64,000 nt of DNA, from positions 35,733 through 99,732 of the forward strand of contig JAGRES010000022.1 of assembly GCA_020446425.1 (NCBI GenBank). The letters are read 5' to 3'. Numbering within the stretch: the stretch's first letter is position 1; each line of letters starts with the position of its first letter. Made by a program: the position numbers and the translations under genes. Under the pieces are notes generated by a model that was not told the DNA's origin, did no database searches, and saw nothing but the letters and a program-made list of their open reading frames with translations. Source of the stretch: Sphingobium sp. (GTDB taxonomy: Bacteria; Pseudomonadota; Alphaproteobacteria; Sphingomonadales; Sphingomonadaceae). Shown here piece by piece: positions 1 to 64,000 of this stretch.

Positions 1-1233
1 GGCAATCGTGATCTCGGTCACGGCGGGGCCGACCCGGCCATTTTCGATAAGAAAGCCGGATGCGCCCCGGCTGTAATCGCCCGTCACGGCATTGACGCCC
101 ATGCCGATCAGTTCCGTCACATAGATGCCGCGCTCAATTCCCTGCATCAGGTCGGTGGGCGATGCTTCGCCGGGTTCCATATGCACATTGGTGGCGGACA
201 CGCCGGGGCTGCCGCTCGTCCCCCGGCTGGCATGGCCCGTGGGTTGCTCGCCAAGTTGCCGCGCCGATGCGCTGTCGAGCAGCCAGCCGCTCAGCACACC
301 CTTGTCGATGAGCGCGGTCTTGTGGGTGGCCAGCCCTTCGCCATCGAACGGGCGCGAGCGCAGGCCGCGTTTGCGCAGCGGATCGTCGATAATGGAGATG
401 CCGCTGTCGAACAGTTGCGCGCCCAGATCGTCGAGCAGAAAGCTGGACCGCCGGGTGATGGCGGGACCGGCAATCGCGCCGATCAGATGGCCGATGATGC
501 TACCGCCCACGCGCGGATCGAAGATGACCGGCATCGGCCCTCCCTTGATCTTGGCCGCGCCCAGCCGCGCAATGGCCCGGTGCCCCGCGCGGCGGCCAAT
601 ATGCTCGGCGTCCTCAAGATCGCGCAGGTGACGGGTGCTGTGGGTGGCGTAATCGCGCTGCATGCCCGTGCCTTCGCCCGCCAGCACGCTGGCCCAGGTG
701 CCATGCGAAGTAGTGGCATAGGCGCCCGTGAAGCCATGGCTGGTGGCAAGCGCGATCTGGGTGCGGCCCATGCTCGCGCCGCCGCCTTCGCTGTTGGTGA
801 TGCCGGGGACAGAGCGGGCGGCTTCCTCTACCGTGAGTGCCCGCTCCTTCAACGCGGCCGGTTCGGGCATGTCATCGTCCGCCAGATCGAGCGCGGGAAT
901 CTTGCTACGCATCAGCCGGTCTTCGGGCGCCAGTGTGGCGTAGGGATCTTCCGGTGCTTCCTTCGCCATGGCAAGGCATCTGTCGACAAGCGCCGATAAC
1001 GACGCCGGTTCGAGGTCCGAGGCCGACACGGTGGCCGAGCGCTTGCCCACGAAAATCCGCAGGCCAATTTCCTCGCCTTCGGATTGTTCGACATCTTCCA
1101 TCTCACCCAGCCGCACGGATACACCGGTCGATGCGTTGCAGGCATAGAGGGCGTCGGCAGCATCCGCCCCCGCCTTGCGCGCCTGTTCGACCAGAGCCTG
1201 TGTGCGATCCTGTGCTTCAGCGAGTGAGAGCAT
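1..1233 (-). CDS. pmbA: TldE/PmbA metalloprotease-family subunit (C-terminus beyond left edge)
   Basis: Reading leftward from the ATG at 1231-1233 gives 411 uninterrupted codons that run off the window, so the last few dozen residues of a roughly 450-residue family are missing. The protein begins MLSLAEAQDRTQALVEQARK and carries TldD/PmbA landmarks: an N-terminal ladder with SEGEEIGLRIFVGKR, the TNSEGGGAS motif near residue 135, a Gly-rich domain with VGGSIIGHLIGA, and C-terminal GTSGSPGVSATN and GDYSRGASGFLIENG. The family pairs with TldD in a cytoplasmic protease that processes modified peptides and matures microcin-like products. PmbA itself lacks the zinc site of TldD. It follows mutY and nudC on the same strand, so co-transcription is likely. 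Confidence 0.93.
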   Translation of the reverse strand, partial: MLSLAEAQDRTQALVEQARKAGADAADALYACNASTGVSVRLGEMEDVEQSEGEEIGLRIFVGKRSATVSASDLEPASLSALVDRCLAMAKEAPEDPYATLAPEDRLMRSKIPALDLADDDMPEPAALKERALTVEEAARSVPGITNSEGGGASMGRTQIALATSHGFTGAYATTSHGTWASVLAGEGTGMQRDYATHSTRHLRDLEDAEHIGRRAGHRAIARLGAAKIKGGPMPVIFDPRVGGSIIGHLIGAIAGPAITRRSSFLLDDLGAQLFDSGISIIDDPLRKRGLRSRPFDGEGLATHKTALIDKGVLSGWLLDSASARQLGEQPTGHASRGTSGSPGVSATNVHMEPGEASPTDLMQGIERGIYVTELIGMGVNAVTGDYSRGASGFLIENGRVGPAVTEITIA

Positions 1234-1304
1234 GAACAATTATCCCGTTTTCATGAATGACCGGCCATAGCCATCGCAATGAGCCGGTGCAATGGCGGTG
1301 GGCG

Positions 1305-2198
1305 TCAGTTCTGCTGTTCCAGCCAATATTTGAGCAGATGATGCGCGACCGCCATGGGAGGCGGCGCGATGAAGCGGGCGCTCTCGTCCCCGGCGAAGGC
1401 TGCGCGTATCTCGTCAGTACTGGCCCAGAAGGCATCTTCTAGTTCCTGCGTATCGAGAGTGAGTGCATCATCATGCGCCTGAGCCGTACAGGCGATCATC
1501 AGCGACGATGGGAAAGGCCAGGGCTGGCTCATGATATAGCGCACATCCGACACGCGGATGCCCGCTTCCTCGAACAATTCGCGAGCGACCGCGCCTTCCA
1601 GTGTCTCGCCCGGCTCGACAAAACCGGCGAGCGCGGAATAGCGTTTGGGCGGGAAACGCGGCTGGCGGCCCATCAGCACTTTGCCTTCATATTCCGCCAG
1701 CATGATGACCACCGGATCGACACGGGGAAAATGCTCAGCATCGCACGCATTGCATTTGCGCGACCAGCCAGCCTTCACCGGCAACGTTGGTCCGCCGCAC
1801 ACCGCGCAAAAGCCATGGCGCGCATGCCAGTCGACCAGACTGCGCACTGCGCCATAAAGACCAAGTTCCTCTGCGCTGAGAATGGACGCGGCCTCCCACA
1901 CGCGCGGCGCAAACTGTCCGCCATGCGGTATATCGCGCCTCAGTTCGGCAAAGATCGGCCGCCCATCGTCCAGCCGCCCGAGCAGCGCATGTTCCTCCAG
2001 CCGTGCGTCCATAGGTATCGGCTGCCGCGCCAGCCGGTCGCCGTCGATCAGCGGATCGAGCCCGCGCAGCATGATGCGGCACGCGGCAGGATCGTTGAAC
2101 CACTCCGCCAGTGCGGCGGGGTCGACGCGCACCTGATCACAGCGGTCGAGCGTGCATGCAGAAAAGCCGGGAAGAGCAGATGTTTCGGGATCAGTCAT
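1305..2198 (-). CDS. nudC: NADH pyrophosphatase / NAD-cap hydrolase (Nudix)
   Basis: 297 residues. It has an N-terminal NUDIX-like domain, then a zinc ribbon with Cys131, Cys134, Cys149 and Cys152, then a catalytic Nudix domain. The Nudix box runs from Gly192 to Ile214 and includes REL and EEAG. The NudC-specific signature SQPWPFP follows at 224-230 and separates it from generic Nudix hydrolases. The family cleaves NAD(H) to NMN(H) plus AMP and removes NAD caps from RNA. The ATG overlaps the end of mutY by 8 bases, which implies translational coupling. All key residues are present. Confidence 0.95.
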   Translation of the reverse strand: MTDPETSALPGFSACTLDRCDQVRVDPAALAEWFNDPAACRIMLRGLDPLIDGDRLARQPIPMDARLEEHALLGRLDDGRPIFAELRRDIPHGGQFAPRVWEAASILSAEELGLYGAVRSLVDWHARHGFCAVCGGPTLPVKAGWSRKCNACDAEHFPRVDPVVIMLAEYEGKVLMGRQPRFPPKRYSALAGFVEPGETLEGAVARELFEEAGIRVSDVRYIMSQPWPFPSSLMIACTAQAHDDALTLDTQELEDAFWASTDEIRAAFAGDESARFIAPPPMAVAHHLLKYWLEQQN

Positions 2199-3252
2199 CG
2201 CGATCCTGCATGACAGCCTTCACCACCTTTGCATAGAGGGTTGGCAGGCCAGCCTTACCTATGCGTGCAAGCGGCCACCACTGGCCATTGCCTTCAGGGT
2301 CGGCTTCCTTGACTGCCCGGAGCCGTTCCACAGTCAGGGTCAGGCGGAAATGCGTGAACACATGTTCGACCGGGCTGTTGAGCGCGACCCAGTCGCCTGT
2401 CATGGGCGGTGCGCCTTCGGCCTCATTCCCGCGCTTGTCCCACTGCGTGCCGGGTAGACCGGCCATGCCGCCCAGCATGCGCTTGTCATCGCGGCGCTCT
2501 ATCCAGACATGCCCGTCGCTACGCTCCAGCCACCAGACGATACCGTGTCTGTGGGGTTTGTCCTTTTTCGGCGCCTTGACCGGAAAATCCTCTGCGCGGT
2601 TCGTCTGCGCGGCTTCGCAATGACCGCGCAGTGGGCAGAGCAGGCATTGCGGATTGCGCACGGTGCATGTGCCCGCGCCCAGATCCATCATCGCCTGCGC
2701 GAAGTCGCCCGCGCGCTGATCCGGCGTAATCAGATCGGCCTTTTGCCGGATGTCCGGGCGCGATGCGGGGAGCGGTGTTTCTATGGCAAACAGCCGGCTC
2801 ACTACACGCTCGACATTGGCGTCCACCACGACCGTGCGGCGGCCAAAGGCGATGGCGGCGATTGCGGCTGCGGTGTAGGCGCCCACTCCTGGCAGGGTGA
2901 GCAAAGCCGCTTCGCTGTCGGGAAAAACACCGCCATGTTCGCGCGCTACCACCCGTGCGCAGGCGAGCAGGTTGCGCGCCCGCGCATAATAGCCCAGCCC
3001 CGCCCATGCGGCCATCACATCGGCATCGCTTGCCTCCGCCAGCGCCTTCACATTGGGCCAGCGCGCCGTGAATTTCTCATAATAGGGGATGACCGCCGTG
3101 ACGGTCGTCTGCTGCAGCATGATTTCCGACAGCCAGACGCGGTAAGGATTGGGGCGCTCGCTTGAGCCGGGCGGTAACCGCCATGGCAGGGTGCGGGCGT
3201 GCACGTCATAATGGCGCAGCAGCACCGTGGCGATGGTATCCGTCCGGCTCAT
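2191..3252 (-). CDS. mutY: A/G-specific adenine DNA glycosylase
   Basis: 353 residues from the ATG at 3252. An in-frame ATG at 3276 would add eight residues; both lack a clear Shine-Dalgarno. The enzyme excises adenine mispaired with 8-oxoguanine or guanine. Visible landmarks are the catalytic Glu43 in MLQQTTV, the helix-hairpin-helix LPGVGAYTAAAI ending in catalytic Asp144 (VDANVERV), the [4Fe-4S] loop with Cys196, 203, 206 and 212, and a C-terminal Nudix-like 8-oxoG recognition domain. It is divergent from dciA with only about 50 bases between them, and is the first gene of the mutY-nudC-pmbA run. Confidence 0.96.
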   Translation of the reverse strand: MSRTDTIATVLLRHYDVHARTLPWRLPPGSSERPNPYRVWLSEIMLQQTTVTAVIPYYEKFTARWPNVKALAEASDADVMAAWAGLGYYARARNLLACARVVAREHGGVFPDSEAALLTLPGVGAYTAAAIAAIAFGRRTVVVDANVERVVSRLFAIETPLPASRPDIRQKADLITPDQRAGDFAQAMMDLGAGTCTVRNPQCLLCPLRGHCEAAQTNRAEDFPVKAPKKDKPHRHGIVWWLERSDGHVWIERRDDKRMLGGMAGLPGTQWDKRGNEAEGAPPMTGDWVALNSPVEHVFTHFRLTLTVERLRAVKEADPEGNGQWWPLARIGKAGLPTLYAKVVKAVMQDRDD

Positions 3253-3302
3253 TGCGGTCTTGGTCTCGACGGGCATGGCCGCGCTATGGCATGAAGGGCG
3301 GT

Positions 3303-3848
3303 ATGACGGAACCGAAGAAACCTGCGGGAGCAAAAAAACCGCGCAATGCCGCCAAGCAGCCGCCCGAGCGGGTCGGCGGGCCGCGCGCCATTGCCGACCT
3401 GATGCCGCGAATCGGTGGTGCAGCGTTCCGCAGGTTCGGTTTCGTGCAATCGAGTGTGGTGACGCGCTGGGCAGAGATTGTCGGCGAGCGCACGGCGGCG
3501 GTCAGCGAGCCTGAGTCGATCCGGTTTCCCGCAGGCAAGAAATCGGGCGGGACGCTGGCTTTGACGGTCATGAGCGGGCATGCCCCGATTATCCAGCATG
3601 TGCTGCCCGATATCATCGAGCGGGTGAACCGGTTCTTCGGTTACGAAGCCATTGCGAAAATCGCCATTCGTCAAGGCGAAGTATCGCGGCGGGAGCCCGC
3701 CCGCCGCCCGCCGCCCGCGAACCTGAAGCCGGTGCCAACCGACCTGGGCGATTCACTGCGCGATATCGGCGACCCGGAATTGCGCGCCGTTCTGGAGTCC
3801 ATGGCGCAGGGCCTTGCCAATCCCCCCAAGCTCGGCAAGATCAGCTGA
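3303..3848 (+). CDS. dciA: DciA-like DnaB helicase loader (DUF721)
   Basis: 181 residues from the ATG at 3303 (MTEPKKPAGAKKP). The frame is open further upstream, but that extension lies inside the divergent mutY. The basic Lys/Pro-rich N-terminus is followed by a DUF721 domain around residues 30-120: a conserved RWAEIVGE stretch, then a beta segment and the helix HVLPDIIERVNRFFG. DUF721/DciA proteins help load replicative helicase in bacteria lacking DnaC/DnaI. The C-terminus, with ADLGD-like and RAVLESMAQ segments, is lineage-specific. It heads a plus-strand run with two dsbA paralogues and smc. Confidence 0.85.
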   Translation: MTEPKKPAGAKKPRNAAKQPPERVGGPRAIADLMPRIGGAAFRRFGFVQSSVVTRWAEIVGERTAAVSEPESIRFPAGKKSGGTLALTVMSGHAPIIQHVLPDIIERVNRFFGYEAIAKIAIRQGEVSRREPARRPPPANLKPVPTDLGDSLRDIGDPELRAVLESMAQGLANPPKLGKIS

Positions 3849-3924
3849 GCGCTGCCCGATTCAGTCCCGGTACAGGCGGGCAGAGTTAAAAGCGCTCCGG
3901 AATTTGCTGAAAGTAAGATCGGTC

Positions 3925-4605
3925 ATGTTTTCCCGACTGTTGCTACTCCTCGCCGTGGTGGTTTTACCGGTTGCCGCGCATGCGGCTCCGGCAAAGGACT
4001 GGTCGCGCGAAGTCGTATTGACCCCGGAGGGCGCGCATCAATTGGGTAATCCAGCCGCCAAGGCGCGGCTGATCGAATATGTCAGCTACACCTGCTCGCA
4101 TTGCGCGCATTTCGTGACTGAGGCGAGTGCGCCTCTGAAATCGGGCTGGGTGGCCAATGGCGCGCTAGTCGTCGAAGTTCGCAATCTGGTGCGCGACCGA
4201 TATGATTTTGCCGCCGCGCTACTGGCCCGGTGCGGTGGCCCCACGCGTTTCATCGGCAATCACGAGGCGCTGTTCGCTCATTATGATGCATGGATCGCGC
4301 AAGTGCGCGTTCACGCCACGCAGCCTCCGGCCATTCCGCACGATGCCTCTCCGGCCATTATCATGACGGACATCGCCGAAAAAACGGGGTTGATCGCACT
4401 GATGCAGAAGCGTGGCATATCGCCCGCACAAAGCCGCGCCTGTCTGGCTGATACCAAAGCCGCCGAAGCCGTATTGGCCATGACAAAATACGGGGTTCAG
4501 CAGGACGGCATAACCGGCACCCCCGGATTTGTTCTCAACGGAAAAAAGGTTGCGGCATTTGACTGGGCGACGCTGCGTCCTGTGTTGCCCACGCCAGCAA
4601 AGTGA
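3925..4605 (+). CDS. Secreted DsbA-like thiol:disulfide oxidoreductase (paralogue 1)
   Basis: 226 residues from the ATG at 3925. A Sec signal peptide (MFSRLLLLLAVVVLPVAAHA) is followed by a thioredoxin-4/DsbA-type fold. The active site is CSHC at residues 57-60 and the cis-proline loop reads GITGTPGF near the C-terminus. A helical insertion lies between them. Such proteins oxidise or isomerise disulfides in the periplasm. A second paralogue follows 21 bases later and a DsbB-like partner lies at 21124. The upstream gap (3849-3924) can form a 7-bp stem (3852-3858 with 3877-3883), which may separate this gene from dciA. Confidence 0.88.
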   Translation: MFSRLLLLLAVVVLPVAAHAAPAKDWSREVVLTPEGAHQLGNPAAKARLIEYVSYTCSHCAHFVTEASAPLKSGWVANGALVVEVRNLVRDRYDFAAALLARCGGPTRFIGNHEALFAHYDAWIAQVRVHATQPPAIPHDASPAIIMTDIAEKTGLIALMQKRGISPAQSRACLADTKAAEAVLAMTKYGVQQDGITGTPGFVLNGKKVAAFDWATLRPVLPTPAK

Positions 4606-4626
4606 ACTAGACCTTGTTTCCAATGA

Positions 4627-5382
4627 ATGGAGCTGTTTTTCGTGAATAGGAATATTGCGACCGCCATCCTCCTCAGCCTCGCTATGGCTGTGAGCGCCTG
4701 CGGCGGGAAAAGCGAATCGTCCGATGTGCCCAAGGTGTCTGCCGGTGAGAATGTCCCGCCGCCCGAAGGCAAGCAATGGAGCGAGATGGTCGTTCAGACG
4801 CCGGACGGCGGTTATCTGATGGGCAATCCCGGGGCGGCGCTGAAAGTGGCGGAATATGGGTCTTTCACCTGTTCGCACTGCGCCGAATTTGCCGAGAAAT
4901 CAGATGCGGAAATCGCCCAGATGGTCGACACCGGCAAGATGAGCTTCGAATTCCGCCCCTTTGTGCGTGATCCGCTGGATATGACCATGGCCATACTGGC
5001 GGCCTGCGGCGGAACTGAGATGGCTTTCCCCATGAGCCACCAGCTGTTCGCCTATCAGCATATGCTGTTCGAAACCGTCCAGAAAGCGGGCGACGACGCC
5101 TATGTCGCGGCAATGGAAAAACCCCCGACGGAGCGTTTCATAGCGCTCGCGCAGATGTCGGGCCTGATCGACTTTGTCAAGCAGCGCGGCATTCCCGAGG
5201 ACAAGGCCAAGCAGTGTCTGGCCGATGCCAAGCAGGCTGAAACGCTGGCCGGGCGGGTGCAGGAAGCCACCGGCAAATATAATATCACCGGTACGCCAAC
5301 GATCCTTGTCAACGGAGCGGTGATGGAAAATGTCGCCGCGTGGGAAGCGTTGCGCGCCAAGCTGAAGGAGGCGGGCCTCTGA
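4627..5382 (+). CDS. DsbA-like lipoprotein (paralogue 2)
   Basis: 251 residues from the ATG at 4627. A GTG at 4642 has a better-placed GGAG and would trim five residues. The hydrophobic leader ends in a lipobox with Cys25 (LAMAVSAC), so the protein is probably membrane-anchored. The active site CSHC is at 82-85 and the cis-Pro loop reads NITGTPTILVNG. It is clearly a diverged duplicate of the preceding gene: both share the motif pattern LxGNPxAxxxxxEYxSxTCSHCAxF. The pair suggests one soluble and one tethered oxidoreductase with different substrates. It is followed by smc after 56 bases. Confidence 0.88.
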   Translation: MELFFVNRNIATAILLSLAMAVSACGGKSESSDVPKVSAGENVPPPEGKQWSEMVVQTPDGGYLMGNPGAALKVAEYGSFTCSHCAEFAEKSDAEIAQMVDTGKMSFEFRPFVRDPLDMTMAILAACGGTEMAFPMSHQLFAYQHMLFETVQKAGDDAYVAAMEKPPTERFIALAQMSGLIDFVKQRGIPEDKAKQCLADAKQAETLAGRVQEATGKYNITGTPTILVNGAVMENVAAWEALRAKLKEAGL

Positions 5383-5438
5383 TCCGTTCCGCCGCAGTAT
5401 TTTCCGATCATTCCGGCGGGCGAGGATAAGCACCGCCG

Positions 5439-8400
5439 ATGGAAATACGCCGCCTCAAACTCTCCGGTTTCAAAAGCTTCGTCGATCCCACCGAATTGCG
5501 GATCGAACCCGGGCTGACGGGCATTGTCGGCCCCAATGGCTGCGGCAAGTCCAATCTTCTCGAGGCGATCCGCTGGGTGATGGGCGAATCCTCCGCCCGG
5601 TCGATGCGCGGCGGCGGCATGGAGGATGTGATTTTCGCGGGCACGGCGACCCGCCCACAACGCGATTTTGCCGAAGTGCAGCTACAGGCGGGCCTCCGGC
5701 CCGGAGAAGCGATCCCGCAAATGGAAGTCGGCGACGAGGGCGATCTGGAAATCGTCCGCCGGATCGAGCGCGGCGCGGGCAGCGCCTACCGCGCCAATGG
5801 CAGGGATGTGCGTGCCAAGGATGTGGCGCTGGTGTTTGCCGATGCAGCGACGGGCGCGCATAGCCCGGCACTCGTCAGCCAGGGCAAGATCGCGGCTGTC
5901 ATTGCTGCGCGCCCGCAGGAACGCCGCGCGATGCTGGAGGAAGCGGCGGGTATCGCGGGCCTGCATGTGCGCCGCAAGGACGCCGAACAGAAATTGCGCG
6001 CCGCTGAAAATAATCTCGCCCGGCTCGACGAGATATTGGCCGACATGGATGTGCGCGCCAATGCGCTGCGGCGGCAGGCGAAGGCGGCGGAGCGCTATAC
6101 CCGTCTGTCCGAACAGATCCGCATCGCCGAGGCGCGTGCGCTCTTCGCGCGCTGGCGCGAGGCCGATGCCACCGCAGCAGCGGCGCAGGAAGAAGCCAAG
6201 GTACGCGAGAGCGCAGTGTCGCAGGCGCAGGAAGCGCAGGGCCATGCCGCCGCGCATGTCCATGCCGCCACACAGGCGCTAGCAACAGCGCGCAGCGCGG
6301 CGCAAACCGCGCGCGATGCCGCCAATGACGCCGGACACCGGCTGGCGGCGCTCAAGGAACGCCATGAGGAGGCACTGCGCCGCTTGGCCGATCTTGATGC
6401 GCAGGCGCGACGGTTGAGCGAGGATCGCGCGCGTGAGGATGAGCTGGCGCATGACGCGACGGAGGCGGTCACGCGATTGAGCGATGAAGTTGCGGCGCTC
6501 AAGACCCGCATCGCGGAGGCGGAAACGCGCGCACCGGAATTCGCGGCGCGTATCGCCTCGGCGCAGGAAGAGGCACGCGATGCCGAGCTCGATCTTGCCA
6601 AGGCTATGGCCCAGCAGGCGGGCGAGCAGGCGGAGCTGAAGGTGGCGCAGGCCGCGCTGTCGGCCGCCCAAAGCCGCCTCGAACGTGCGCAGCGCGAGGC
6701 GCAGCGCCTTGAAACAGAGCTGGCGGCCTTGCCGCAGGTTGAACCGCTGGAGAAGCAACGCGATGAAGCCGCCGGCGCGCTGACGGAAGCTCAGGCAAAA
6801 TACGAACAGGCTGAAGCGGCACTGGCGCAAGCGCAGGCAGAGCGCGAAACCGCGAGCCAGCGCCGCGCGGAGGCGGAGTCCGCGCTTTCATCGGCCAAGG
6901 CGGCGTTGTCGGCTCTGGAAAGCGAAGCGCAGGCGCTCACCCGCGCTCTGGGCAGCGGCGCGGGCGGCAAGGACCGCGTGCTCGATCATATCAAGGCAGC
7001 ATCCGGCTATGAGCATGCGCTGGCGGCGGCGTTGGGTGACGAGCTGGAGGTTGGGCTGGACGGCAATGCCGCCCGCCACTGGGCAGGTGCGCAGGCTACC
7101 GCATCTGACCCCACGCTTCCTGCAGGCGCGACGCCACTATCGGACCATATATCCGCGCCCGCTGCGCTGGCGCGCCGCCTGTCGCAGATCGGCGTCGTGG
7201 AAAGCGATGAGGGGCAGGCCCTTGCCGTTGGCCAGCGGCTGGTGACGAAGGACGGGCATCTGCGCCGCTGGGACGGGTTCACCGCGCGCGGCGGCGAGGA
7301 GGCATCGGGCGCGGCGACGGCGCAGCGGCTGATCCGCGCCAACCGGCTGGAGGCGATTGAAGCGCAGATTCCCGATGCGCGCGTTCATGTCGAGACGGCG
7401 CAAACCGCGCTGGTAGAGGCCGTCTCGGCGGCGGGCAGTGCGGAGAGCGCCATTTCCACATTGCGCGCAGACATTGCCACTGCCGAGCGGGCCATGGCTT
7501 CCTCCAAGCGGACGCGCGACGATGCCGCCGCGCAGATTGAGCGGCTGGCTTCCCGCCATGAGGATGTCACGCGCCGCACCGAGGAAGCCCGCACCGAACT
7601 CGAGGCAACGCTGGAGGAACATCAGGGCGCACAGGCTGCCATGGCCGATATGCCGGACGGCGCCGAAACGCGCGCGCTGGTGACGCAATTGTCGCGCGCC
7701 AGCGAGGCGGCTCATGCGCAGGTGAGCCAGTTGCAGGCCGATGCGGCGCTCGCCGAACGCGCGCTGTCGTCCGACCGCAATCGCATGGCCGATGCCGAGA
7801 ATGAAATCCGGCGCTGGAAAAGCCGCTCAGGTGAGGCGGGCAAGCGCCTCGCCGATATGGCGAAGCGCGAAGAAAGCATAGCCGAGGACCGTGCGGCACT
7901 GACCGGCAAACCCGAGCTTTTGGCGGAGCAGGCCGCCACGCTGGAGGCCGAAAGCGGTGAGCTGGCACAGCGGGCCGCAGCAGCGCAGACGCAGGAAACG
8001 GAGGCTGAAGCGGCTTTGCGCACGGTGGAAGCCGCACATCAGCAGGCTGGCGAGGCACTGTCGCTGGCGCGCGAAGCCCGCGCCGGTGCTATTGCCCGCG
8101 CGGAGGCCGCCGTTGCGCACCGTATCGAAACCAACCGGCAATGCGGTGAACGCTTCGAATGCCCGCCGCCAGTGCTACCGGAGAAGATCGGCTTCGACAG
8201 TTCCGAGATGCGCAGTGCGCATAGTGAGCAGGCCGATCTGGAAAAATTCACGCTTGACCGCGAACGTATCGGCCCGGTCAACCTGATCGCCGCGCAGGAA
8301 CTGGAAGAGCTGGAAACCAGCCAGGCGACCAGCCGCGCCGAAAGCGAGGAAATCACGCAGGCGATCCACCAGCTGCGCGGGTCGATCGGCAGCCTGAACC

Positions 8401-8894
8401 GCGAAGGCCGCCAGCGGTTGCTCGCTGCGTTCGAGGAAGTGGACAAGCATTTCCAGCGCCTGTTTACCGCGTTGTTCAATGGCGGTCAGGCACGGCTCGA
8501 GCTGGTGGACAGCGACGATCCGCTCGAGGCCGGTCTCGAAATTCTCGCTCAGCCTCCTGGCAAGAAGCTGTCGACACTGACGTTATTGTCGGGCGGAGAA
8601 CAGGCGCTAACCGCAGTGGCGCTTATATTTGGTCTGTTTCTAACCAATCCGGCACCCATTTGTGTGCTCGACGAGGTTGACGCGCCGCTTGATGACGCCA
8701 ATGTCGAGCGCTTTTGCGACCTGCTCGACCAGATGGTGCGCGATACCAACACGCGTTACCTGATCGTCACCCATAATGCGGTCACCATGGCGCGGATGCA
8801 CCGCCTGTTCGGCGTGACGATGATCGAAAAGGGCGTCAGCCGCCTTGTCTCCGTCGACCTTGGTGGGGCGGAGGAACTGCTCGCGGCGGAATGA
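5439..8894 (+). CDS. smc: Chromosome segregation/condensin ATPase SMC
   Basis: 1151 residues, full length for bacterial SMC. It has an N-terminal Walker A GPNGCGKSN at residues 31-39, long Ala/Glu/Arg-rich coiled coils, a Gly-rich hinge at roughly 510-640, a returning coiled coil, and a C-terminal head with the LSGGEQ signature near residue 1050 and Walker B VLDEVDAPLDDAN just after. The protein forms a ring with ScpA/ScpB that loops and compacts the chromosome. The coiled coil is extremely GC-rich, which produces many spurious antisense frames here. The neighbours, dsbA paralogues and dciA, suggest no direct functional tie. Confidence 0.97.
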   Translation: MEIRRLKLSGFKSFVDPTELRIEPGLTGIVGPNGCGKSNLLEAIRWVMGESSARSMRGGGMEDVIFAGTATRPQRDFAEVQLQAGLRPGEAIPQMEVGDEGDLEIVRRIERGAGSAYRANGRDVRAKDVALVFADAATGAHSPALVSQGKIAAVIAARPQERRAMLEEAAGIAGLHVRRKDAEQKLRAAENNLARLDEILADMDVRANALRRQAKAAERYTRLSEQIRIAEARALFARWREADATAAAAQEEAKVRESAVSQAQEAQGHAAAHVHAATQALATARSAAQTARDAANDAGHRLAALKERHEEALRRLADLDAQARRLSEDRAREDELAHDATEAVTRLSDEVAALKTRIAEAETRAPEFAARIASAQEEARDAELDLAKAMAQQAGEQAELKVAQAALSAAQSRLERAQREAQRLETELAALPQVEPLEKQRDEAAGALTEAQAKYEQAEAALAQAQAERETASQRRAEAESALSSAKAALSALESEAQALTRALGSGAGGKDRVLDHIKAASGYEHALAAALGDELEVGLDGNAARHWAGAQATASDPTLPAGATPLSDHISAPAALARRLSQIGVVESDEGQALAVGQRLVTKDGHLRRWDGFTARGGEEASGAATAQRLIRANRLEAIEAQIPDARVHVETAQTALVEAVSAAGSAESAISTLRADIATAERAMASSKRTRDDAAAQIERLASRHEDVTRRTEEARTELEATLEEHQGAQAAMADMPDGAETRALVTQLSRASEAAHAQVSQLQADAALAERALSSDRNRMADAENEIRRWKSRSGEAGKRLADMAKREESIAEDRAALTGKPELLAEQAATLEAESGELAQRAAAAQTQETEAEAALRTVEAAHQQAGEALSLAREARAGAIARAEAAVAHRIETNRQCGERFECPPPVLPEKIGFDSSEMRSAHSEQADLEKFTLDRERIGPVNLIAAQELEELETSQATSRAESEEITQAIHQLRGSIGSLNREGRQRLLAAFEEVDKHFQRLFTALFNGGQARLELVDSDDPLEAGLEILAQPPGKKLSTLTLLSGGEQALTAVALIFGLFLTNPAPICVLDEVDAPLDDANVERFCDLLDQMVRDTNTRYLIVTHNAVTMARMHRLFGVTMIEKGVSRLVSVDLGGAEELLAAE

Positions 8895-8909
8895 AACTTT
8901 TCGCGGCCT

Positions 8910-8937
8910 GATCCTTTCTTTTACCAGAGAAAGGATC
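8910..8937 (+). promoter_or_regulatory. Hairpin covering the DUF305 ribosome binding site
   Basis: A perfect 10-bp inverted repeat (GATCCTTTCT at 8910-8919, AGAAAGGATC at 8928-8937) with an 8-base loop. The 3' arm contains AAAGGA, the only Shine-Dalgarno in front of the ATG at 8942, so in mRNA the stem would hide it. No T-run follows, which argues against a plain terminator. It may be a translational switch, a thermometer-like element, or a weak smc terminator. Confidence 0.6.
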
Positions 8938-8941
8938 GCAA

Positions 8942-9433
8942 ATGACCTACCGCCGCTTCCTCGCAATGATCGCAACGTCCACGCTTATCATGTATGGCCT
9001 GATGTATCTCAATACCTATGAGACTGGCCATATCTGGATGAGTGAAACCCGAGCGTGGATGGCGCTGCTCATGGGCGCGGTGATGGCGCTCATCATGCTC
9101 GGATTCATGTGGTCGATGTACAGGAATACCGGGCGAAACATGGCGATCATAGGCGTAGCGATAGCGACTTTCGCAGGGTCATTGTGGCTCGTGCGCAGTC
9201 AGGAGACCGTAGGCGATATGGCTTATATGGAAGCGATGATCCCACATCATTCGATCGCAATCCTGACCAGCAGCCGCGCCCATATCAAGGATCCGCGCGT
9301 GCGGGAGCTCGCCGATGGCATCATTAAGGCGCAGGTTCGGGAAATCGACGAAATGAAGGCGCTTATCTATGATATAGACGCCAAAGGACCGCGTGGAACG
9401 ACCGATATTCCGCCGCGGGTTCCTACTTCTTAA
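8942..9433 (+). CDS. DUF305 membrane protein
   Basis: 163 residues. Three predicted transmembrane helices lie at about 5-25, 38-60 and 68-83, followed by a short DUF305 domain with MAYMEAMIPHHSIAILTS and a C-terminal helix (VRELADGIIKAQVREIDEMK). The MxxMxxHH-type motif of DUF305 proteins is often linked to metal, especially copper, stress, but no function is established and nothing else here points to copper. The gene stands alone behind smc and its stop codon overlaps that of the convergent ubiA. The ribosome binding site is inside a hairpin (see 8910-8937). Confidence 0.85.
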   Translation: MTYRRFLAMIATSTLIMYGLMYLNTYETGHIWMSETRAWMALLMGAVMALIMLGFMWSMYRNTGRNMAIIGVAIATFAGSLWLVRSQETVGDMAYMEAMIPHHSIAILTSSRAHIKDPRVRELADGIIKAQVREIDEMKALIYDIDAKGPRGTTDIPPRVPTS

Positions 9434-10419
9434 CTCGCGCCCACGACCACGCACGCCGCGAACATCAGCGCACCGGCAAAGCGGTTCGAGCGGAATTTGG
9501 CCAGAGCATTTCCAGCAAAAGTGGGAACCGGTTTTGCGTCCGGAAAAGCGTCAACTGAAAACCCTGGATCCAGACCGTCTTCTTTCAAAGTCGCCACCTG
9601 CCATAGCAGATGCGCGGCAACGGGTAGGAGAGCGAGCAATACCAGCGGATCGGGCCGCGCCAGCCAGATTGTACCTGCCCACAACAGCAGGGCCATCGCA
9701 TAAAATCCCGCCACACCGCCACGAACATGTGATCCCATGGCCAGTGCGCTGGATTTGATGCCGACGAGCGCGTCGTCTTCCTTGTCCTGTAACGCATAGA
9801 TGCTGTCGTAACCGATCACCCAGCAGATGCTGCCCAGATAGAGCAGCGCGCCCGCTATGCCGATGCTGCCCTGCATTTCGGTCCATCCCACCAGCGCCGC
9901 CCAGCTGAACACCAGTCCCAACCAGACCTGCGGCCACCAGGTAATGCGCTTCATGAAGGGATAAGCCGCAACCAGCGCAAGGCTGGCCAGCGCCATCAAC
10001 TGCGCCTGCCACCGTAATTGCAGCAGCACGACCAGTCCAATAAGGCACAGCGCGCCCATCCACAGGGCCGCCTGAATGACGCTTATTCGGCCTGCTGCGA
10101 CGGGGCGGCTGGCGGTGCGCGCGACCTTTTTGTCGAGGTCCCGATCCACTATGTCGTTCCACACGCACCCGGCTGCGCGCATCGCGATGCTGCCCACCAG
10201 AAACCACAATATCATGCGCCAATGCTCCAGCCCGTTTCCGGCGAGCGCAATGGCCCATGCGCCCGGCCAGAACAGCAGCCACCAGCCGATCGGCCGGTCG
10301 AAGCGGGCCATCGACGCCAGATCGCGCACTCGCCCGGGCAGCAGCGCCATCAGCCCGCCTGCCTGGCTGTCGGGCACGATATTGCCTTGCATGGGCGGCG
10401 TCTTTTGCTGTTTAGACAT
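9430..10419 (-). CDS. ubiA: 4-hydroxybenzoate polyprenyltransferase
   Basis: 329 residues from the ATG at 10419 (MSKQQKTPPMQGN). The frame is open for 44 more codons, but those overlap rsmE. UbiA attaches the polyprenyl chain to 4-hydroxybenzoate at the inner membrane, the first committed membrane step of ubiquinone synthesis. Both Asp-rich prenyl-diphosphate motifs are visible: NDIVDRDLD plus the conserved VARTASRP, and later DSIYALQDKEDD. About eight hydrophobic helices surround them. It is divergent from rsmE by 27 bases and convergent with the DUF305 gene, the two stops overlapping at TTAA. It pairs functionally with coq7 at 21618. Confidence 0.95.
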   Translation of the reverse strand: MSKQQKTPPMQGNIVPDSQAGGLMALLPGRVRDLASMARFDRPIGWWLLFWPGAWAIALAGNGLEHWRMILWFLVGSIAMRAAGCVWNDIVDRDLDKKVARTASRPVAAGRISVIQAALWMGALCLIGLVVLLQLRWQAQLMALASLALVAAYPFMKRITWWPQVWLGLVFSWAALVGWTEMQGSIGIAGALLYLGSICWVIGYDSIYALQDKEDDALVGIKSSALAMGSHVRGGVAGFYAMALLLWAGTIWLARPDPLVLLALLPVAAHLLWQVATLKEDGLDPGFSVDAFPDAKPVPTFAGNALAKFRSNRFAGALMFAACVVVGAS

Positions 10420-10446
10420 CACTGGTTCCAATGACGGAAGTGATGC

Positions 10447-11196
10447 ATGCCCGCAACCCCTGCCTGGCCCCCGCGCAGCGCCCCGCGCCTCCATGTCGAG
10501 GCCGATCTGGGCGAGAGCATCACTGTGCCCGTTGATGGCAATGCAGCGCATTACCTGATTTCCGTGATGCGCGTGAAGGATGGCGACGCGGTTCTGCTGT
10601 TCAATGGCAGGGACGGCGAATGGGCCGCGCGCGCTGCCGATATCCGTAAGCGCGATCTTGTGCTGGAATGCATGGAGCAGACCAAGGCGCTGGAGGCCGT
10701 GCCCAATTTCTGGCTATGCGCTGCGCCGATCAAGAAAGCCCGGATCGACATGGTCGCGGAAAAAGCTTGTGAACTCGGCGTTGCCAAGCTCCAGCCCGTG
10801 CTGACCAGTCGCGCGGTCGTCGACAAGCTCAATCTGGAGCGGTTGCGCACGCATATGGTCGAGGCCGCCGAGCAATGCGGGCGCACCGCCGTACCGGACA
10901 TCGGCGAGATGGCGAAGCTTGATGCCCTGTTGCGGGACTGGCCAGCTGAGCGTCATCTGTTCTTCGCCGATGAGTTGGGGGGCGCGCCGATGCGTGATGC
11001 CTTTGCCGCCCATACCGGGCCCGCTGCACTACTCATCGGCCCGGAAGGCGGCTTCACCGATCAGGAAAGGGAAGCGATCCGCGCCCATTCGTCAGCCGTC
11101 GCCATATCGCTTGGCCCGCGCATATTGCGCGCGGAAACCGCCGCCATCGCTGCCACTGCATGCTGGATGGCGAGTAATGGCGACTGGGCTGAATAG
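10447..11196 (+). CDS. rsmE: 16S rRNA m3U1498 methyltransferase
   Basis: 249 residues. An N-terminal PUA-like RNA-binding domain (about residues 12-80, with AHYLISVMRVKDGD and LLFNGRDGEW) is followed by a SPOUT methyltransferase domain with the SAM-binding knot LLIGPEGGFTDQE and LGPRILRAETAAIA. The enzyme methylates N3 of U1498 in 16S rRNA. Length and motifs are normal. gshA follows after about 100 bases, a pairing commonly seen in alphaproteobacteria. Confidence 0.95.
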   Translation: MPATPAWPPRSAPRLHVEADLGESITVPVDGNAAHYLISVMRVKDGDAVLLFNGRDGEWAARAADIRKRDLVLECMEQTKALEAVPNFWLCAAPIKKARIDMVAEKACELGVAKLQPVLTSRAVVDKLNLERLRTHMVEAAEQCGRTAVPDIGEMAKLDALLRDWPAERHLFFADELGGAPMRDAFAAHTGPAALLIGPEGGFTDQEREAIRAHSSAVAISLGPRILRAETAAIAATACWMASNGDWAE

Positions 11197-11239
11197 CGAT
11201 CTTCCCTGTAACGAAACACACTTTTGCGGCGAATTGGAA

Positions 11240-11268
11240 TTGATTGGCGGGCAGGCCATCCCTATCTG
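11240..11268 (+). promoter_or_regulatory. Possible sigma70-type promoter for gshA
   Basis: TTGATT (11240-11245), a 17-base spacer, and TATCTG (11263-11268) lie in the rsmE-gshA gap. This would start a transcript about 20 bases before the gshA ATG at 11296, leaving room for the GGCAGGG ribosome binding site. Sequence match only. Confidence 0.35.
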
Positions 11269-11295
11269 CTCCCACAGACAAAGAACAGGCAGGGC

Positions 11296-12669
11296 ATGAG
11301 CACCAGAACGTCCTCAGGAGGGGAAGATCCCATCATCGAAAGCCGGGATCAGCTGATCTCCGTTTTTGCGAAAGGCGAAAAGCCCAGGGAACGCTGGCGC
11401 ATCGGCACCGAGCATGAGAAGTTCGTCTATGCGCTCGATGATCGTCACGCCCCCTCTTATGACGAGCCGCGCGGCATCCGCGCATTGCTGGACGGTCTGA
11501 CGCGTTTCGGTTGGGAACCGGTTATTGAAGGCGGCAATGTCATCGCGCTCTCCGGCAAGGACGGCACGATCAGCCTTGAGCCCGCAGGCCAGCTCGAACT
11601 GTCGGGCGCGCCGTTGGAAAATCTGCACGAGACATGCGCCGAGACCGGACGGCACCTCGAGCAGGTGAAGGCTGTGGGTGACGAGCTGGGCCTAGGTTTC
11701 CTCGGGCTAGGCATGTGGCCGGACAAGACCCGCGAGGAGCTGCCCATCATGCCCAAGGGGCGATATGGCATCATGCTGCGGCATATGCCGCGCGTCGGCA
11801 GCCTCGGTCTCGATATGATGCTGCGCACCTGCACCATCCAGACTAATCTCGATTATGCGTCCGAAGCCGACATGGCGCAGAAGTTCCGCGTCAGCCTTGC
11901 GCTGCAGCCGATTGCGACCGCCCTGTTCGCCAATTCCGCTTTTACGGAGGGCAAGCCCAACGGCTATCTTTCCTATCGCAGCCATATCTGGTCCGACACC
12001 GATCCGGCGCGCACCGGCATGCTGCCCTTCGTGTTCGAGGATGGCTTCGGCTATGAGCGCTATGCCGACTATGCGCTCGATGTGCCGATGTATTTCGTTT
12101 ATCGCGACGGCACCTATATCGACGCGGCAGGCCAGAGCTTCCGCGATTTCCTCGAAGGCCGCCTGCCCGCCCTGCCGGGCGAAAAGCCGACGCTTTCCGA
12201 CTGGAACGACCATCTTTCCACCGCCTTTCCCGAAGTGCGCCTGAAAAGCTTTCTCGAAATGCGCGGCGCGGATGGCGGGCCATGGGGGCGCATCTGCGCC
12301 TTGCCGGCGCTGTGGGTGGGGCTGCTCTATGATCAGGGCGCACTCGATGCCGCATGGGATCTGGTGAAGGACTGGAGCATGGAGGAGCGGCAGGCGCTGC
12401 GTGACAGCGTGCCGAAACTCGGCCTGAAAGCACCGGTGCCCGGTGGGCGGACGCTAAGCGACATCGCCCCTGACGTGCTGCGTATCGCCGAAAGCGGCCT
12501 CGCGAGCCGTGCGCGGCTCAACAGCGGCGGTGATAATGAAACCGGGTACCTCAATGCGCTGCGCGAGATTGTCGCGCGTGGAAAAACCCCGGCGGAGATG
12601 TGTCTGGAGCGCTTTCATGGCGAATGGGGCGGCGATATATCGCGCATCTATGCCGAAAAGAGCTTCTGA
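11296..12669 (+). CDS. gshA: Glutamate-cysteine ligase (plant/alphaproteobacterial type)
   Basis: 457 residues from the ATG at 11296, chosen because GGCAGGG lies just before it; the frame is open 24 codons further upstream. The enzyme makes gamma-glutamylcysteine, the first step of glutathione synthesis. Family landmarks are WRIGTEHEKFVY near the N-terminus, the central LGMWPDKTREELPIMPKGRYGIM, MLRTCTIQTNLDY, and LEMRGADGGPWGRICALPALWVG. These match the GCS2 group shared by plants and alphaproteobacteria rather than the enterobacterial GshA. Glutathione-dependent chemistry nearby includes the GST at 30263. Confidence 0.94.
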   Translation: MSTRTSSGGEDPIIESRDQLISVFAKGEKPRERWRIGTEHEKFVYALDDRHAPSYDEPRGIRALLDGLTRFGWEPVIEGGNVIALSGKDGTISLEPAGQLELSGAPLENLHETCAETGRHLEQVKAVGDELGLGFLGLGMWPDKTREELPIMPKGRYGIMLRHMPRVGSLGLDMMLRTCTIQTNLDYASEADMAQKFRVSLALQPIATALFANSAFTEGKPNGYLSYRSHIWSDTDPARTGMLPFVFEDGFGYERYADYALDVPMYFVYRDGTYIDAAGQSFRDFLEGRLPALPGEKPTLSDWNDHLSTAFPEVRLKSFLEMRGADGGPWGRICALPALWVGLLYDQGALDAAWDLVKDWSMEERQALRDSVPKLGLKAPVPGGRTLSDIAPDVLRIAESGLASRARLNSGGDNETGYLNALREIVARGKTPAEMCLERFHGEWGGDISRIYAEKSF

Positions 12670-12686
12670 CAGGGGGCTGACCCGCC

Positions 12687-13703
12687 TCAGGCGTCCAGCG
12701 CCGTCATCTTGAAAATACCCTGCGCGTTGCCGCTGTCGAAGCGCAAATCGAGCGTCCCGGTAGCAGGGTCGATATCGCGGCTGATAAATTCATAGAAGGA
12801 ACCGGGGACGGAGCGTCTGACGGTTCCGTCCTCCACGGCAAATTCACGCTCCAGCCAGTCCGCCCGCGTTGCGGTCTGACGCACACGGCCGCTGCCGGAG
12901 ACTTCAATCCTGTCCTTCATGGCCCGTCCGGCGTCGCGCTGCGACTGCACTACCATGTCGAGATTGCTTACCCGGTCGGTGCCATGGTTGAATGCATTGC
13001 CTTCGGTCGCGATCCACGCCGCCTCGCTGCTCTGTCCCTTCAATATTTCATAGTCGGCAAGAGAAGGGATATCGTGATGCCGGTCGAACATGGCGGCCAG
13101 GCTAGGCAGCAAAGCTATGGCGTTGTCGAGCGATAATCGGCCTTCGCGTGCCAGCAGATCCAGCAGCCCGGACGTTTCGGTGTCGAGCGGATCGCGCGTC
13201 GTTCCGAAGATGCGGCCCGCCGCTTCCTGAAACGCACCGTCGAAACGGTCCACATGCAGCTCGCTGATGAAATATTGCGCGATGGTTTCGGGATATTCCT
13301 TGTGGCACCAGGCATAGCCGGTCATTCGCAGCCTATCGAGCGGATAGGTATCGGCCAGCGCATAGCCCAATGGCTGTAATATGCGCGCAAAGGCCGCTGC
13401 CCCGGCGGGCAGGGTGCCTGTGGCAGCGCCGCCAGGCAAACAGATGGTGCGGAGCGCGCCATGATCGAGCATCACCCTGCGGCCGGAAGCGCGGCAATCC
13501 GTCACATAGGCCGCGCCTGTCGGTACACGCTCAAGCAGGCCGTGGTGCAATACAAGGCTCAGCGCGAAGGCCAGTTCGGCGGCGCCGATATGGCCGTTCT
13601 CCTCGCCGAATAACCCTGGCGGCACTGCGATGCAGGCCGCTGCCTCATCGGCTGCGGAGCCCAAGGCGGGCGCGATCAAATCGCGCAATTTATCCTCTTC
13701 CAT
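12687..13703 (-). CDS. DUF1338 protein, 2-oxoadipate dioxygenase/decarboxylase-like
   Basis: 338 residues. It resembles DUF1338 (YdcJ/HglS) proteins, Fe(II) enzymes of which HglS converts 2-oxoadipate to 2-hydroxyglutarate in lysine breakdown. Candidate metal ligands are His81 (LDHGALRT), His240 (FNHGTDRV) and Glu305 (FYEFISRD), the same His-His-Glu order as HglS. It is shorter than the roughly 450-residue HglS. It lies alone between convergent gshA and divergent zur, with no lysine-catabolic neighbours, so the substrate is inferred only. Confidence 0.7.
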   Translation of the reverse strand: MEEDKLRDLIAPALGSAADEAAACIAVPPGLFGEENGHIGAAELAFALSLVLHHGLLERVPTGAAYVTDCRASGRRVMLDHGALRTICLPGGAATGTLPAGAAAFARILQPLGYALADTYPLDRLRMTGYAWCHKEYPETIAQYFISELHVDRFDGAFQEAAGRIFGTTRDPLDTETSGLLDLLAREGRLSLDNAIALLPSLAAMFDRHHDIPSLADYEILKGQSSEAAWIATEGNAFNHGTDRVSNLDMVVQSQRDAGRAMKDRIEVSGSGRVRQTATRADWLEREFAVEDGTVRRSVPGSFYEFISRDIDPATGTLDLRFDSGNAQGIFKMTALDA

Positions 13704-13769
13704 GCCTCATATATCAGCCTTTGCGAGAAGCCTTTCAAGACGGATCGCCATCAATGCTCGCGCTATGGC

Positions 13770-13798
13770 TTGTCGCAGCGCACAAGCCTCTCTACATT
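13770..13798 (+). promoter_or_regulatory. Promoter of the zur-like gene (leaderless)
   Basis: TTGTCG (13770-13775), a 17-base spacer and TACATT (13793-13798). Six bases separate the -10 box from the ATG at 13805, so the predicted transcription start falls at or next to the start codon. No Shine-Dalgarno is visible, consistent with a leaderless mRNA. Confidence 0.5.
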
Positions 13799-13804
13799 GA
13801 GCGG

Positions 13805-14272
13805 ATGGGTAAGCATCATCATCATGAGTTTTCCGGCGTTTCCCTGCGTGAGGAGGCGCGCAAGGTCCTGCAGGATTGCGGTGAGCAATGGACGGAGATG
13901 CGTGCGTCCATATATGACGCGCTGGCAGGGCAGGAAAAGCCTGTTTCCGCTTATGATATAGCCGATGCCGTATCAGCCGCCCGGGGCAAACGGGTTGCAC
14001 CCAACAGTATTTATCGCATCCTCGATCTGTTCGTTGCGAACAATCTTGCTATCCGGGTCGAGAGCGCCAACGCCTATATCGTCAATGCCCATCCCGGCTG
14101 CGTGCATGACTGCATCTTTCTGGTTTGCAGCAATTGCCAGAAGGCCATCCATGTCGATGACGACAGCCTCTCCGCCTCGGTCCGCGCACGCGCCGCCGCC
14201 GAAAATTTCGTCGCCGAGCGCCCGATCATCGAAGTGCAGGGACTGTGTACGGACTGTCAAAAAGCTGCGTAG
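13805..14272 (+). CDS. zur: Fur-family regulator, Zur-like
   Basis: 155 residues from the ATG at 13805; the open frame continues far upstream but into the divergent gene. An N-terminal winged helix (about 15-85, with VSAYDIADAVSAARGKRVAPNSIYRILDLFV cut by a helix turn) precedes a dimerisation and metal-binding domain with HPGCVHDCIFLVCSNCQKA and a terminal CTDC pair. The two CxxC motifs form a structural zinc site. The SAYDI, RVES and NAYI segments resemble Zur more than iron-sensing Fur, but the metal specificity is inferred. The N-terminus contains an unusual GKHHHHEF run. Confidence 0.8.
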   Translation: MGKHHHHEFSGVSLREEARKVLQDCGEQWTEMRASIYDALAGQEKPVSAYDIADAVSAARGKRVAPNSIYRILDLFVANNLAIRVESANAYIVNAHPGCVHDCIFLVCSNCQKAIHVDDDSLSASVRARAAAENFVAERPIIEVQGLCTDCQKAA

Positions 14273-14340
14273 AGGCCCGTATAAGGTTCGACATGGCTGG
14301 CCAATGGCTTTATGGTCGCTGACCGGAGACTGACATTTCA

Positions 14341-16266
14341 ATGAATGACCGCCCCAGCACCCCTCTGCTCGATCAGGTAAACATTCCCGCAGATTTGCGC
14401 AAACTGAAGCCGGAACAGTTACGGCAACTGGCCGACGAATTGCGCGCGGAGACGATCAGCGCGGTCGGAACGACCGGCGGTCATCTTGGCTCCGGGCTTG
14501 GCGTGGTGGAGCTGACCACGGCGATCCATTATGTGTTCAATACGCCCGAAGACAGGCTGGTGTGGGACGTCGGTCATCAATGCTACCCGCACAAGATACT
14601 GACCGGGCGGCGCGACCGTATCCGCACGCTGCGGCAGGGCGGCGGCCTGTCGGGCTTCACCAAGCGCGCCGAAAGCGAATATGATCCCTTCGGTGCGGCG
14701 CACAGCTCAACGAGCATCAGCGCGGCGCTGGGTTTCGCCATCGCCAACAAGCTGGCTGGCACACCCGGCAAAGGCATTGCCGTGATCGGCGACGGTGCGA
14801 TGTCGGCAGGCATGGCCTATGAGGCCATGAACAATGCGGAAGCCGCCGGGAACCGGCTGGTGGTGATCCTCAACGATAATGACATGTCGATTGCGCCTCC
14901 CGTGGGCGGCCTGTCGGCCTATCTGGCGCGTCTCGTTTCCAGCCGCGAATTCATCGGCCTGCGCGGCCTCGCCAAGCGTCTCGTCAAGCATCTGCCGCGG
15001 ACGCTGCATAATGCGGCGAAGAAAACGGATGAATATGCGCGCGGCATGGCCATGGGCGGCACCCTGTTCGAGGAACTGGGCTTCTATTATGTCGGCCCGC
15101 TCGATGGCCACAACCTCGACCAGCTCATCCCGGTGCTGGAAAATGTCCGCGACATGGCCGATGGGCCGTGCCTGATCCATGTCGTCACGCAGAAGGGCAA
15201 GGGCTATGCCCCTGCCGAAGCCGCTGAAGACAAATATCATGGCGTCCAGAAATTCGATGTCGTCACCGGTGCGCAGGCCAAGGCACCGCCGGGACCGCCC
15301 AGCTATACCAGCGTTTTCGCCAAGGCGCTGATCGCCGAAGCGGAGCGGGACGAAAGGGTGTGCGCGATTACCGCCGCTATGCCGTCGGGCACCGGGCTCG
15401 ACAAGTTCGAGCAGGCATTCCCCGACCGCACTTTCGACGTCGGCATCGCGGAACAGCATGCGGTGACGTTCGCCGCAGGGCTTGCCGCGCAAGGCATGCG
15501 GCCCTTCTGCGCCATCTACTCCACCTTCCTGCAACGCGCCTATGACCAGGTGGTGCATGATGTCGCGATCCAGAATTTGCCGGTGCGTTTTGCCATGGAC
15601 CGGGCAGGTCTCGTCGGCGCAGACGGCAGCACCCATGCGGGTAGCTTCGACATCACCTATCTCGCCACCCTGCCCAATTTCGTGGTGATGGCGGCGGCTG
15701 ACGAGGCGGAACTGGTGCATATGGTGCACACCTGCGCGTTGCATGACGATGGCCCGATCGCGGTACGCTATCCGCGCGGCAATGGCGTTGGCGTGCCCCT
15801 GCCCGATGCGCCGCAGCGGCTGGAGATCGGCAAGGGGCGCATCGTTCGCTCGGGGCACAAGGTTGCCATTCTCTCGCTCGGTACGCGGCTGGAGGAAGCG
15901 AAGAAAGCCGCCGACGCGCTCGATGCGCGCGGCCTTTCGACAACCGTAGCCGACCTGCGCTTCGCCAAGCCGCTCGATGAAGCGCTGATCCGCAAGCTGC
16001 TGGCCAGTCACGAAGTATGCGTGACGATTGAGGAAGGCAGCATCGGTGGTCTGGGCGCACATGTCCTGACCATGGCGAGCGACGAAGGGCTGATCGACAC
16101 CGGCCTCAAGCTGCGCACGCTGCGCCTGCCCGATGTCTTTCAGGATCAGGACAAGCCCGAAAAGCAATATGCGCAGGCGGGTCTCGATGCCGAAGGCATC
16201 ATCAACACGGTACTGGCCGCCCTGCGCCACAATAGCATAAATGCCGAAGCGGGCGTGCGAGCTTGA
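14341..16266 (+). CDS. dxs: 1-deoxy-D-xylulose-5-phosphate synthase
   Basis: 641 residues, normal length. It condenses pyruvate and glyceraldehyde-3-phosphate using thiamine diphosphate, the entry step of the MEP isoprenoid pathway that also uses ispE at 39264. Landmarks are [17 protein letters not shown], the ThDP motif [17 protein letters not shown] to LNDNDMSI, the transketolase Pyr domain with [32 protein letters not shown], and a C-terminal transketolase domain. Family members I recall have Ala where this has Cys in HQCYPHK. An AT-rich insert gene begins at the base after its stop. Confidence 0.97.
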
Positions 16267-16791
16267 ATGGATAAAGAGTCAGCTGCCCAGCTGGTATTAT
16301 CTGAATTTACTCATGCCTGTTATGTTCACTATACTTGCTTCGTATTTGCTACGCTCGGCATACCAATGGTGACTAACCAGTTCGGAGAGCAAGAAGAAAT
16401 TGGCAAAGTATTTATTGGGCCATCGCCTCCCGAAGAGGGGAACGCTCATTCGGTGATTTCGGTCGGTGATCTTAGGGCCTTTTCCAGAAAAGACGGTCGG
16501 TTTACTGATATTATAGCCAAATCAACCATAGTCTCGCTCTTTGCTGAGTGGGATGAGCACTACCGGCCTAAATTTGCTGCAACGCTTGGTATTAAACCTA
16601 ACGAGGTAGAAAACGATCTGATGGGTGACGTCAGAAAAATAAGAAATTTGATAGTTCACAAAAAAATAGCAAAGAACACCCGTCTGTCCTGCTTGAGTTG
16701 GGATATTGATGGTGATTTCTGTGTCACAACAGAAATGATGGGAATTCTCATGGATCATCTCCATAAGATGAAAACTTGGACGCCTTTTTAG
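16267..16791 (+). CDS. Unrecognised HEPN-like helical protein on an AT-rich insert
   Basis: 174 residues, starting immediately after the dxs stop. I do not recognise the full protein. The C-terminal half holds RNLIVH at residues 126-131 in a helix (DLMGDVRKIRNLIVHKK), which matches the canonical HEPN RNase motif RNxxxH. By hand count the gene is 226 G+C of 525 (43%), against 41 of 60 for a sampled line of the next gene, so it is probably acquired. It lacks a signal peptide or membrane helix. No antitoxin-like nucleotidyltransferase or partner ORF is adjacent. It could be a solo HEPN toxin, an abortive-infection effector, or a non-catalytic relative. Confidence 0.6.
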   Translation: MDKESAAQLVLSEFTHACYVHYTCFVFATLGIPMVTNQFGEQEEIGKVFIGPSPPEEGNAHSVISVGDLRAFSRKDGRFTDIIAKSTIVSLFAEWDEHYRPKFAATLGIKPNEVENDLMGDVRKIRNLIVHKKIAKNTRLSCLSWDIDGDFCVTTEMMGILMDHLHKMKTWTPF

Positions 16792-16832
16792 CATGCTGGT
16801 GCACCTCTTCTCAGATATATTAGGCCGGTAGA

Positions 16833-17471
16833 ATGGATCCTCGTAGAATTGGACTGCTCGGAGGGTCGTTCAACCCGGCCCATGGCGGGCACAGGGCGAT
16901 CAGCCTGTTCGCCAGAGAGGCGCTGGCGCTGGATGAAGTCTGGTGGCTGGTCAGTCCCGGTAATCCGCTGAAACCCGCAAAAGGCATGGCACCACTCGCT
17001 GCACGCCTGTCCTATGCGCAAAAACTGGCTCGCTGCGCGCCCATTCGTGCGACGGCTATCGAGGCGGAGCTGGGCACCCGCTATACCTATGACACATTGC
17101 GCGCGCTCATCCGCCGCTATCCGCGCTATCGCTTCATATGGCTGATGGGCGCGGACAATCTGCACCAGTTCGTCCAGTGGAAGAACTGGCGCGGCATAGC
17201 ACGCACGATCCCCATTGCCGTTATCGCCCGTCCGGGCTATGATGCGCGTACTCACGGCCATCCGGCCATGAGCTGGCTGCGGCGCTTCGTCCGGCCCGCA
17301 GTCCAGAGCAGCAACTGGACGAACTGGAGACCACCGGCGCTCGTGCACTTGCGCTTTCGCCCTGATCCACGGTCGGCAACCCTGCTGAGGCAGGCAAACC
17401 CCCATTGGTATCGCGCATATGACGGGTCGCGTGTCCGTGACCCGCTGACGCATCGCATGATCCCGGTATGA
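16833..17471 (+). CDS. nadD: Nicotinate-nucleotide adenylyltransferase
   Basis: 212 residues. The nucleotidyltransferase motif GLLGGSFNPAHGGH lies at residues 7-20, and the SxxR-like ATP-binding motif is GSRVRDPL near the end. WLMGADNLHQFVQWKNW matches the NadD substrate pocket. It makes nicotinate adenine dinucleotide in NAD synthesis. It begins the usual nadD-rsfS-rlmH-envC-ctpA order, and is separated from dxs by the AT-rich insert gene. GC content returns to the window norm here. Confidence 0.95.
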   Translation: MDPRRIGLLGGSFNPAHGGHRAISLFAREALALDEVWWLVSPGNPLKPAKGMAPLAARLSYAQKLARCAPIRATAIEAELGTRYTYDTLRALIRRYPRYRFIWLMGADNLHQFVQWKNWRGIARTIPIAVIARPGYDARTHGHPAMSWLRRFVRPAVQSSNWTNWRPPALVHLRFRPDPRSATLLRQANPHWYRAYDGSRVRDPLTHRMIPV

Positions 17472-17493
17472 TCCGCTTGATGAAGGAGCGACT

Positions 17494-17889
17494 TTGAACT
17501 CTATGCAAACCGCCAGTCCGGCCAACGATACCGGATCTCAGGCAGACCTCCACGCCATCGTCATGCAGTCGCTGGATGACGATCAGGCACAGGAAACCGT
17601 CTCCATCCCCCTGGCAGGCAAAAGCAGCATCGCCGACCATATGGTCATCGCCAGCGGGCGTTCATCCCGTCAGGTGGCGTCGATGGCGCAGAAGCTTGCC
17701 GAACGCATCAAGCAGCAGACCGGCCGCAGCGCGCGGATCGAAGGGCTGCCGGCTGCCGACTGGGTGCTGATCGACGCTGGAGACGTAATCGTCCATCTGT
17801 TCCGCCCGGAAGTGCGCAGCTTCTACAATCTGGAGCGGATGTGGGGATTTGCCGACGCACCCAGCGCGCCACAGGCCGTGACGCACTGA
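17494..17889 (+). CDS. rsfS: Ribosomal silencing factor RsfS
   Basis: 131 residues if the start is TTG at 17494. GAAGGAG (17482-17488) sits five to six bases before it, while the ATG at 17503 would be about 14 bases away, so TTG is the better-supported start. RsfS binds L14 on the large subunit and blocks subunit joining in poor growth. The family core is seen in DHMVIASGRSSRQVASMAQ and DWVLIDAGDVIVHLFRPEVRSFYNLE. Confidence 0.93.
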   Translation: MNSMQTASPANDTGSQADLHAIVMQSLDDDQAQETVSIPLAGKSSIADHMVIASGRSSRQVASMAQKLAERIKQQTGRSARIEGLPAADWVLIDAGDVIVHLFRPEVRSFYNLERMWGFADAPSAPQAVTH

Positions 17890-17935
17890 CCTTCCGCTTA
17901 ACAGCGGAGCGTAAAATAATGAGGATACCGCGCCC

Positions 17936-18361
17936 ATGCTGCTGCACATCATAGCGCGCGGAAAAATTGGCCGCTCTGCGGAGGCCGAACTGGTCGACCG
18001 CTATTGCAAGCGCGTCTCCTGGCCTACGCGCATCACCGAATTGCCCGACACAGGCGGGAAAATACCCGCCCCTTCAGCCAGCCCGCATGTCACGGTGCTG
18101 CTCGATGAAAAGGGCAAGCAGCTCACATCCATGGAATTCGCCGAAATATTGGGGCGATGGCGGGATAACGGCATGCGCGAATGCCGGTTGATGATCGGCG
18201 CCGCCGACGGTTTCGATGACGAGGAACGCGCCAATGCCGACCTGCTTATCGCCTTTGGCCGCATGACATGGCCGCATATGATGGCGCGCGCCATGCTGGC
18301 CGAACAATTGTGGCGCGCCACATCCATCCTTGCCAACCACCCCTATCATCGCGAAGGATAG
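17936..18361 (+). CDS. rlmH: 23S rRNA m3-pseudouridine1915 methyltransferase
   Basis: 141 residues, a small SPOUT enzyme that methylates pseudouridine 1915 in helix 69 of 23S rRNA on assembled 70S ribosomes. Landmarks are LLHIIARGKIG at the start, LLDEKGKQLTSMEFAE, the knot region LMIGAADGFDDEE, and the conserved C-terminus LAEQLWRATSILANHPYHR. Length and motifs are normal. envC follows within five bases. Confidence 0.95.
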   Translation: MLLHIIARGKIGRSAEAELVDRYCKRVSWPTRITELPDTGGKIPAPSASPHVTVLLDEKGKQLTSMEFAEILGRWRDNGMRECRLMIGAADGFDDEERANADLLIAFGRMTWPHMMARAMLAEQLWRATSILANHPYHREG

Positions 18362-18365
18362 GGGC

Positions 18366-19601
18366 ATGAGTGCGAGAGGATGGATATTGCCCGCCGGTCT
18401 GGCTGTGGCGATCATGGGGGCGGGCTGGGCTGCCGCCGCGCAACAGGTCGTGATCTCCGGCAAGGCGACCTCTCTGTCCGAGCAGCAAAACGCGCTGAAA
18501 GACGCCAAGGTACAGGCCGAGCGCGCCCGCCGCCAGTCGGAGGACATGGAGCGCAAGGCGCAGCAGGCGACACAGGAAGCGGACAAGCTGAACGCTCGCA
18601 CCGCCGCTCTCGCTGCACGTATCCAGCAGAGCGAGGCCGACATTCGCGCGGGTGAGGCGCGCATCGCCATCGTCAACAGGATGATTTCTGCCCAGCAGTC
18701 CCGTCTGGCGGCGCAGCAGGGGCCGGTCGTGCGCCTGACGGCGGCGTTGCAGAGCCTTTCGCGCCGCCCGCCGCTATTGACCCTGCTGCAACCCGGTAGC
18801 CTGACCGATAGCATTCATGCACGCGCCGCGCTCAGCCAGGTTCTGCCCGTGATACGGGAGCGCACAGCCAGCCTGCGGCAGGAGCTGGAGCGGTCGCGGC
18901 ATCTCAAGTCGATGGCGGTGCAGGCCAATGCAGCGCTGAAATCGAGCCGTGGAAATCTGGGCAGGCAGAGGCTGGCGCTGCGCAAGCTGGAAGTGCAAAA
19001 ACGGCTGGCCGCGCAAAATCTGGCGGCGAACGCGACATTGGAGGCGGAACGCGCCACCGCTATGGGCGAGCAGGCGCGCGATATCAGCGAACTGATGGAT
19101 GAACTGGAAGCGGCGGGGTCGGTTCGCCAGCGCCTCGCCAGCCTGCCCGGGCCAATGTTGCGTCCCGAAAAACCCGGACAGGGCGCCGCGCCGGCGCAGA
19201 ATGCTCAGAGCGGTGCACGGCCAAGCCGCCCGGCCTATCAGCTTCCGGCTGTCGGGGCGGTGGTGACGGGCTTTGGCGAAATGTCCGACAGCGGCGTGCG
19301 CTCCCGCGGGATCACCATCGCTACCCAGCCCAGCGCGCAGGTGGTTGCACCCGCAAAGGGCCGTATCGCTTTTGCCGGTCCCTATAGCGGTTTTGGCCAG
19401 ATCGTTATCATCGACCATGGCGATGGCTGGACCAGTCTGATTACCAATTTGCGGCATCTTTCGGCTTCTGTGGGGCAGGATGTCGCGCAGGGCATGCCGG
19501 TCGGCGTCGCGGCCTCAGGCAATACGCCCAGCATCACCATAGAATTGCGGCGGCAGGGCAGGCCGGTCGACATATTGGCGATGGCCAATGTCGGGCGCTG
19601 A
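18366..19601 (+). CDS. envC: Murein hydrolase activator, EnvC-like (LytM/M23 fold)
   Basis: 411 residues from the ATG at 18366; 12 upstream in-frame codons overlap rlmH. A signal peptide ending in AGWAAAAQQ is followed by a long coiled coil (about 35-260, Gln/Arg/Glu-rich) and a C-terminal LytM domain (about 300-405). The LytM metal sites look degenerate: the region around IIDHGDGWTSLITNLRHL lacks an HxH pair, as in EnvC activators rather than active peptidases. It should act in the periplasm to activate amidases at division. It precedes ctpA in the usual order. Confidence 0.88.
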   Translation: MSARGWILPAGLAVAIMGAGWAAAAQQVVISGKATSLSEQQNALKDAKVQAERARRQSEDMERKAQQATQEADKLNARTAALAARIQQSEADIRAGEARIAIVNRMISAQQSRLAAQQGPVVRLTAALQSLSRRPPLLTLLQPGSLTDSIHARAALSQVLPVIRERTASLRQELERSRHLKSMAVQANAALKSSRGNLGRQRLALRKLEVQKRLAAQNLAANATLEAERATAMGEQARDISELMDELEAAGSVRQRLASLPGPMLRPEKPGQGAAPAQNAQSGARPSRPAYQLPAVGAVVTGFGEMSDSGVRSRGITIATQPSAQVVAPAKGRIAFAGPYSGFGQIVIIDHGDGWTSLITNLRHLSASVGQDVAQGMPVGVAASGNTPSITIELRRQGRPVDILAMANVGR

Positions 19602-19634
19602 TCGCCGCTATTTTCGGTCAGCTATTTCCACCCT

Positions 19635-19662
19635 TTGCGTGCGGCGCTGCTGCGCCTATATT
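19635..19662 (+). promoter_or_regulatory. Promoter of ctpA
   Basis: TTGCGT (19635-19640), a 16-base spacer and TATATT (19657-19662) lie in the envC-ctpA gap. The predicted start near 19669 leaves a leader of about 25 bases containing AGGAAG at 19679-19684, nine bases before the ctpA ATG at 19694. Confidence 0.5.
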
Positions 19663-19693
19663 GATCAGGACTATATTCAGGAAGTTTAGTGGT

Positions 19694-21043
19694 ATGAAAT
19701 CACCGTTGTTCCGTACTGCGCTCGCTCTTGGCGCGCTCGCCCTCGTCCCCGTGACCACGGCTGCGCTGGCCGAGGCCGAAGGCAGCAATTATGCCGCGCT
19801 CGACGAGTTCATGGACGTGTTCCAGAAAGTGCGCAGCGACTATGTCGAGAAAGTCGACGATGAAAAGCTGATCCGTGGTGCGATATCGGGCATGCTGGCC
19901 AGCCTCGATCCGCACAGCAGCTTCCTCGACGCCAGCGATTTCTCCAATCTGCGCACCCAGACGGAAGGCAGCTATGGCGGCCTTGGCCTGTCGGTGACGC
20001 AGGAAGACGGCGTAGTAAAAGTCATTGCGCCCACCGCCGACACGCCTGCAGCCCGCGCGGGGATGAAGGCGGGCGATTATATCACGCACCTCGATGGTGA
20101 GCTGGTATATGGCGGCACGCTGGATGAGGCGGTCGAAAAAATGCGCGGCGAACCGGGCACGTCGATCAAGCTGACGGTTGTACGCCCCGGCCGCGATGCG
20201 CCGTTCGACGTGACGATCACCCGCGAAATCATCGACATCAAGCCGGTGAAATGGGAAATCAAAGACAATATCGGCGTCATTCAGATTGTCAGCTTCTCCG
20301 CAGACACCGGCGCGGACGTACGCTCCGCCATTCGCAGCATCGACAAGGCGCTGGGCCACAAGCCCACCGGCTATGTGCTTGACCTGCGCTCCAATCCCGG
20401 AGGGTTGTTGGATGAGGCAGTCGCCGTGTCCGACGTATTCCTGGAGCGGGGCGAAATCGTATCGCAGCGGGGCCGCCACAAGGGTGATATCGAGCGTTAT
20501 TATGCGAAATCCGGCGATGACACCAAAGGCGCGCCGGTGATCGTGCTGGTCGACAGCGGTTCGGCCTCAGCGTCGGAAATCGTTGCAGGCGCCTTGCAGG
20601 ACCAGCATCGCGCGCTCATCATGGGCGAGCGCAGCTTCGGCAAGGGCAGCGTGCAGACATTGTTGCCCCTGTCGCAGACCACGGCCCTGCGCCTCACCAC
20701 GGCGCGCTATTACACGCCGTCCGGCCGCAGCGTGCAGGAAGGCGGCATCAAGCCGGACGTGCGCGTACCGCAAATTTCCGATCCGGACTACAAGACCCGA
20801 CCGAAATTCCGTGAATCTGACCTGCGCCGTCACCTGATCAATGAGATCAAGACCGACGATCCGGCGCTGGAAGAGGATGCGAAGGATGATCCGCGTTTCG
20901 CCATGACCGCCGAGCAGCTCAAGGCCAAGAATATCGAGGACTTCCAGCTCTATTACGCGGTGCAGACCATCGGACGGCTGGGCGGCGAGCCGAAAGTGGC
21001 GGGAAGCTCGACCGAAGCGTTGAAGAAGGTTGCGGCAAAATAG
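19694..21043 (+). CDS. ctpA: S41 carboxy-terminal processing protease
   Basis: 449 residues from the ATG at 19694, selected by AGGAAG at the right spacing. After a signal peptide (to about ALAEA) come a conserved helical segment (YVEKVDDEKLIRGAISGML), a PDZ domain (roughly 75-160) and the S41 catalytic core. The Ser-Lys dyad is visible in VDSGSASASEIVAG and GERSFGKGSVQT. It trims periplasmic or envelope proteins and in relatives controls murein hydrolases. Its position behind envC fits an envelope role. Confidence 0.95.
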   Translation: MKSPLFRTALALGALALVPVTTAALAEAEGSNYAALDEFMDVFQKVRSDYVEKVDDEKLIRGAISGMLASLDPHSSFLDASDFSNLRTQTEGSYGGLGLSVTQEDGVVKVIAPTADTPAARAGMKAGDYITHLDGELVYGGTLDEAVEKMRGEPGTSIKLTVVRPGRDAPFDVTITREIIDIKPVKWEIKDNIGVIQIVSFSADTGADVRSAIRSIDKALGHKPTGYVLDLRSNPGGLLDEAVAVSDVFLERGEIVSQRGRHKGDIERYYAKSGDDTKGAPVIVLVDSGSASASEIVAGALQDQHRALIMGERSFGKGSVQTLLPLSQTTALRLTTARYYTPSGRSVQEGGIKPDVRVPQISDPDYKTRPKFRESDLRRHLINEIKTDDPALEEDAKDDPRFAMTAEQLKAKNIEDFQLYYAVQTIGRLGGEPKVAGSSTEALKKVAAK

Positions 21044-21123
21044 AGAGTTGTTCAGCGCCGGTTCGGTTTTGATCCATCACAAAGCGCGATGACGTTCGAA
21101 GCATTAGTCGTTAAAGGATGGCC

Positions 21124-21621
21124 ATGACTGCCTCCTCTTCCCTTTCCCGCGCGCGGCTGGTCGCGATACTGACCCCCAGCCTGCTGCTTGGCGGGGCGTT
21201 GTTGTCGCAATATGTCGGTGGGCTCTATCCATGCGAAATGTGTATGTGGCAGCGCTGGCCGCATCTGGTGGCGATATTCTTTGCGCTGGATGCCATCGCT
21301 CTTCGCTCCCGTCCCCCGCTTTCCGCCATTTTTGCCGGTATCGCGGCGCTGGCCATAGCCATCAGCGGGGCAATAGGCGCGTTCCACGCAGGGGTTGAAT
21401 ATGGCTGGTGGCAAGGCCTGACAGCATGTTCCACCGCGGCAACAGGTGGCAGCGCGCAGGACATGCTCGATTCCATCATGGCTGCGCCGCTTACACGCTG
21501 CGATGTTGCGCCGTGGGACCTGTTCGGCATTTCCCTTGCGGGCTATAATGCGATATTCTCTCTGGGAGCCGCAGCGTTGATCGTGGCGTTGCTTCTTCGC
21601 TGGAACAAGGAAAGCTCGTGA
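21124..21621 (+). CDS. dsbB: DsbB-like disulfide bond formation membrane protein
   Basis: 165 residues from the ATG at 21124. An ATG at 21118 is also in frame, but AAAGG (21113-21117) abuts it, whereas spacing to 21124 is correct. Four transmembrane helices are visible. The quinone-proximal pair is CEMC in LYPCEMCMWQRWPHL, and the second cysteine pair lies in the periplasmic loop (LTACSTA and LTRCDVAPWDL). DsbB passes electrons from DsbA to quinone, so it is the natural partner of the two DsbA-like proteins at 3925-5382. It overlaps coq7 by four bases. Confidence 0.92.
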   Translation: MTASSSLSRARLVAILTPSLLLGGALLSQYVGGLYPCEMCMWQRWPHLVAIFFALDAIALRSRPPLSAIFAGIAALAIAISGAIGAFHAGVEYGWWQGLTACSTAATGGSAQDMLDSIMAAPLTRCDVAPWDLFGISLAGYNAIFSLGAAALIVALLLRWNKESS

Positions 21622-22160
21622 GCGATTTTCCCCGCCCTGTGCCACCCCGGAAGGCCGACCGCGCGTCCATGCTGCGTGTCGATCAGGCTGGGGAATATGG
21701 CGCCACACGCATCTATGCGGGCCAGCTCGCCGTGATGGGCGATCGTCATCCGATGTCGCGCTCGATCGCCGCCATGGCGGCGCAGGAAGAACGGCACCGC
21801 GCGCATTTCGACACGATGATGGCGCAGCGCGGCGCGCGCCCGACTTTGCTCCAGCCTTTTTGGGATGTCGCCGGTTTCGCGCTTGGCGCAGCTACCGCCG
21901 CCATGGGGCCGGAAGCGGCAATGGCCTGCACCGCTGCCATCGAAACCGAGATCGACAAGCATTATTCCGAGCAGCTTGAAGCGCTGGGCGATGACGATCC
22001 GGAACTTTCCGACGCAATCCGCGATTTTCAAGCCGAGGAGGTCGAACATCGCGACACCGCACTGGCGTCCGGCGCGGAAAACGCGCCCGCCTATCCCCTT
22101 CTTTCCGGCGCTATCCGCCTCGGGTGTCGCGCCGCCATTGCCCTTTCCAAGAGGATATGA
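21618..22160 (+). CDS. coq7: Demethoxyubiquinone hydroxylase (COQ7 family)
   Basis: 180 residues, starting with GTG in a GTGA overlap with dsbB, so translation is likely coupled. COQ7 is a ferritin-like di-iron monooxygenase that performs a late ring hydroxylation of ubiquinone. The iron-binding Glu/His pattern is visible: DQAGEYGA, EERHRAHF, ETEIDKHY and EEVEHRDTA. The hydrophobic C-terminus may associate with the membrane. Linking a quinone-synthesis gene to dsbB is interesting because DsbB uses quinone as electron acceptor, though this may be chance. Confidence 0.94.
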   Translation: MSDFPRPVPPRKADRASMLRVDQAGEYGATRIYAGQLAVMGDRHPMSRSIAAMAAQEERHRAHFDTMMAQRGARPTLLQPFWDVAGFALGAATAAMGPEAAMACTAAIETEIDKHYSEQLEALGDDDPELSDAIRDFQAEEVEHRDTALASGAENAPAYPLLSGAIRLGCRAAIALSKRI

Positions 22161-22162
22161 TC

Positions 22163-22738
22163 ATGACCAAGACGTTCGCCATCGCCCTTCCACTCAGTGC
22201 GGTGCTATTGTGGGCGGTGCCCGCCGCCGCGCAGGAAACGCCTGCGGGCCCGGCCGCCGAGCGCATCAAGCAGGTGATCGTCTATGGCAACGACCCGTGC
22301 CCGGTCAGCAGCGCGGATGAAATTGTCGTGTGCGCGCGTCAGGATGAATCGGAACGCTATCGCATTCCCGAGGAATTGCGGCGCGGCGAACCCGGCACCA
22401 CGAAGAACGAGGCATGGACCAACCGCGTCAAATCCATCGAATATGTCGGACGCAGCGGCACGCAGAGCTGTTCGCCGGTTGGCGGTGGCGGCTTTACCGG
22501 CTGCTTCGAGCAGATTGCCCGCAACGCCAAGGCCGAGCGCAAGCAGCTGGGTAGCGCAAGCTGGGCCGATCTGGTGGCGGCGGAACGCGCCAAGCGCCTT
22601 TCGACCATCGACGAGGACTCGGAGGAAATCGAAGCGCGCGTGAAGGCCGAAGAGGAAGCACGCAGGAAGGCGGAAGAAGAGGAAGCCGCCAATGCCGCCG
22701 AAGAGGCCGCCAATGCGATGGAAGCTTCCGAGGAATAA
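22163..22738 (+). CDS. Secreted protein of unknown function, charged C-terminus
   Basis: 191 residues from the ATG at 22163 with GAGG at a suitable distance; an ATG at 22157 overlaps the coq7 stop. A signal peptide (MTKTFAIALPLSAVLLWAVPAAAQ) is followed by a region with four cysteines (NDPCPVSS, EIVVCARQ, TQSCSPVGG, TGCFEQ), which could form two disulfides. The C-terminal third is a Glu/Ala/Lys/Arg helix. I recognise it as resembling conserved sphingomonad proteins but know no function. The preceding dsbB supports disulfide formation. Confidence 0.75.
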   Translation: MTKTFAIALPLSAVLLWAVPAAAQETPAGPAAERIKQVIVYGNDPCPVSSADEIVVCARQDESERYRIPEELRRGEPGTTKNEAWTNRVKSIEYVGRSGTQSCSPVGGGGFTGCFEQIARNAKAERKQLGSASWADLVAAERAKRLSTIDEDSEEIEARVKAEEEARRKAEEEEAANAAEEAANAMEASEE

Positions 22739-22767
22739 AAGTTCAACTCTGTCCTGATTAATGAGAA

Positions 22768-22838
22768 CCGTTCGTGTCGAGCGCAGTCGAGACACGGATG
22801 GTAGCCTCTCGTCTCTCGACTACGCTCGAGACGAACGG
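22768..22838. repeat. Long inverted repeat / REP-like element between convergent genes
   Basis: Arms of 26 bases (22768-22793 and 22813-22838) match at 23 positions and flank a 19-base loop. Each arm has a TCGAGCG-NAG-TCGAG core that is itself nearly palindromic. An outer 7-of-8 pairing links 22743-22750 with 22849-22856. It lies between the converging secreted-protein gene and DUF1489, so it could terminate both. Similar sequences recur between genes in sphingomonads as I recall, so a dispersed repeat is likely. Confidence 0.7.
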
Positions 22839-22853
22839 AGTATTCGGTAGAGT

Positions 22854-23255
22854 TTACACCAACCCCAGTTTGCCCAGCTCTTTTGCCATATCGGCGGGCA
22901 TGGCGTCGCCATCAATACTGCCTTCGGCCAGATCGGCAGGAGCGTCTTTTTCCTCCAGATAGCGCCAGCCCTGATGCGCGCGTTTGGCGCGCGGTTGCAC
23001 CGGGATCAGCCGGGGTTCTATCTTGAGCCAATAGCGCCCCTCGCCATTATCCTCGAACCCGATCAATGGGCTGCGGCCGATCAATATGCCGCCCAATATC
23101 CAGTAGAGCGAACCGCCGATCATCTCGTCGGCGCGCTTGGGCTTGTAGCGGGTGGTGAGCTTTACCTCGCCTTCGCCAGCGCGCATTTCCAGCCGCTCGC
23201 GCAGATAGGCGGCGCTGTCGCAGCCGAAAGCGATCTTGGTCATATGGAGCGGCAT
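22854..23255 (-). CDS. DUF1489 family protein
   Basis: 133 residues; a second in-frame Met at residue 5 is an alternative start. It matches the small alphaproteobacterial DUF1489 family in pattern: an N-terminal LHMTKIAFGCDS, the central YKPKRADEMIGGSLYWILGG, and a C-terminal RAHQGWRYLEEKDAPADL. The function is unknown and I see no catalytic or metal motif. It follows mgtE by 36 bases on the same strand and may be co-transcribed. Confidence 0.82.
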   Translation of the reverse strand: MPLHMTKIAFGCDSAAYLRERLEMRAGEGEVKLTTRYKPKRADEMIGGSLYWILGGILIGRSPLIGFEDNGEGRYWLKIEPRLIPVQPRAKRAHQGWRYLEEKDAPADLAEGSIDGDAMPADMAKELGKLGLV

Positions 23256-23291
23256 AGTGGATTACATGGCGCTTAGGCTGGCGGGTTTCAA

Positions 23292-24734
23292 CTATCCCGT
23301 CAGGCCGACAGCCGTCGCCAGTCCCAGGAAGGCAAGGAAGCCCATGGAATCGGTGATCGTTGTCACGAATATCGACGAGGCCACCGCAGGATCGGCGTCG
23401 AAACGATCGAGCATGAGCGGTACGGCGGCTCCTGCTACGCCCGCCGTCACAATGTTGATCAGCATGGCTGCGGCGATCACGCCGCCCAGCATCGCGTTGC
23501 CAAAAAAGGCGGTGACGCCCAGACCGATCACCACTGCTACGGTTGATCCATTGAGCAATGCCACGCGGATTTCACGGATGATGGTGCGCCAGCTGTTCGA
23601 CGCCGTGATCTGGTTGGTGGCGAGCGCGCGCACGGTCACGGCCATGGTCTGGCTGCCTGCATTGCCGCCCACGCCTGCCACGATCGGCATCAGTGTGGCG
23701 AGCGCTACCATCTGCTCAATCGTGCCCTCGAACTGGCGAATGATGAAGGATGCGACCAGCGCGGTCACCAGATTCGACAGCAGCCAGCGCACGCGTGATT
23801 TATAGCTGTCCATCACCGGTTCGTTGATGTCGCCGTCGCCCGCACCGGACAGGCGCAAGATATCCTCGCCTGCTTCTTCCTGAACGATATGGAGCACGTC
23901 ATCGACCGTGATCATGCCGACCAGCCGCCCGCTGTCGTCGGTGACGGCGGCGGAGATCAGGCCATATTTCTGGAAACGCAGAGCGACCTCTTCCTGATCC
24001 ATGTCGACCGGAATCAGCGTCTGATCACGCTGCATGACATCGGCTATCGCAATACCGCGCGGGCAGGTCAGCACCCAGCTGAGCTGGCAAGTGCCGATGG
24101 GTTTGTGCGCCTCATCGACGACAAAAATTTCCCAGAAGTCGTGGGTCAGCGCCTGGTTGTCGCGCAGATAGTCGATGACCTGGCCCACATCCATATGCTG
24201 ATGCACCGCAATCAGGTCGCGCTGCATCAGGCGGCCCGCGGACTCCTCGGGATAGGAAAGCGCGCTTTCGATGGCGGCGCGGTCCTCCGGCTCCATCGCC
24301 TCCAGCACCGCCTGCTGGTCCGCCTCCTCCATGTCCTCAATAATCGCGACAGCGTCGTCGGTATCCAGTTCACCCGCCAGTTCGGCGAGCTGTTCCGGCG
24401 CCAGCGCCTCAACCAGCTCATCGCGCACATAGTCATTGAGCTCGGACAGCACCTCGCCGTCGATCATCTCGCCCAGTGCGGCGATAATGTCGGCGCGTTC
24501 CTCCGACGGCGTCAGCTCGATAAGGTCCGCCACGTCGGCCGGGTGCAATGGCGAAACCAGCTCACGCGCGCGCTCTGTGTCGCCTTCCTCCACCGCGTCG
24601 CGCACGGCGGAGACATATTCGGGCTTCAGCCGGTCATCCTCGTCATGGCGGGATTCCCGGCCCGCATCGTCTGTGATGTCGATGGCCGCGTCGCGGTCGT
24701 CTTCAGGCGCCGTGGCAGCGTTGGTCTCGCTCAT
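23292..24734 (-). CDS. mgtE: Magnesium transporter MgtE
   Basis: 480 residues from the ATG at 24734; a 23-codon upstream extension is open but lacks support. After an acidic N-terminus come the MgtE N domain with superhelical repeats (roughly 45-155, rich in ELAELAGELDTDDAVAII-like units), two CBS domains (about 160-290) that sense cytosolic Mg2+, and a five-helix membrane domain with the conserved VGGNAGSQTMAVTVRALA. No Mg2+ riboswitch is apparent in the 168-base gap upstream. Confidence 0.96.
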   Translation of the reverse strand: MSETNAATAPEDDRDAAIDITDDAGRESRHDEDDRLKPEYVSAVRDAVEEGDTERARELVSPLHPADVADLIELTPSEERADIIAALGEMIDGEVLSELNDYVRDELVEALAPEQLAELAGELDTDDAVAIIEDMEEADQQAVLEAMEPEDRAAIESALSYPEESAGRLMQRDLIAVHQHMDVGQVIDYLRDNQALTHDFWEIFVVDEAHKPIGTCQLSWVLTCPRGIAIADVMQRDQTLIPVDMDQEEVALRFQKYGLISAAVTDDSGRLVGMITVDDVLHIVQEEAGEDILRLSGAGDGDINEPVMDSYKSRVRWLLSNLVTALVASFIIRQFEGTIEQMVALATLMPIVAGVGGNAGSQTMAVTVRALATNQITASNSWRTIIREIRVALLNGSTVAVVIGLGVTAFFGNAMLGGVIAAAMLINIVTAGVAGAAVPLMLDRFDADPAVASSIFVTTITDSMGFLAFLGLATAVGLTG

Positions 24735-24902
24735 CGCTGCCTCCTTCGGTTGCGCCCATTTCTTCCATGCGCCTGCTTTCGCCCATGCAACAGGGAATTG
24801 CAATGGCGTTTTTGGGCGCGTTTGCCGGGTTTGGCCTTTCCATGACGCGACAAGCCTCTATATGGGGCAGCAACCCAATTCCAACCGAAACGGAGATGCC
24901 AC

Positions 24903-25355
24903 ATGGCCGACGAAACGCTCACCCTCACCCTCGATAGCGGCGGCGATGTCGTCATCAAGCTGCGCCCGGATCTGGCGCCTGGCCATGTCGAACGCATTAC
25001 CGCGCTGGCCAAGGAAGGCTTTTACGACGATGTGGTTTTCCACCGCGTAATCCCCGGTTTCATGGCGCAGGGCGGCGACCCGACCGGCACCGGCATGGGT
25101 GGATCGCAGCTTCCTGACATCAAGGCCGAGTTCAATGCGGAGCCCCATGTGCGCGGCGTCTGCTCGATGGCGCGCGCGATGAACCCGGACAGCGCCAACA
25201 GCCAGTTCTTCATCTGCTTCGACGACGCCACCTTCCTCGACAAGCAATATACCGTCTGGGGCGTGGTCGAGAGCGGCATGGAATTTGTCGATGCGCTGCC
25301 CAAGGGCGAGCCGCCGGCAACCCCCGGCAAGATCGTCAAGGCGACGGTTTCCTGA
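24903..25355 (+). CDS. ppiB: Cytoplasmic cyclophilin-type peptidyl-prolyl isomerase
   Basis: 150 residues without signal peptide. The cyclophilin fold is clear: VVFHRVIPGFMAQGGDPTGTG holds the catalytic Arg and the peptide-binding Phe-Met-Gln, followed by SMARAMNPDSANSQFFICF and a terminal Trp region (YTVWGVVESGMEFVD). CGGAG precedes the ATG by about seven bases. It is divergent from mgtE. Confidence 0.95.
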   Translation: MADETLTLTLDSGGDVVIKLRPDLAPGHVERITALAKEGFYDDVVFHRVIPGFMAQGGDPTGTGMGGSQLPDIKAEFNAEPHVRGVCSMARAMNPDSANSQFFICFDDATFLDKQYTVWGVVESGMEFVDALPKGEPPATPGKIVKATVS

Positions 25356-25450
25356 TTGCATGAAGCGGGTGGCGGCGTGACACGCTTCGCCGCCGCCCCG
25401 GTCTTTCCGTGGTGATGCCGTTTTCCTCCAGCCACTGAACAGGCGTCACC

Positions 25451-26632
25451 ATGGCTCAATCCCACATATATGATGCGATCATACTGGGCGCGGGTGCGGC
25501 CGGGATGATGTGCGCGGCGATGGCGGGCCGGCGCGGCCGCAATGTGCTGCTGGTCGATCATAATGCGCAGCCGGGGCGGAAAATTCTGATCTCCGGTGGC
25601 GGGCGCTGCAACTTCACCAATATCGGCACGCGCGCAGACCGCTATCTCTCCGCCAACCCGCATTTCGCCAAATCCGCGCTCAGCCGGTACACGCCGCGTG
25701 ATTTCATAGCGCTGGTCGAACGGTACGGCATCGCCTGGCACGAAAAGACGCTGGGCCAGCTATTTTGCGACGGTTCCGCGCAGCAGATTGTTGATATGCT
25801 GGTCGACGAATGCAAGGCGGGGAATGTGACCCCGGCCTTCGGACAGCCTGTCAGTGCCGTCGATCATCGCGATGGGCGCTATCATGTAAGCTGCGGGGGG
25901 CACGAATTCACCGCACCCTCTCTCGTTGTTGCTACCGGCGGCCCTTCGATCCCAAAACTTGGCGCTACCGGCTTCGCCTATGACCTCGCGCGGCAGTTCG
26001 GTCTCAAGGTCGTACAGCCGCGTCCTGCGCTTGTGCCATTCACATTGGGCCCGGAAGACACGCTCTTCCGCTCGCTTTCCGGTGTCTCGACCCCGGTGCG
26101 GGTGCGGTGTGGCAAGGCGGTGTTCGAGGAAGCGGCCCTCTTCACGCATAAGGGGCTTTCCGGTCCGGCCATGCTGCAAATCTCTTCCTATTGGAAACAT
26201 GGCGAGGCGATCCATGTCGATATGCTGCCCGGTCTCGAGAGGGAATGGCTGCTCGCTCTGAAGCAACAGGAACCCAATGCACAGTTGCGCGCGGTGTTTG
26301 CCCGGCATCTGCCTGCGCGTCTTGCGGAGGCCTTGTGCGAGAAGCTTGGCGAGAACGGCCAGCTTGGCGCGATGCAGGACAAGGCCTTGCGCGCCATTGG
26401 TGAGCGGCTCGCCAATTGGGAGTTCCGGCCCAGCGGGACGGAAGGCTATGCCAAGGCAGAGGTCGCCGCTGGCGGCGTGTCGACCGATGGTCTCTCCTCC
26501 AAGACGATGGAGGCCAAGCATCAATCCGGCCTTTATATCATTGGCGAGGCGGTCGATGTCACCGGCTGGCTCGGCGGCTATAATTTCCAATGGGCGTGGG
26601 CCAGCGCCCATGCCGCCGCAACGGCGCTCTGA
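25451..26632 (+). CDS. HI0933/BaiN-like FAD-dependent oxidoreductase
   Basis: 393 residues. An N-terminal FAD-binding Rossmann fold (AIILGAGAAGMMCAAMAGRRG, with Glu/Asp-type end VDHN) is followed by the family signature GRKILISGGGRCNFTN at about residues 44-60. The C-terminus has the second FAD contact with GGVSTDGLSSKTMEAK and GEAVDVTGWLGGYNFQWAWASA. This HI0933/YhiN family is widespread, but physiological substrates are mostly unknown; BaiN acts on bile acids in gut bacteria, which is unlikely here. Confidence 0.9.
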   Translation: MAQSHIYDAIILGAGAAGMMCAAMAGRRGRNVLLVDHNAQPGRKILISGGGRCNFTNIGTRADRYLSANPHFAKSALSRYTPRDFIALVERYGIAWHEKTLGQLFCDGSAQQIVDMLVDECKAGNVTPAFGQPVSAVDHRDGRYHVSCGGHEFTAPSLVVATGGPSIPKLGATGFAYDLARQFGLKVVQPRPALVPFTLGPEDTLFRSLSGVSTPVRVRCGKAVFEEAALFTHKGLSGPAMLQISSYWKHGEAIHVDMLPGLEREWLLALKQQEPNAQLRAVFARHLPARLAEALCEKLGENGQLGAMQDKALRAIGERLANWEFRPSGTEGYAKAEVAAGGVSTDGLSSKTMEAKHQSGLYIIGEAVDVTGWLGGYNFQWAWASAHAAATAL

Positions 26633-26668
26633 CGCTGGAGGGCTGATTTCGATCAACCTTTCGCATCG

Positions 26669-26684
26669 TTCGACGAGCGTCAGG
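26669..26684. promoter_or_regulatory. Candidate LytTR-regulator site upstream of the kinase gene
   Basis: The 16-mer TTCGACGAGCGTCAGG matches TTCGACGAACGTCAGG at 29418-29433 at 15 of 16 positions. Its core GACG-N2-CGTC is palindromic. It lies 42-57 bases before the ATG at 26726 and ahead of a -10-like TATAAA (26715-26720) whose -35 region is poor, a typical activator arrangement. Assignment to the adjacent response regulator is inference. Confidence 0.45.
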
Positions 26685-26725
26685 CCGGGCATCGCACAAA
26701 CCGCGCAAATGCGCTATAAACGGTC

Positions 26726-28051
26726 ATGATGACCGAAGAAAGAAACGAGCGGCAGGCACTGCCGACGCGGGTTGCATTATTATCAATAGCGGGCTTCTGG
26801 GCCTTTTATTTCCTGATCATAACCGTTCGGGCGATGCTGTTCGGGTTTGACCATCAGCTCGAAATGATGGGGCGCCGCCTGATCGTGGTGAGCGTCTGTG
26901 CGTTCGTCACCTACCTTTTCTATCTGATATTGAGGCGTCAGTTCCTGGCGTCCATCAGGCGCACCATGGTCATCGCCGCCCTGCTCGCCTTGCCCGCATC
27001 GCTCATTCATTCCACCGTCAATTATATGGCCTTCAAGGAAATCGAGGCCCGAATGGCGGCAAAGATGAAAGAAAAGGAAAAGAAAGTCGTCGTCATTGAT
27101 GGGAAGCGCGGTTCGGTGAAGGTAACGCAGAATGACCGTCACATAGAAATAGGCGGTGATGCGCCAGAGCCAATACACGAGCCGATACAAGAGTCAGCAC
27201 ACGCTGTACCCCCTCCGCCGCCGCAGCCGCCTGTCCCTCCAGAAGCCGGCAACGTTTATATTCAGGTCGGCGATGTCGAGCACGAAAGGGAGAAGCCGAC
27301 ACTGGTCGGCATCCTGGATTATGGGGTCAACAGCTATTTCTTTTTCGTTGCCTGGGCCGCGCTGTATCTGGCCCTGTGCTATGCTGCGGAAACGCGGTTG
27401 CTGGAGCGCAGGACGGCACGGTTTCAGGCCGCCGCGCGGGAAGCCGAGCTGAAGGCCTTGCGCTATCAGGTCAATCCACACTTCCTGTTCAATACCCTCA
27501 ATTCGCTGTCGTCGCTGATCATGACGGCCAAACCGGCCGAGGCGGAAAAGATGATCATGAACCTGTCGAATTTCTTCCGCGCGAGCCTGGCCGCCAACCC
27601 TGTCGAGGATGTGACGCTTGAAGAAGAGATCGACCTTCAGCGCCTGTATCTGGACATTGAAGCCGTCCGCTTTCCCCGGCGCCTCAAGACCGAAATCAGC
27701 GTGCCGGACGATCTGAAACTGGTATGCGTGCCCGCCCTCATTCTTCAGCCGCTGGTCGAGAACGCGATCAAGCACGGCGTTTCGCAGGCGAAAGAGCCTG
27801 TCACGGTCTCCATTCGCGCGCGTGAAGATTCACATGGTCTGGTGCTGTCGGTCGAAAATAGCGGATATACAGCTGGCGATGCCATAAGCGGGGATTCTGA
27901 TCGCCAGAATGGAATGGGTGTGGGCCTGCAAAATGTACGGGACCGGTTGGCTGCACGCTTCGGCGACGATGCGTCATGCCGCTGGGGGCCTATGCCGGGC
28001 GGCGGCTTTGGCGTGACCATCTACATGCCGGTGATCCGCGATGGGTGCTGA
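26726..28051 (+). CDS. LytS-type sensor histidine kinase
   Basis: 441 residues. Four transmembrane helices are visible (about 12-36, 50-70, 78-98 and 190-212). A variable loop between helices three and four holds a Pro-rich stretch followed by VYIQVGDVE. The His_kinase domain (PF06580 type) has the phospho-acceptor His in QVNPHFLFNTLNSLSSLI, followed by a HATPase domain with LVENAIKHG and GMGVGLQNVRDRL. It overlaps the LytTR regulator gene by 11 bases, so the two form a pair. TATAAA ends five bases before the ATG, suggesting a leaderless transcript. Confidence 0.93.
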   Translation: MMTEERNERQALPTRVALLSIAGFWAFYFLIITVRAMLFGFDHQLEMMGRRLIVVSVCAFVTYLFYLILRRQFLASIRRTMVIAALLALPASLIHSTVNYMAFKEIEARMAAKMKEKEKKVVVIDGKRGSVKVTQNDRHIEIGGDAPEPIHEPIQESAHAVPPPPPQPPVPPEAGNVYIQVGDVEHEREKPTLVGILDYGVNSYFFFVAWAALYLALCYAAETRLLERRTARFQAAAREAELKALRYQVNPHFLFNTLNSLSSLIMTAKPAEAEKMIMNLSNFFRASLAANPVEDVTLEEEIDLQRLYLDIEAVRFPRRLKTEISVPDDLKLVCVPALILQPLVENAIKHGVSQAKEPVTVSIRAREDSHGLVLSVENSGYTAGDAISGDSDRQNGMGVGLQNVRDRLAARFGDDASCRWGPMPGGGFGVTIYMPVIRDGC

Positions 28052-28781
28052 CGCGGTGCGTACGCTCATCATCGACGATGAGCCGCTCGCCATCGAACGG
28101 CTGCAGATATTGTGCGCGCAGATAGCGTCAATCGACCTTGTGGGTACAGCCAATGACGGCGACGCCGCGCTGCGGATGGTAGAGGCTCTGCGGCCAGAGC
28201 TGCTGCTGCTGGATATCGCCATGCCCGGCCTCGATGGCTTGGGTGTTGCGCGCGCGCTCGAGAAATTGGGTGTGCGGCCCGCCATCATCTTCTGCACCGC
28301 CTATGACAATTTTGCGATAGAAGCGTTCGATGTCGCGGCCGCAGGATATCTGCTGAAGCCCGTTGCGCTGGAAAAACTGGAGCGCGCGGTTGAACGGGTG
28401 AAGGACCGTATTGCTCAGCCCGCCGAAGAAGCCGCGCCGGAAAGGCAGGACTGCGTCTCCGAATTCTGGGTGCCGCACAAGTCGGAAATGATACGGATCG
28501 ATGCACAGGATATCGACCGGATCGAGGCGGAACGCGATTATATGCGGCTATATGTCGGCAAGCGCAGCTATTTGATCCACCAGACGATTACCGAGCTGGA
28601 ACGGTGCCTCGATCCGGAACAGTTCATCCGGGTGCATCGCTCCAATATCGTGCGGCGCGACCTTATCGAAAAGCTGTCGCACGATGGCATGGGTGCGTGG
28701 CACGTCAGCCTCAAGGGCGGCACCAGCTTGCGTATTGGGCGCACCTATCTCCCCAAGGTGAAAGCGATAGCGGGCCGGTAA
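28041..28781 (+). CDS. LytTR-family response regulator
   Basis: 246 residues. An N-terminal receiver domain (about 6-125) has the acidic pair IIDDEP, phospho-acceptor Asp in LLLDIAMPGLDG, and Lys in YLLKPV. A LytTR DNA-binding domain follows (about 150-245) with IEAERDYMRLYVGKRSYLIH and QFIRVHRSNIVRRD. Such regulators bind pairs of short direct repeats. The kinase is upstream and overlapping. A shared motif before the kinase gene and before the convergent urcA suggests at least two targets. Confidence 0.94.
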   Translation: MGADAVRTLIIDDEPLAIERLQILCAQIASIDLVGTANDGDAALRMVEALRPELLLLDIAMPGLDGLGVARALEKLGVRPAIIFCTAYDNFAIEAFDVAAAGYLLKPVALEKLERAVERVKDRIAQPAEEAAPERQDCVSEFWVPHKSEMIRIDAQDIDRIEAERDYMRLYVGKRSYLIHQTITELERCLDPEQFIRVHRSNIVRRDLIEKLSHDGMGAWHVSLKGGTSLRIGRTYLPKVKAIAGR

Positions 28782-28814
28782 ACCGGCATTCCAAGGCGAC
28801 CGGTCGCGGCATAT

Positions 28815-28849
28815 AAAAAACCCCCGGGCAGCAAGGGACAGCCCGGGGG
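28815..28849 (-). terminator. Rho-independent terminator of urcA
   Basis: A perfect 9-bp GC stem (CCCCCGGGC 28821-28829, GCCCGGGGG 28841-28849) with an 11-base loop is followed, on the minus strand, by six T residues (A-run at 28815-28820). The polarity therefore serves urcA and not the plus-strand regulator. A second stem (28855-28860 with 28874-28879) lies between it and the urcA stop. Confidence 0.9.
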
Positions 28850-28882
28850 CATTCGCCAGCACGTGTCGGGTGCGCTGGCAAA

Positions 28883-29260
28883 TCAGCGGGAAACCTGTTT
28901 GATCTCCATGCGGTCGGCGGGGCGATTGGCGGTGAGGGCTTGACCCTTTTTATGTGCAGCGACAGCCATTTCGATTTGCGGACGGACAGCATTGAGCGCC
29001 ACCTTGCGGCATTCCCTGGCCCGCGCATTCATTTTTATGTCGCGCGAAAATGCGGGACATACCCTGCGCGCTGCACGTTCTACCCGCGTTTCTAGTTTGT
29101 CGCGACCTTCGCTAGTCGCCAGATCGAGGTCGCCATAATGGACCTCCGCCGTCGGCAGTTTCGCATCAGGCTCGCCAGCCGTGGCGGCGCCAGCCATGCC
29201 GAGCAAAGCGACAGCAGCAAGGCCACTCATGCCAGCCCTGCACATAATCCTGTTCAACAT
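28883..29260 (-). CDS. UrcA family secreted protein
   Basis: 125 residues. A signal peptide (MLNRIMCRAGMSGLAAVALL, then to about ATAGE) precedes a UrcA domain: VHYGDLDLATSEGRDKLETR then AARRVC and a second cysteine in ARECRKVAL, likely a disulfide. UrcA proteins are abundant in sphingomonads and caulobacters and have no established function. AGGAG lies six to seven bases before the ATG. It has a strong promoter (29376-29405) bracketed by repeats, and a dedicated terminator, so it is a well-controlled single-gene unit facing the LytTR regulator. Confidence 0.87.
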   Translation of the reverse strand: MLNRIMCRAGMSGLAAVALLGMAGAATAGEPDAKLPTAEVHYGDLDLATSEGRDKLETRVERAARRVCPAFSRDIKMNARARECRKVALNAVRPQIEMAVAAHKKGQALTANRPADRMEIKQVSR

Positions 29261-29344
29261 TCTCTACTCCTGTTTCTTCCCGAAGCCTGCCGGCCGGACC
29301 GGTCAGCGGCGATGGAAATAAGTGTAGAGTCCAATGCTGGTTAG

Positions 29345-29433
29345 GGCTTATGTGCTTCGATAAGTGGCCGGGCATATTATATCGGCGGAGAAATGGCGCG
29401 ACCAACGGCTTATCTGCTTCGACGAACGTCAGG
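29345..29433. repeat. Direct repeats bracketing the urcA promoter
   Basis: The 16-mer GGCTTATGTGCTTCGA at 29345-29360 recurs as GGCTTATCTGCTTCGA at 29407-29422 (15 of 16 identical, 62 bases apart). One copy lies just upstream of the -35 box and the other just downstream of the predicted start. The upstream copy merges with the 29418-29433 motif shared with the kinase promoter. The arrangement suggests paired operators or looping. Confidence 0.6.
29376..29405 (-). promoter_or_regulatory. Promoter of urcA
   Basis: On the minus strand TTGGTC (29405-29400), an 18-base spacer and a perfect TATAAT (29381-29376). A start near 29369 gives a leader of about 109 bases before the urcA ATG at 29260. Confidence 0.7.
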
Positions 29434-29463
29434 TAGAGCGCTTTTGGAGGCTGGCTACTTCTG

Positions 29464-30225
29464 TCAGGGCCGCCTTATACCATAGTCGATTCGTATCCCG
29501 ACCCATTCCCCGATCAGGGTGCGCCCGCCTTTGCGTGGTGGCCGTACGCGGAATTGCCATGACGCCTGCAGCACGGCGTTTGCGATGCGCGACCCGGCGG
29601 GATATTCACCGATAATCACGCACTGGTCGACCCGATATTCCGGCTCCGTCTTGCAGGCGATGAGGCCCCATCCCGGCCCGCTCGCGGTCGAGAGATAGCC
29701 TGCCAGCTCTCCATCTGTAGGCTCCCGATACCACTGCGCAGCGTAAAGCGGTTCGCCATTGGGGCCGGTGCCGCCCATCAGCGGGGTATCGCCGGGAACG
29801 CCTGCAGCGGATGGACCCATCATCCGTTTCGCAGGTGCGGGCGGTCTGGGCCGCTCTGGGATCTTCGATATGTCCATCGCGGCCAGCATGTCAGGCGACA
29901 TGGGAATCAGCGACGGTAGTGTGACGGCCGGTCTGGGTTCTTCCTTGTCGGGTGGCGTGGGTGCCGGCTGCGGCTTTTGCAGCGGCTTTGCCTCCTGCGC
30001 CGTGTCGCTGTTCTGTTCCTCTTCTGGCGCGGGGTCGGGCCCGATGTTGAAGGTCGTCAGCGCGGGCTGCGTGCTCTGCTGGCCGGAGCGCGTCGTCTTT
30101 CCGAGCGTCAGCAGCATGAGCACCAGCAGCGCCTCCAGCGCCAATGCAAGGACCAGCCCCGTCGCGCGGCGGCCAGAATGTCCGTTCAACCGTGCACGCA
30201 AAGTGGCGGAGAAATTGCCGGTCAT
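29464..30225 (-). CDS. Membrane-anchored TonB-like periplasmic protein
   Basis: 253 residues. One N-terminal transmembrane helix (about 22-41) is followed by a Pro/Glu-rich linker (about 60-135) and a compact C-terminal domain (about 155-253) with TGPNGEPLYAAQWYREPTDGELAGYL split by a turn, two cysteines (LIACKTEPEYRVDQCVIIGE) and QASWQFRVRPPRKGGR. The plan of anchor, Pro-rich spacer and C-terminal domain is that of TonB, and the ending resembles TonB C-terminal domains. No ExbB/ExbD genes are adjacent, so I treat it as TonB-like of unknown role. Confidence 0.7.
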   Translation of the reverse strand: MTGNFSATLRARLNGHSGRRATGLVLALALEALLVLMLLTLGKTTRSGQQSTQPALTTFNIGPDPAPEEEQNSDTAQEAKPLQKPQPAPTPPDKEEPRPAVTLPSLIPMSPDMLAAMDISKIPERPRPPAPAKRMMGPSAAGVPGDTPLMGGTGPNGEPLYAAQWYREPTDGELAGYLSTASGPGWGLIACKTEPEYRVDQCVIIGEYPAGSRIANAVLQASWQFRVRPPRKGGRTLIGEWVGIRIDYGIRRP

Positions 30226-30262
30226 ATGCGCTGGTTAGAACGATATGGGCGCATGGCCTCTC

Positions 30263-30949
30263 TTACTTCTTGATTCCGAACAGCTTTGCCTTTTCCTCTT
30301 CTGTCATCTCTTCGCCTTGGGGATAGAGCGCGTCCTTGCTTTCATAGACGCGGATCACGGCAGGGCGGGCCGCCATTGTTTCGAACCAGCGCTTTACATT
30401 GGGGAAGTCGTTCAGATCCTGCTTTTGCGCTTCATAGGGCACGGCCCAGGGGTAGGTCGCCATATCGGCGATAGAATATTCACCCGTGACATAGTCTCGC
30501 CCCTCGAGCTGCCTGTCGAGAACGCCATAAAGCCGCGCTGTTTCATTGACATAGCGGTTGATGGCATAGTCGATTTGTTCCGGTGCATAGCGGTTGAAAT
30601 GATGATTCTGACCCAGCATCGGCCCAAAGCCTCCCATCTGCCACATCAGCCATTGCATCGCCTCGTTGCGGGCGCGTGTTTCTTTCGGCAGAAATTTTCC
30701 CGTCTTGTCCGCGAGATAGACGAGAATCGCGCCGCTCTCGAACACGGTGACGGGTTCGCCGCCATCGGCGGGGTCGAGGTCGCGGATGGCCGGAATGCGG
30801 TTATTGGGTGAAAAGGAGAGGAAGTCAGGCTCGAATTGCTGGCCCTTGCCGATATTCACCGGGAACACCTTATGTTCCAGCCCGGCCTCCTCGAGAAAAA
30901 TGGAAACCTTGAGCCCGTTGGGGGTCGGCCAGCTGTGCAGTTCGATCAT
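30263..30949 (-). CDS. Glutathione S-transferase, YfcG/Nu-like
   Basis: 228 residues from the ATG at 30949, preceded by GGAGACAAG; the longer open frame overlaps the radical SAM gene. An N-terminal thioredoxin-like domain begins MIELHSWPTPNGLKVSIFLE, with the glutathione-contact FESGAILVYLA. The C-terminal helical domain has YAPEQIDYAINRYVNETARL and YSIADMATYPW. The pattern fits YfcG/Ure2p-type GSTs, which act as glutathione-disulfide reductases. The native substrate is unknown. gshA at 11296 supplies the first glutathione step. Confidence 0.88.
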   Translation of the reverse strand: MIELHSWPTPNGLKVSIFLEEAGLEHKVFPVNIGKGQQFEPDFLSFSPNNRIPAIRDLDPADGGEPVTVFESGAILVYLADKTGKFLPKETRARNEAMQWLMWQMGGFGPMLGQNHHFNRYAPEQIDYAINRYVNETARLYGVLDRQLEGRDYVTGEYSIADMATYPWAVPYEAQKQDLNDFPNVKRWFETMAARPAVIRVYESKDALYPQGEEMTEEEKAKLFGIKK

Positions 30950-31010
30950 ATGCTTGTCTCCTCGATTCCAGCCTATGTAGGCAATGTTCCATTGGATCGC
31001 CAGAGGTGCA

Positions 31011-32078
31011 TCAGAACAGAGAAAGCTGGTCTCCCCGCGGCGGGCGAAACAGGTCCGTGCGCAGCGAGAGGCGCTTCTGCTCAATGCCATAGCGCGCCAT
31101 CGCCTTTTTGAACCGCGCCCGGAACAGCTCGCCCCATATGCCCTGCACGCGCATGCGTCCATGAAAGCGCGGATCATTATCGCGCCCGCCCTTCATCTCG
31201 CGGATAATGTTCATCACCTTGCCCGCGCGATCCGGATAGTGCGCGTCCAGCCAGGCGCGAAACAGCGGCGAGACCTCATGGGGCAGGCGCACGATCATGA
31301 AGTTGACGCCGATAGCGCCCGCCTGCGCCGAGCGTTCCACAATCGCCTCCATCTCATGGTCGGTGATGGCGGGCACGACCGGGGCTATATTGACGAAAGT
31401 CGGCACGCCCGCCTGCGTCAGCATGGCGACGGCGGCAAGGCGCTTTTCCGGATGTGGCGCGCGCGGCTCCAGCGTGCGGGATATCGCTGCTGTCAGACTG
31501 GTGACCGACATGGCGACCGCTGTCAGGTTGTCCGCCGCCATGGGGCCGAGCAGGTCAAGATCGCGCACCACGCGATTGGATTTGGTGGTGATGATGAGTG
31601 GATGGCGGCACTCGGCCAATATTTCGATGCACTGCCGGGTGATCCGCCACTGGCTCTCTATGGGTTGATAGGGGTCGGTGTTGGTGCCCATGGCCAGCGG
31701 CGCGACCTTGTAATGCCGTTTTGAAAGTTCCTGGCGCAGCAGTTCCGGCGCACCCGGCTTGGCGAACAGCTTGGTTTCGAAATCAAGGCCGGGAGAAAGG
31801 TCATGATAGGCATGGCTGGGCCGGGCGAAGCAATAGATGCAGCCATGCTCGCAGCCACGATAGGCGTTGATCGAGCGGTCAAAACCGATGTCGGGGGAAT
31901 CGTTGCGGGTGATGATCCTGCGCGGCTTTTCGATGATTACGGTTGTACGAAGGCGTGGCAGCTCGCCATCTACCTCCGGCAACGCATCCAGCCAGTCGCC
32001 ATCGACCTCCCGCTGCGGCAGGTTGAAACGCATGCTGGCGTCATTTTCAGTGGCACCGCGGCCCTTGATCGTTCCCAT
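31011..32078 (-). CDS. SplB-like radical SAM protein (PA0069 family)
   Basis: 355 residues. The radical-SAM iron-sulfur motif is CEHGCIYC near residue 76 (C-x3-C-x2-C), followed by the SAM-binding barrel with TKSNRVVRDLDLL and VNIAPVVPAITDHEMEAI. This family is related to spore photoproduct lyase but its substrate is not established. A LexA-type box lies 11 bases before its ATG, which suggests a DNA-damage role. The GST gene follows 61 bases downstream on the same strand. Confidence 0.88.
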   Translation of the reverse strand: MGTIKGRGATENDASMRFNLPQREVDGDWLDALPEVDGELPRLRTTVIIEKPRRIITRNDSPDIGFDRSINAYRGCEHGCIYCFARPSHAYHDLSPGLDFETKLFAKPGAPELLRQELSKRHYKVAPLAMGTNTDPYQPIESQWRITRQCIEILAECRHPLIITTKSNRVVRDLDLLGPMAADNLTAVAMSVTSLTAAISRTLEPRAPHPEKRLAAVAMLTQAGVPTFVNIAPVVPAITDHEMEAIVERSAQAGAIGVNFMIVRLPHEVSPLFRAWLDAHYPDRAGKVMNIIREMKGGRDNDPRFHGRMRVQGIWGELFRARFKKAMARYGIEQKRLSLRTDLFRPPRGDQLSLF

Positions 32079-32088
32079 TCAACAATGA

Positions 32089-32103
32089 GAACATAAAGAG
32101 AAC
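32089..32103 (-). promoter_or_regulatory. LexA (SOS) box of the radical SAM gene
   Basis: Plus strand GAAC-ATAAAGA-GAAC, read on the gene strand as GTTC-N7-GTTC, the direct-repeat LexA box known from alphaproteobacteria. It lies 11 bases upstream of the ATG, within a possible TTGCGA-17-TCTCAT promoter whose start would fall at the ATG. Confidence 0.7.
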
Positions 32104-32134
32104 ATATTCGCAATCTGTTTTCAGGATATGGCCG

Positions 32135-32164
32135 GGGGTGCAACTGCAGCCGCCGTTGCACCCC
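32135..32164. terminator. Hairpin downstream of the 32177 gene
   Basis: A perfect 10-bp stem (GGGGTGCAAC 32135-32144, GTTGCACCCC 32155-32164) with a 10-base loop lies 13 bases past the stop of the secreted protein gene. No T-run follows on either strand, so termination is plausible but unproven. Confidence 0.5.
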
Positions 32165-32176
32165 TCGGAACCAGCG

Positions 32177-32614
32177 TTATTTCAATATGGCTTCGCGAAC
32201 CATCATGTCGCCCAGCACGGTCCTGATCGAACTGCGCGCGGCCTGTTCCTGCGATGCCTTGGAGAGCGACCCCCAGATCTTCTTGCCGATCTCATATTCC
32301 TTTTCCGTGGAATGGTCGAAAGCGGCCATATTCTTATATTCCGTGGCCAGGATCAGGTTGGGTTCTCCCTTGCGCGGGTCCATGACCATCAGAACCTTGT
32401 AGCTCACTATATAGCCGGCTTTTTTGAGAGCTTCCTGCTGCTCTTTCCAGGGCCCGGCAAGCCATTCCATATAGTCGTCAAAATGTCCGTCGACCGTCTG
32501 GATCATGCCGAAATCCCAAACGGTTCCTTTATCGTAGGAGGGGCCTTCTTCGGCGGCCAATGCCGGAGCTGCCCATAGATTCAAAGCAGCAATCAGTGTC
32601 AGTATATACCGCAT
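32177..32614 (-). CDS. Small secreted protein of unknown function
   Basis: 145 residues from the ATG at 32614, preceded by GGGGAG; the longer open frame covers a 5' hairpin and is not credible. A signal peptide (MRYILTLIAALNLWAAPALA) is followed by an alpha/beta domain: TVWDFGMIQTVDGHFDDYMEW, a helix, VLMVMDPRKGEPNLILATEY and helices with many Lys/Glu. The strand-helix order loosely resembles dimeric alpha-beta barrel or NIPSNAP-like proteins, but I cannot assign it. It has its own 5' hairpin (32636-32656) and downstream hairpin. Confidence 0.7.
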   Translation of the reverse strand: MRYILTLIAALNLWAAPALAAEEGPSYDKGTVWDFGMIQTVDGHFDDYMEWLAGPWKEQQEALKKAGYIVSYKVLMVMDPRKGEPNLILATEYKNMAAFDHSTEKEYEIGKKIWGSLSKASQEQAARSSIRTVLGDMMVREAILK

Positions 32615-32635
32615 AGCATAACTCCCCTGTTCAAC

Positions 32636-32656
32636 GGGCACCGGTAATCGGTGCCC
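32636..32656 (-). promoter_or_regulatory. 5' leader hairpin of the 32614 gene
   Basis: Perfect 8-bp stem GGGCACCG (32636-32643) and CGGTGCCC (32649-32656) with a 5-base loop, 22 bases upstream of the ATG and just ahead of the GGGGAG ribosome binding site. A TTGTGC-17-TACCCT pair further upstream could be the promoter. The stem may stabilise the mRNA or act as a regulatory element. Confidence 0.45.
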
Positions 32657-32784
32657 TCGCACTGCCGAGGATGGAGCGTATAATATTGATGCCCGAGACT
32701 CGCCCGGCGCGCACAGGGTATGGGGAGTCGAGATATTGCACAATGTTAACCATTGCGCCGGTGGCTAACCCGCTGAGAAGCCCT

Positions 32785-33312
32785 CTATCTTTCCTTGAGG
32801 CGCGGCATCAGCTCGACGAAATTGCATGGTTTGTGCCTGATATCGAGCTGGGATGCGAGAATGCCGTCCCACCCGTCCTTCACTGCGCCGGTGCTGCCCG
32901 GCAGTGCGAAGATATAGGTCCCCTGCGCCACACAGGCGCAGGCGCGGGACTGGATTGTCGACGTGCCGATCTTCTGAAAACTGATCAGCCTGAAGATTTC
33001 ACCGAAACCGGGGATATCCTTTTCCGAGACGCGGCTGAGCGCTTCGGGCGTTACGTCGCGGCCCGTCACACCGGTGCCTCCGGTGGTGATGACGCAATCT
33101 ATGTTGGGGTCGTAAATCCATGTTTCCAGATGGCGGATGATCAGGTGAACATCGTCCTTTTCGATCACGCGCGCGGCGACTTCATGCCCCGCTTCCAGGA
33201 TGCGATCGACCAACGTATCGCCGGACCTGTCGTCAGCCAGCGTGCGCGTGTCGGAAACGGTCAGAACGGCAATACGGATGGGGACGAAGCTGATCGTCTC
33301 GTCTATCGGCAT
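32785..33312 (-). CDS. moaB: Molybdenum cofactor protein MoaB/MogA-type
   Basis: 175 residues, one MoCF-binding domain. Landmarks are [17 protein letters not shown] at the N-terminus and the conserved [18 protein letters not shown] followed by [20 protein letters not shown]. The family adenylylates molybdopterin or is its MoaB homologue. The ATG lies one base from the slt stop, so it is coupled to the upstream slt gene. No other Mo-cofactor genes are in the window. Confidence 0.93.
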
Positions 33313-33313
33313 C

Positions 33314-35044
33314 TCAGCGATTGATCCGGTAGCTCAGATTGGCGACCTTGCCGCCGCGCATGGTCGGGAATGCGGGCCATTTGCCCTGCGCCATTGCGGT
33401 CAATGCCTCTGCCCTGCCGTCATCGCGCAGCTGGTACATCCAGTAATTGCGCATCACGATGTTCACATAGGCACGGGTTTCATAATAGGGCAGCGATTCC
33501 ATGAACACTAGCGGATCGCCGCCATCGCGCACTTCGCTGTTCCAGCGCTCGACCGGCGTGGGCCCGGCATTATAGGCCGCCATCACCTTGGGCAGCAGGC
33601 CACCCGTCGCCCGCGTATCGCGCAGCTTTTCCAGATAGCGCTGGCCATATTCGAGATTGGTCGAGGGGGTGAAGAGCTGATCAGGCGACCCTGCAACCAG
33701 GCGCGCTGTGCCGGGCATCACCTGCATCAGGCCGCGCGCTCCGGTCGGACTGACGGCATGGGCGCGAAAGTTGGATTCCTGTAATGTATGCGCGAACACC
33801 AGCGCCGGGTCCACGCGCCATCCGCCCGCCGGTGCCCAGCTCGGGCGCGGGAAGCGGGCGAAATCATCCGGCTGATGCCCGGCGGGGCCGTGATGGGCCA
33901 GCCAGAGCTGGGTTGAGGGCATGTTGAGCGTCTGCGTCAGGCTGAGCACTGCATCATAATCGCGCGACGTGCCGATTTCGGCCTGACGGCGCAGCAGCTC
34001 GTCAGCCATATCCTCTTCGCCGATTTCATGCAGGGCGATGGCGGCCTTTACCGCTGGCTTGTCCGCTATGATATGCGGGCTCATCGCCTGCGAAGCCGGA
34101 ACCGGCGCCGTCATGCCGAGCGTCTCGCGCGCCAGCATGCCGTAAAAACTGTCCGATTTTTGCGCTGCTTGCCGTAGCAGGTTCTGCACCAGGTCGGGGC
34201 GTCCCGCATTCATCCAGGCACGCGCCGCCCAATAGGCGCCAGCGGCCTGCATGTCCTCATTGCCCGACCGGCGTGCGACTTCTGTGAACGATGTCGCCGC
34301 GCTGCGCGGATCTTTCTGACGCCATGCTGCCAGCCCGATTGTCCAGTGCGCCTGTACTGCCCAGTCGCCGCGCGATCCACTTTCCAGCGCGCGCGCCGCG
34401 AGCCTGCGGGCGCTGGCATCGTCATTTTCGATATAATAGGACCAGGCAACGCGCTGGCGCACTTCGGCCAGACCGTCCGGGGTCAGGCCCGCTTCGCTGG
34501 CGCCGACCAATGCCTCTGCACCTGCAGGATTGTCATCCTTTATATAGGGCTGGATCTGGGCGACCAGCGCCTGCGCCATGCTGTCTTCGCGTGTGGTTGG
34601 GGTATAGCGCCGCTTGGCGCCGCCACCGAGCCACACCAGCTGGCGTGTCTGCGGGCCATCGGGCAGCAACTCCGCGCCGCGCTTCTTGGCGAGGCGGCCC
34701 AGCTGATCGGCGTCGGGCAGCCAACTTGCCTTGTTGAGCAGGTCGAGAAGGTCGAACAGTTCGACCTTGGGTGAATTGCGGGCGGTATAGAGTTCGGACA
34801 AGGCGACTGCGCGGACCGGGTCTTTGGCATCCAGCGACAGGATGCGCATTTTTGCTTCGCCCCAGTTGGAGGCGCGCAATGCGGCGAATATCGCGCGATA
34901 GGCGTCCTTGCCAGAGAGTGGTTTTACGGCGTTCTGCGCGGCGGCGCTGTCGACCGGCGGAGCGGATGTCGGCTCCGCGAACGCCGCGCCTGTATGCAGC
35001 GCAGCCAGGCTCGCCGCCCATAGGGTGATGGAATATCGCTTCAT
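33314..35044 (-). CDS. slt: Soluble lytic murein transglycosylase (Slt-like)
   Basis: 576 residues from the ATG at 35044, which overlaps the UDG-like gene stop by four bases. A signal peptide (to AAFAE) is followed by a long helical superhelix (about 40-400) and a C-terminal SLT domain (about 410-560). The catalytic Glu is in HTLQESNFRAHAVSPTGARG, with LMQVMPGTARLVAG and NLEYGQRYLEKL completing the lysozyme-like fold. It cleaves peptidoglycan to anhydro-muropeptides, the substrates of the AmpG permease encoded at 56689. Confidence 0.95.
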   Translation of the reverse strand: MKRYSITLWAASLAALHTGAAFAEPTSAPPVDSAAAQNAVKPLSGKDAYRAIFAALRASNWGEAKMRILSLDAKDPVRAVALSELYTARNSPKVELFDLLDLLNKASWLPDADQLGRLAKKRGAELLPDGPQTRQLVWLGGGAKRRYTPTTREDSMAQALVAQIQPYIKDDNPAGAEALVGASEAGLTPDGLAEVRQRVAWSYYIENDDASARRLAARALESGSRGDWAVQAHWTIGLAAWRQKDPRSAATSFTEVARRSGNEDMQAAGAYWAARAWMNAGRPDLVQNLLRQAAQKSDSFYGMLARETLGMTAPVPASQAMSPHIIADKPAVKAAIALHEIGEEDMADELLRRQAEIGTSRDYDAVLSLTQTLNMPSTQLWLAHHGPAGHQPDDFARFPRPSWAPAGGWRVDPALVFAHTLQESNFRAHAVSPTGARGLMQVMPGTARLVAGSPDQLFTPSTNLEYGQRYLEKLRDTRATGGLLPKVMAAYNAGPTPVERWNSEVRDGGDPLVFMESLPYYETRAYVNIVMRNYWMYQLRDDGRAEALTAMAQGKWPAFPTMRGGKVANLSYRINR

Positions 35045-35769
35045 GCCCAAACCTTTGCCAGTCGCCTCAGGGATCGCCAAGCAACCGCTTTTGCTGCGGG
35101 TTGCTCCATCATCAACCTGGGGTGAATGATTGCCGCCGCAGGCACTTTGCCGTCTAAATGGTTAACAAAGTGTAAATATTTGTCCGTTTGATCTTCATTT
35201 ATCGTTAACAAAATGCGGCTGGCCTTGTCGCCCAGCAGCAAAACCGCTTTTGGCCGCACCAGCTTGATATGATGACGCATGCGTTTGGCCAGCAACTCCG
35301 CGCAACTCGTGTCGACTGCGCCCGGTGGAGGAGCGCTGAGACTGAGAGACGCCAGATAACACTGGTCCATCGACAGGCCAGCCGCAGCCATCATCCGTTC
35401 GATCAACCGTGATGTTTCCGCATTGAAATGGGCATTTTGCGCCTGCGCCATACTGTCCGGCGCATCGACAATCAGCATGGCCGTAGCGTCTTTGGTCCCG
35501 GCGGGAAGAACGCGCTGCCCCGGCCAACCGCTTTCAGGCAAGGTTGGCTCATTTGCGAGATATGCGGTGAACGCATCCAGATCATCGGGATACGCATCGG
35601 CGGCAGGAGCGGAACCGGGCGCTTGCGTCGCGGCTGGAAGCTTTGGCCGCAGCCAGTTTACCGGCTCCTCGGCGATGGTGCATTCGACACCGGCCAGCCG
35701 CCACCAGTCGACAAGACTGTGGACGCAGGCGTCCGCTGCGCGTGCATTGATCAAATTTTCCCCCAACAT
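35041..35769 (-). CDS. Uracil-DNA glycosylase-fold protein, motifs degenerate
   Basis: 242 residues from the ATG at 35769; an ATG at 35787 abuts a perfect palindrome and is less likely. The fold suggests a family 4/5 UDG: a motif-I-like LIVDAPDSMAQAQNAHF, central helices with RMMAAAGLSMDQCYLASL, KLVRPKAVLLLGD, and motif III IIHPRLMMEQPAAKAVAW. Motif I normally reads GEAPGxxED, so the catalytic acidic residue is altered here. The four Cys ligands of the family iron-sulfur cluster are not evident. It may be inactive or altered. It heads a run with slt and moaB. Confidence 0.7.
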   Translation of the reverse strand: MLGENLINARAADACVHSLVDWWRLAGVECTIAEEPVNWLRPKLPAATQAPGSAPAADAYPDDLDAFTAYLANEPTLPESGWPGQRVLPAGTKDATAMLIVDAPDSMAQAQNAHFNAETSRLIERMMAAAGLSMDQCYLASLSLSAPPPGAVDTSCAELLAKRMRHHIKLVRPKAVLLLGDKASRILLTINEDQTDKYLHFVNHLDGKVPAAAIIHPRLMMEQPAAKAVAWRSLRRLAKVWA

Positions 35770-35787
35770 CGAATATAGATGGGGCAT

Positions 35788-35809
35788 GTCTTGACGAATT
35801 CGTCAAGAC
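35788..35809. promoter_or_regulatory. 22-bp perfect palindrome in a divergent promoter region
   Basis: GTCTTGACGAA followed directly by its exact reverse complement TTCGTCAAGAC. It contains TTGACG on both strands and lies between the divergent UDG-like gene (ATG 35769) and etf-QO (ATG 35898). A TetR/GntR-type operator is the simplest reading. No fitting -10 box at 16-18 bases was found on either strand. Confidence 0.6.
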
Positions 35810-35897
35810 GGGTCATCGCGCACTATGTTGAATTGTTGGCCGTATGCGCCGACCGGAGTTCCCTGCACGGAACGGTACCACATTGCTGGAGAAAAAA

Positions 35898-37559
35898 ATG
35901 ACCGAACGTGAATCCATGCCTTATGACGTCGTGATTGTCGGTGGAGGCCCTGCTGGCCTGTCGTCGGCTATCCGCCTGAAACAAATTGCAAATGAGGCGG
36001 GCAAGGAAATATCGGTCTGCATCCTGGAAAAAGGATCGGAAGTCGGCGCGCATATCCTCTCTGGCGCGGTAGTCGACCCGAAGGCGCTGGAGGAGCTGCT
36101 GCCGGATTGGCGCGAGGATGGCTGCCCGATGGCCGAAACGCCGGTGACGGACAACTGGCACTGGTTCCTGACCAAGGGTGGCAAATATTCAGTGCCACAC
36201 CTGTTGATGCCGCCCTTCATGTCGAACAAGGGCACCTACACGGGTTCGCTTGGCAATCTGTGCCGCTGGCTCGCGGGCAAGGCGGAAGAACTGGGCGTCG
36301 AAATCTTCCCCGGCTTTCCGGCAGCGGAGATTGTTTATGATGATGCGGGCAAGGTCGTCGGTGTACAGACCGGCGACATGGGTGTTGCGCGCGACGGCAG
36401 CGAGAAGGGCGATTATCAGCCCGGCATGCACCTGCTCGCCAAATATACGATCTTCTGTGAGGGCGCGCGTGGGCACCTGACCAAGCGCCTGAAGGCGAAA
36501 TATGATCTGGAACGCGATTGTGAGCCGCAGATCTATGGCTTGGGCATCAAGGAATTGTGGGATATCGACCCGGCCAATCATGTGCCGGGCCGTGTGCTCC
36601 ATACGCAGGGCTGGCCGCTGTCGGAAAGCAACAGCTGGGGCGGCGGTTTCCTCTATCATCAGGCGAACAATCAGGTCGCATTGGGTTTCGTCACCGCGCT
36701 CGATTACAAGAACCCCTATGTCTATCCGTTCGAGGAGTTCCAGCGCTGGAAGCAGCACCCGGAAATCCGCAAGGTTCTGGAAGGCGGCAAGCGCGTGTCC
36801 TATGGCGCGCGCGCGATCAACGAGGGCGGCTGGCAGTCGGTTCCGCGCCTTTGCTTCCCCGGCGGTATGCTCGCTGGTTGTTCGGCAGGCTTCGTCAATG
36901 TACCGCGCATCAAGGGCAGCCATACCGCGATGAAGAGCGGCATGCTGGCGGCGGAAGCCGCTGCGGCCGCGGTCTTCGCTGGCCGCGAGCATGACGAGCT
37001 GGCCGAATATGACGATGCCGTGCGCAGCAGCTGGATCGCCGATGAGCTCAAGCTGGTGCAGAATGCCGAGCCGCTTGCCGCCAAGTTCAATGGCGATCTC
37101 TATGGTTCGGCGCTCGCCAATATCGACATGTGGCTGCGCACACTGAAGCTGCCGGGTTTCCCGGTCATGGGCCATCACCGCGATGCCGATGCGCTGCAAC
37201 CCGCGCGCATGTATTCGCCCATCGACTATCCCAAGCCCGATGGCGTGATCAGCTTCGACCGCCTGACGTCGGTCTCCTTCTCCTTCACCAATCATGAGGA
37301 AGATCAGCCCTGCCATCTGAAGCTCAAGGACGAGAGCATCCCGGTCGAGGTTAATCTGGCCGAATATGCGGGGCCGGAGGCGCGCTATTGCCCGGCGGGC
37401 GTTTACGAGTTTGTCGGTCTGGATGAAGGCGAGCCGCGCCTGCAGATCAATTCGCAGAATTGCGTCCACTGTAAGACATGCGATATCAAGGACCCGAAGC
37501 AGAATATCGAATGGGTGACACCGGAAGGCGGCGGAGGCCCGAATTATCCGAATATGTAA
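35898..37559 (+). CDS. Electron transfer flavoprotein-ubiquinone oxidoreductase
   Basis: 553 residues from the ATG at 35898, with CTGGAGAAA before it. It moves electrons from ETF, fed by acyl-CoA and other dehydrogenases, into ubiquinone at the inner membrane. The FAD dinucleotide motif VVIVGGGPAGLSSAIRL lies near residue 11. Other landmarks are ILEKGSEVGAHILSGAV, MPPFMSNKGTYTGSLGNL and the C-terminal [4Fe-4S] domain with NCVHCKTCDIKDPKQNI. Likely electron donors include the acyl-CoA dehydrogenase at 46899. A TPR gene follows after 13 bases. Confidence 0.96.
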   Translation: MTERESMPYDVVIVGGGPAGLSSAIRLKQIANEAGKEISVCILEKGSEVGAHILSGAVVDPKALEELLPDWREDGCPMAETPVTDNWHWFLTKGGKYSVPHLLMPPFMSNKGTYTGSLGNLCRWLAGKAEELGVEIFPGFPAAEIVYDDAGKVVGVQTGDMGVARDGSEKGDYQPGMHLLAKYTIFCEGARGHLTKRLKAKYDLERDCEPQIYGLGIKELWDIDPANHVPGRVLHTQGWPLSESNSWGGGFLYHQANNQVALGFVTALDYKNPYVYPFEEFQRWKQHPEIRKVLEGGKRVSYGARAINEGGWQSVPRLCFPGGMLAGCSAGFVNVPRIKGSHTAMKSGMLAAEAAAAAVFAGREHDELAEYDDAVRSSWIADELKLVQNAEPLAAKFNGDLYGSALANIDMWLRTLKLPGFPVMGHHRDADALQPARMYSPIDYPKPDGVISFDRLTSVSFSFTNHEEDQPCHLKLKDESIPVEVNLAEYAGPEARYCPAGVYEFVGLDEGEPRLQINSQNCVHCKTCDIKDPKQNIEWVTPEGGGGPNYPNM

Positions 37560-37572
37560 TTTCCGGCTTGTG

Positions 37573-39267
37573 ATGAAGGCCGCGCGCCGAAGCGTGGCGG
37601 CTGCATTATGCGTGGCCGTTCTGGCCGGTGGCTTGCTACCCGCCGTACCCGCCTGGGCCATGCGCGACCGGGATGACGATACGGATTTGCGCCTCAATGC
37701 CTATGCGCGTGCGCGTATGGCCGAGGGTGACAGAGCATTGCTTGACGCCATCAGCGCCTATCGTGATGCGATAGAGGACGACCCAAGCAGTATCGAAGTG
37801 GCGCAGCGCAGCTATCGGCAGGCCGTGCTTGCGGGCGACAAGATGCTGGCGCTCAAATCGGCGCATAGCCTGGACGAAGTCGGCTTGCTGCCGCGTGATG
37901 GCACGGTGCTGTTGCTGATCGACGCGATCGACCGGAAGAACTGGAAAGAGGCCGCGCTGATCGTTGATCGGCTGGAGGCTGAAGAAAATCTGGCCTTTCT
38001 GGTGCCGTTCATGCGCAGCTGGCTGTCACTGGAGGACAAGCCCTATGACCCGCCGGTTGTCCCACTGGCGGAGTCCTATGCTTCCTTCGCGGTGCGCTAT
38101 CTTGAGGAACAACTCCTGCTTCAGCGCCTTGTGCTCGGCGACGCGGCAGGTGCGCGCGAAGCCTATACGCATGCGGTCAGGCGCAAAACCGCATTTGGTA
38201 CGCGTGAGCGCTGGATGATGGCCGCGCGCTTCATGGCACTGGATGAGCGGGGCGTAGCCACCAGCTTGCTGGAGGGGGCGGGAGTGGATGCCGCCCATAT
38301 GGATGACGCCCTCCGTCGCGCCCGCAAACTCTATCGCAAGGCGCGCATAACGCCGCTCTATGGCCTCGCGTTGCTGATGCATCGGCTGGCGATAGACCTG
38401 AGCGGCCAGACCGAGGGCACGGCGCCGATGAGCATCGCGCGCATGGCGAGTTTCGCTGATCCGGGCGACGATGATATCCGTATCGGTGTGGCGCGCACGG
38501 CATTGCTGGCGGGCTATGCTGACACTGCCTTTTCCGAGGCCGGGCTGGTCGAGCACAACTCTCCGGCATGGCTGGAGGCGCAATCGTTCCGCATGCGCGC
38601 GCTTCTCGATCAGGGGAAGGAAGAGGAAGCCGTCGAGCACGCAAGGGCGCTCAAGGATAAGGAACAGGACAGCCTGCCGGCATGGCGATTGCTGGGCGAT
38701 GTGTTGATACAGGCTGGCGACTATGAAGGTGCGGCCACGGCCTACGGCAAAGCACGGGACCTGATGGGTGGCAATGCCGATGCGGCGTTGCTGCTGCAAT
38801 GGGGCGGCGCTCTGGAACAGGCCGGGCAGTGGGAGCAGGCCCGCCCGTTGCTGGAACAGGTGGTCGAACGTGCACCGGATAGCGCCGTCGCGCTCAACCA
38901 TCTCGGTTATGCATTGGCCGACCGTGGCGAGGATCTGCCCCGCGCCATATCTCTACTGGAAAAGGCGAACCGCCTGAGGCCTCATAACGCAGCCTTTATC
39001 GACAGTCTCGGTTGGGCCTATTACCGCAACGCCCAATATGACAAGGCGCTACCCCTCATCCGCAGCGCAGTGGCGATGGAGCCGGGCAATCCCGAACTCA
39101 ACGACCATCATGGCGATATATTATGGGCGATGGGGCGGCATTTCGAGGCGCGCTATGCATGGAAAGCCGCATTGATAAGTCTGGGCGATACGAAGCGGGA
39201 CGATATGCTGAAAACCGCCATAAACGCCAAGATCGCGGCCGTGCCGGAGGACGCTTCGGCACAATGA
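37573..39267 (+). CDS. Secreted tetratricopeptide repeat protein
   Basis: 564 residues from the ATG at 37573; a GTG three bases earlier is also in frame. A signal peptide (to about PAWAM) is followed by helical repeats. Canonical TPR units are clearest in the C-terminal third: SLPAWRLLGDVLIQAGDYEG, ALNHLGYALADRGEDLPRAI, FIDSLGWAYYRNAQYDKALP and NDHHGDILWAMGRHFEARYA. It probably scaffolds an envelope complex; the partner is unknown. Its stop overlaps the ispE start (ATGA). Confidence 0.88.
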   Translation: MKAARRSVAAALCVAVLAGGLLPAVPAWAMRDRDDDTDLRLNAYARARMAEGDRALLDAISAYRDAIEDDPSSIEVAQRSYRQAVLAGDKMLALKSAHSLDEVGLLPRDGTVLLLIDAIDRKNWKEAALIVDRLEAEENLAFLVPFMRSWLSLEDKPYDPPVVPLAESYASFAVRYLEEQLLLQRLVLGDAAGAREAYTHAVRRKTAFGTRERWMMAARFMALDERGVATSLLEGAGVDAAHMDDALRRARKLYRKARITPLYGLALLMHRLAIDLSGQTEGTAPMSIARMASFADPGDDDIRIGVARTALLAGYADTAFSEAGLVEHNSPAWLEAQSFRMRALLDQGKEEEAVEHARALKDKEQDSLPAWRLLGDVLIQAGDYEGAATAYGKARDLMGGNADAALLLQWGGALEQAGQWEQARPLLEQVVERAPDSAVALNHLGYALADRGEDLPRAISLLEKANRLRPHNAAFIDSLGWAYYRNAQYDKALPLIRSAVAMEPGNPELNDHHGDILWAMGRHFEARYAWKAALISLGDTKRDDMLKTAINAKIAAVPEDASAQ

Positions 39268-40100
39268 CGGCCCTCACCGATATGGCGACAGAAACGGCCT
39301 ATGCGAAAATCAACCTAGCGCTGCATGTACGGGCGCGGCGTAAGGATGGCTATCACGACATCGAGACGCTGTTCGCATTTGTGGATGCTGGGGATCGTCT
39401 GGACGCCACGCCGCGCGATGACGGCGCGATAACGCTTTCTGTGGAGGGGCCTTTCGCGGCGGGGCTCGATGGGGACGATAATCTGGTGATGCGCGCGGCC
39501 CATGCGCTTCAACCCTATGGCAACGGCATCGGCGCGGACCTTCGTCTCATCAAGAATTTGCCGGTTGCGGCGGGCATTGGCGGCGGTTCGGCCGATGCGG
39601 CGGCAGCGCTGCGTCTGCTGCTGCGGCTATGGGATATCCGGCCGATGGCTATTGATCTGCCCGCCATTGCGCTGTCGCTGGGCGCGGATGTGCCTGCTTG
39701 TCTGGCGTCGATTACCTTGCGGGGGAGCGGCGTGGGCGAGCGGCTGGAGCCGGTTGATCTGGGCATGAGCGGCATGCCGGTATTGCTCGTCAATCCGCTG
39801 GTGCCCTGCCCGACCGGGCCTGTGTTCAAGGCATGGGACAGGGTGGATCGCGGCGCATTGGGCGATGATCCGCAGGGCTGGCGCAACGATCTGGAAGCAC
39901 CAGCGCTGGCTCTGGTATCGGAAATTGGCGCGGTACTTGAGGCATTGCAAGCCGCTGAAGGCGCCAGCATGGCGCGCATGTCCGGTTCAGGCGCGACCTG
40001 TTTTGCGCTGTTCGAGGACGCGGAGGCCTGCGATTTCGCCCGGCAGTCCATCGACGCAGCGCATCCCGGTTGGTGGACTATGGCCGGGACGCTGCGATGA
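39264..40100 (+). CDS. ispE: 4-diphosphocytidyl-2-C-methyl-D-erythritol kinase
   Basis: 278 residues from the ATG at 39264 in a four-base overlap with the TPR gene. It is a GHMP kinase of the MEP pathway, which begins with dxs at 14341. Landmarks are AYAKINLALHVRARRKDGYHD at the start (cut at the kinase motif KINL), the ATP-binding LPVAAGIGGGSADAAAALR, and the C-terminal MARMSGSGATCFALFED. The next gene again starts in an ATGA overlap. Confidence 0.96.
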   Translation: MTALTDMATETAYAKINLALHVRARRKDGYHDIETLFAFVDAGDRLDATPRDDGAITLSVEGPFAAGLDGDDNLVMRAAHALQPYGNGIGADLRLIKNLPVAAGIGGGSADAAAALRLLLRLWDIRPMAIDLPAIALSLGADVPACLASITLRGSGVGERLEPVDLGMSGMPVLLVNPLVPCPTGPVFKAWDRVDRGALGDDPQGWRNDLEAPALALVSEIGAVLEALQAAEGASMARMSGSGATCFALFEDAEACDFARQSIDAAHPGWWTMAGTLR

Positions 40101-40813
40101 GCGAGATCTATGAGCTGATCGACCGCGGTGACACGCCGGTTCTGATCGTCTGCGACCATGCCAGCAATCATGTGCCCGCCGATATTGATCTCGGCATTGC
40201 GCCGGAGCTGCTCGGCAATCATATCGCCCTCGATATTGGTGTGGCGCAGGTTGCCGCGCTTGTTGCCGAACGATTGCAGTGCAAGGCGATCCTTGCGGGG
40301 TTCTCGCGCCTGGTCATAGACGCCAACCGCGAGGAGGATCGCGACGGACTGGTGCCCGAAAGCAGCGATGGCCACGCCATTACGGGCAATATCGGTGCGG
40401 ACAAGGAAGCGCGGCTCAATCGTTTCTATCGGCCTTATCAGGAGGAAGTGGCGCGTCAGCTTGGGCGCATCCAGCGGCCCTTTATCCTCTCGCTGCACAG
40501 CTTTACACCAGGCCTTGTGAGCGACCCGGAGCAGCACCGGCCTTGGGAAATCGGCGTACTCTATAATGACGATGATCGCGGCGCGCGTATCGCCATTCCG
40601 ATGCTGGAAGCGGCGGGGATGAACACGGGCGACCAGCTTCCCTATTCGGGCCGTTTGCTCAACGCGACGATGAACCGGCATGCGGAAGCAAATAGCATTC
40701 CCTATCTGGGCGTCGAGATGCGTCAGGACATATCCGGCACCGCCGAGGGGCAGCGCCGCTTCGCGGACATTCTTGCGCCGATTGTTGAGGAATGCCGCGC
40801 CGCACTTGCGTGA
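40097..40813 (+). CDS. N-formylglutamate amidohydrolase family protein
   Basis: 238 residues from the ATG at 40097 (ATGA overlap with ispE). Family landmarks are [16 protein letters not shown], the metal-binding [13 protein letters not shown], and [10 protein letters not shown] then [10 protein letters not shown]. Characterised members end histidine catabolism by hydrolysing N-formylglutamate, but no hut genes are present, so related hydrolase activity is equally possible. ilvD follows 46 bases later. Confidence 0.9.
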
Positions 40814-40859
40814 AGTGGCGTCGGCGGATACAGGCCTTTTCGCACAGAAAGGCCAGCAC

Positions 40860-42581
40860 ATGACTCATACATTCGACAAGTCCAAGCTCCCCAGCCGCCA
40901 CGTTTCGGTCGGTGTGGAGAGCGCGCCGCACCGCAGCTATTATTATGCGATGGGCTGGACCGAAGAGGATATCGCCAAGCCCTTCGTCGCTTTGGCGTCT
41001 GCTGGTAATGACAGCGCGCCGTGTAACACGATGCTCGACGCGCAGGCTGACTGGGCGCGCGAGGGCGTGATGGCGGCAGGCGGCACGCCGTTCCGTTTCA
41101 ACACCATCACCGTCACCGACGGCATCGCCATGGGGCATCAGGGCATGAAATCTTCGCTCGCCAGCCGCGAGGTGATTGCGGATTCGGTTGAGCTATCGGT
41201 GCGCGGCCATTGCTATGATGCGCTGGTGGCCTTTGCAGGATGCGACAAATCACTGCCCGGCATGATGATGTCGATGCTGCGCCTCAATGTGCCGTCGATC
41301 TTCGTTTACGGCGGCTCAATCCTGCCCGGCACTTATGAAGGTCATGATGTTACCGTCGTCGATGTGTTCGAGGTGGTTGGCAAATATGCGGCGGGCGCGT
41401 GCCCGCTCAAGGAAGTGCACGCGCTTGAAAAGGTCGCATGCCCTGGCCATGGCGCGTGCGGTGGCCAGTTCACGGCCAACACTATGGCCTGTGTTGGTGA
41501 AGCCATCGGCCTGTCGCTGCCCAACAGCAATATGGCGCCTGCCCCATATAAGAGCCGGCAGGAAGTAGCGGTTGCCGCTGGCAAACAGGTCATGGAGTTG
41601 CTGGCGAAGAATATCCGTCCGCGCGACATCTGCACCCGCGAAGCGTTCGAGAACGCCGCGCGAATTGTCGCAGCGACCGGCGGTTCGACCAATGGCGCGC
41701 TGCACCTGCCCGCGATGGCAAACGAATGCGGCATCGACTTCGACCTGTTCGACGTCGCCGAGATTTTCAAGACTACGCCCTATATGGCCGACCTGAAACC
41801 CGGTGGACGCTATGTCGCCAAGGATATGCATGATGCGGGCGGCATCTATATGCTGATGAAGAGCCTGGCTGAGACCGGTCTGTTGCATCTCGATTGCATG
41901 ACCGTCACCGGCAAGACGCTGGGTGAGAATATCGACGAGGTCACATGGAACCCCGATCAGAAGGTGATCTACGACGCCAAGACGCCGCTCTCGCCGACCG
42001 GCGGTGTGGTGGGTCTTAAAGGGTCGCTCGCGCCCGAAGGGGCCATCGTCAAGGTCGCCGGGATGAAGCGGCTTCAGTTCGAAGGGCCGGCGGTCGTGTT
42101 CGATTGCGAGGAAGACGCGTTTGAAGCGGTTGAGCATCGCAAGATCGAGGACGGTCAGGTCGTTGTCATTCGTTATGAGGGGCCGAAGGGCGGCCCCGGC
42201 ATGCGCGAGATGCTTTCCACCACTGCGGCGCTCTATGGCCTTGGCATGGGCGAGAAGGTTGCGCTTATCACCGACGGGCGCTTCTCCGGCGCGACGCGCG
42301 GTTTCTGCATAGGCCATGTCGGGCCGGAAGCGGCAGAGGGTGGCCCGATCGCGCTGGTTGAAAATGGCGATATCATTGCCATCGACGCCGAAGCCGGAAC
42401 TATCGACCTGAAAGTCGACGAAGCTGTGCTGGCCGAGCGTCGCAAGAACTGGCAGCCGCGTCAGAATGACTATCAGGCCGGTGCGCTATGGCGCTTCGCG
42501 CAGAATGTCGGTCCGGCGCGCAAAGGCGCGGTGACGCATCCGGGAGCGAAAGCAGAGACGCACGTTTTTGCGGATATCTGA
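40860..42581 (+). CDS. ilvD: Dihydroxy-acid dehydratase
   Basis: 573 residues from the ATG at 40860, with GAAAGG 10-15 bases before it. It dehydrates the dihydroxy acids in valine, isoleucine and leucine synthesis using an iron-sulfur cluster. Landmarks are [12 protein letters not shown], the cluster cysteine in [13 protein letters not shown], and [20 protein letters not shown]. The C-terminal domain includes [22 protein letters not shown] small lipoprotein gene overlaps its 3' end by 14 bases. Confidence 0.97.
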
Positions 42582-42900
42582 TCGGACAGCGCTCGTCCTG
42601 CTGGCAGGAAGCCTTTCCGCTTGCGGGAGCGCGCTTGAAGGTGAACCTGTCTCCTGCCGTGTCGGCGAAGAGGAAGCATTCGCCGAGACATGCCTGCTTG
42701 TCTGGCAAGGCCAGCATGACTTCATCATCCATCATCCCGATGGCGGTTTCCGCCGGTTCATCGTCGCACGAGACACCAGAGAAATACATGTAGCCGACGG
42801 TGCGGAAATGCTGGAGGTGAAACGTCCGGAAAAAGGGCTGTTATCCCTGACGATTGGCGATACTGTCTATCGCATTGAGGAGAGGCAGTTTCAGCGATGA
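42568..42900 (+). CDS. Small predicted lipoprotein of unknown function
   Basis: 110 residues if it starts at TTG 42568, inside the end of ilvD. The lipobox [11 protein letters not shown] puts the lipidated Cys at residue 19. The mature part has two further cysteines (VSCRVGEE and ETCLLVWQ) and ends in short beta-type segments ([31 protein letters not shown]). I do not recognise the family. The stop overlaps the nnrD start by four bases. TTG start and dense packing are consistent with translation by coupling. Confidence 0.65.
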
Positions 42901-44297
42901 CCATGACCGATGCAGTGTTGACGGCGGAGGAGATGCGGGCTGCGGAGCAGGCCGTGTTCGCCAGCGGCATACCGGAATATGATGTCATGGTGCGTGCTGG
43001 CCAGGCGGCGGCAGAGATCATCTGGCGCACAGGGGCAAAGCGCGATGTGCTGGTGCTCTGCGGCCCCGGCAATAATGGCGGAGACGGCTATGTAATTGCG
43101 CGGACCCTGCGCGACCATGGGGTGCCGGTGCGCGTCGCGGCGCTGGCCGATCCGGTGACGGACAGTGCCAGGCAGGCGCGCGTCGATTGGGGCGGCGAAG
43201 TAGAGGATATCGCCGAGGCGGAGCCCGCGCACCAGCTGGTCGATGCGCTGTTCGGCACGGGCCTGACGCGCGGGCTGGACGAGACGGTAGCGCAGCGGCT
43301 GGGCGAACTAGTCGCCGCGGCGGGTCACAGCTATGCGATCGACCTGCCCAGCGGTATTGCCACCGATGACGGTGAGCTGCTTTCTCCTGTGCCGCATTAC
43401 GACATCTGCATTTCTCTGGGCCAATGGAAACGCGCGCATATGCTGCGTCCGGCCAATCGCCATTGGGACCGGCTGGTGTGCTGCGACATCGGCATCGAAG
43501 CGCTGGACGCAAAAATCCATCGCCTCCGTAAACCACATGTCGATGCGCCATCCGATGGCGCGCACAAATATACGCGCGGGCTGGTGGCTGTGGTCGCTGG
43601 CGAGATGGCCGGGGCGTCGGCACTCAGCGCGGAAGCGGCTGCGCGATCCGGCGCGGGTTATGTGAAGCTGCTTGGCGCGCAGGCGATTGTCGACATGTCG
43701 CACGCCATTGTGCGCGGTTCATTGAAGGACGAAACCCAGCTTGGCGACAAGAGGATCGACACGCTGCTCGTCGGGCCGGGGCTGGGACGCAGCGATGCGG
43801 CAGCTGAACGGTTGGGCGAAGCGCTGGTGCATCGTCATTCCGCCGTGCTGGATGCGGATGCGCTCTGGCACCTGTCGCACGGCACCTTGGCGGCGCTGCC
43901 CGACAAGGCGATATTGACGCCGCATGCTGGCGAATTTGCCCAGTTGTTCGCCAATCTGAAGGGGCTCGACATTGGAGGCACCGTTATCGATCAGGCGCTG
44001 AGCGCGGCACGCGGTTCGGGCGCCGTCGTGGTGCTGAAGGGGCCAACGACCGTGGTTGCCGCGCCCGATGGTCGGGCCTGTATTTCCGATCGCGCGAGTT
44101 CGTGGCTATCGACAGCAGGGACGGGCGATGTGCTGGCCGGCATTTGCGCGGCGCGCCTCGCGGTGAGCGGCGACCCTTTCGCGGCGGCCTGCGAGGCCGT
44201 ATGGCTGCACAGCGAAGCGGCATATATGGCCGGTCCTGCTTTTATCGCCGACGATCTTGTCGGTCATCTTCCAACTGCACTGGGCCACTGTCTTTGA
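42897..44297 (+). CDS. nnrD: Bifunctional NAD(P)H-hydrate epimerase/dehydratase
   Basis: 466 residues. The N-terminal YjeF epimerase domain (about 1-215) has the GPGNNGGDGYVIARTL motif and DALFGTGLTRGLD; the C-terminal ADP-dependent dehydratase domain (about 225-460) has LLVGPGLGRSDAA, LDADALWHLS, LTPHAGEFAQLF and WLSTAGTGDVLAGICAA. Together they repair hydrated NADH and NADPH. The ATG sits in an ATGA overlap with the lipoprotein gene. The next gene also overlaps. Confidence 0.95.
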   Translation: MTMTDAVLTAEEMRAAEQAVFASGIPEYDVMVRAGQAAAEIIWRTGAKRDVLVLCGPGNNGGDGYVIARTLRDHGVPVRVAALADPVTDSARQARVDWGGEVEDIAEAEPAHQLVDALFGTGLTRGLDETVAQRLGELVAAAGHSYAIDLPSGIATDDGELLSPVPHYDICISLGQWKRAHMLRPANRHWDRLVCCDIGIEALDAKIHRLRKPHVDAPSDGAHKYTRGLVAVVAGEMAGASALSAEAAARSGAGYVKLLGAQAIVDMSHAIVRGSLKDETQLGDKRIDTLLVGPGLGRSDAAAERLGEALVHRHSAVLDADALWHLSHGTLAALPDKAILTPHAGEFAQLFANLKGLDIGGTVIDQALSAARGSGAVVVLKGPTTVVAAPDGRACISDRASSWLSTAGTGDVLAGICAARLAVSGDPFAAACEAVWLHSEAAYMAGPAFIADDLVGHLPTALGHCL

Positions 44298-45496
44298 CAG
44301 ACCCCGCGACGATTATACGCATCGCCGCCAAAGGCGACGGCGTGACGGCCGATGGCCGTCATGTGCCAATGAGCGCGCCCGGTGATCGCCTGATGCCCGA
44401 TGGCGGGCTGGAATATGGGGCGCATCATGCAGAGCCGCCTTGTGCGCATTACCCATTGTGCGGCGGGTGTCAGCTCCAGCATCTCGATGATGAGAGTTAT
44501 GCCGCCTATGTGCGCGACCGGGTGGCGGGCGCGCTAACCGGGCAGGATGTGGAGGCGGGCGAAGTGCTGCCTGCTTATGTATCGCCCCCGCACACACGCC
44601 GCCGCGCATCCCTGCGTGCCGCGTGCTTTGGCAAGAAAATCGCGCTCGGCTTCTCGAGTGGGAACAGCCACCGCATCGTCGATATGACGATGTGCGAGGT
44701 GCTGCACCCGGCTCCGTTCGCACTGGTTGCGCCGTTGCGCGCGCTGCTTGCGCCAATGGTGGGCGACCGCCGCGCCGTACATGCCAAGCTGACGTTGGCC
44801 GATCAGGGCGTCGACCTGTTGCTTGAAGGGGTGAGCGCTGACGGGCTGGAGGATAGCGAACGCCTGAGTGACTTTGCCGCTGAGCACAAGCTGGCGCGGC
44901 TTTCCATTGACGACGGCTATGGCCCGCAGGCGCGTTATGAGCCGGAACCGGTGACGGTCAGTTTCGGCGGTGTGCCGGTCGCCTTCCCGCCCTACGCCTT
45001 CTTGCAGGCGACCACGGATGGCGAAATGGCACTGGTCGATGCGGTGCGGCCCGCACTAGAAGGGGCGGGTGTATGGGCGGATCTGTTCAGCGGCCTGGGC
45101 ACGTTCGCGCTATCTTTGGGTGAGGGGCGCAAGGTCTATGCTGCCGAGGCCGCGCGCGATCTGGTTCTGGCGCTCAAAGGATCGGCCAACCGGGCGCAGC
45201 GGCAGGTCGCCGCCGACCACAGGGATCTGTTTCGCCGTCCGCTCACACCCGATGAGCTCAATCGCTTCGACGCCATCCTGCTTGACCCGCCTCGCGCCGG
45301 AGCGCGTGAACAGGTGGCGCAGCTCGCACAGTCGCAGATGCCGGTCGTTGCCTATGTCTCGTGCAATCCCGGCAGCTTCGCGCGCGACGCGAAAACCCTG
45401 ATTGAAAGCGGATACCGGTTGGAAAGCGTGCAGCCCGTCGGGCAATTTCGCTGGTCCACCCATGTCGAGCTTGCCGCGATCTTCCGCCGCACCTAA
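44294..45496 (+). CDS. RumA/TrmA-type RNA m5U methyltransferase
   Basis: 400 residues with a TTG start at 44294 in a TTGA overlap with the nnrD stop; the in-frame upstream extension lies inside nnrD and is implausible. The iron-sulfur motif CAHYPLCGGCQLQHL precedes an RNA-binding region and a Rossmann SAM domain with WADLFSGLGTFALSLGEG. The catalytic cysteine lies in AYVSCNPGSFARD and the motif LLDPPRAGA is present. It is an RlmC/RlmD-like 23S rRNA methyltransferase or relative; the exact site cannot be told. Confidence 0.9.
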   Translation: MTDPATIIRIAAKGDGVTADGRHVPMSAPGDRLMPDGGLEYGAHHAEPPCAHYPLCGGCQLQHLDDESYAAYVRDRVAGALTGQDVEAGEVLPAYVSPPHTRRRASLRAACFGKKIALGFSSGNSHRIVDMTMCEVLHPAPFALVAPLRALLAPMVGDRRAVHAKLTLADQGVDLLLEGVSADGLEDSERLSDFAAEHKLARLSIDDGYGPQARYEPEPVTVSFGGVPVAFPPYAFLQATTDGEMALVDAVRPALEGAGVWADLFSGLGTFALSLGEGRKVYAAEAARDLVLALKGSANRAQRQVAADHRDLFRRPLTPDELNRFDAILLDPPRAGAREQVAQLAQSQMPVVAYVSCNPGSFARDAKTLIESGYRLESVQPVGQFRWSTHVELAAIFRRT

Positions 45497-45505
45497 AAGC
45501 GCCCC

Positions 45506-45871
45506 ATGAGCAACGAACGCGAAACCGGGCTGACGCTCGATCCCAAATATGATGCCAATGGCCTGATCACCGCCGTCGTCACCGATGCGGCCAGCGGTGA
45601 AGTATTGATGCTCGCCCATATGAATGCCGAAGCGCTGGAGCTGACGCGGACAACGGGCGAAGCGCATTTCTGGTCGCGCAGCCGCAAGGCGCTGTGGAAA
45701 AAAGGGGAGACGTCCGGTCACATATTGACGGTGGTCGAAATGCGGATCGACTGCGATCAGGATGCAGTGTGGATCATCGCCGATCCGGCTGGCCCGGCCT
45801 GTCACACCAATGCGCGCAGCTGCTTTTACCGCACCATCACTCCCGATGGCCTGGAAAGGCGCGATGACTAG
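45506..45871 (+). CDS. hisI: Phosphoribosyl-AMP cyclohydrolase
   Basis: 121 residues, HisI domain alone without fused HisE. It opens the adenine ring of PR-AMP in histidine synthesis. Landmarks are [34 protein letters not shown], the metal-binding DCDQDAVWI and [11 protein letters not shown]. No other his genes are here. A lipoprotein gene starts at 45864 and overlaps its stop by eight bases. Confidence 0.96.
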
Positions 45872-46397
45872 AAGTATAGTACTTCTGTCACTGCTGCCGC
45901 TCATCCTCGCTTCATGCGACGGTCGCGAGGCCGGGTCGAACCCGGATTCCGCGACAAATAACGCCTCCCTTTCCGGGCTGGAGCAGGCCGCGCTCGATAG
46001 CGGTGTTATCGCCAACGTTTCAGAGATATCACCCACCGGCCTCTACCGGAAGCGCCATGAAGCCGGTCGCGATTCGCTTTGCATCGTCACTAACAAGGAC
46101 AAGAAACTGGACTTCGCGCTGGAAGCGTCCTTCGGCGAGGGCATCAACTGCCGTGGCCATGGCACATTGAGAGCGGCGGGTGACAGGCTGATCATGAATT
46201 TCGCACGATCCGCCTGCATTGTCGTCGCCGGCTACGAAGGTGACCGGGTGACGATGCCGGGTGCGCTCGATGTCGAGTGCGAGTCGCTCTGTTCGCAGCG
46301 CGGATCGCTGGAAGGGGTCATATTTCCGCGCGTGTCCCGCGATGAAAATGTGGCGCGAGCTGCGCGTGGACGAAAAGGCGACCGGCTCTGTTCCTGA
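45864..46397 (+). CDS. Predicted lipoprotein of unknown function
   Basis: 177 residues from the ATG at 45864 (overlaps hisI). The lipobox [11 protein letters not shown] gives lipidated Cys18. The mature protein is about 160 residues with several cysteines ([36 protein letters not shown]), enough for two or three disulfides. I do not recognise the family. The end of the run lies here: a MerR promoter begins five bases after its stop. Confidence 0.7.
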
Positions 46398-46401
46398 TAA
46401 C

Positions 46402-46430
46402 TTGACGTGCACGTAAACGTCAACTATAAG
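46402..46430 (+). promoter_or_regulatory. Promoter and operator of the MerR gene
   Basis: TTGACG (46402-46407), a 17-base spacer and TATAAG (46425-46430). The spacer holds an inverted repeat TTGACGT-N8-ACGTCAA (46402-46423) and a smaller palindrome ACGTGCACGT. This resembles MerR/LiuR-type operators in spacing. The -10 box ends seven bases before the ATG at 46438, suggesting leaderless transcription and autoregulation. Confidence 0.65.
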
Positions 46431-46437
46431 CAGGGCC

Positions 46438-46869
46438 ATGAACAAAATGACCTCTACCGCCCCGGGCTGGCTATATGTGCCGGATCTTCGGGAAAGAAAA
46501 ACATACAGCATCTCGGATCTCGCGGAAGAGTTTGAGGTGACACCACGCGCATTGCGTTTTTATGAGGATGAGGAGCTGCTGGCGCCTACGCGCAATGGCG
46601 CTACCCGCATCTACGCGCCGCGCGATCGCGCCCGGCTTGCATGGATTTTGCGCGCCAAGCGTGTCGGATTCAGTCTTGCAGATGTTCGTGAGATGATAGA
46701 CCTTTATGATCTGGACGATGGCCGCGCAACGCAGCGTGAGGTCACGCTGGAGAAATGCCGCAATCGTATCGCCCTGCTGGAACGGCAGCGTGCCGATATT
46801 GATTCGTCGATCGAGGAGTTGTCGGCGTTTGTCGGCGTCGTCGAAGCGGCCATGCAAATTGAAAAATAA
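46438..46869 (+). CDS. MerR-family regulator, likely fatty/branched-acid type
   Basis: 143 residues; an ATG three codons in is an alternative start. The winged helix-turn-helix (about 22-90) reads YSISDLAEEFEVTPRALRFY then RNGATRIYAPRDRARL. A coiled coil with EKCRNRIALLERQRADIDSS follows. Only one cysteine (108) is present, so the CxxC signatures of metal-sensing MerR proteins are missing. It directly precedes an acyl-CoA dehydrogenase, as LiuR-like regulators of fatty and branched-chain acid breakdown do. Confidence 0.87.
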   Translation: MNKMTSTAPGWLYVPDLRERKTYSISDLAEEFEVTPRALRFYEDEELLAPTRNGATRIYAPRDRARLAWILRAKRVGFSLADVREMIDLYDLDDGRATQREVTLEKCRNRIALLERQRADIDSSIEELSAFVGVVEAAMQIEK

Positions 46870-46898
46870 GTCCTGAACATAATTCTTAGGAGAGGCCG

Positions 46899-48701
46899 AT
46901 GCCTATTTATAATCCTCCGGTGAAGGATGCTCGCTTCATTCTCGATTCGGTCATAGGACTGGACAAATATAGCAACCTGCCCGGCTTTGAATCGGCGTCT
47001 CCCGACATTGTGTCCGCAGTTCTGGAAGAAGGTGGGAAATTCGCGGCTGAGGTATGTTTCCCGCTCAACCAAGTGGGCGACCAGGAAGGCTGCACGCGCC
47101 ATGCGGATGGCAGCGTGACGGCGCCAACCGGGTTCAAGGACGCATACAAACAGTTCACAGAAGCAGGCTGGGCGACATTGCATTCGCCGACCGAATATGG
47201 CGGGCAGGGGCTGCCCTCGGTTGTCGCGACGGCCTTTGGCGAGTTCATGTGCTCCGCCAACCACAGTTTCGAAATGTATCACGGCCTGACCATGGGCGCG
47301 ACCAATGCCCTGCTGGCCAAGGGCAGCGAGGAGCAGAAAACCAAATATCTGCCCAATATGGTCTCTGGCGTCTGGACCGGCACGATGAACCTGACCGAGC
47401 CGCATTGCGGTACCGATCTTGGTCTCATCAAGACCAAGGCCATCCCCAATGCTGATGGCAGCTACGCGATCACTGGCACCAAGATCTTCATTTCGGCGGG
47501 CGACCATGACCTGTCGGAAAATATCATCCATCTCGTGCTGGCGAAAACGCCGGACGCGCCGGAAGGCAGCAAGGGCATATCGCTCTTTGTTGTGCCCAAA
47601 ATCATGGTCAATGACGATGGTTCACTGGGTGATCGTAACGCGGTTTCCTGCGGCTCGCTTGAACATAAGATGGGCATTCACGGCAATGCCACCTGCGTGA
47701 TGAACTATGATGGCGCAACCGGCTGGATGGTCGGTGAGGAAAATAAAGGCCTGGCCGCCATGTTCATCATGATGAACGACGCGCGTCTGGGTGTCGGGCT
47801 TCAGGGGTTGGGGCAGGCCGAAGTCGCTTATCAGAATGCCGTGCAATATGCGCATGACCGTCGCCAGGGGCGGGCGCTGACCGGCCCCGCTGACCCCAAT
47901 GAAAAGGCCGATACGCTGTTCGTGCATCCCGATGTGCGCCGCATGCTGATGGAAGGCAAGGCGCTGACCGAAGGGCTGCGCGCGCTGATGCTCTGGGGCG
48001 GACTGTTGGTGGACCTGTCGCACAATGCGGCGAGCGAGGAGGACCGCCAGACCGCCGACGACCTGCTCTCGCTGCTCACGCCCGTTATCAAGGGCTATGG
48101 CACGGACAAGGGTTTTGAAGTCGCCGTCAACTGCCAGCAGGTCTATGGCGGCCATGGCTACATCGCGGAATGGGGCATGGAGCAATATGTGCGCGATGCC
48201 CGCATCGCCCAGATATATGAGGGCACTAACGGTATTCAGGCGATGGACCTTGTGGGCCGCAAGCTCGCGCAAAATGGTGGTCGCGCGCTTCAGCTGTTCT
48301 TCAAGGTCGTCGGTGAGGAAGTCGCCGCAGCCAAGGCCGAACCACGCCTTGCCGACTTTGCGGCGGCACTGGAAAAAGCCAATGGACAGCTTCAGGCGGC
48401 GACCATGTGGCTGATGCAAAATGGCATGACCAACCCGAACAATGCGGGGGCTGGCGCGCATCATTACATGCACATCATGGGTATTGTCGCTGTTGGTCTG
48501 ATGTGGCTGCGCATGGCGAGCGCCGCTGTATCGCATATCGACGCGGGCGCCGAAGACAAGGCATGGCTGGAAGCCAAGCTGGTGACCGCGCGCTTCTATG
48601 CCGAGCGCATCATGCCCGATGCCGGAGCCTTGCGCCGCAAGATGGAAGGCGGTGCGGAAAGCATGATGGAGCTGCCGCCGGAGATGTTCGCCAACCGCTA
48701 A
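46899..48701 (+). CDS. Acyl-CoA dehydrogenase (DmdC/FadE-like)
   Basis: 600 residues with AGGAGAG before the ATG. The N-terminal and middle domains carry MNLTEPHCGTDLGLIKTKA and KIFISAGDHDLSENI; the catalytic Glu is in QIYEGTNGIQAMDLVGRK. An extended C-terminal domain with MHIMGIVAVGLMW makes it the long form found in DmdC and related enzymes. It oxidises acyl-CoA and passes electrons to ETF, then etf-QO at 35898. A thiolase or hydroxyacyl-CoA dehydrogenase often follows in other genomes but is absent here. Confidence 0.92.
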   Translation: MPIYNPPVKDARFILDSVIGLDKYSNLPGFESASPDIVSAVLEEGGKFAAEVCFPLNQVGDQEGCTRHADGSVTAPTGFKDAYKQFTEAGWATLHSPTEYGGQGLPSVVATAFGEFMCSANHSFEMYHGLTMGATNALLAKGSEEQKTKYLPNMVSGVWTGTMNLTEPHCGTDLGLIKTKAIPNADGSYAITGTKIFISAGDHDLSENIIHLVLAKTPDAPEGSKGISLFVVPKIMVNDDGSLGDRNAVSCGSLEHKMGIHGNATCVMNYDGATGWMVGEENKGLAAMFIMMNDARLGVGLQGLGQAEVAYQNAVQYAHDRRQGRALTGPADPNEKADTLFVHPDVRRMLMEGKALTEGLRALMLWGGLLVDLSHNAASEEDRQTADDLLSLLTPVIKGYGTDKGFEVAVNCQQVYGGHGYIAEWGMEQYVRDARIAQIYEGTNGIQAMDLVGRKLAQNGGRALQLFFKVVGEEVAAAKAEPRLADFAAALEKANGQLQAATMWLMQNGMTNPNNAGAGAHHYMHIMGIVAVGLMWLRMASAAVSHIDAGAEDKAWLEAKLVTARFYAERIMPDAGALRRKMEGGAESMMELPPEMFANR

Positions 48702-49975
48702 GGCCTTGCGGTGGTTTTTCCCGGTGGCGGTATATCTGTCACCGGCATTCTCTCGCGCATACAGTTGCGCGGATTGTCCTGAGGGACCATGTCGCAATTC
48801 CAGAGCAGTCTTTGCAGGTTGCTGCTGGCGTCGTGAATATAGCTGAACTGCATACTCGATAGCGCTTTGGAAGGAACAGGAAAGCCACCCGGAGGCGGAG
48901 CGTTGGCGCGCCAGCCCATGATGCGGCATTTGGTGCGGCCGGAACAGAATGTGCGCGCGGCGGACAGATAGTCGCTGGTGGCCATGTCATTGGGCAGCGA
49001 CAGTATGAAAGCGTCTTTCTCGGCCGAGGTGGCGATCACGCTGGCTCCGCCGGCGGATCCTGATGGGTGCGCGGTGTCGATGCTGTAACCCTTGGGGGCT
49101 TCTGCCAGATCGGTTGCGTTGACCGTCATTTGCGGCGCTCTCATGCCACTATCCGCGTCATCGCCTGACAGCGGATCGTGAAATGGTGACAATCTTGCCA
49201 ACGATATAATCTTCGGTTCTGCCTCGTGGACAGACCTCAGAAATGCGCGCGGCGTGCCCCACCACCCCTGCCAGCGAAAGAACAGATGCGTATGCACTTC
49301 GCCAATCTTGTCAAGGCTACTGCTCCAATAGGGCACCACCCAATCGGTATGATAATGGGTAGCATATCCCACTTCCCGGTCGACCAGTCCGCTGAGCATG
49401 CGCCGGGCGAGCGCGCGGCTGCGGTCCCAGGCAGGGGCGGGCGGGGTGTGCGCCATCGAGCCGTCACAGGTGAAGGTGAACTGGCATCCGGTGGTGCGCT
49501 CCGCCCCCTGAAACACCACGCCACATACGGATTTGGGAAAAGCCGGGTGGCGCACGCGATTGAGCACCACCTGCGCCACGGCTTTCTGACCCGCCGGATC
49601 ATCGCCTGCCTCATAATATTGGGCAGCGGCCAGACAATCTATCGCGCGATCCAGGTCGTTTCCCGCGCTGGCAAAATGGAATGGCCGTGCCGCTGGTTTT
49701 GGCGCGTTGGAAAAGGGAATGGACGCATTATGAGCGCGCGCTTCGTCCGGACTCAGTGCTCTGACGGCCATCGGTTCAACCGGAGGCGGCGTGCGGCCAT
49801 ATGAAGCGGCGATAGAAGAGCCTTCCTTGCCGCCGGTTGATCCGATGTCCGCAAACTCTGTGCCCAATAGGGGGATAAGCAACAACAGAGCTGCGGCCAC
49901 GGCTGCGGGCCAGTCGAACCTCGCGGCGGAATGTTTCGGCTCGACAAGCGGCATCGCGGTCGCGGGGGCGCTCAT
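48698..49975 (-). CDS. SleB-type cell wall hydrolase
   Basis: 425 residues. A single N-terminal membrane segment (about 24-38) is followed by a Ser/Pro-rich linker and a SleB/Hydrolase_2 domain (about 105-240): AAQYYEAGDDPAGQKAVAQ, VLNRVRHPAFPKSVCGVVF, CQFTFTCDGS and THYHTDWVVPYW. A roughly 180-residue extension of unknown fold follows, with cysteines in FCSGRTKC and WNCDMV. It is predicted to cut peptidoglycan in the periplasm. Its stop overlaps that of the convergent acyl-CoA dehydrogenase. Confidence 0.87.
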   Translation of the reverse strand: MSAPATAMPLVEPKHSAARFDWPAAVAAALLLLIPLLGTEFADIGSTGGKEGSSIAASYGRTPPPVEPMAVRALSPDEARAHNASIPFSNAPKPAARPFHFASAGNDLDRAIDCLAAAQYYEAGDDPAGQKAVAQVVLNRVRHPAFPKSVCGVVFQGAERTTGCQFTFTCDGSMAHTPPAPAWDRSRALARRMLSGLVDREVGYATHYHTDWVVPYWSSSLDKIGEVHTHLFFRWQGWWGTPRAFLRSVHEAEPKIISLARLSPFHDPLSGDDADSGMRAPQMTVNATDLAEAPKGYSIDTAHPSGSAGGASVIATSAEKDAFILSLPNDMATSDYLSAARTFCSGRTKCRIMGWRANAPPPGGFPVPSKALSSMQFSYIHDASSNLQRLLWNCDMVPQDNPRNCMRERMPVTDIPPPGKTTARP

Positions 49976-49987
49976 CGCGGCGGAGCT

Positions 49988-50901
<914 letters not shown>

Positions 50902-50905
<4 letters not shown>

Positions 50906-52227
50906 GCCTGTCTCTCCTGTTCCGGGCCTCGCCCGTTATTTTCGGCTGCATCAAAGCGGCGCGCAAGTCCTATTTCAGGGAAAATACGAGACCATAGCAA
51001 TACGATAGCTATGGCGCCCGCGCCGCCAGCCACGACGGCGACCACAGGGCCTACCAGTGCCGCGAGAAATCCCGATTCCGCCTCGCCCAGCTCGTTCGAT
51101 GCCGATATGGATACCAGTGAGAAGCTGCTGACGCGTCCGCGCATTTCATCGGGCGTATACACCTGTATCAGCGTCTGGCGTACGAAAACGGAAAACATGT
51201 CCGCAACGCCGCAGACGAACAGCGCGAACAGCGCGACCATCATGCCTATATCCTTGGGCATATAGGCCGTCATGCCGAACACTATGGTTGCGGCCCCAAA
51301 GACGATCACGGCTATCAGCATCCTGTTGCCGACATTATTTTCCGGCGGACGGATGCCGAACAGCAATGCGGTCAATCCCGCACCTATGCCGGGTGCCGCC
51401 GCAAGCTGGCCAAGCCCCTGCGGCCCGACATGGAAAATATCGCGCGCATAAATTGGAAGCAGCGCCGTGGACCCCGCGAGCAGCACGGCCATCAGGTCCA
51501 GAGTGATTGTGCCCAAGACCAGCTTGTTGCCGCGCACATAGGTAAAGCCGTCAATGATTTGTTTGATGGGTCTTTTGGGTTCCCCTGTCGCCATCGGGGG
51601 CAACGGCTTGATCATGCTGACGGCCAATATGCATATGCCGAATGCAAACCCTGCCATGGCATGCGTGGCCCATGGCAGGAGAGAATAGACATATCCGCCA
51701 ATAGCCGGGCCTGCGACCATCGAGGTTTGCCACATGAGAGAGCTGAAGGCGACGGCGCGCGGCATGGATTCACGAGGAATAAGGCGCGGGACCATCGAAC
51801 CGAAGGCAGGGCCGCCGAAACTTCGCGCCATGCCGAGCAAAGACGCAGAGGCGAACAGCAGCGGCAAACTTATCTGGCCGGCCCAGGTCGCGTAGCCCAA
51901 AATGATAGCGCACAGAAGCTGGAGAGAGACCGCAATGGTAATCACCCTTCGCCGGTCGAAATGGTCGGCGATCCAGCCGGCTATGGGCGAAAGCAGAAAG
52001 ACGGGAATGAACTGCGCCAGCCCGATGAGCCCGAGCTGCGCGGCGGAGGCCTGTGTGCCCATGGTGAGGCGGGCGGTGCTGTATGTCTGCCAGCCTATGA
52101 CGATGATCATCGCATATTGGCCGAGCACGGTGCATATCCGTGCGAGCACGTAAAGCCGGAAATCGCGAAAACGCAATGGATGCGCCGGTTTGCCTGCTTC
52201 GTTTGCGGGTTGCGACGCGTCGTTCAT
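50902..52227 (-). CDS. MFS transporter, EntS-like exporter
   Basis: 441 residues from the ATG at 52227; an ATG five codons earlier is also in frame. About 12 transmembrane helices. The MFS loop 2-3 motif is [35 protein letters not shown] and [18 protein letters not shown] match the EntS/MFS-3 group of drug or siderophore exporters. Its coupling to cysK is suggestive of a thiol or cysteine-linked export role, but the substrate is unknown. uvrD lies 64 bases upstream on the same strand. Confidence 0.88.
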
Positions 52228-52291
52228 GTGCGCCCTATGCACCCTGTGTTTTGCGGCTGCAATAGACTGTACGGCAAGAGGCGAGATAATG

Positions 52292-54583
52292 TCAGGCTAT
52301 GGATATAAAGCTGTCGATCACACGCTTGCTGCCCGCTTGCTCGAAATCAATCTCCAGCTTGTTGCCGTCAATTGTCGCAATCGTTCCATAGCCGAATTTT
52401 TCATGAAACACGCGCAGGCCAATCGACAGGTCGCTGCGCGCCTTCGCACCGACCGATGTGGCTGAGCCGCGCCGGTCATGCGGATAGGAACAGGGCGCCG
52501 CCCCGGGCGCGCCCGACTGGCTGGCGCGGTTCCAGCCCGGTCCGCGTCCTGAGGCCGCGATATTGTTGAAAGGTTCGAGGCGCTCGGCCCAGTTGGTGCG
52601 CCACAGGCTCGCGCCGGTCTGGTTGAGGCTGCTTTCCTCCTCGATATGGTCGGACGGTAATTCTCCGATGAAGCGCGACGGGATGGAGCTGGTCCACTGG
52701 CCGTAAATGCGGCGGTTGGCGGCGTGCAATATGGTGCAGCGGCGGCGCGCGCGCGTGATCGCGACATAGGCTAGGCGGCGCTCTTCCTCCAGCGCGGTCA
52801 ATCCGCCTTCGTCGAGCGCACGTTGCGACGGGAATACGCCTTCCTCCCATCCGGGCAGGAATAGTGTATCGAATTCTAGGCCCTTGGCGGCATGGATCGT
52901 CATGATCGTCACCTTGGCGCTGTCGTCCGAGGCGTCATTGTCCATCACCAGGCTGACATGCTCCAGGAACGCGCCCAGCGATTCATAATCCTCCATCGCC
53001 CGGGCCAGTTCCGACAGGTTTTCGAGGCGGCCGCTGGCCTCGGCAGTCTTTTCGGCGCGTAGCATCGCTGTGTATCCGCATTCGTCCAGCAGGATACGCG
53101 TCAGCTCTGCGTGCGGCATGGCGCTCGCCATGTCGCGCCAGCGGGCGATATTGTTGACGAAGCCGCTCAGCGCATTGCGCGCGCGGGCAGGCATTTCGTC
53201 GCTGTCGACTATGCGTGCGGCGGCAGCCAGCAACGGTGTCCGTTCGGCTCGTGCGAGACGGTGAATAGTCTCGACCGCTTTGTCGCCCAGCCCGCGTTTA
53301 GGCATGTTGATGACACGCTCGAACGCCAGATCGTCGGCGGGTTGCGCGATCAGGCGCAGATAGGCGATGGCGTCACGGATTTCCTTGCGTTCGTAGAAAC
53401 GGGCGCCGCCAATGATGCGATAGGGCAGGCCAGTCTGAATAAAGCGTTCCTCGAACTCGCGGGTTTGGAACTGCGCGCGCACCAGTATCGCGAAATCCTC
53501 GAGGCCTTTACCCGCGCTATGATCCTGCTCGATCATTTCACCAATGGTGCGTGCTTCCTCCGGGCCGTCCCACACGCCGACCACGCGCACCTTCTCGCCT
53601 TGGTCGATTTCGGTCCACAGCGTCTTGCCGAGGCGCTCGGCATTGCCCGCGATCACGCCGGACGCTGCGCCGAGAATATGCGGGGTGGAGCGGTAATTCT
53701 GTTCCAGCCGGACGATCTTTGCGCCGGGGAAATCCCGCTCGAAACGAAGGATGTTGGCGACTTCCGCGCCGCGCCAGCTGTAGATCGACTGGTCGTCATC
53801 ACCCACGCAGCAGATATTCTTGCGCTCCTGCGCGAGCAGCCGCAGCCACAGATATTGGGCGCTGTTGGTGTCCTGATATTCGTCGACCATGATATAGCGG
53901 AAGCGCTGCTGATAGGTCTCCAGCACTTCGCGGTCCGTCTTGAGCAAGGTCAGCGGGTGGAGCAGCAGGTCGCCAAAGTCGCAGGCATTCAGCGCCTTCA
54001 GCCGCGCCTGATAGGCGGCGTACATTTTCTGGCCGCGCCCATTGGCATAATGTTCGGCATCGGCGGCATCTAGGTCCGCCGGGGTCAGTCCTTTGTTTTT
54101 CCACTGGTCGATAAGACCGGCGAGTTGGCGCGCTGGCCAGCGTTTCTCATCCAGCCCTTCCGCCTGAACCAGCTGTTTCAAGAGTCGCAGCTGGTCGTCG
54201 GTGTCGAGAATGGTGAAGTTGCTTTGCAACCCCATCAGCTCGGCATGACGACGCAGCATCTTCGCGCCGATGCTGTGAAACGTGCCGAGCCATGGCATTC
54301 CCTCGACCGCGCCGCCGATCAGCCGCCCGACGCGTTCCTTCATCTCGCGCGCGGCCCTGTTGGTGAAGGTGACCGCCAGAATTTCGGACGGATAGGCGCG
54401 CCGCGTCGCGATCAGGTGCGCGAGACGCGCCGTGAGCGCCGCCGTCTTGCCGGTTCCTGCACCCGCCAGCACCAGCAATGGCCCCTCGGTCGTCAGCACC
54501 GCCTCGCGTTGCGGCTCATTGAGGTGGGCGGCATAGGGCGGGATCAGGTCATTCATAGGCACGGGTGCAGGCGATGCGGTCAT
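52292..54583 (-). CDS. uvrD: UvrD/PcrA-type DNA helicase
   Basis: 763 residues from the ATG at 54583; an in-frame ATG at 54556 is the alternative. SF1 helicase motifs are all present: Walker A AGAGTGKTAAL, DEYQDTNSAQY, GDDDQSIYSWRGAE, LEQNYRSTPHIL and TIHAAKGLEFDTLFLPG. It unwinds DNA in excision and mismatch repair. A LexA box lies five bases before the ATG and overlaps a plausible promoter, so it is likely SOS-induced. Confidence 0.96.
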   Translation of the reverse strand: MTASPAPVPMNDLIPPYAAHLNEPQREAVLTTEGPLLVLAGAGTGKTAALTARLAHLIATRRAYPSEILAVTFTNRAAREMKERVGRLIGGAVEGMPWLGTFHSIGAKMLRRHAELMGLQSNFTILDTDDQLRLLKQLVQAEGLDEKRWPARQLAGLIDQWKNKGLTPADLDAADAEHYANGRGQKMYAAYQARLKALNACDFGDLLLHPLTLLKTDREVLETYQQRFRYIMVDEYQDTNSAQYLWLRLLAQERKNICCVGDDDQSIYSWRGAEVANILRFERDFPGAKIVRLEQNYRSTPHILGAASGVIAGNAERLGKTLWTEIDQGEKVRVVGVWDGPEEARTIGEMIEQDHSAGKGLEDFAILVRAQFQTREFEERFIQTGLPYRIIGGARFYERKEIRDAIAYLRLIAQPADDLAFERVINMPKRGLGDKAVETIHRLARAERTPLLAAAARIVDSDEMPARARNALSGFVNNIARWRDMASAMPHAELTRILLDECGYTAMLRAEKTAEASGRLENLSELARAMEDYESLGAFLEHVSLVMDNDASDDSAKVTIMTIHAAKGLEFDTLFLPGWEEGVFPSQRALDEGGLTALEEERRLAYVAITRARRRCTILHAANRRIYGQWTSSIPSRFIGELPSDHIEEESSLNQTGASLWRTNWAERLEPFNNIAASGRGPGWNRASQSGAPGAAPCSYPHDRRGSATSVGAKARSDLSIGLRVFHEKFGYGTIATIDGNKLEIDFEQAGSKRVIDSFISIA

Positions 54584-54587
54584 ATCC

Positions 54588-54602
54588 GAACAATTAGGGA
54601 AC
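54588..54602 (-). promoter_or_regulatory. LexA (SOS) box of uvrD
   Basis: Plus strand GAAC-AATTAGG-GAAC, read on the gene strand as GTTC-N7-GTTC. It overlaps the -10 box and lies five bases before the ATG. uvrD is a classical SOS gene, so site and gene agree. Confidence 0.75.
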
Positions 54603-54619
54603 AAGGGGGCTATGGGCAA
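54591..54619 (-). promoter_or_regulatory. Promoter of uvrD
   Basis: On the minus strand TTGCCC (54619-54614), a 17-base spacer and TAATTG (54596-54591). The start would fall at or beside the ATG at 54583, giving a leaderless transcript blocked by LexA at 54588-54602. Confidence 0.45.
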
Positions 54620-54742
54620 GGGTGGTTATTGCATGTCGCCGGGATGAATGCCCCTTTGGCCGCGATGACTTGTTAACCATTTCGGGAACCCATCGCAAAA
54701 CGAAGCTTTGATTGTTCGATAAGCAGAAACAGGAGAAGCAAT

Positions 54743-55069
54743 ATGAAGGCACATCTCATCGCAGCCATGGTGCTGTGCTCAGCCTCGATAGCATCCGCGC
54801 AGGAAATGAACACGGCACCGCCCGCAAATGCTGAAGACCCCGCAATGGAGGCTGCTGACCCCAATGCATCTGTGCCGCCTGCACCGATTCCTGCCGCCGC
54901 AGAAGATATGGTGCCCGCGCCGCCTGAGGCCAAAGCCAACGCGGTCATGGTCGGCGGCAATATGACGGCGCCGCCTGCGCCGAAGGATTTTTATCCGATT
55001 TGCGGCGGCGATATACAGGACAGCTGCATGAACCCCGGCGAAGCGCCGAAGGGATATGGCAAAAAGTAA
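54743..55069 (+). CDS. Small secreted Ala/Pro-rich protein of unknown function
   Basis: 108 residues. A signal peptide (MKAHLIAAMVLCSASIASAQ) precedes an Ala/Pro/Glu-rich middle and a tight C-terminus with two cysteines (FYPICGGDIQDSCMNPGEAP, ending GYGKK). AGGAG lies seven bases before the ATG. I do not recognise it beyond similarity in style to sphingomonad secreted proteins. A TTAACCAT motif (a CtrA half-site in relatives) lies at 54673-54680, 63 bases upstream. Confidence 0.7.
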   Translation: MKAHLIAAMVLCSASIASAQEMNTAPPANAEDPAMEAADPNASVPPAPIPAAAEDMVPAPPEAKANAVMVGGNMTAPPAPKDFYPICGGDIQDSCMNPGEAPKGYGKK

Positions 55070-55080
55070 GTAAGCAGGAT

Positions 55081-55641
55081 CTAGTTCCCGCCGAGAGAGC
55101 CCGCACCGGGTCGCATGATATGAAGCCGGGCCTTGCCGGTGTCGCGCACGGTTTCAATCTCGAAACCGGAAACTTCGATCGTCTCGCGGCGGTCGGTCTC
55201 TATGGTGATCCAGCTATTGGGGCCGACCCAGCCGAGGCGGTTGAGTTTATCGAGGGCCACCGCGCCTGCGCCCGTGCCATAGGGCGGGTCCATCAATATC
55301 AAATCCAGCGGCGCAATTGCCTGACCCAATGCTAGTACGGATATCGCGCGGACATCCGGGCGGGCGACGCCCAGTTTTTCCGCATTGGCCCGTAATGCGT
55401 CGAGTGCAGCCCGGTCCTGCTCCACGAAAATGCAGCTCGCCGCGCCGCGCGATAAAGCTTCCAGCCCCATCGCGCCCGATCCCGCGAAGAAATCCCCTAC
55501 GCTCAGTCCCTCGAAACTGCCGAGGCGGCTGGCCAGCATGGAAAACAGGGTCTCGCGCGTACGGTCGGCGGTGGGACGGGTGGTGTCGCCCTTGGGCGCG
55601 ACAAGCGGCCGCCCTCTCCACTCTCCGGCGATGATCCGCAT
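55081..55641 (-). CDS. rsmD: 16S rRNA m2G966 methyltransferase
   Basis: 186 residues from the ATG at 55641, in a TGATG overlap with rluB. The N-terminal MRIIAGEWRGRPLVAPKGD and RPTADRTRETLFSML are typical, with the SAM loop VGDFFAGSGAMGLEALSRG and the catalytic DLILMDPPYGT. It methylates N2 of G966. The longer open frame upstream is inside rluB. Confidence 0.95.
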   Translation of the reverse strand: MRIIAGEWRGRPLVAPKGDTTRPTADRTRETLFSMLASRLGSFEGLSVGDFFAGSGAMGLEALSRGAASCIFVEQDRAALDALRANAEKLGVARPDVRAISVLALGQAIAPLDLILMDPPYGTGAGAVALDKLNRLGWVGPNSWITIETDRRETIEVSGFEIETVRDTGKARLHIMRPGAGSLGGN

Positions 55642-56591
55642 CAGCCGCGCCTCTTCAGCATGCCCAGAAAGCGGCTCAGGTCGCCCTGTTTGATCTCGAT
55701 CAGGGCGCCCGGTTCCGACTCGCCCAGATCGAACGGTCCATAGCGCGTGCGGATGAGGCGGTTGACCTTGAGACCGAGATATTCGAGCACGCGGCGAACC
55801 TCGCGGTTTTTGCCTTCGGTCAGTGTCATCTCGATCCACTGATTGCGTCCGGTGCGCCGCTCCAGATTGGCGTCGATCCGGCCATAGCGCACGCCTTCGA
55901 CTTCGACGCCCTCGATCAGTTCCTCCAGCTGTGCCTGGCTGACCTCGCCAAAGGCGCGGGCGCGATAGGTGCGCTCTATGCCGGTCGAGGGTAGTTCCAT
56001 CTGACGCTTGAAACCGCCGTCATTGGTGAGCAGCAGCAGGCCCTCGGTGGTCATGTCGAGCCGCCCGATAGGCATCAGGCGCGGCGGTCCTTTGGGCAGA
56101 AGATCATATATCGTCTTGCGCCCGGAGAAATCCCGCTCCGCTGTCAGGCATCCTGTTGGCTTGTGAAACAGAAACAGGCGCGTGGCTTCGGCTTCGGCGA
56201 CCGGACTGCCGTCGACTGTTATGCCCTTGAGAGAGGTCAGCAGCGTGGCCGGTGTGTCGATGATCTCGCCGTTGAGCGCGATGCGCTGGTCCGCGATCAT
56301 ACGCTCTATCTCACGGCGCGAGGCAACACCGGCACGTGCCAGCAACTTGGCGATGCGTTGCGGCTCGCTTGAGCTTTTCGTGGGAGCGAGTTGGCGCGGC
56401 GCGCGTACGGGTGGCTTTTTTGCAGCGCGTTTGTCTGAGTGCGGACGAGCAGGTTTATCACCCGTTTTCGCCGCAGATTTTTTTCCGCCCTCTGCCTTTG
56501 GCGCAGCAGCGGGTCTGCCACTCGGCTTGCGGCGAGCTGGGCGCGACGGGCGGGTCGTGTCATTGGAGCGGGGTTTGCGCGGGGGCTTCAT
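55641..56591 (-). CDS. rluB: 23S rRNA pseudouridine synthase RluB-like
   Basis: 316 residues from the ATG at 56591. A Lys/Arg/Pro-rich basic tail of about 75 residues precedes an S4 domain (RIAKLLARAGVASRREIERM) and the RsuA/RluB catalytic domain. The catalytic Asp lies in PIGRLDMTTEGLLLLTND, and TLTEGKNREVRRVLEYLGL is conserved. It converts a uridine in helix 89 of 23S rRNA; RsuA-type activity cannot be ruled out. It is divergent from ampG. Confidence 0.9.
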   Translation of the reverse strand: MKPPRKPRSNDTTRPSRPARRKPSGRPAAAPKAEGGKKSAAKTGDKPARPHSDKRAAKKPPVRAPRQLAPTKSSSEPQRIAKLLARAGVASRREIERMIADQRIALNGEIIDTPATLLTSLKGITVDGSPVAEAEATRLFLFHKPTGCLTAERDFSGRKTIYDLLPKGPPRLMPIGRLDMTTEGLLLLTNDGGFKRQMELPSTGIERTYRARAFGEVSQAQLEELIEGVEVEGVRYGRIDANLERRTGRNQWIEMTLTEGKNREVRRVLEYLGLKVNRLIRTRYGPFDLGESEPGALIEIKQGDLSRFLGMLKRRG

Positions 56592-56688
56592 GCGCTGCCC
56601 ATGCCTCAGTCTTTGCCTAAGCGCAACAGGACTGGCGCAAGCGCACAGACTCGTTACAACGGCGCGCACAGCACAAGCAGGAGCATCT

Positions 56689-58368
56689 ATGGCGGGCGAA
56701 GCAGTGGCAGGAAGGGGAAGCGGCGGCTTCATCGGCGGTATCAAGCGCTTCGGTCGTTCGCTGGGGCATCCCAAAACCGCCTATATGCTGCTCTTCGGTT
56801 TCTCTTCCGCGCTGCCTTATGCGCTGCTGCTCGGTACGCTCTATGCATGGTTGTCAGACGCCGAAGTTGATCTCGAAACCATGGGTGTGTTCTCGCTCAT
56901 TGGCCTGACCTATGCGTTCAAATTCCTGTGGTCGCCGCTGATCGACCGCATATCCTTGCCTGTCCTGCGTAGGCTGGGACGGCGCAAGCAATGGATTGTG
57001 CTCGCCCAGTTTATGCTCGGCGGTATCATGATCGTCCTCTCCACGCTGGACCCCAAGGGCGCTATCGGCATGTTCTCGCTGCTCGCCGGGCTGGGCGCGT
57101 TCGCATCGGCCACGCAGGACGTGGTGGTCGATGCATGGCGCGTCGATGTTGCCGATGAAACCGCGACGCTCGATACGCTCTCGACTGTGTACCAGCTCGG
57201 TTATCGCGCCGCCGTGCTGGTGGGCGGCGCGCTGGCGCTGTTCCTAGCCGACGCATGGGGGTGGCCTCAGGTCTATATGCTGATGGGTGTCCTGCTTGGC
57301 GGATTGGGCCTTGCCACATTGTTCGCGCCGGAAGGTGAGAGCGGCGGCATGGCTGTCGAAAGCGCGGATGCCCTGTGCCAACCGGGAGAGCTGGAACCGC
57401 GTGTTCGCGCTATCGCGCTCGGTGTGGTCGGGGCCTTGTGGCTGTGGGCGCTCGCCAATGTTGTGCAGTTCATGGTGCGCTCATTGGGTTCCGATCCTGA
57501 GGCGCGGCCGGACTCCGTCGCTTTTATCAGTGTGCAGGGGCCGATTATTGTCATCGCCACCGTCGTCATCCCGGCGATGATCGCGGCATGGCTGGCTGTG
57601 ATGCAGCGCCGCGGCAGATATGTGCTGGCTGAGCCCGCACCGCGCGAAGGATGGAAAGACGCGGTGCTCGATCATGGCTATCGCGCGCTGATCCTGCCGC
57701 TCACGGAAATTATGGGGCGGCTCAAATGGGCGGCGATACTGGTGTTGGCGCTGGTGCTGTCCTATCGTATCACCGACACCATATGGGGCACGTTCGCTTA
57801 TCCCTTCTACCTGGGCGAGCTGGAATATACGAAGAGCGAGGTAGCGGTCGCATCGAAATTCTTCGGCGTGGGCGCGTTGATGCTCGGCGTGGCGCTGGGC
57901 GGTATGTTGTTTGCGATCATCGGGCGCATGGCGGTGATGACGATTGGCGCGGTGACGGCGGCGCTCACCAACCTGCTCTATGCCGATCTCGCACTGGGCG
58001 GTACAATCATGAGCGGCGTGTCGCGCTATACCGGCTTCACCTGGCTGGTTGAGCATCTGGGCGGCGATGAACGGCTGGCGCGGTTGATGGTCGCCATTGG
58101 CGGTGAGAATATCGCAGGAGGCATCGCGGGTGCCGCTCTGGTCGCCTACCTTAGCTCCATCACCTCCAAGCGATATAGCGCCGTGCAATATGCGCTGCTG
58201 TCCTCGCTCACCTTCCTTATCGGCACGCTGGGGCGTGGCGCGCTCGGCAAGATGATAGAGACGCAGGGCTATTACCCCGTCTTCATCTTCACGACATTGC
58301 TGGGTTTCATTGCAGTCGTGCTGTGCATATTTGAATGGATGCGGCAGGGGCGCGCCAAAGCGGGCTAG
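56689..58368 (+). CDS. ampG: AmpG-type muropeptide permease
   Basis: 559 residues from the ATG at 56689 with CAGGAG before it; the open frame continues 169 codons upstream but across rluB. About 14 transmembrane helices. The family opening is visible in LLFGFSSALPYALLLGTLYA, and SPLIDRISLPVL plus ATQDVVVDAWRVD are AmpG landmarks. It imports anhydro-muropeptides released by transglycosylases such as slt. The beta-lactamase link in relatives is not tested by the neighbourhood, which has no ampC or ampR. Confidence 0.93.
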   Translation: MAGEAVAGRGSGGFIGGIKRFGRSLGHPKTAYMLLFGFSSALPYALLLGTLYAWLSDAEVDLETMGVFSLIGLTYAFKFLWSPLIDRISLPVLRRLGRRKQWIVLAQFMLGGIMIVLSTLDPKGAIGMFSLLAGLGAFASATQDVVVDAWRVDVADETATLDTLSTVYQLGYRAAVLVGGALALFLADAWGWPQVYMLMGVLLGGLGLATLFAPEGESGGMAVESADALCQPGELEPRVRAIALGVVGALWLWALANVVQFMVRSLGSDPEARPDSVAFISVQGPIIVIATVVIPAMIAAWLAVMQRRGRYVLAEPAPREGWKDAVLDHGYRALILPLTEIMGRLKWAAILVLALVLSYRITDTIWGTFAYPFYLGELEYTKSEVAVASKFFGVGALMLGVALGGMLFAIIGRMAVMTIGAVTAALTNLLYADLALGGTIMSGVSRYTGFTWLVEHLGGDERLARLMVAIGGENIAGGIAGAALVAYLSSITSKRYSAVQYALLSSLTFLIGTLGRGALGKMIETQGYYPVFIFTTLLGFIAVVLCIFEWMRQGRAKAG

Positions 58369-58384
58369 AGGGCTGGTGCGGGAC

Positions 58385-58403
58385 GTTTCAGTGTAACTGA
58401 AAC
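58385..58403. terminator. Hairpin between convergent ampG and the DUF6628-like gene
   Basis: A perfect 7-bp stem GTTTCAG (58385-58391) and CTGAAAC (58397-58403) with a 5-base loop lies 16 bases after the ampG stop and 5 before the other gene's stop. It has no T-run but is placed to terminate both. Confidence 0.5.
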
Positions 58404-58408
58404 ATACT

Positions 58409-58864
58409 CTAAAGCGGCGCACCCAGGTCGGCAAAGCAGGCGGACACCGCCTGAAGGCAGGTCGCCGCACCCAGCGCATCTTCGCGATCCAGCAGCGCGC
58501 AGGCATCGCCATGGCAGGCAGTGAACTCGGCCTCGGGACGTCCAAGAGCGGTCAATATCAGCGCCTCATCGCGGGTCATGCGGCCGCAACAGGGCGGTGC
58601 GAGTTTGATCTGCCGGTTGGAGACACGCGACAGCTCCAGCATCATCGCGCGCATCAGCACCAGCGGACGGCGATGATTGCGTCCGAACTGACCCATCAGC
58701 ATCGAGGCTGCGCGTGCGTCATTGACGCCGCAGATCGCCATCAGCCGCATGACACGGAGGAAGAAGAGGTGCGAGGGTTCCGTCGCTATATCTTTCAACC
58801 CCGTATCCGCCCGGTGTGTTGCGGGCGTTTGGGGTGATCGGCGCAGGCGGCTGGCGTGAAACAT
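58409..58864 (-). CDS. DUF6628-like Cys-rich small protein, Fur-regulated
   Basis: 151 residues from the ATG at 58864, with GGGAG seven bases before it. It has no signal peptide. A central conserved block reads HLFFLRVMRLMAICGVNDAR and MRAMMLELSRVSNRQIKLAP, followed by cysteines in PPCCGRMTRDE, TACHGDACALL, ATCLQAVSACF. Seven cysteines in the second half suggest metal binding. It resembles sphingomonad proteins I recall as DUF6628, of unknown function. A Fur-type box covers its promoter, which makes an iron-related role likely. Confidence 0.72.
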   Translation of the reverse strand: MFHASRLRRSPQTPATHRADTGLKDIATEPSHLFFLRVMRLMAICGVNDARAASMLMGQFGRNHRRPLVLMRAMMLELSRVSNRQIKLAPPCCGRMTRDEALILTALGRPEAEFTACHGDACALLDREDALGAATCLQAVSACFADLGAPL

Positions 58865-58895
58865 GCTGTGGCTCCCATTATGATGGAGGCACCAT

Positions 58896-58924
58896 ATATT
58901 AATGATAATGATTTGCAATAACAA
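58896..58924 (-). promoter_or_regulatory. Promoter and Fur box of the DUF6628-like gene
   Basis: On the minus strand TTGTTA (58924-58919), a 17-base spacer and TAATAT (58901-58896). The Fur-type site (58898-58916, with AATGATAATGATT) matches 14 of 19 positions of the E. coli consensus. It covers the -10 box and spacer, so metal-loaded Fur would block transcription. Start near 58889, leader about 25 bases. Confidence 0.7.
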
Positions 58925-58926
58925 AA

Positions 58927-60249
58927 CTAATCAGGAAGCTGATCGTTCCGTTTCAGTATCTCGCCCGCCAGATAGAGCGACCCGGTAATCAGCACGGGGG
59001 CATTGCCGGGTCCACTGCTGATGGCGTGGACGGCGCTTTCGATGGTCTCATGTTCGTGATGCGATACGCCCCACTGCTCCGCCAGCTGCGCAAAGACCTG
59101 TGGCGGATGACAGTCATGCCCCGCCACCGGCACGCTGTATATGGCGCCTACCGCGCTGCGCAGCGGCGCAAGAAAGCCTTCGACATCCTTGTTCGCCAAC
59201 ATACCGGCCAGCAGCGTCAGCTTCTGTCCCTGAAGCCGCTCCTGTGTGAAATAGTCGCCCAGCATTCCACCGGCCGCCGGATTATGCCCGCCGTCGAGCC
59301 ATACCGGGCGTCCCGCCCCGATCAGCTGTTCAAGCAGCGGCCCGTCGCCCAGGCGTTGCAGGCGTGCGGGCCAGCTGGCCCATAATGGCGCGGCTTTCAA
59401 CGCAGCCTCGCCGACCGGCACGGCGCTCTGATGGCGCAGCATTGCCAGCGCCAGCGCAAGGTTCATCGGCTGATGCGGTCCGGCAAGGCGCGGCAGCGGC
59501 GTGTCGACCCGCCCCTGATCGTCACGATAATGCAGGCGCTCGCGATAGACGGCGGCGTCCCATGCCGTGCCCATGGCGAGCCAGCGCGCCTTGGCGGCGG
59601 CGGCGCGTTCGGCAATGACGCCTGCCACTGCCGGTTCGTAATTCATCGTCACCAGCGGCACGCCTGCCTTCGCGATCCCGGCCTTTTCCGCCGCGATCAG
59701 TTTTATTTCGCTACCCAGAAACGCCTGATGATCGAGCCCGAGCTGTGCGATACCGCATACTGCCGGAGCAGGGATAACATTGGTCGCGTCCAGCCTGCCG
59801 CCCAGACCCACCTCAATGATGCAGGCATCGGCGGGGTTTTCCGCGAAGGCCAGAAACGCCGCAGCCGTTGTCGCTTCGAAGAAGCTCGGGCCTATGTCGC
59901 CAGCAGCATCCAGCACGCGCTCCAGATAGGCGGCGAGCCGCTCATCGTCGACCAGTACGTCATTGAGGCGGATACGTTCGTTGAAGCGCACCAGATGCGG
60001 CGAGGTATAGGCATGTATGCTCTTGCCCTCCGCCTGCAACGCGGCGCGCAGGAACGCGCAGGTCGATCCCTTGCCGTTCGTGCCCGCCACATGGAAAACA
60101 GGCGGCAGCGACAGGTGCGGGTCGCCGATATTGCCTAGCAGGCGCGTGATGCGGTCGAGTCCTAGCACATCCGCGCCGGGCGAGAGGCTCGCCAGCCGGT
60201 CGAGCTGCGCCTGAACGACGGGGTGGTCGGAAACCGCGTGGTCAGCCAT
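58927..60249 (-). CDS. folC: Bifunctional dihydrofolate/folylpolyglutamate synthase
   Basis: 440 residues. Mur-ligase type: the P-loop is HVAGTNGKGSTCAFLRAAL near residue 48, with YTSPHLVRFNERI, EVGLGGRLDATNV and the C-terminal WLDGGHNPAAGG. It forms dihydrofolate and adds glutamates to folates. It ends the trpF-trpB-trpA-accD-folC run; the gap to accD (60250-60407) holds a folded element. Confidence 0.95.
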   Translation of the reverse strand: MADHAVSDHPVVQAQLDRLASLSPGADVLGLDRITRLLGNIGDPHLSLPPVFHVAGTNGKGSTCAFLRAALQAEGKSIHAYTSPHLVRFNERIRLNDVLVDDERLAAYLERVLDAAGDIGPSFFEATTAAAFLAFAENPADACIIEVGLGGRLDATNVIPAPAVCGIAQLGLDHQAFLGSEIKLIAAEKAGIAKAGVPLVTMNYEPAVAGVIAERAAAAKARWLAMGTAWDAAVYRERLHYRDDQGRVDTPLPRLAGPHQPMNLALALAMLRHQSAVPVGEAALKAAPLWASWPARLQRLGDGPLLEQLIGAGRPVWLDGGHNPAAGGMLGDYFTQERLQGQKLTLLAGMLANKDVEGFLAPLRSAVGAIYSVPVAGHDCHPPQVFAQLAEQWGVSHHEHETIESAVHAISSGPGNAPVLITGSLYLAGEILKRNDQLPD

Positions 60250-60317
60250 GGCTTAAGAATAACCGAGGCATGGCGATATCCTGTTCAGGCGGAGCCGAGA
60301 GGAGTGGATTTTGAGAA

Positions 60318-60394
60318 CCGGCGCGCAGTGTACTTTGCGGTACATGAGCACCGGAAGCGCAGAAAGCCGCTTCTCGCAGGCCCGCATGAGCGGG
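60318..60394. other. Structured intergenic element between accD and folC
   Basis: Several stems lie close together: an imperfect stem 60318-60333 with 60340-60354 capped by GTAC-TTTGCG-GTAC, a perfect 6-bp stem GAAGCG (60354-60359) with CGCTTC (60368-60373), and a perfect 5-bp CCCGC-ATGA-GCGGG (60381-60394). On the transcribed strand it lies inside the operon. Similar sequences recur in alphaproteobacterial intergenic regions as far as I recall. A 44-codon minus frame (ATG at 60387, stop at 60253) crosses it. Confidence 0.45.
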
Positions 60395-60407
60395 ATAGCG
60401 TCATGCC

Positions 60408-61262
60408 TCAAGCCGCTTTCTTTGGCATCAGATAACCGGCCACCTGCGCCAGCCGCTCGCGCATATCCTTGCGGTGAACGACCATGTCGATCATGCCGTG
60501 ATCGAGCAGATATTCGGCGCGCTGGAACCCCTCGGGCAGCTTTTCGCGGATCGTGTTTTCGATCACGCGCTGGCCTGCAAAGCCGATCAGCGCATTGGGC
60601 TCGGCGATCTGCACGTCGCCCAGCATCGCATAGCTGGCGGTGACGCCGCCCGTTGTCGGATCGGTCAACACGACGATATAGGGCAGACCCGCATCGTGCA
60701 GCTTCTGGATAGCGACGGTCGCGCGCGGCATCTGCATCAGCGACAATATGCCCTCCTGCATGCGCGCACCGCCTGCTGCGGTGAAGATGACATAGGGGCA
60801 TTTGCGCTTGATCGCCTCCTCGACGCCCTGCACGAAGGCGGCGCCGACCGCCACGCCCATGGACCCGCCCATATAGGCGAAATTCTGCACGCCCATGACA
60901 ATGGGCTGGCCGTCAATCTTGCCGCTGGCGTTGATCAGCGCGTCCTGATCGCCGGTCGCGGCGCGCGCGGCGCGGATGCGGTCGCCATATCTTTTGCTGT
61001 CGCGGAATTTGAGTGGATCTTCCTTCACCACCGGCACCGCGAGCATCTTGATGCTGCCCTCGTCCAATATCTGCCTGAAACGCTCCCTCGGGCCGATGCG
61101 GCCATGATGGTCGCATTTGGGGCAGACGGACAGATTCTCGTCCCACTCCTTGGTGAAGATCATCTGGTGGCAGCCCGAGCATTTGTGCCAGAGATTCTCG
61201 GCGCTCTGCTCTTTCTTACCCATGAAGGGGATGGCTTTGCGCACCCGGTTGATCCAGCTCAT
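60408..61262 (-). CDS. accD: Acetyl-CoA carboxylase carboxyltransferase subunit beta
   Basis: 284 residues. An N-terminal zinc ribbon ([16 protein letters not shown] and [11 protein letters not shown]) precedes the carboxyltransferase domain with [29 protein letters not shown] and [11 protein letters not shown]. It transfers the carboxyl group from biotin to acetyl-CoA in fatty acid synthesis. The start codon abuts the trpA stop, so both are in one transcript, the usual alphaproteobacterial order. Confidence 0.96.
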
Positions 61263-62072
61263 TTACGCGACCTCCTCGGCTCCGAGCGCGGTGCGCAAAG
61301 AAGCCACATATTCTCTTACGTGCGGCGCTGCGTTCGCGCCATGCTCGCCAATGATATCGACGATTGCGCTGCCCACGACAACCCCGTCCGCGACCTTGCC
61401 GATAGCAGCGGCCTGTTCCGGTGTGCGCACACCGAAGCCAACGGCCACGGGCAGGTCCGTGCCGGATTTGAGATGCGCGACGGCTTCCTCGATGCTGGCC
61501 TGCGCCGCCTGTTGTTTGCCGGTGATGCCCGCGACCGAGACATAATAGAGGAAACCGCTGCTGCCCTGAAGCACCGCGGGCAGGCGCGCCTTGTCCGTGG
61601 TCGGGGTGGCGAGGCGGATGAAGTGCAGGCCTGCTTCACGCAGCGCTGGGCCAAGCTCGCCATCCTCTTCGGTTGGAATATCGACACAGATCACACCATC
61701 GACGCCCGCGTTCTTTGCCACGTCGGCAAACCAGTCCGAACCGCGCCGGATCATCGGATTGGCATAGCCCATCAGGATCAGTGGCACTTGCGGGTGGCGC
61801 TGGCGGAAGGAGGCAGCGATTTCCAGAATATCGGCGGTTGTCGTGCCCGCGCCAAGACTGCGTAGATTTGCTTTTTGGATCGCCGGGCCATCCGCCATCG
61901 GGTCGGTGAAGGGCATGCCAAGTTCGATCAGGTCCGCGCCGCCCGCGACCAGCGCATCGAGCATGGCGCCCGTATCATTGGGCGTCGGGTCGCCGCCGGT
62001 GATGAAGCACACCAGCGCTGCGCGGCCCTGCTCACGGCATGTGGCGAAGGTGGGGGAAATGCGGTCGGTCAT
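61263..62072 (-). CDS. trpA: Tryptophan synthase alpha chain
   Basis: 269 residues. It cleaves indole-3-glycerol phosphate and passes indole to TrpB. Landmarks are the catalytic Glu in DLIELGMPFTDPMADGPAIQ, the DIPTEED loop with catalytic Asp, and YYVSVAGITG, VGFGVRTPEQA with VVVGSAIVDII. The ATG lies in a TGATG overlap with trpB, which fits the need for equal subunits. Confidence 0.96.
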   Translation of the reverse strand: MTDRISPTFATCREQGRAALVCFITGGDPTPNDTGAMLDALVAGGADLIELGMPFTDPMADGPAIQKANLRSLGAGTTTADILEIAASFRQRHPQVPLILMGYANPMIRRGSDWFADVAKNAGVDGVICVDIPTEEDGELGPALREAGLHFIRLATPTTDKARLPAVLQGSSGFLYYVSVAGITGKQQAAQASIEEAVAHLKSGTDLPVAVGFGVRTPEQAAAIGKVADGVVVGSAIVDIIGEHGANAAPHVREYVASLRTALGAEEVA

Positions 62073-63283
62073 CAGATCTCCACCCCCAGCGCCTTAGCGA
62101 CGGTGAAGATATCCTTATCGCCGCGGCCTGAGAGGTTGACGACAATGATCTTGTCCTTGCCCATTGTCGGCGCGATCTTTTCGACGGCGGCGAGTGCGTG
62201 GGAGGATTCCAGCGCAGGGATGATGCCCTCCAGCTTGCAAAGTTTCTGGAACGCAGCGAGCGCTTCGTCGTCTGTTACCGGCTCGTAACGCACGCGGCCG
62301 ATCTCGTGCAGCCAGGCATGTTCAGGACCGATGCCCGGGTAGTCGAGCCCTGCCGAAATGCTGTGCGCTTCGGTGATCTGGCCATCTTCGTCCTGCAACA
62401 GGAAGGTCTTGTTGCCATGAAGGACACCCGGAAAACCGCCCGCGATGCTGGCCGCATGCTGCCCGGTTTCGAGGCCATAGCCCGCTGCCTCAACGCCAAT
62501 AATCTCGACTTCGGGATCGTCCAGAAACGGATGGAACATGCCGATGGCGTTCGACCCGCCACCAACGCAGGCGATGATGCTGTCGGGCAGGCGGCCTTCG
62601 GCTTCCAATATCTGCTCGCGGGTTTCCTTGCCGATTACGCTCTGAAAATCGCGGACCAGCTCTGGATAAGGGTGCGGCCCGGCGACCGTGCCGATGATGT
62701 AGAAAGTGTCGTGCACGTTGGCGACCCAGTCGCGCAGCGCCTCGTTCATCGCGTCCTTCAATGTGCGCGCGCCGCTCTCCACCGCACGCACTTCCGCGCC
62801 CAGAAGTTTCATACGAAACACATTGGGCTGCTGCCGCTCGACATCCAGCGCGCCCATGAAGATGGTGCAGGGAATGTTGAACAGCGCGGCGACGGTGGCG
62901 GTGGCTACGCCATGCTGGCCCGCACCGGTTTCGGCAATTATCCGTGTCTTGCCCATGCGCTTGGCGAGCAATATCTGGCCGATGCAGTTGTTGATCTTGT
63001 GCGCGCCGGTGTGATTAAGCTCTTCACGCTTGAGGTATATCTTCGCGCCGCCCAGTTCTTCGGTCAGGCGTTGCGCATAATAAAGCGGGTTAGGCCGCCC
63101 GACATATTGGCGCAGCAGATACTGGAACTCTTCCTCGAACGCCGGGTCCTGTTTCGCCTTGCGATATTCCTTTTCAAGATCGAGGATGAGCGGCATCAGG
63201 GTTTCAGCGACATAGCGTCCACCGAACTGGCCGAAATGCCCCTGTTCATCGGGCTGGGTGCGGAGAGAGTTTTGAATAGTCAT
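62072..63283 (-). CDS. trpB: Tryptophan synthase beta chain
   Basis: 403 residues. A PLP enzyme that joins indole and serine. The PLP Lys lies in [15 protein letters not shown], followed by [16 protein letters not shown] and the phosphate loop [13 protein letters not shown]. Length and residues are normal. Its ATG overlaps the trpF stop by four bases. Confidence 0.97.
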
Positions 63284-63927
63284 AGCTGTTGAACCGCTTT
63301 GCAGAAGGCGCGTATTTTGTCCACATCCTTGATGCCCGGTGCAGATTCCACGCCGGAGGACACATCGACCAGCGGTGCGCCCGTTATGCCGATCGCCTCC
63401 GCGACATTTTCAGGATCGAGTCCGCCGGACAGGCCCCATGGGCCGCTGGCGCGATAATCGGCGAGCAGCTTCCAGTCGAAACGCAGCCCCATACCGCCGG
63501 GCAGGTCAGCCGTGTCCGGTGTTTTGGCGTCAAACAGGACCAAATCTGCGAGGCCATGATAGGCGCTGGAATGGGCGATGTCGGAACCTGTCTTGACCGG
63601 AATCGCTTTCCAGAGGCCAAGCTTTGGGAAACGCGCGCGGATCGCGGCGAGGCGCTCGGGCGTTTCCTTGCCGTGCAGTTGCAGCGCGCCGATCCGGCCC
63701 GCTTCAACAAGTCGTTCGATCAGCGCATCGTCGGGCTCGACCACGACCGCGACTTTATGCACATGGGCGGGCACGCGGCTTGCCAGCTGCGCCAGCCTGT
63801 CCATGTCGACATGGCGCGGGCTTTTGGCGAAATGCACGAAGCCGACATGGCTCGCACCCGCAGCCAGCGCGGCCTGCACTGTTTCGGGTGTCGATAAACC
63901 GCATATCTTGATGTCGATTCGGGACAT
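63280..63927 (-). CDS. trpF: Phosphoribosylanthranilate isomerase
   Basis: 215 residues. A TIM-barrel enzyme with the catalytic Cys in [12 protein letters not shown] near residue 9, [11 protein letters not shown], the general acid Asp in [10 protein letters not shown], and the phosphate-binding [10 protein letters not shown] and [12 protein letters not shown]. It is the first gene of the run seen here; its promoter, if any, lies near or beyond the right edge. Confidence 0.96.
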
Positions 63928-64000
63928 GGGTGGGCTTTAGTTTTAGTTTAGGTTCGGCGCCAGCCCTCTCCCCCACCCGGCCTCCCAACAGAATATGATG

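Follow-up and report, generated by a model that had tools for sequence, protein, structure and literature searches.

A conserved direct-repeat element probably ties a LytS/AlgZ-type two-component system to an urcA gene in sphingomonads

Genes of the locus

The locus was analysed within a window of 64,000 nucleotides of Sphingobium sp. DNA, this being the whole stretch under analysis. A LytS/AlgZ-type sensor histidine kinase of 441 aa is encoded at 26726..28051 on the plus strand and carries the Pfam domains His_kinase and HATPase_c. Its gene overlaps by 11 nt that of a LytTR response regulator of 246 aa (28041..28781, plus strand; Pfam Response_reg and LytTR), which is 60% identical to the orthologue at L158. 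The adjoining of a His_kinase (PF06580) sensor and a Response_reg plus LytTR regulator identifies the pair as a LytS/AlgZ-LytTR two-component system. BtsR (YehT) is a response regulator of E. coli. It gave the best NCBIfam match to the window's regulator, and the BtsR equivalog (NF008677) was rejected since the match reached 132 bits against a curated cut-off of 246.

On the minus strand, at 28883..29260, lies the gene of a 125 aa protein which belongs to the UrcA family (76.9 bits to NCBIfam TIGR04433, whose cut-off is 25). The N-terminus resembles a signal peptide as judged by eye, and the protein is probably secreted. The AlphaFold model showed a mean pLDDT of 75, and its comparison with the PDB returned five matches, the best having an E value of 4.5; matches of this weakness give no function for UrcA.

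Proposed operator architecture and promoters

The initial annotation had paired two 16-mers, TTCGACGAGCGTCAGG (26669-26684) and TTCGACGAACGTCAGG (29418-29433), as differing at one base, and direct checking of the sequence bore this out. It had also read them as a palindrome, GACG-N2-CGTC, and this reading was given up, as each 16-mer is half of a longer bipartite element in which two direct repeats of about 10 bp, of the GTTSRTCGAA type, are set at a period of 21 bp. At both promoters the partner half-site, at a distance of 21 bp, had been overlooked, as had the orientation of the element relative to the gene, which is opposite at the kinase and at urcA. Judged by sequence, a direct repeat pair of 21-bp period is the canonical layout of a LytTR operator. 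The available text of PMC11347149 gives the rule as direct repeats of 9 bp separated by 10-13 bp, or about two turns of the helix, and both window promoters follow it with a period of 21 and a spacer of 11-12 bp.

At the kinase promoter, half-site 1 (TTCGATCAAC; reverse complement GTTGATCGAA) occupies 26648..26657 on the plus strand, and half-site 2 (TTCGACGAGC; reverse complement GCTCGTCGAA), one 21-bp period further, occupies 26669..26678 within the 16-mer, leaving 47 nt to the start codon. The predicted -10 box TATAAA (26715..26720, plus strand) follows 36 nt past half-site 2, and an mRNA starting from it is predicted to be leaderless or nearly so, the ATG being at 26726. The 16-mer then falls at about -58 to -43 relative to the predicted start. 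The window's own kinase half-sites are degenerate.

At urcA the elements lie on the minus strand. Half-site 1 (GTTCGTCGAA, 29418..29427) is part of the 16-mer and half-site 2 (GTTGGTCGCG, 29397..29406) is 21 bp from it, the pair having the top core score of 14/14. A degenerate third half-site (ACTTATCGAA, 29356..29365) matches at 7/10, a level reached in 1.4% of shuffles at two fixed offsets, and its distance of 62 bp from half-site 1 is near the position of the final half-site in the four-part array of relatives (60 bp). Only two half-sites are clear in the window's urcA promoter. A separate 16-bp stretch, GGCTTATSTGCTTCGA, is also repeated within the urcA upstream region. Two -10 boxes were considered. 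With TATAAT (29376..29381, minus strand), which is off the conserved spacing and predicts a start near 29369, the 16-mer lies at about -64 to -49; the alternative TACACT (29321..29326, minus strand; predicted start near 29314) has the spacing of relatives, 39 nt counted from where the third half-site starts. The initial placement of both 16-mers at 43-64 bases upstream of the start thus holds with the -10 boxes first chosen, and fails for urcA if TACACT is the true -10, the distance then being about 105-120 bp.

Occurrence of the motif in the host genome

The R-coded 16-mer has two exact copies in the 2.73 Mb host genome, both at the kinase/urcA locus, along with one copy at one mismatch and five at two mismatches, compared to a total of three for the backwards control. 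The exact 16-mer was found nowhere else, so a random genome frequency did not apply to it, the looser forms being ambiguous. The exact form GTTSGTC-N14-GTTSGTC occurs once, at urcA, and looser forms were not clearly above control (4 against 3; 149 against 248). For GAYSARC-N14-GAYSARC with one mismatch allowed, 315 matches were counted against 159 in the control. Its exact matches number 14, two of them being the kinase and urcA sites, and all 14 are covered by an open frame of at least 102 codons, which does not discriminate between them because the GC-rich genome puts every one in a frame. The host genome alone gives weak evidence for the motif, and the comparison across genomes is decisive.

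These counts bear on the reading that the resemblance of the 16-mers is chance or a relic of duplication. The loose forms that do not clearly exceed the control fit it, as does the other repeated 16-bp stretch upstream of urcA, and against it stands the retention of position, period and orientation across many species, even where urcA is elsewhere in the genome. It is considered very improbable.

Conservation across relatives

The initial proposal depended on the element being conserved in front of the orthologues of the kinase and urcA genes, and this conservation was strong. The kinase element scored at least 14/20 at 57/60 orthologous loci, and in 55 of the 57 the second half-site lies 44-51 nt before the ATG. 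Within one genus, 62/67 kinase promoters reached 12/14 compared to 14/2680 shuffles, while a 17-bp period gave 31/67. The column profile of these 62 promoters showed 1.15-2.0 bits in the half-sites and 0.2-0.9 in the spacer, with GAA flanks that are nearly invariant though outside the score. A TAGAC/TAAAC-type box was seen by eye about 36-38 nt past the site in the kinase promoters of relatives.

For urcA, the matrix built from kinase sites was replaced by a core 7-mer score, since urcA sites do not retain the GAA flank, which made the matrix too strict there; the score was picked after the matrix outcome and is not blind. With this score, 64/66 matching UrcA genes in 64 kinase-bearing genomes carry a site of at least 12/14 compared to 0/4 in kinase-less genomes, the UrcA-bearing genomes without the kinase being only four and the genomes being related, so that the counts are not independent events. 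Such sites were obtained in 75/2800 shuffles and in 1/66 on the other strand. Other periods scored 54/70 (33 bp) and 52/70 (12 bp) against 64/70 for 21 bp, often enough because a strong half-site needs just a 5-of-7 partner and urcA carries arrays. The site is present in 23/24 UrcA genes that lie on a different contig than the kinase or at least 20 kb away from it, and in 12/12 matching UrcA genes (above 90 bits) as against 0/8 other UrcA paralogues. Kinase and matching UrcA co-occur in 66/94 genomes with six exceptions (66/2/4/22). The site at urcA depends on the presence of the kinase system, and its geometry is fixed: among 50 anchored promoters of relatives, 46 show a TA-type -10 about 30 nt past the end of the array's final half-site.

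Another regulator, such as that of the genome's second LytS/LytTR system (C17:8304 region, L336), might bind the sites and co-regulate both genes. That regulator is likewise of the LytTR type, 31% identical over the aligned part, and LytTR half-sites are alike between systems. Each of the 11 kinase-negative genomes surveyed from the same genus has a LytS-like kinase that is more distant (37-48% identical). They include G003, G010 and G023, three of the four genomes with a site-less matching UrcA (the fourth, G084, was outside the survey), and the sites are therefore not explained by that paralogue. In front of the second kinase gene there is no pair of at least 12/14, against three pairs of 12 elsewhere in the 5-kb locus. 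This alternative is accordingly considered improbable.

The proposal of a small LytTR regulon fits the genome-wide counts. Across 94 genomes, 73 strict matches were obtained, 39 of them within 800 bp upstream of a UrcA gene; the remaining 34/73 lie away from UrcA, and control matches total 27. Among five non-UrcA loci checked, four fall within open frames longer than 130 codons, which is weak evidence in a GC-rich genome. The match at L345, with the same sequence in G025, is intergenic between two genes, yet covered by a 183-codon frame. The flanking genes are presumably cytochrome b-like and M1 peptidase-like, as labelled from their translations.

Regulatory model

It is proposed, with a probability of about 0.82, that the LytS/AlgZ-type kinase and the LytTR regulator activate their own operon and urcA through the shared conserved operator, acting as an AlgZR-like two-component system. 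We infer the window's LytTR regulator to be the binder; in its phosphorylated form it would bind the GTTSRTCGAA direct repeats of 21-bp period as a dimer or an array of dimers. At the kinase promoter it would sit just upstream of the poor -35 and raise transcription, giving positive autoregulation. At urcA it would occupy an array ending at the relatives' distance from the -10 and switch the gene on.

The same regulator could instead bind both promoters and repress urcA, or both genes, until released on signal. If TATAAT (29381-29376) is the -10 box, half-site 2 would cover the -35, and the accessible part of PMC11347149 describes repression by the LytTR protein CoxC from a site of this kind; the opposite orientation of the site at kinase and urcA also favours this possibility. 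Repression is nevertheless unlikely: the arrays of relatives end upstream of the -35 in those 46/50 promoters, the kinase site, also upstream of the -35, ends about 36-38 nt before the -10 by eye, and the window's urcA retains the 39-nt spacing with TACACT.

Relation to known systems

AlgZ(FimS)-AlgR of Pseudomonas aeruginosa, as described in the available text of PMC4064291, likewise joins a LytTR regulator to a sensor kinase. The AlgR site CCGTTCGTC given there agrees at 8/9 with each of the urcA half-sites ACGTTCGTC and CCGTTGGTC, the kinase half-sites fitting less well, and AlgR promoters likewise hold several half-sites each in either orientation. The present system, which is AlgZR-like, differs in being alphaproteobacterial, in having a UrcA gene as target and in its regular 21-bp arrays. 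The LytTR operators of CoxC/RcoM, in the part of PMC11347149 available, likewise consist of direct repeats close to the -35, spaced by about two helical turns; they differ in having three repeats (TTNNNGCN / TTCNNGCA) and in serving regulators of CO-oxidation genes.

The initial annotation held a signalling link for UrcA to be new. This stands for LytTR and falls for two-component control in general, as UzcRS controls urcA in Caulobacter crescentus, where UrcA is described as periplasmic and of unknown function (PMC8963506, available text). That system shares with the present proposal the two-component control of a UrcA gene, while its published site, the m_5 motif with half-sites CATTAC-N6-TTAA, is different. 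In the window, m_5 at up to two mismatches gave 12 matches against 14.9 expected, none near urcA, and membership of the window's urcA in the UzcR regulon was rejected for want of this motif before it. No LytTR-UrcA link was found in a literature search that covered few subscription journals, where absence is not proof. The conserved and nearly exclusive link between UrcA and one two-component system in sphingomonads indicates which paralogue, kinase and promoter to study, and the exact predicted operator, for which positive and negative controls exist in nature, offers a direct handle on the role of UrcA.

UrcA as a possible circuit component and the adjacent candidate small RNA

A more tentative extension, which we regard as doubtful, is that UrcA belongs to the circuit as a dedicated component: periplasmic, induced by the system and feeding back on the kinase or the sensed stress, with the same regulator in many relatives also driving a conserved non-coding RNA beside urcA. 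PilY1 and minor pilins, described as acting on AlgZ/FimS in the accessible portions of PMC13001225 and PMC5979040, are an analogue for such feedback. If true, kinase, secreted protein and RNA would form a compact module. Beside urcA, relatives have a conserved candidate small RNA of about 150 nt, and it carries the LytTR-type site. The host's copy of this RNA, beside uvrA (C19), has no LytTR pair, the best scoring 9/14, and the RNA is therefore not claimed as a target in the host genome. The urcA terminator region of the window (28816..28894, minus strand) weakly resembles the relatives' candidate small RNA (27.1 bits, E 2.5e-5), and the terminator there was also found separately.

Putative operator structure in the window

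The arrangement of the promoters was analysed. The initial annotation had reported two 16-mers differing at one base, at 26669-26684 in the kinase promoter and at 29418-29433 in the urcA promoter; both were confirmed in the sequence, and the 2.73-Mb genome contains no further exact copy. The surrounding genes encode a HI0933-like flavoprotein (25451-26632), the LytS-type kinase (26726-28051), the LytTR regulator (28041-28781, overlapping the kinase gene by 11 nt), UrcA (28883-29260, on the strand opposite to kinase and regulator) and a product with weak TolA resemblance (29464-30225). On the minus strand each 16-mer covers one half-site of a 21-bp-period direct repeat, GCTCGTCGAA-N11-GTTGATCGAA at the kinase and GTTCGTCGAA-N11-GTTGGTCGCG at urcA, and only these pairs score at least 16/18 within the window. 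The layout conforms to the LytTR site rule given in PMC11347149, in which direct repeats of 9 bp have 10-13 bp between them. Both urcA half-sites deviate at 1 of 9 bases from the AlgR consensus CCGTTCGTC (PMC4064291).

The motif counts within the host genome were weak and therefore the operator claim rests on comparison among genomes. A degenerate two-half pattern matched 4 times (control, 3), and two of the four are the kinase and urcA sites. GTTSGTC-N14-GTTSGTC matched exactly once, at urcA, and was not enriched when two mismatches were allowed (149 against 248 in the control). GAYSARC-N14-GAYSARC at one mismatch was above control (315 against 159), and its 14 exact matches include both sites.

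Conservation of the kinase and urcA sites

Kinase promoters were compared at 60 loci: that of the window, 38 in 37 same-genus genomes and 21 on named contigs. In 57 of them the top-scoring 21-bp repeat close to the start of the kinase gene reached at least 14/20. The consensus behind this score came from relatives' sites seen beforehand, so independence from it holds only for the window and the named contigs. The three lower loci are L018 (no ATG found), L114 and L164, whose promoter, also present as locus L019, carries a repeat with a 20-bp period. The distance from the end of half-site 2 to the ATG is 44-51 nt in 55 of the 57 loci (window, 47) and 37 and 29 nt in the other two. In the wider genus set 62/67 kinase promoters had a core score of at least 12/14, against 14/2680 first-order shuffles. 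In the column profile of these 62, whose rows were picked by the 7-mer cores, GCTGGTCGAA and GTTGGTCGAA stand out as blocks on either side of an unconserved spacer, and the GAA flanks are nearly invariant though outside the scoring. In some relatives, among them L012, L023 and L032, an opposite-strand GGAAC-N-CGTT-like pair was spotted by eye ahead of the kinase gene; it resembles an EcfG general-stress promoter of a divergent gene.

A UrcA gene follows the regulator on the opposite strand in 39 of the 60 loci, and 35/38 urcA upstream regions scored at least 12 at period 21 against 53/1900 shuffles, many of them holding at least four half-sites. Periods of 33 and 12 bp at urcA and 17 bp at the kinase also scored often, which was put down to the arrays and the lenient score; 21 bp was best at both. 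Across the genus set the pair stood in gene orientation at 64/66 UrcA genes of 64 kinase-bearing genomes and on the other strand at 1/66. Retention of the site at orthologous kinase and urcA genes, proposed as a check in the initial annotation, was found on both sides (57/60 and 64/66).

Among the UrcA genes listed, 41/67 are no more than 6 kb from the kinase; where the distance is at least 20 kb or the gene is on another contig, 23 of the 24 scored carry the site, which is therefore more than a neighbourhood effect. The four genomes with a matching UrcA and no such kinase had the site at 0/4 (best score 9). In a further comparison (33 loci entered, one dropped), 20 non-syntenic UrcA genes of kinase-bearing genomes had the site in 12/12 of the matching subfamily (>90 bits) and in 0/8 of the others, one of which (L201) reaches 12 on the opposite strand; 0/12 UrcA genes examined in kinase-negative genomes had it, three of the 12 exceeding 90 bits.

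Co-occurrence and regulon size

In 94 genus genomes including the host, kinase and matching UrcA occur together in 66, kinase only in 2 (G026, 60% complete, and G097), UrcA only in 4 and neither in 22 (Fisher p 2e-15, kinship uncorrected); the kinase cut-off was E 1e-90, which the host kinase misses, being counted from the window. The window regulator is 60% identical to its L158 orthologue, consistent with a conserved site, and the regulator of the host's second LytS/LytTR pair is only 31% identical to that of the window. A more distant LytS-like kinase was present in all 11 kinase-negative same-genus genomes compared, including three of the four in which a matching UrcA stands without the site. 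The window kinase has a long proline-rich insert between membrane segments (27060-27300) absent from relatives of about 372 aa, and the signal it senses may differ from theirs.

The strict urcA-type pattern matched 73 times in the 94 genomes. Of these matches, 39 fall in the 800 bp upstream of UrcA and 34 elsewhere, with 12 of the latter in genomes without the kinase. The backwards control, for which we added the control columns ourselves, gave 27, which puts the 34 close to background level. The small LytTR regulon suggested by the initial annotation is supported by sequence comparison and sharpened to a conserved kinase operon plus urcA. This kind of system is already known; its pairing with UrcA was not found in the literature searched. 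A GTTGGTCGAA-type direct repeat at L345:1065-1094 (+) in genome G099, with the same sequence in G025, lies between genes that we take to be cytochrome b-like and M1 peptidase-like, and is a possible extra target.

Promoter geometry

Of 66 urcA promoters, 50 allowed anchoring by the last half-site; in these, successive half-sites stand about 21, 19 and 20 bp apart, and 46 of the 50 have a TA-type box beginning at a single fixed distance. In the window, TACACT (29326-29321, minus) is favoured as the urcA -10 over the TATAAT named initially because its 39-nt spacing from the degenerate half-site at 29365-29356 (minus) matches relatives. The predicted kinase -10, TATAAA, stands 36 nt after half-site 2; only 5 nt separate it from the ATG, thus a leaderless message is predicted. 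Each putative LytTR site precedes a poor -35 region by a fixed distance, which suggests that it would act by activation.

Candidate small RNA

A second repeat scoring at least 12/14 was found 430-790 nt upstream of urcA in 61/66 kinase-bearing cases, against 0/4 without the kinase, 1/66 on the other strand and 38/1400 shuffles. It is followed by a stretch of about 150 nt ending in a strong terminator, conserved in 59 sequences (e.g. L158:3810-3959, minus; L142:1020-1169, plus). This stretch looks non-coding, since its longest reading frame is 24 codons in the 59 sequences checked and no shared peptide was seen among 15 compared. The 3' part folds as a hairpin with invariant GCCCGACAGC and a terminator with a TCCCTTG loop, with compensatory changes at 4/16 pairs (30 sequences), and the candidate RNA adjoins urcA or uvrA. 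No Rfam family was matched in 8 loci scanned at the gathering threshold.

At E 0.01 the RNA model matches 84/94 genus genomes, in some cases weakly; the host is among them, with its copy (L335:2188-2262, plus) at C19 beside uvrA. No LytTR pair above 10/14 was seen at the RNA in the host or in seven kinase-negative genomes examined. LytTR control therefore seems to have been acquired after the RNA, and we do not count the RNA among the LytTR targets of the host. Many genomes also give fainter second matches, suggestive of paralogues. In the window, the urcA terminator (28816-28894, minus) resembles the RNA at 27.1 bits and that of L103 at 21.2 bits, as if an RNA module had turned 3' UTR. An Rfam sul1 RNA (79.2 bits) occurs at L192:3395-3450 (+), ahead of an ORF at 3455-5008 of that locus which is presumably a SulP-type transporter.
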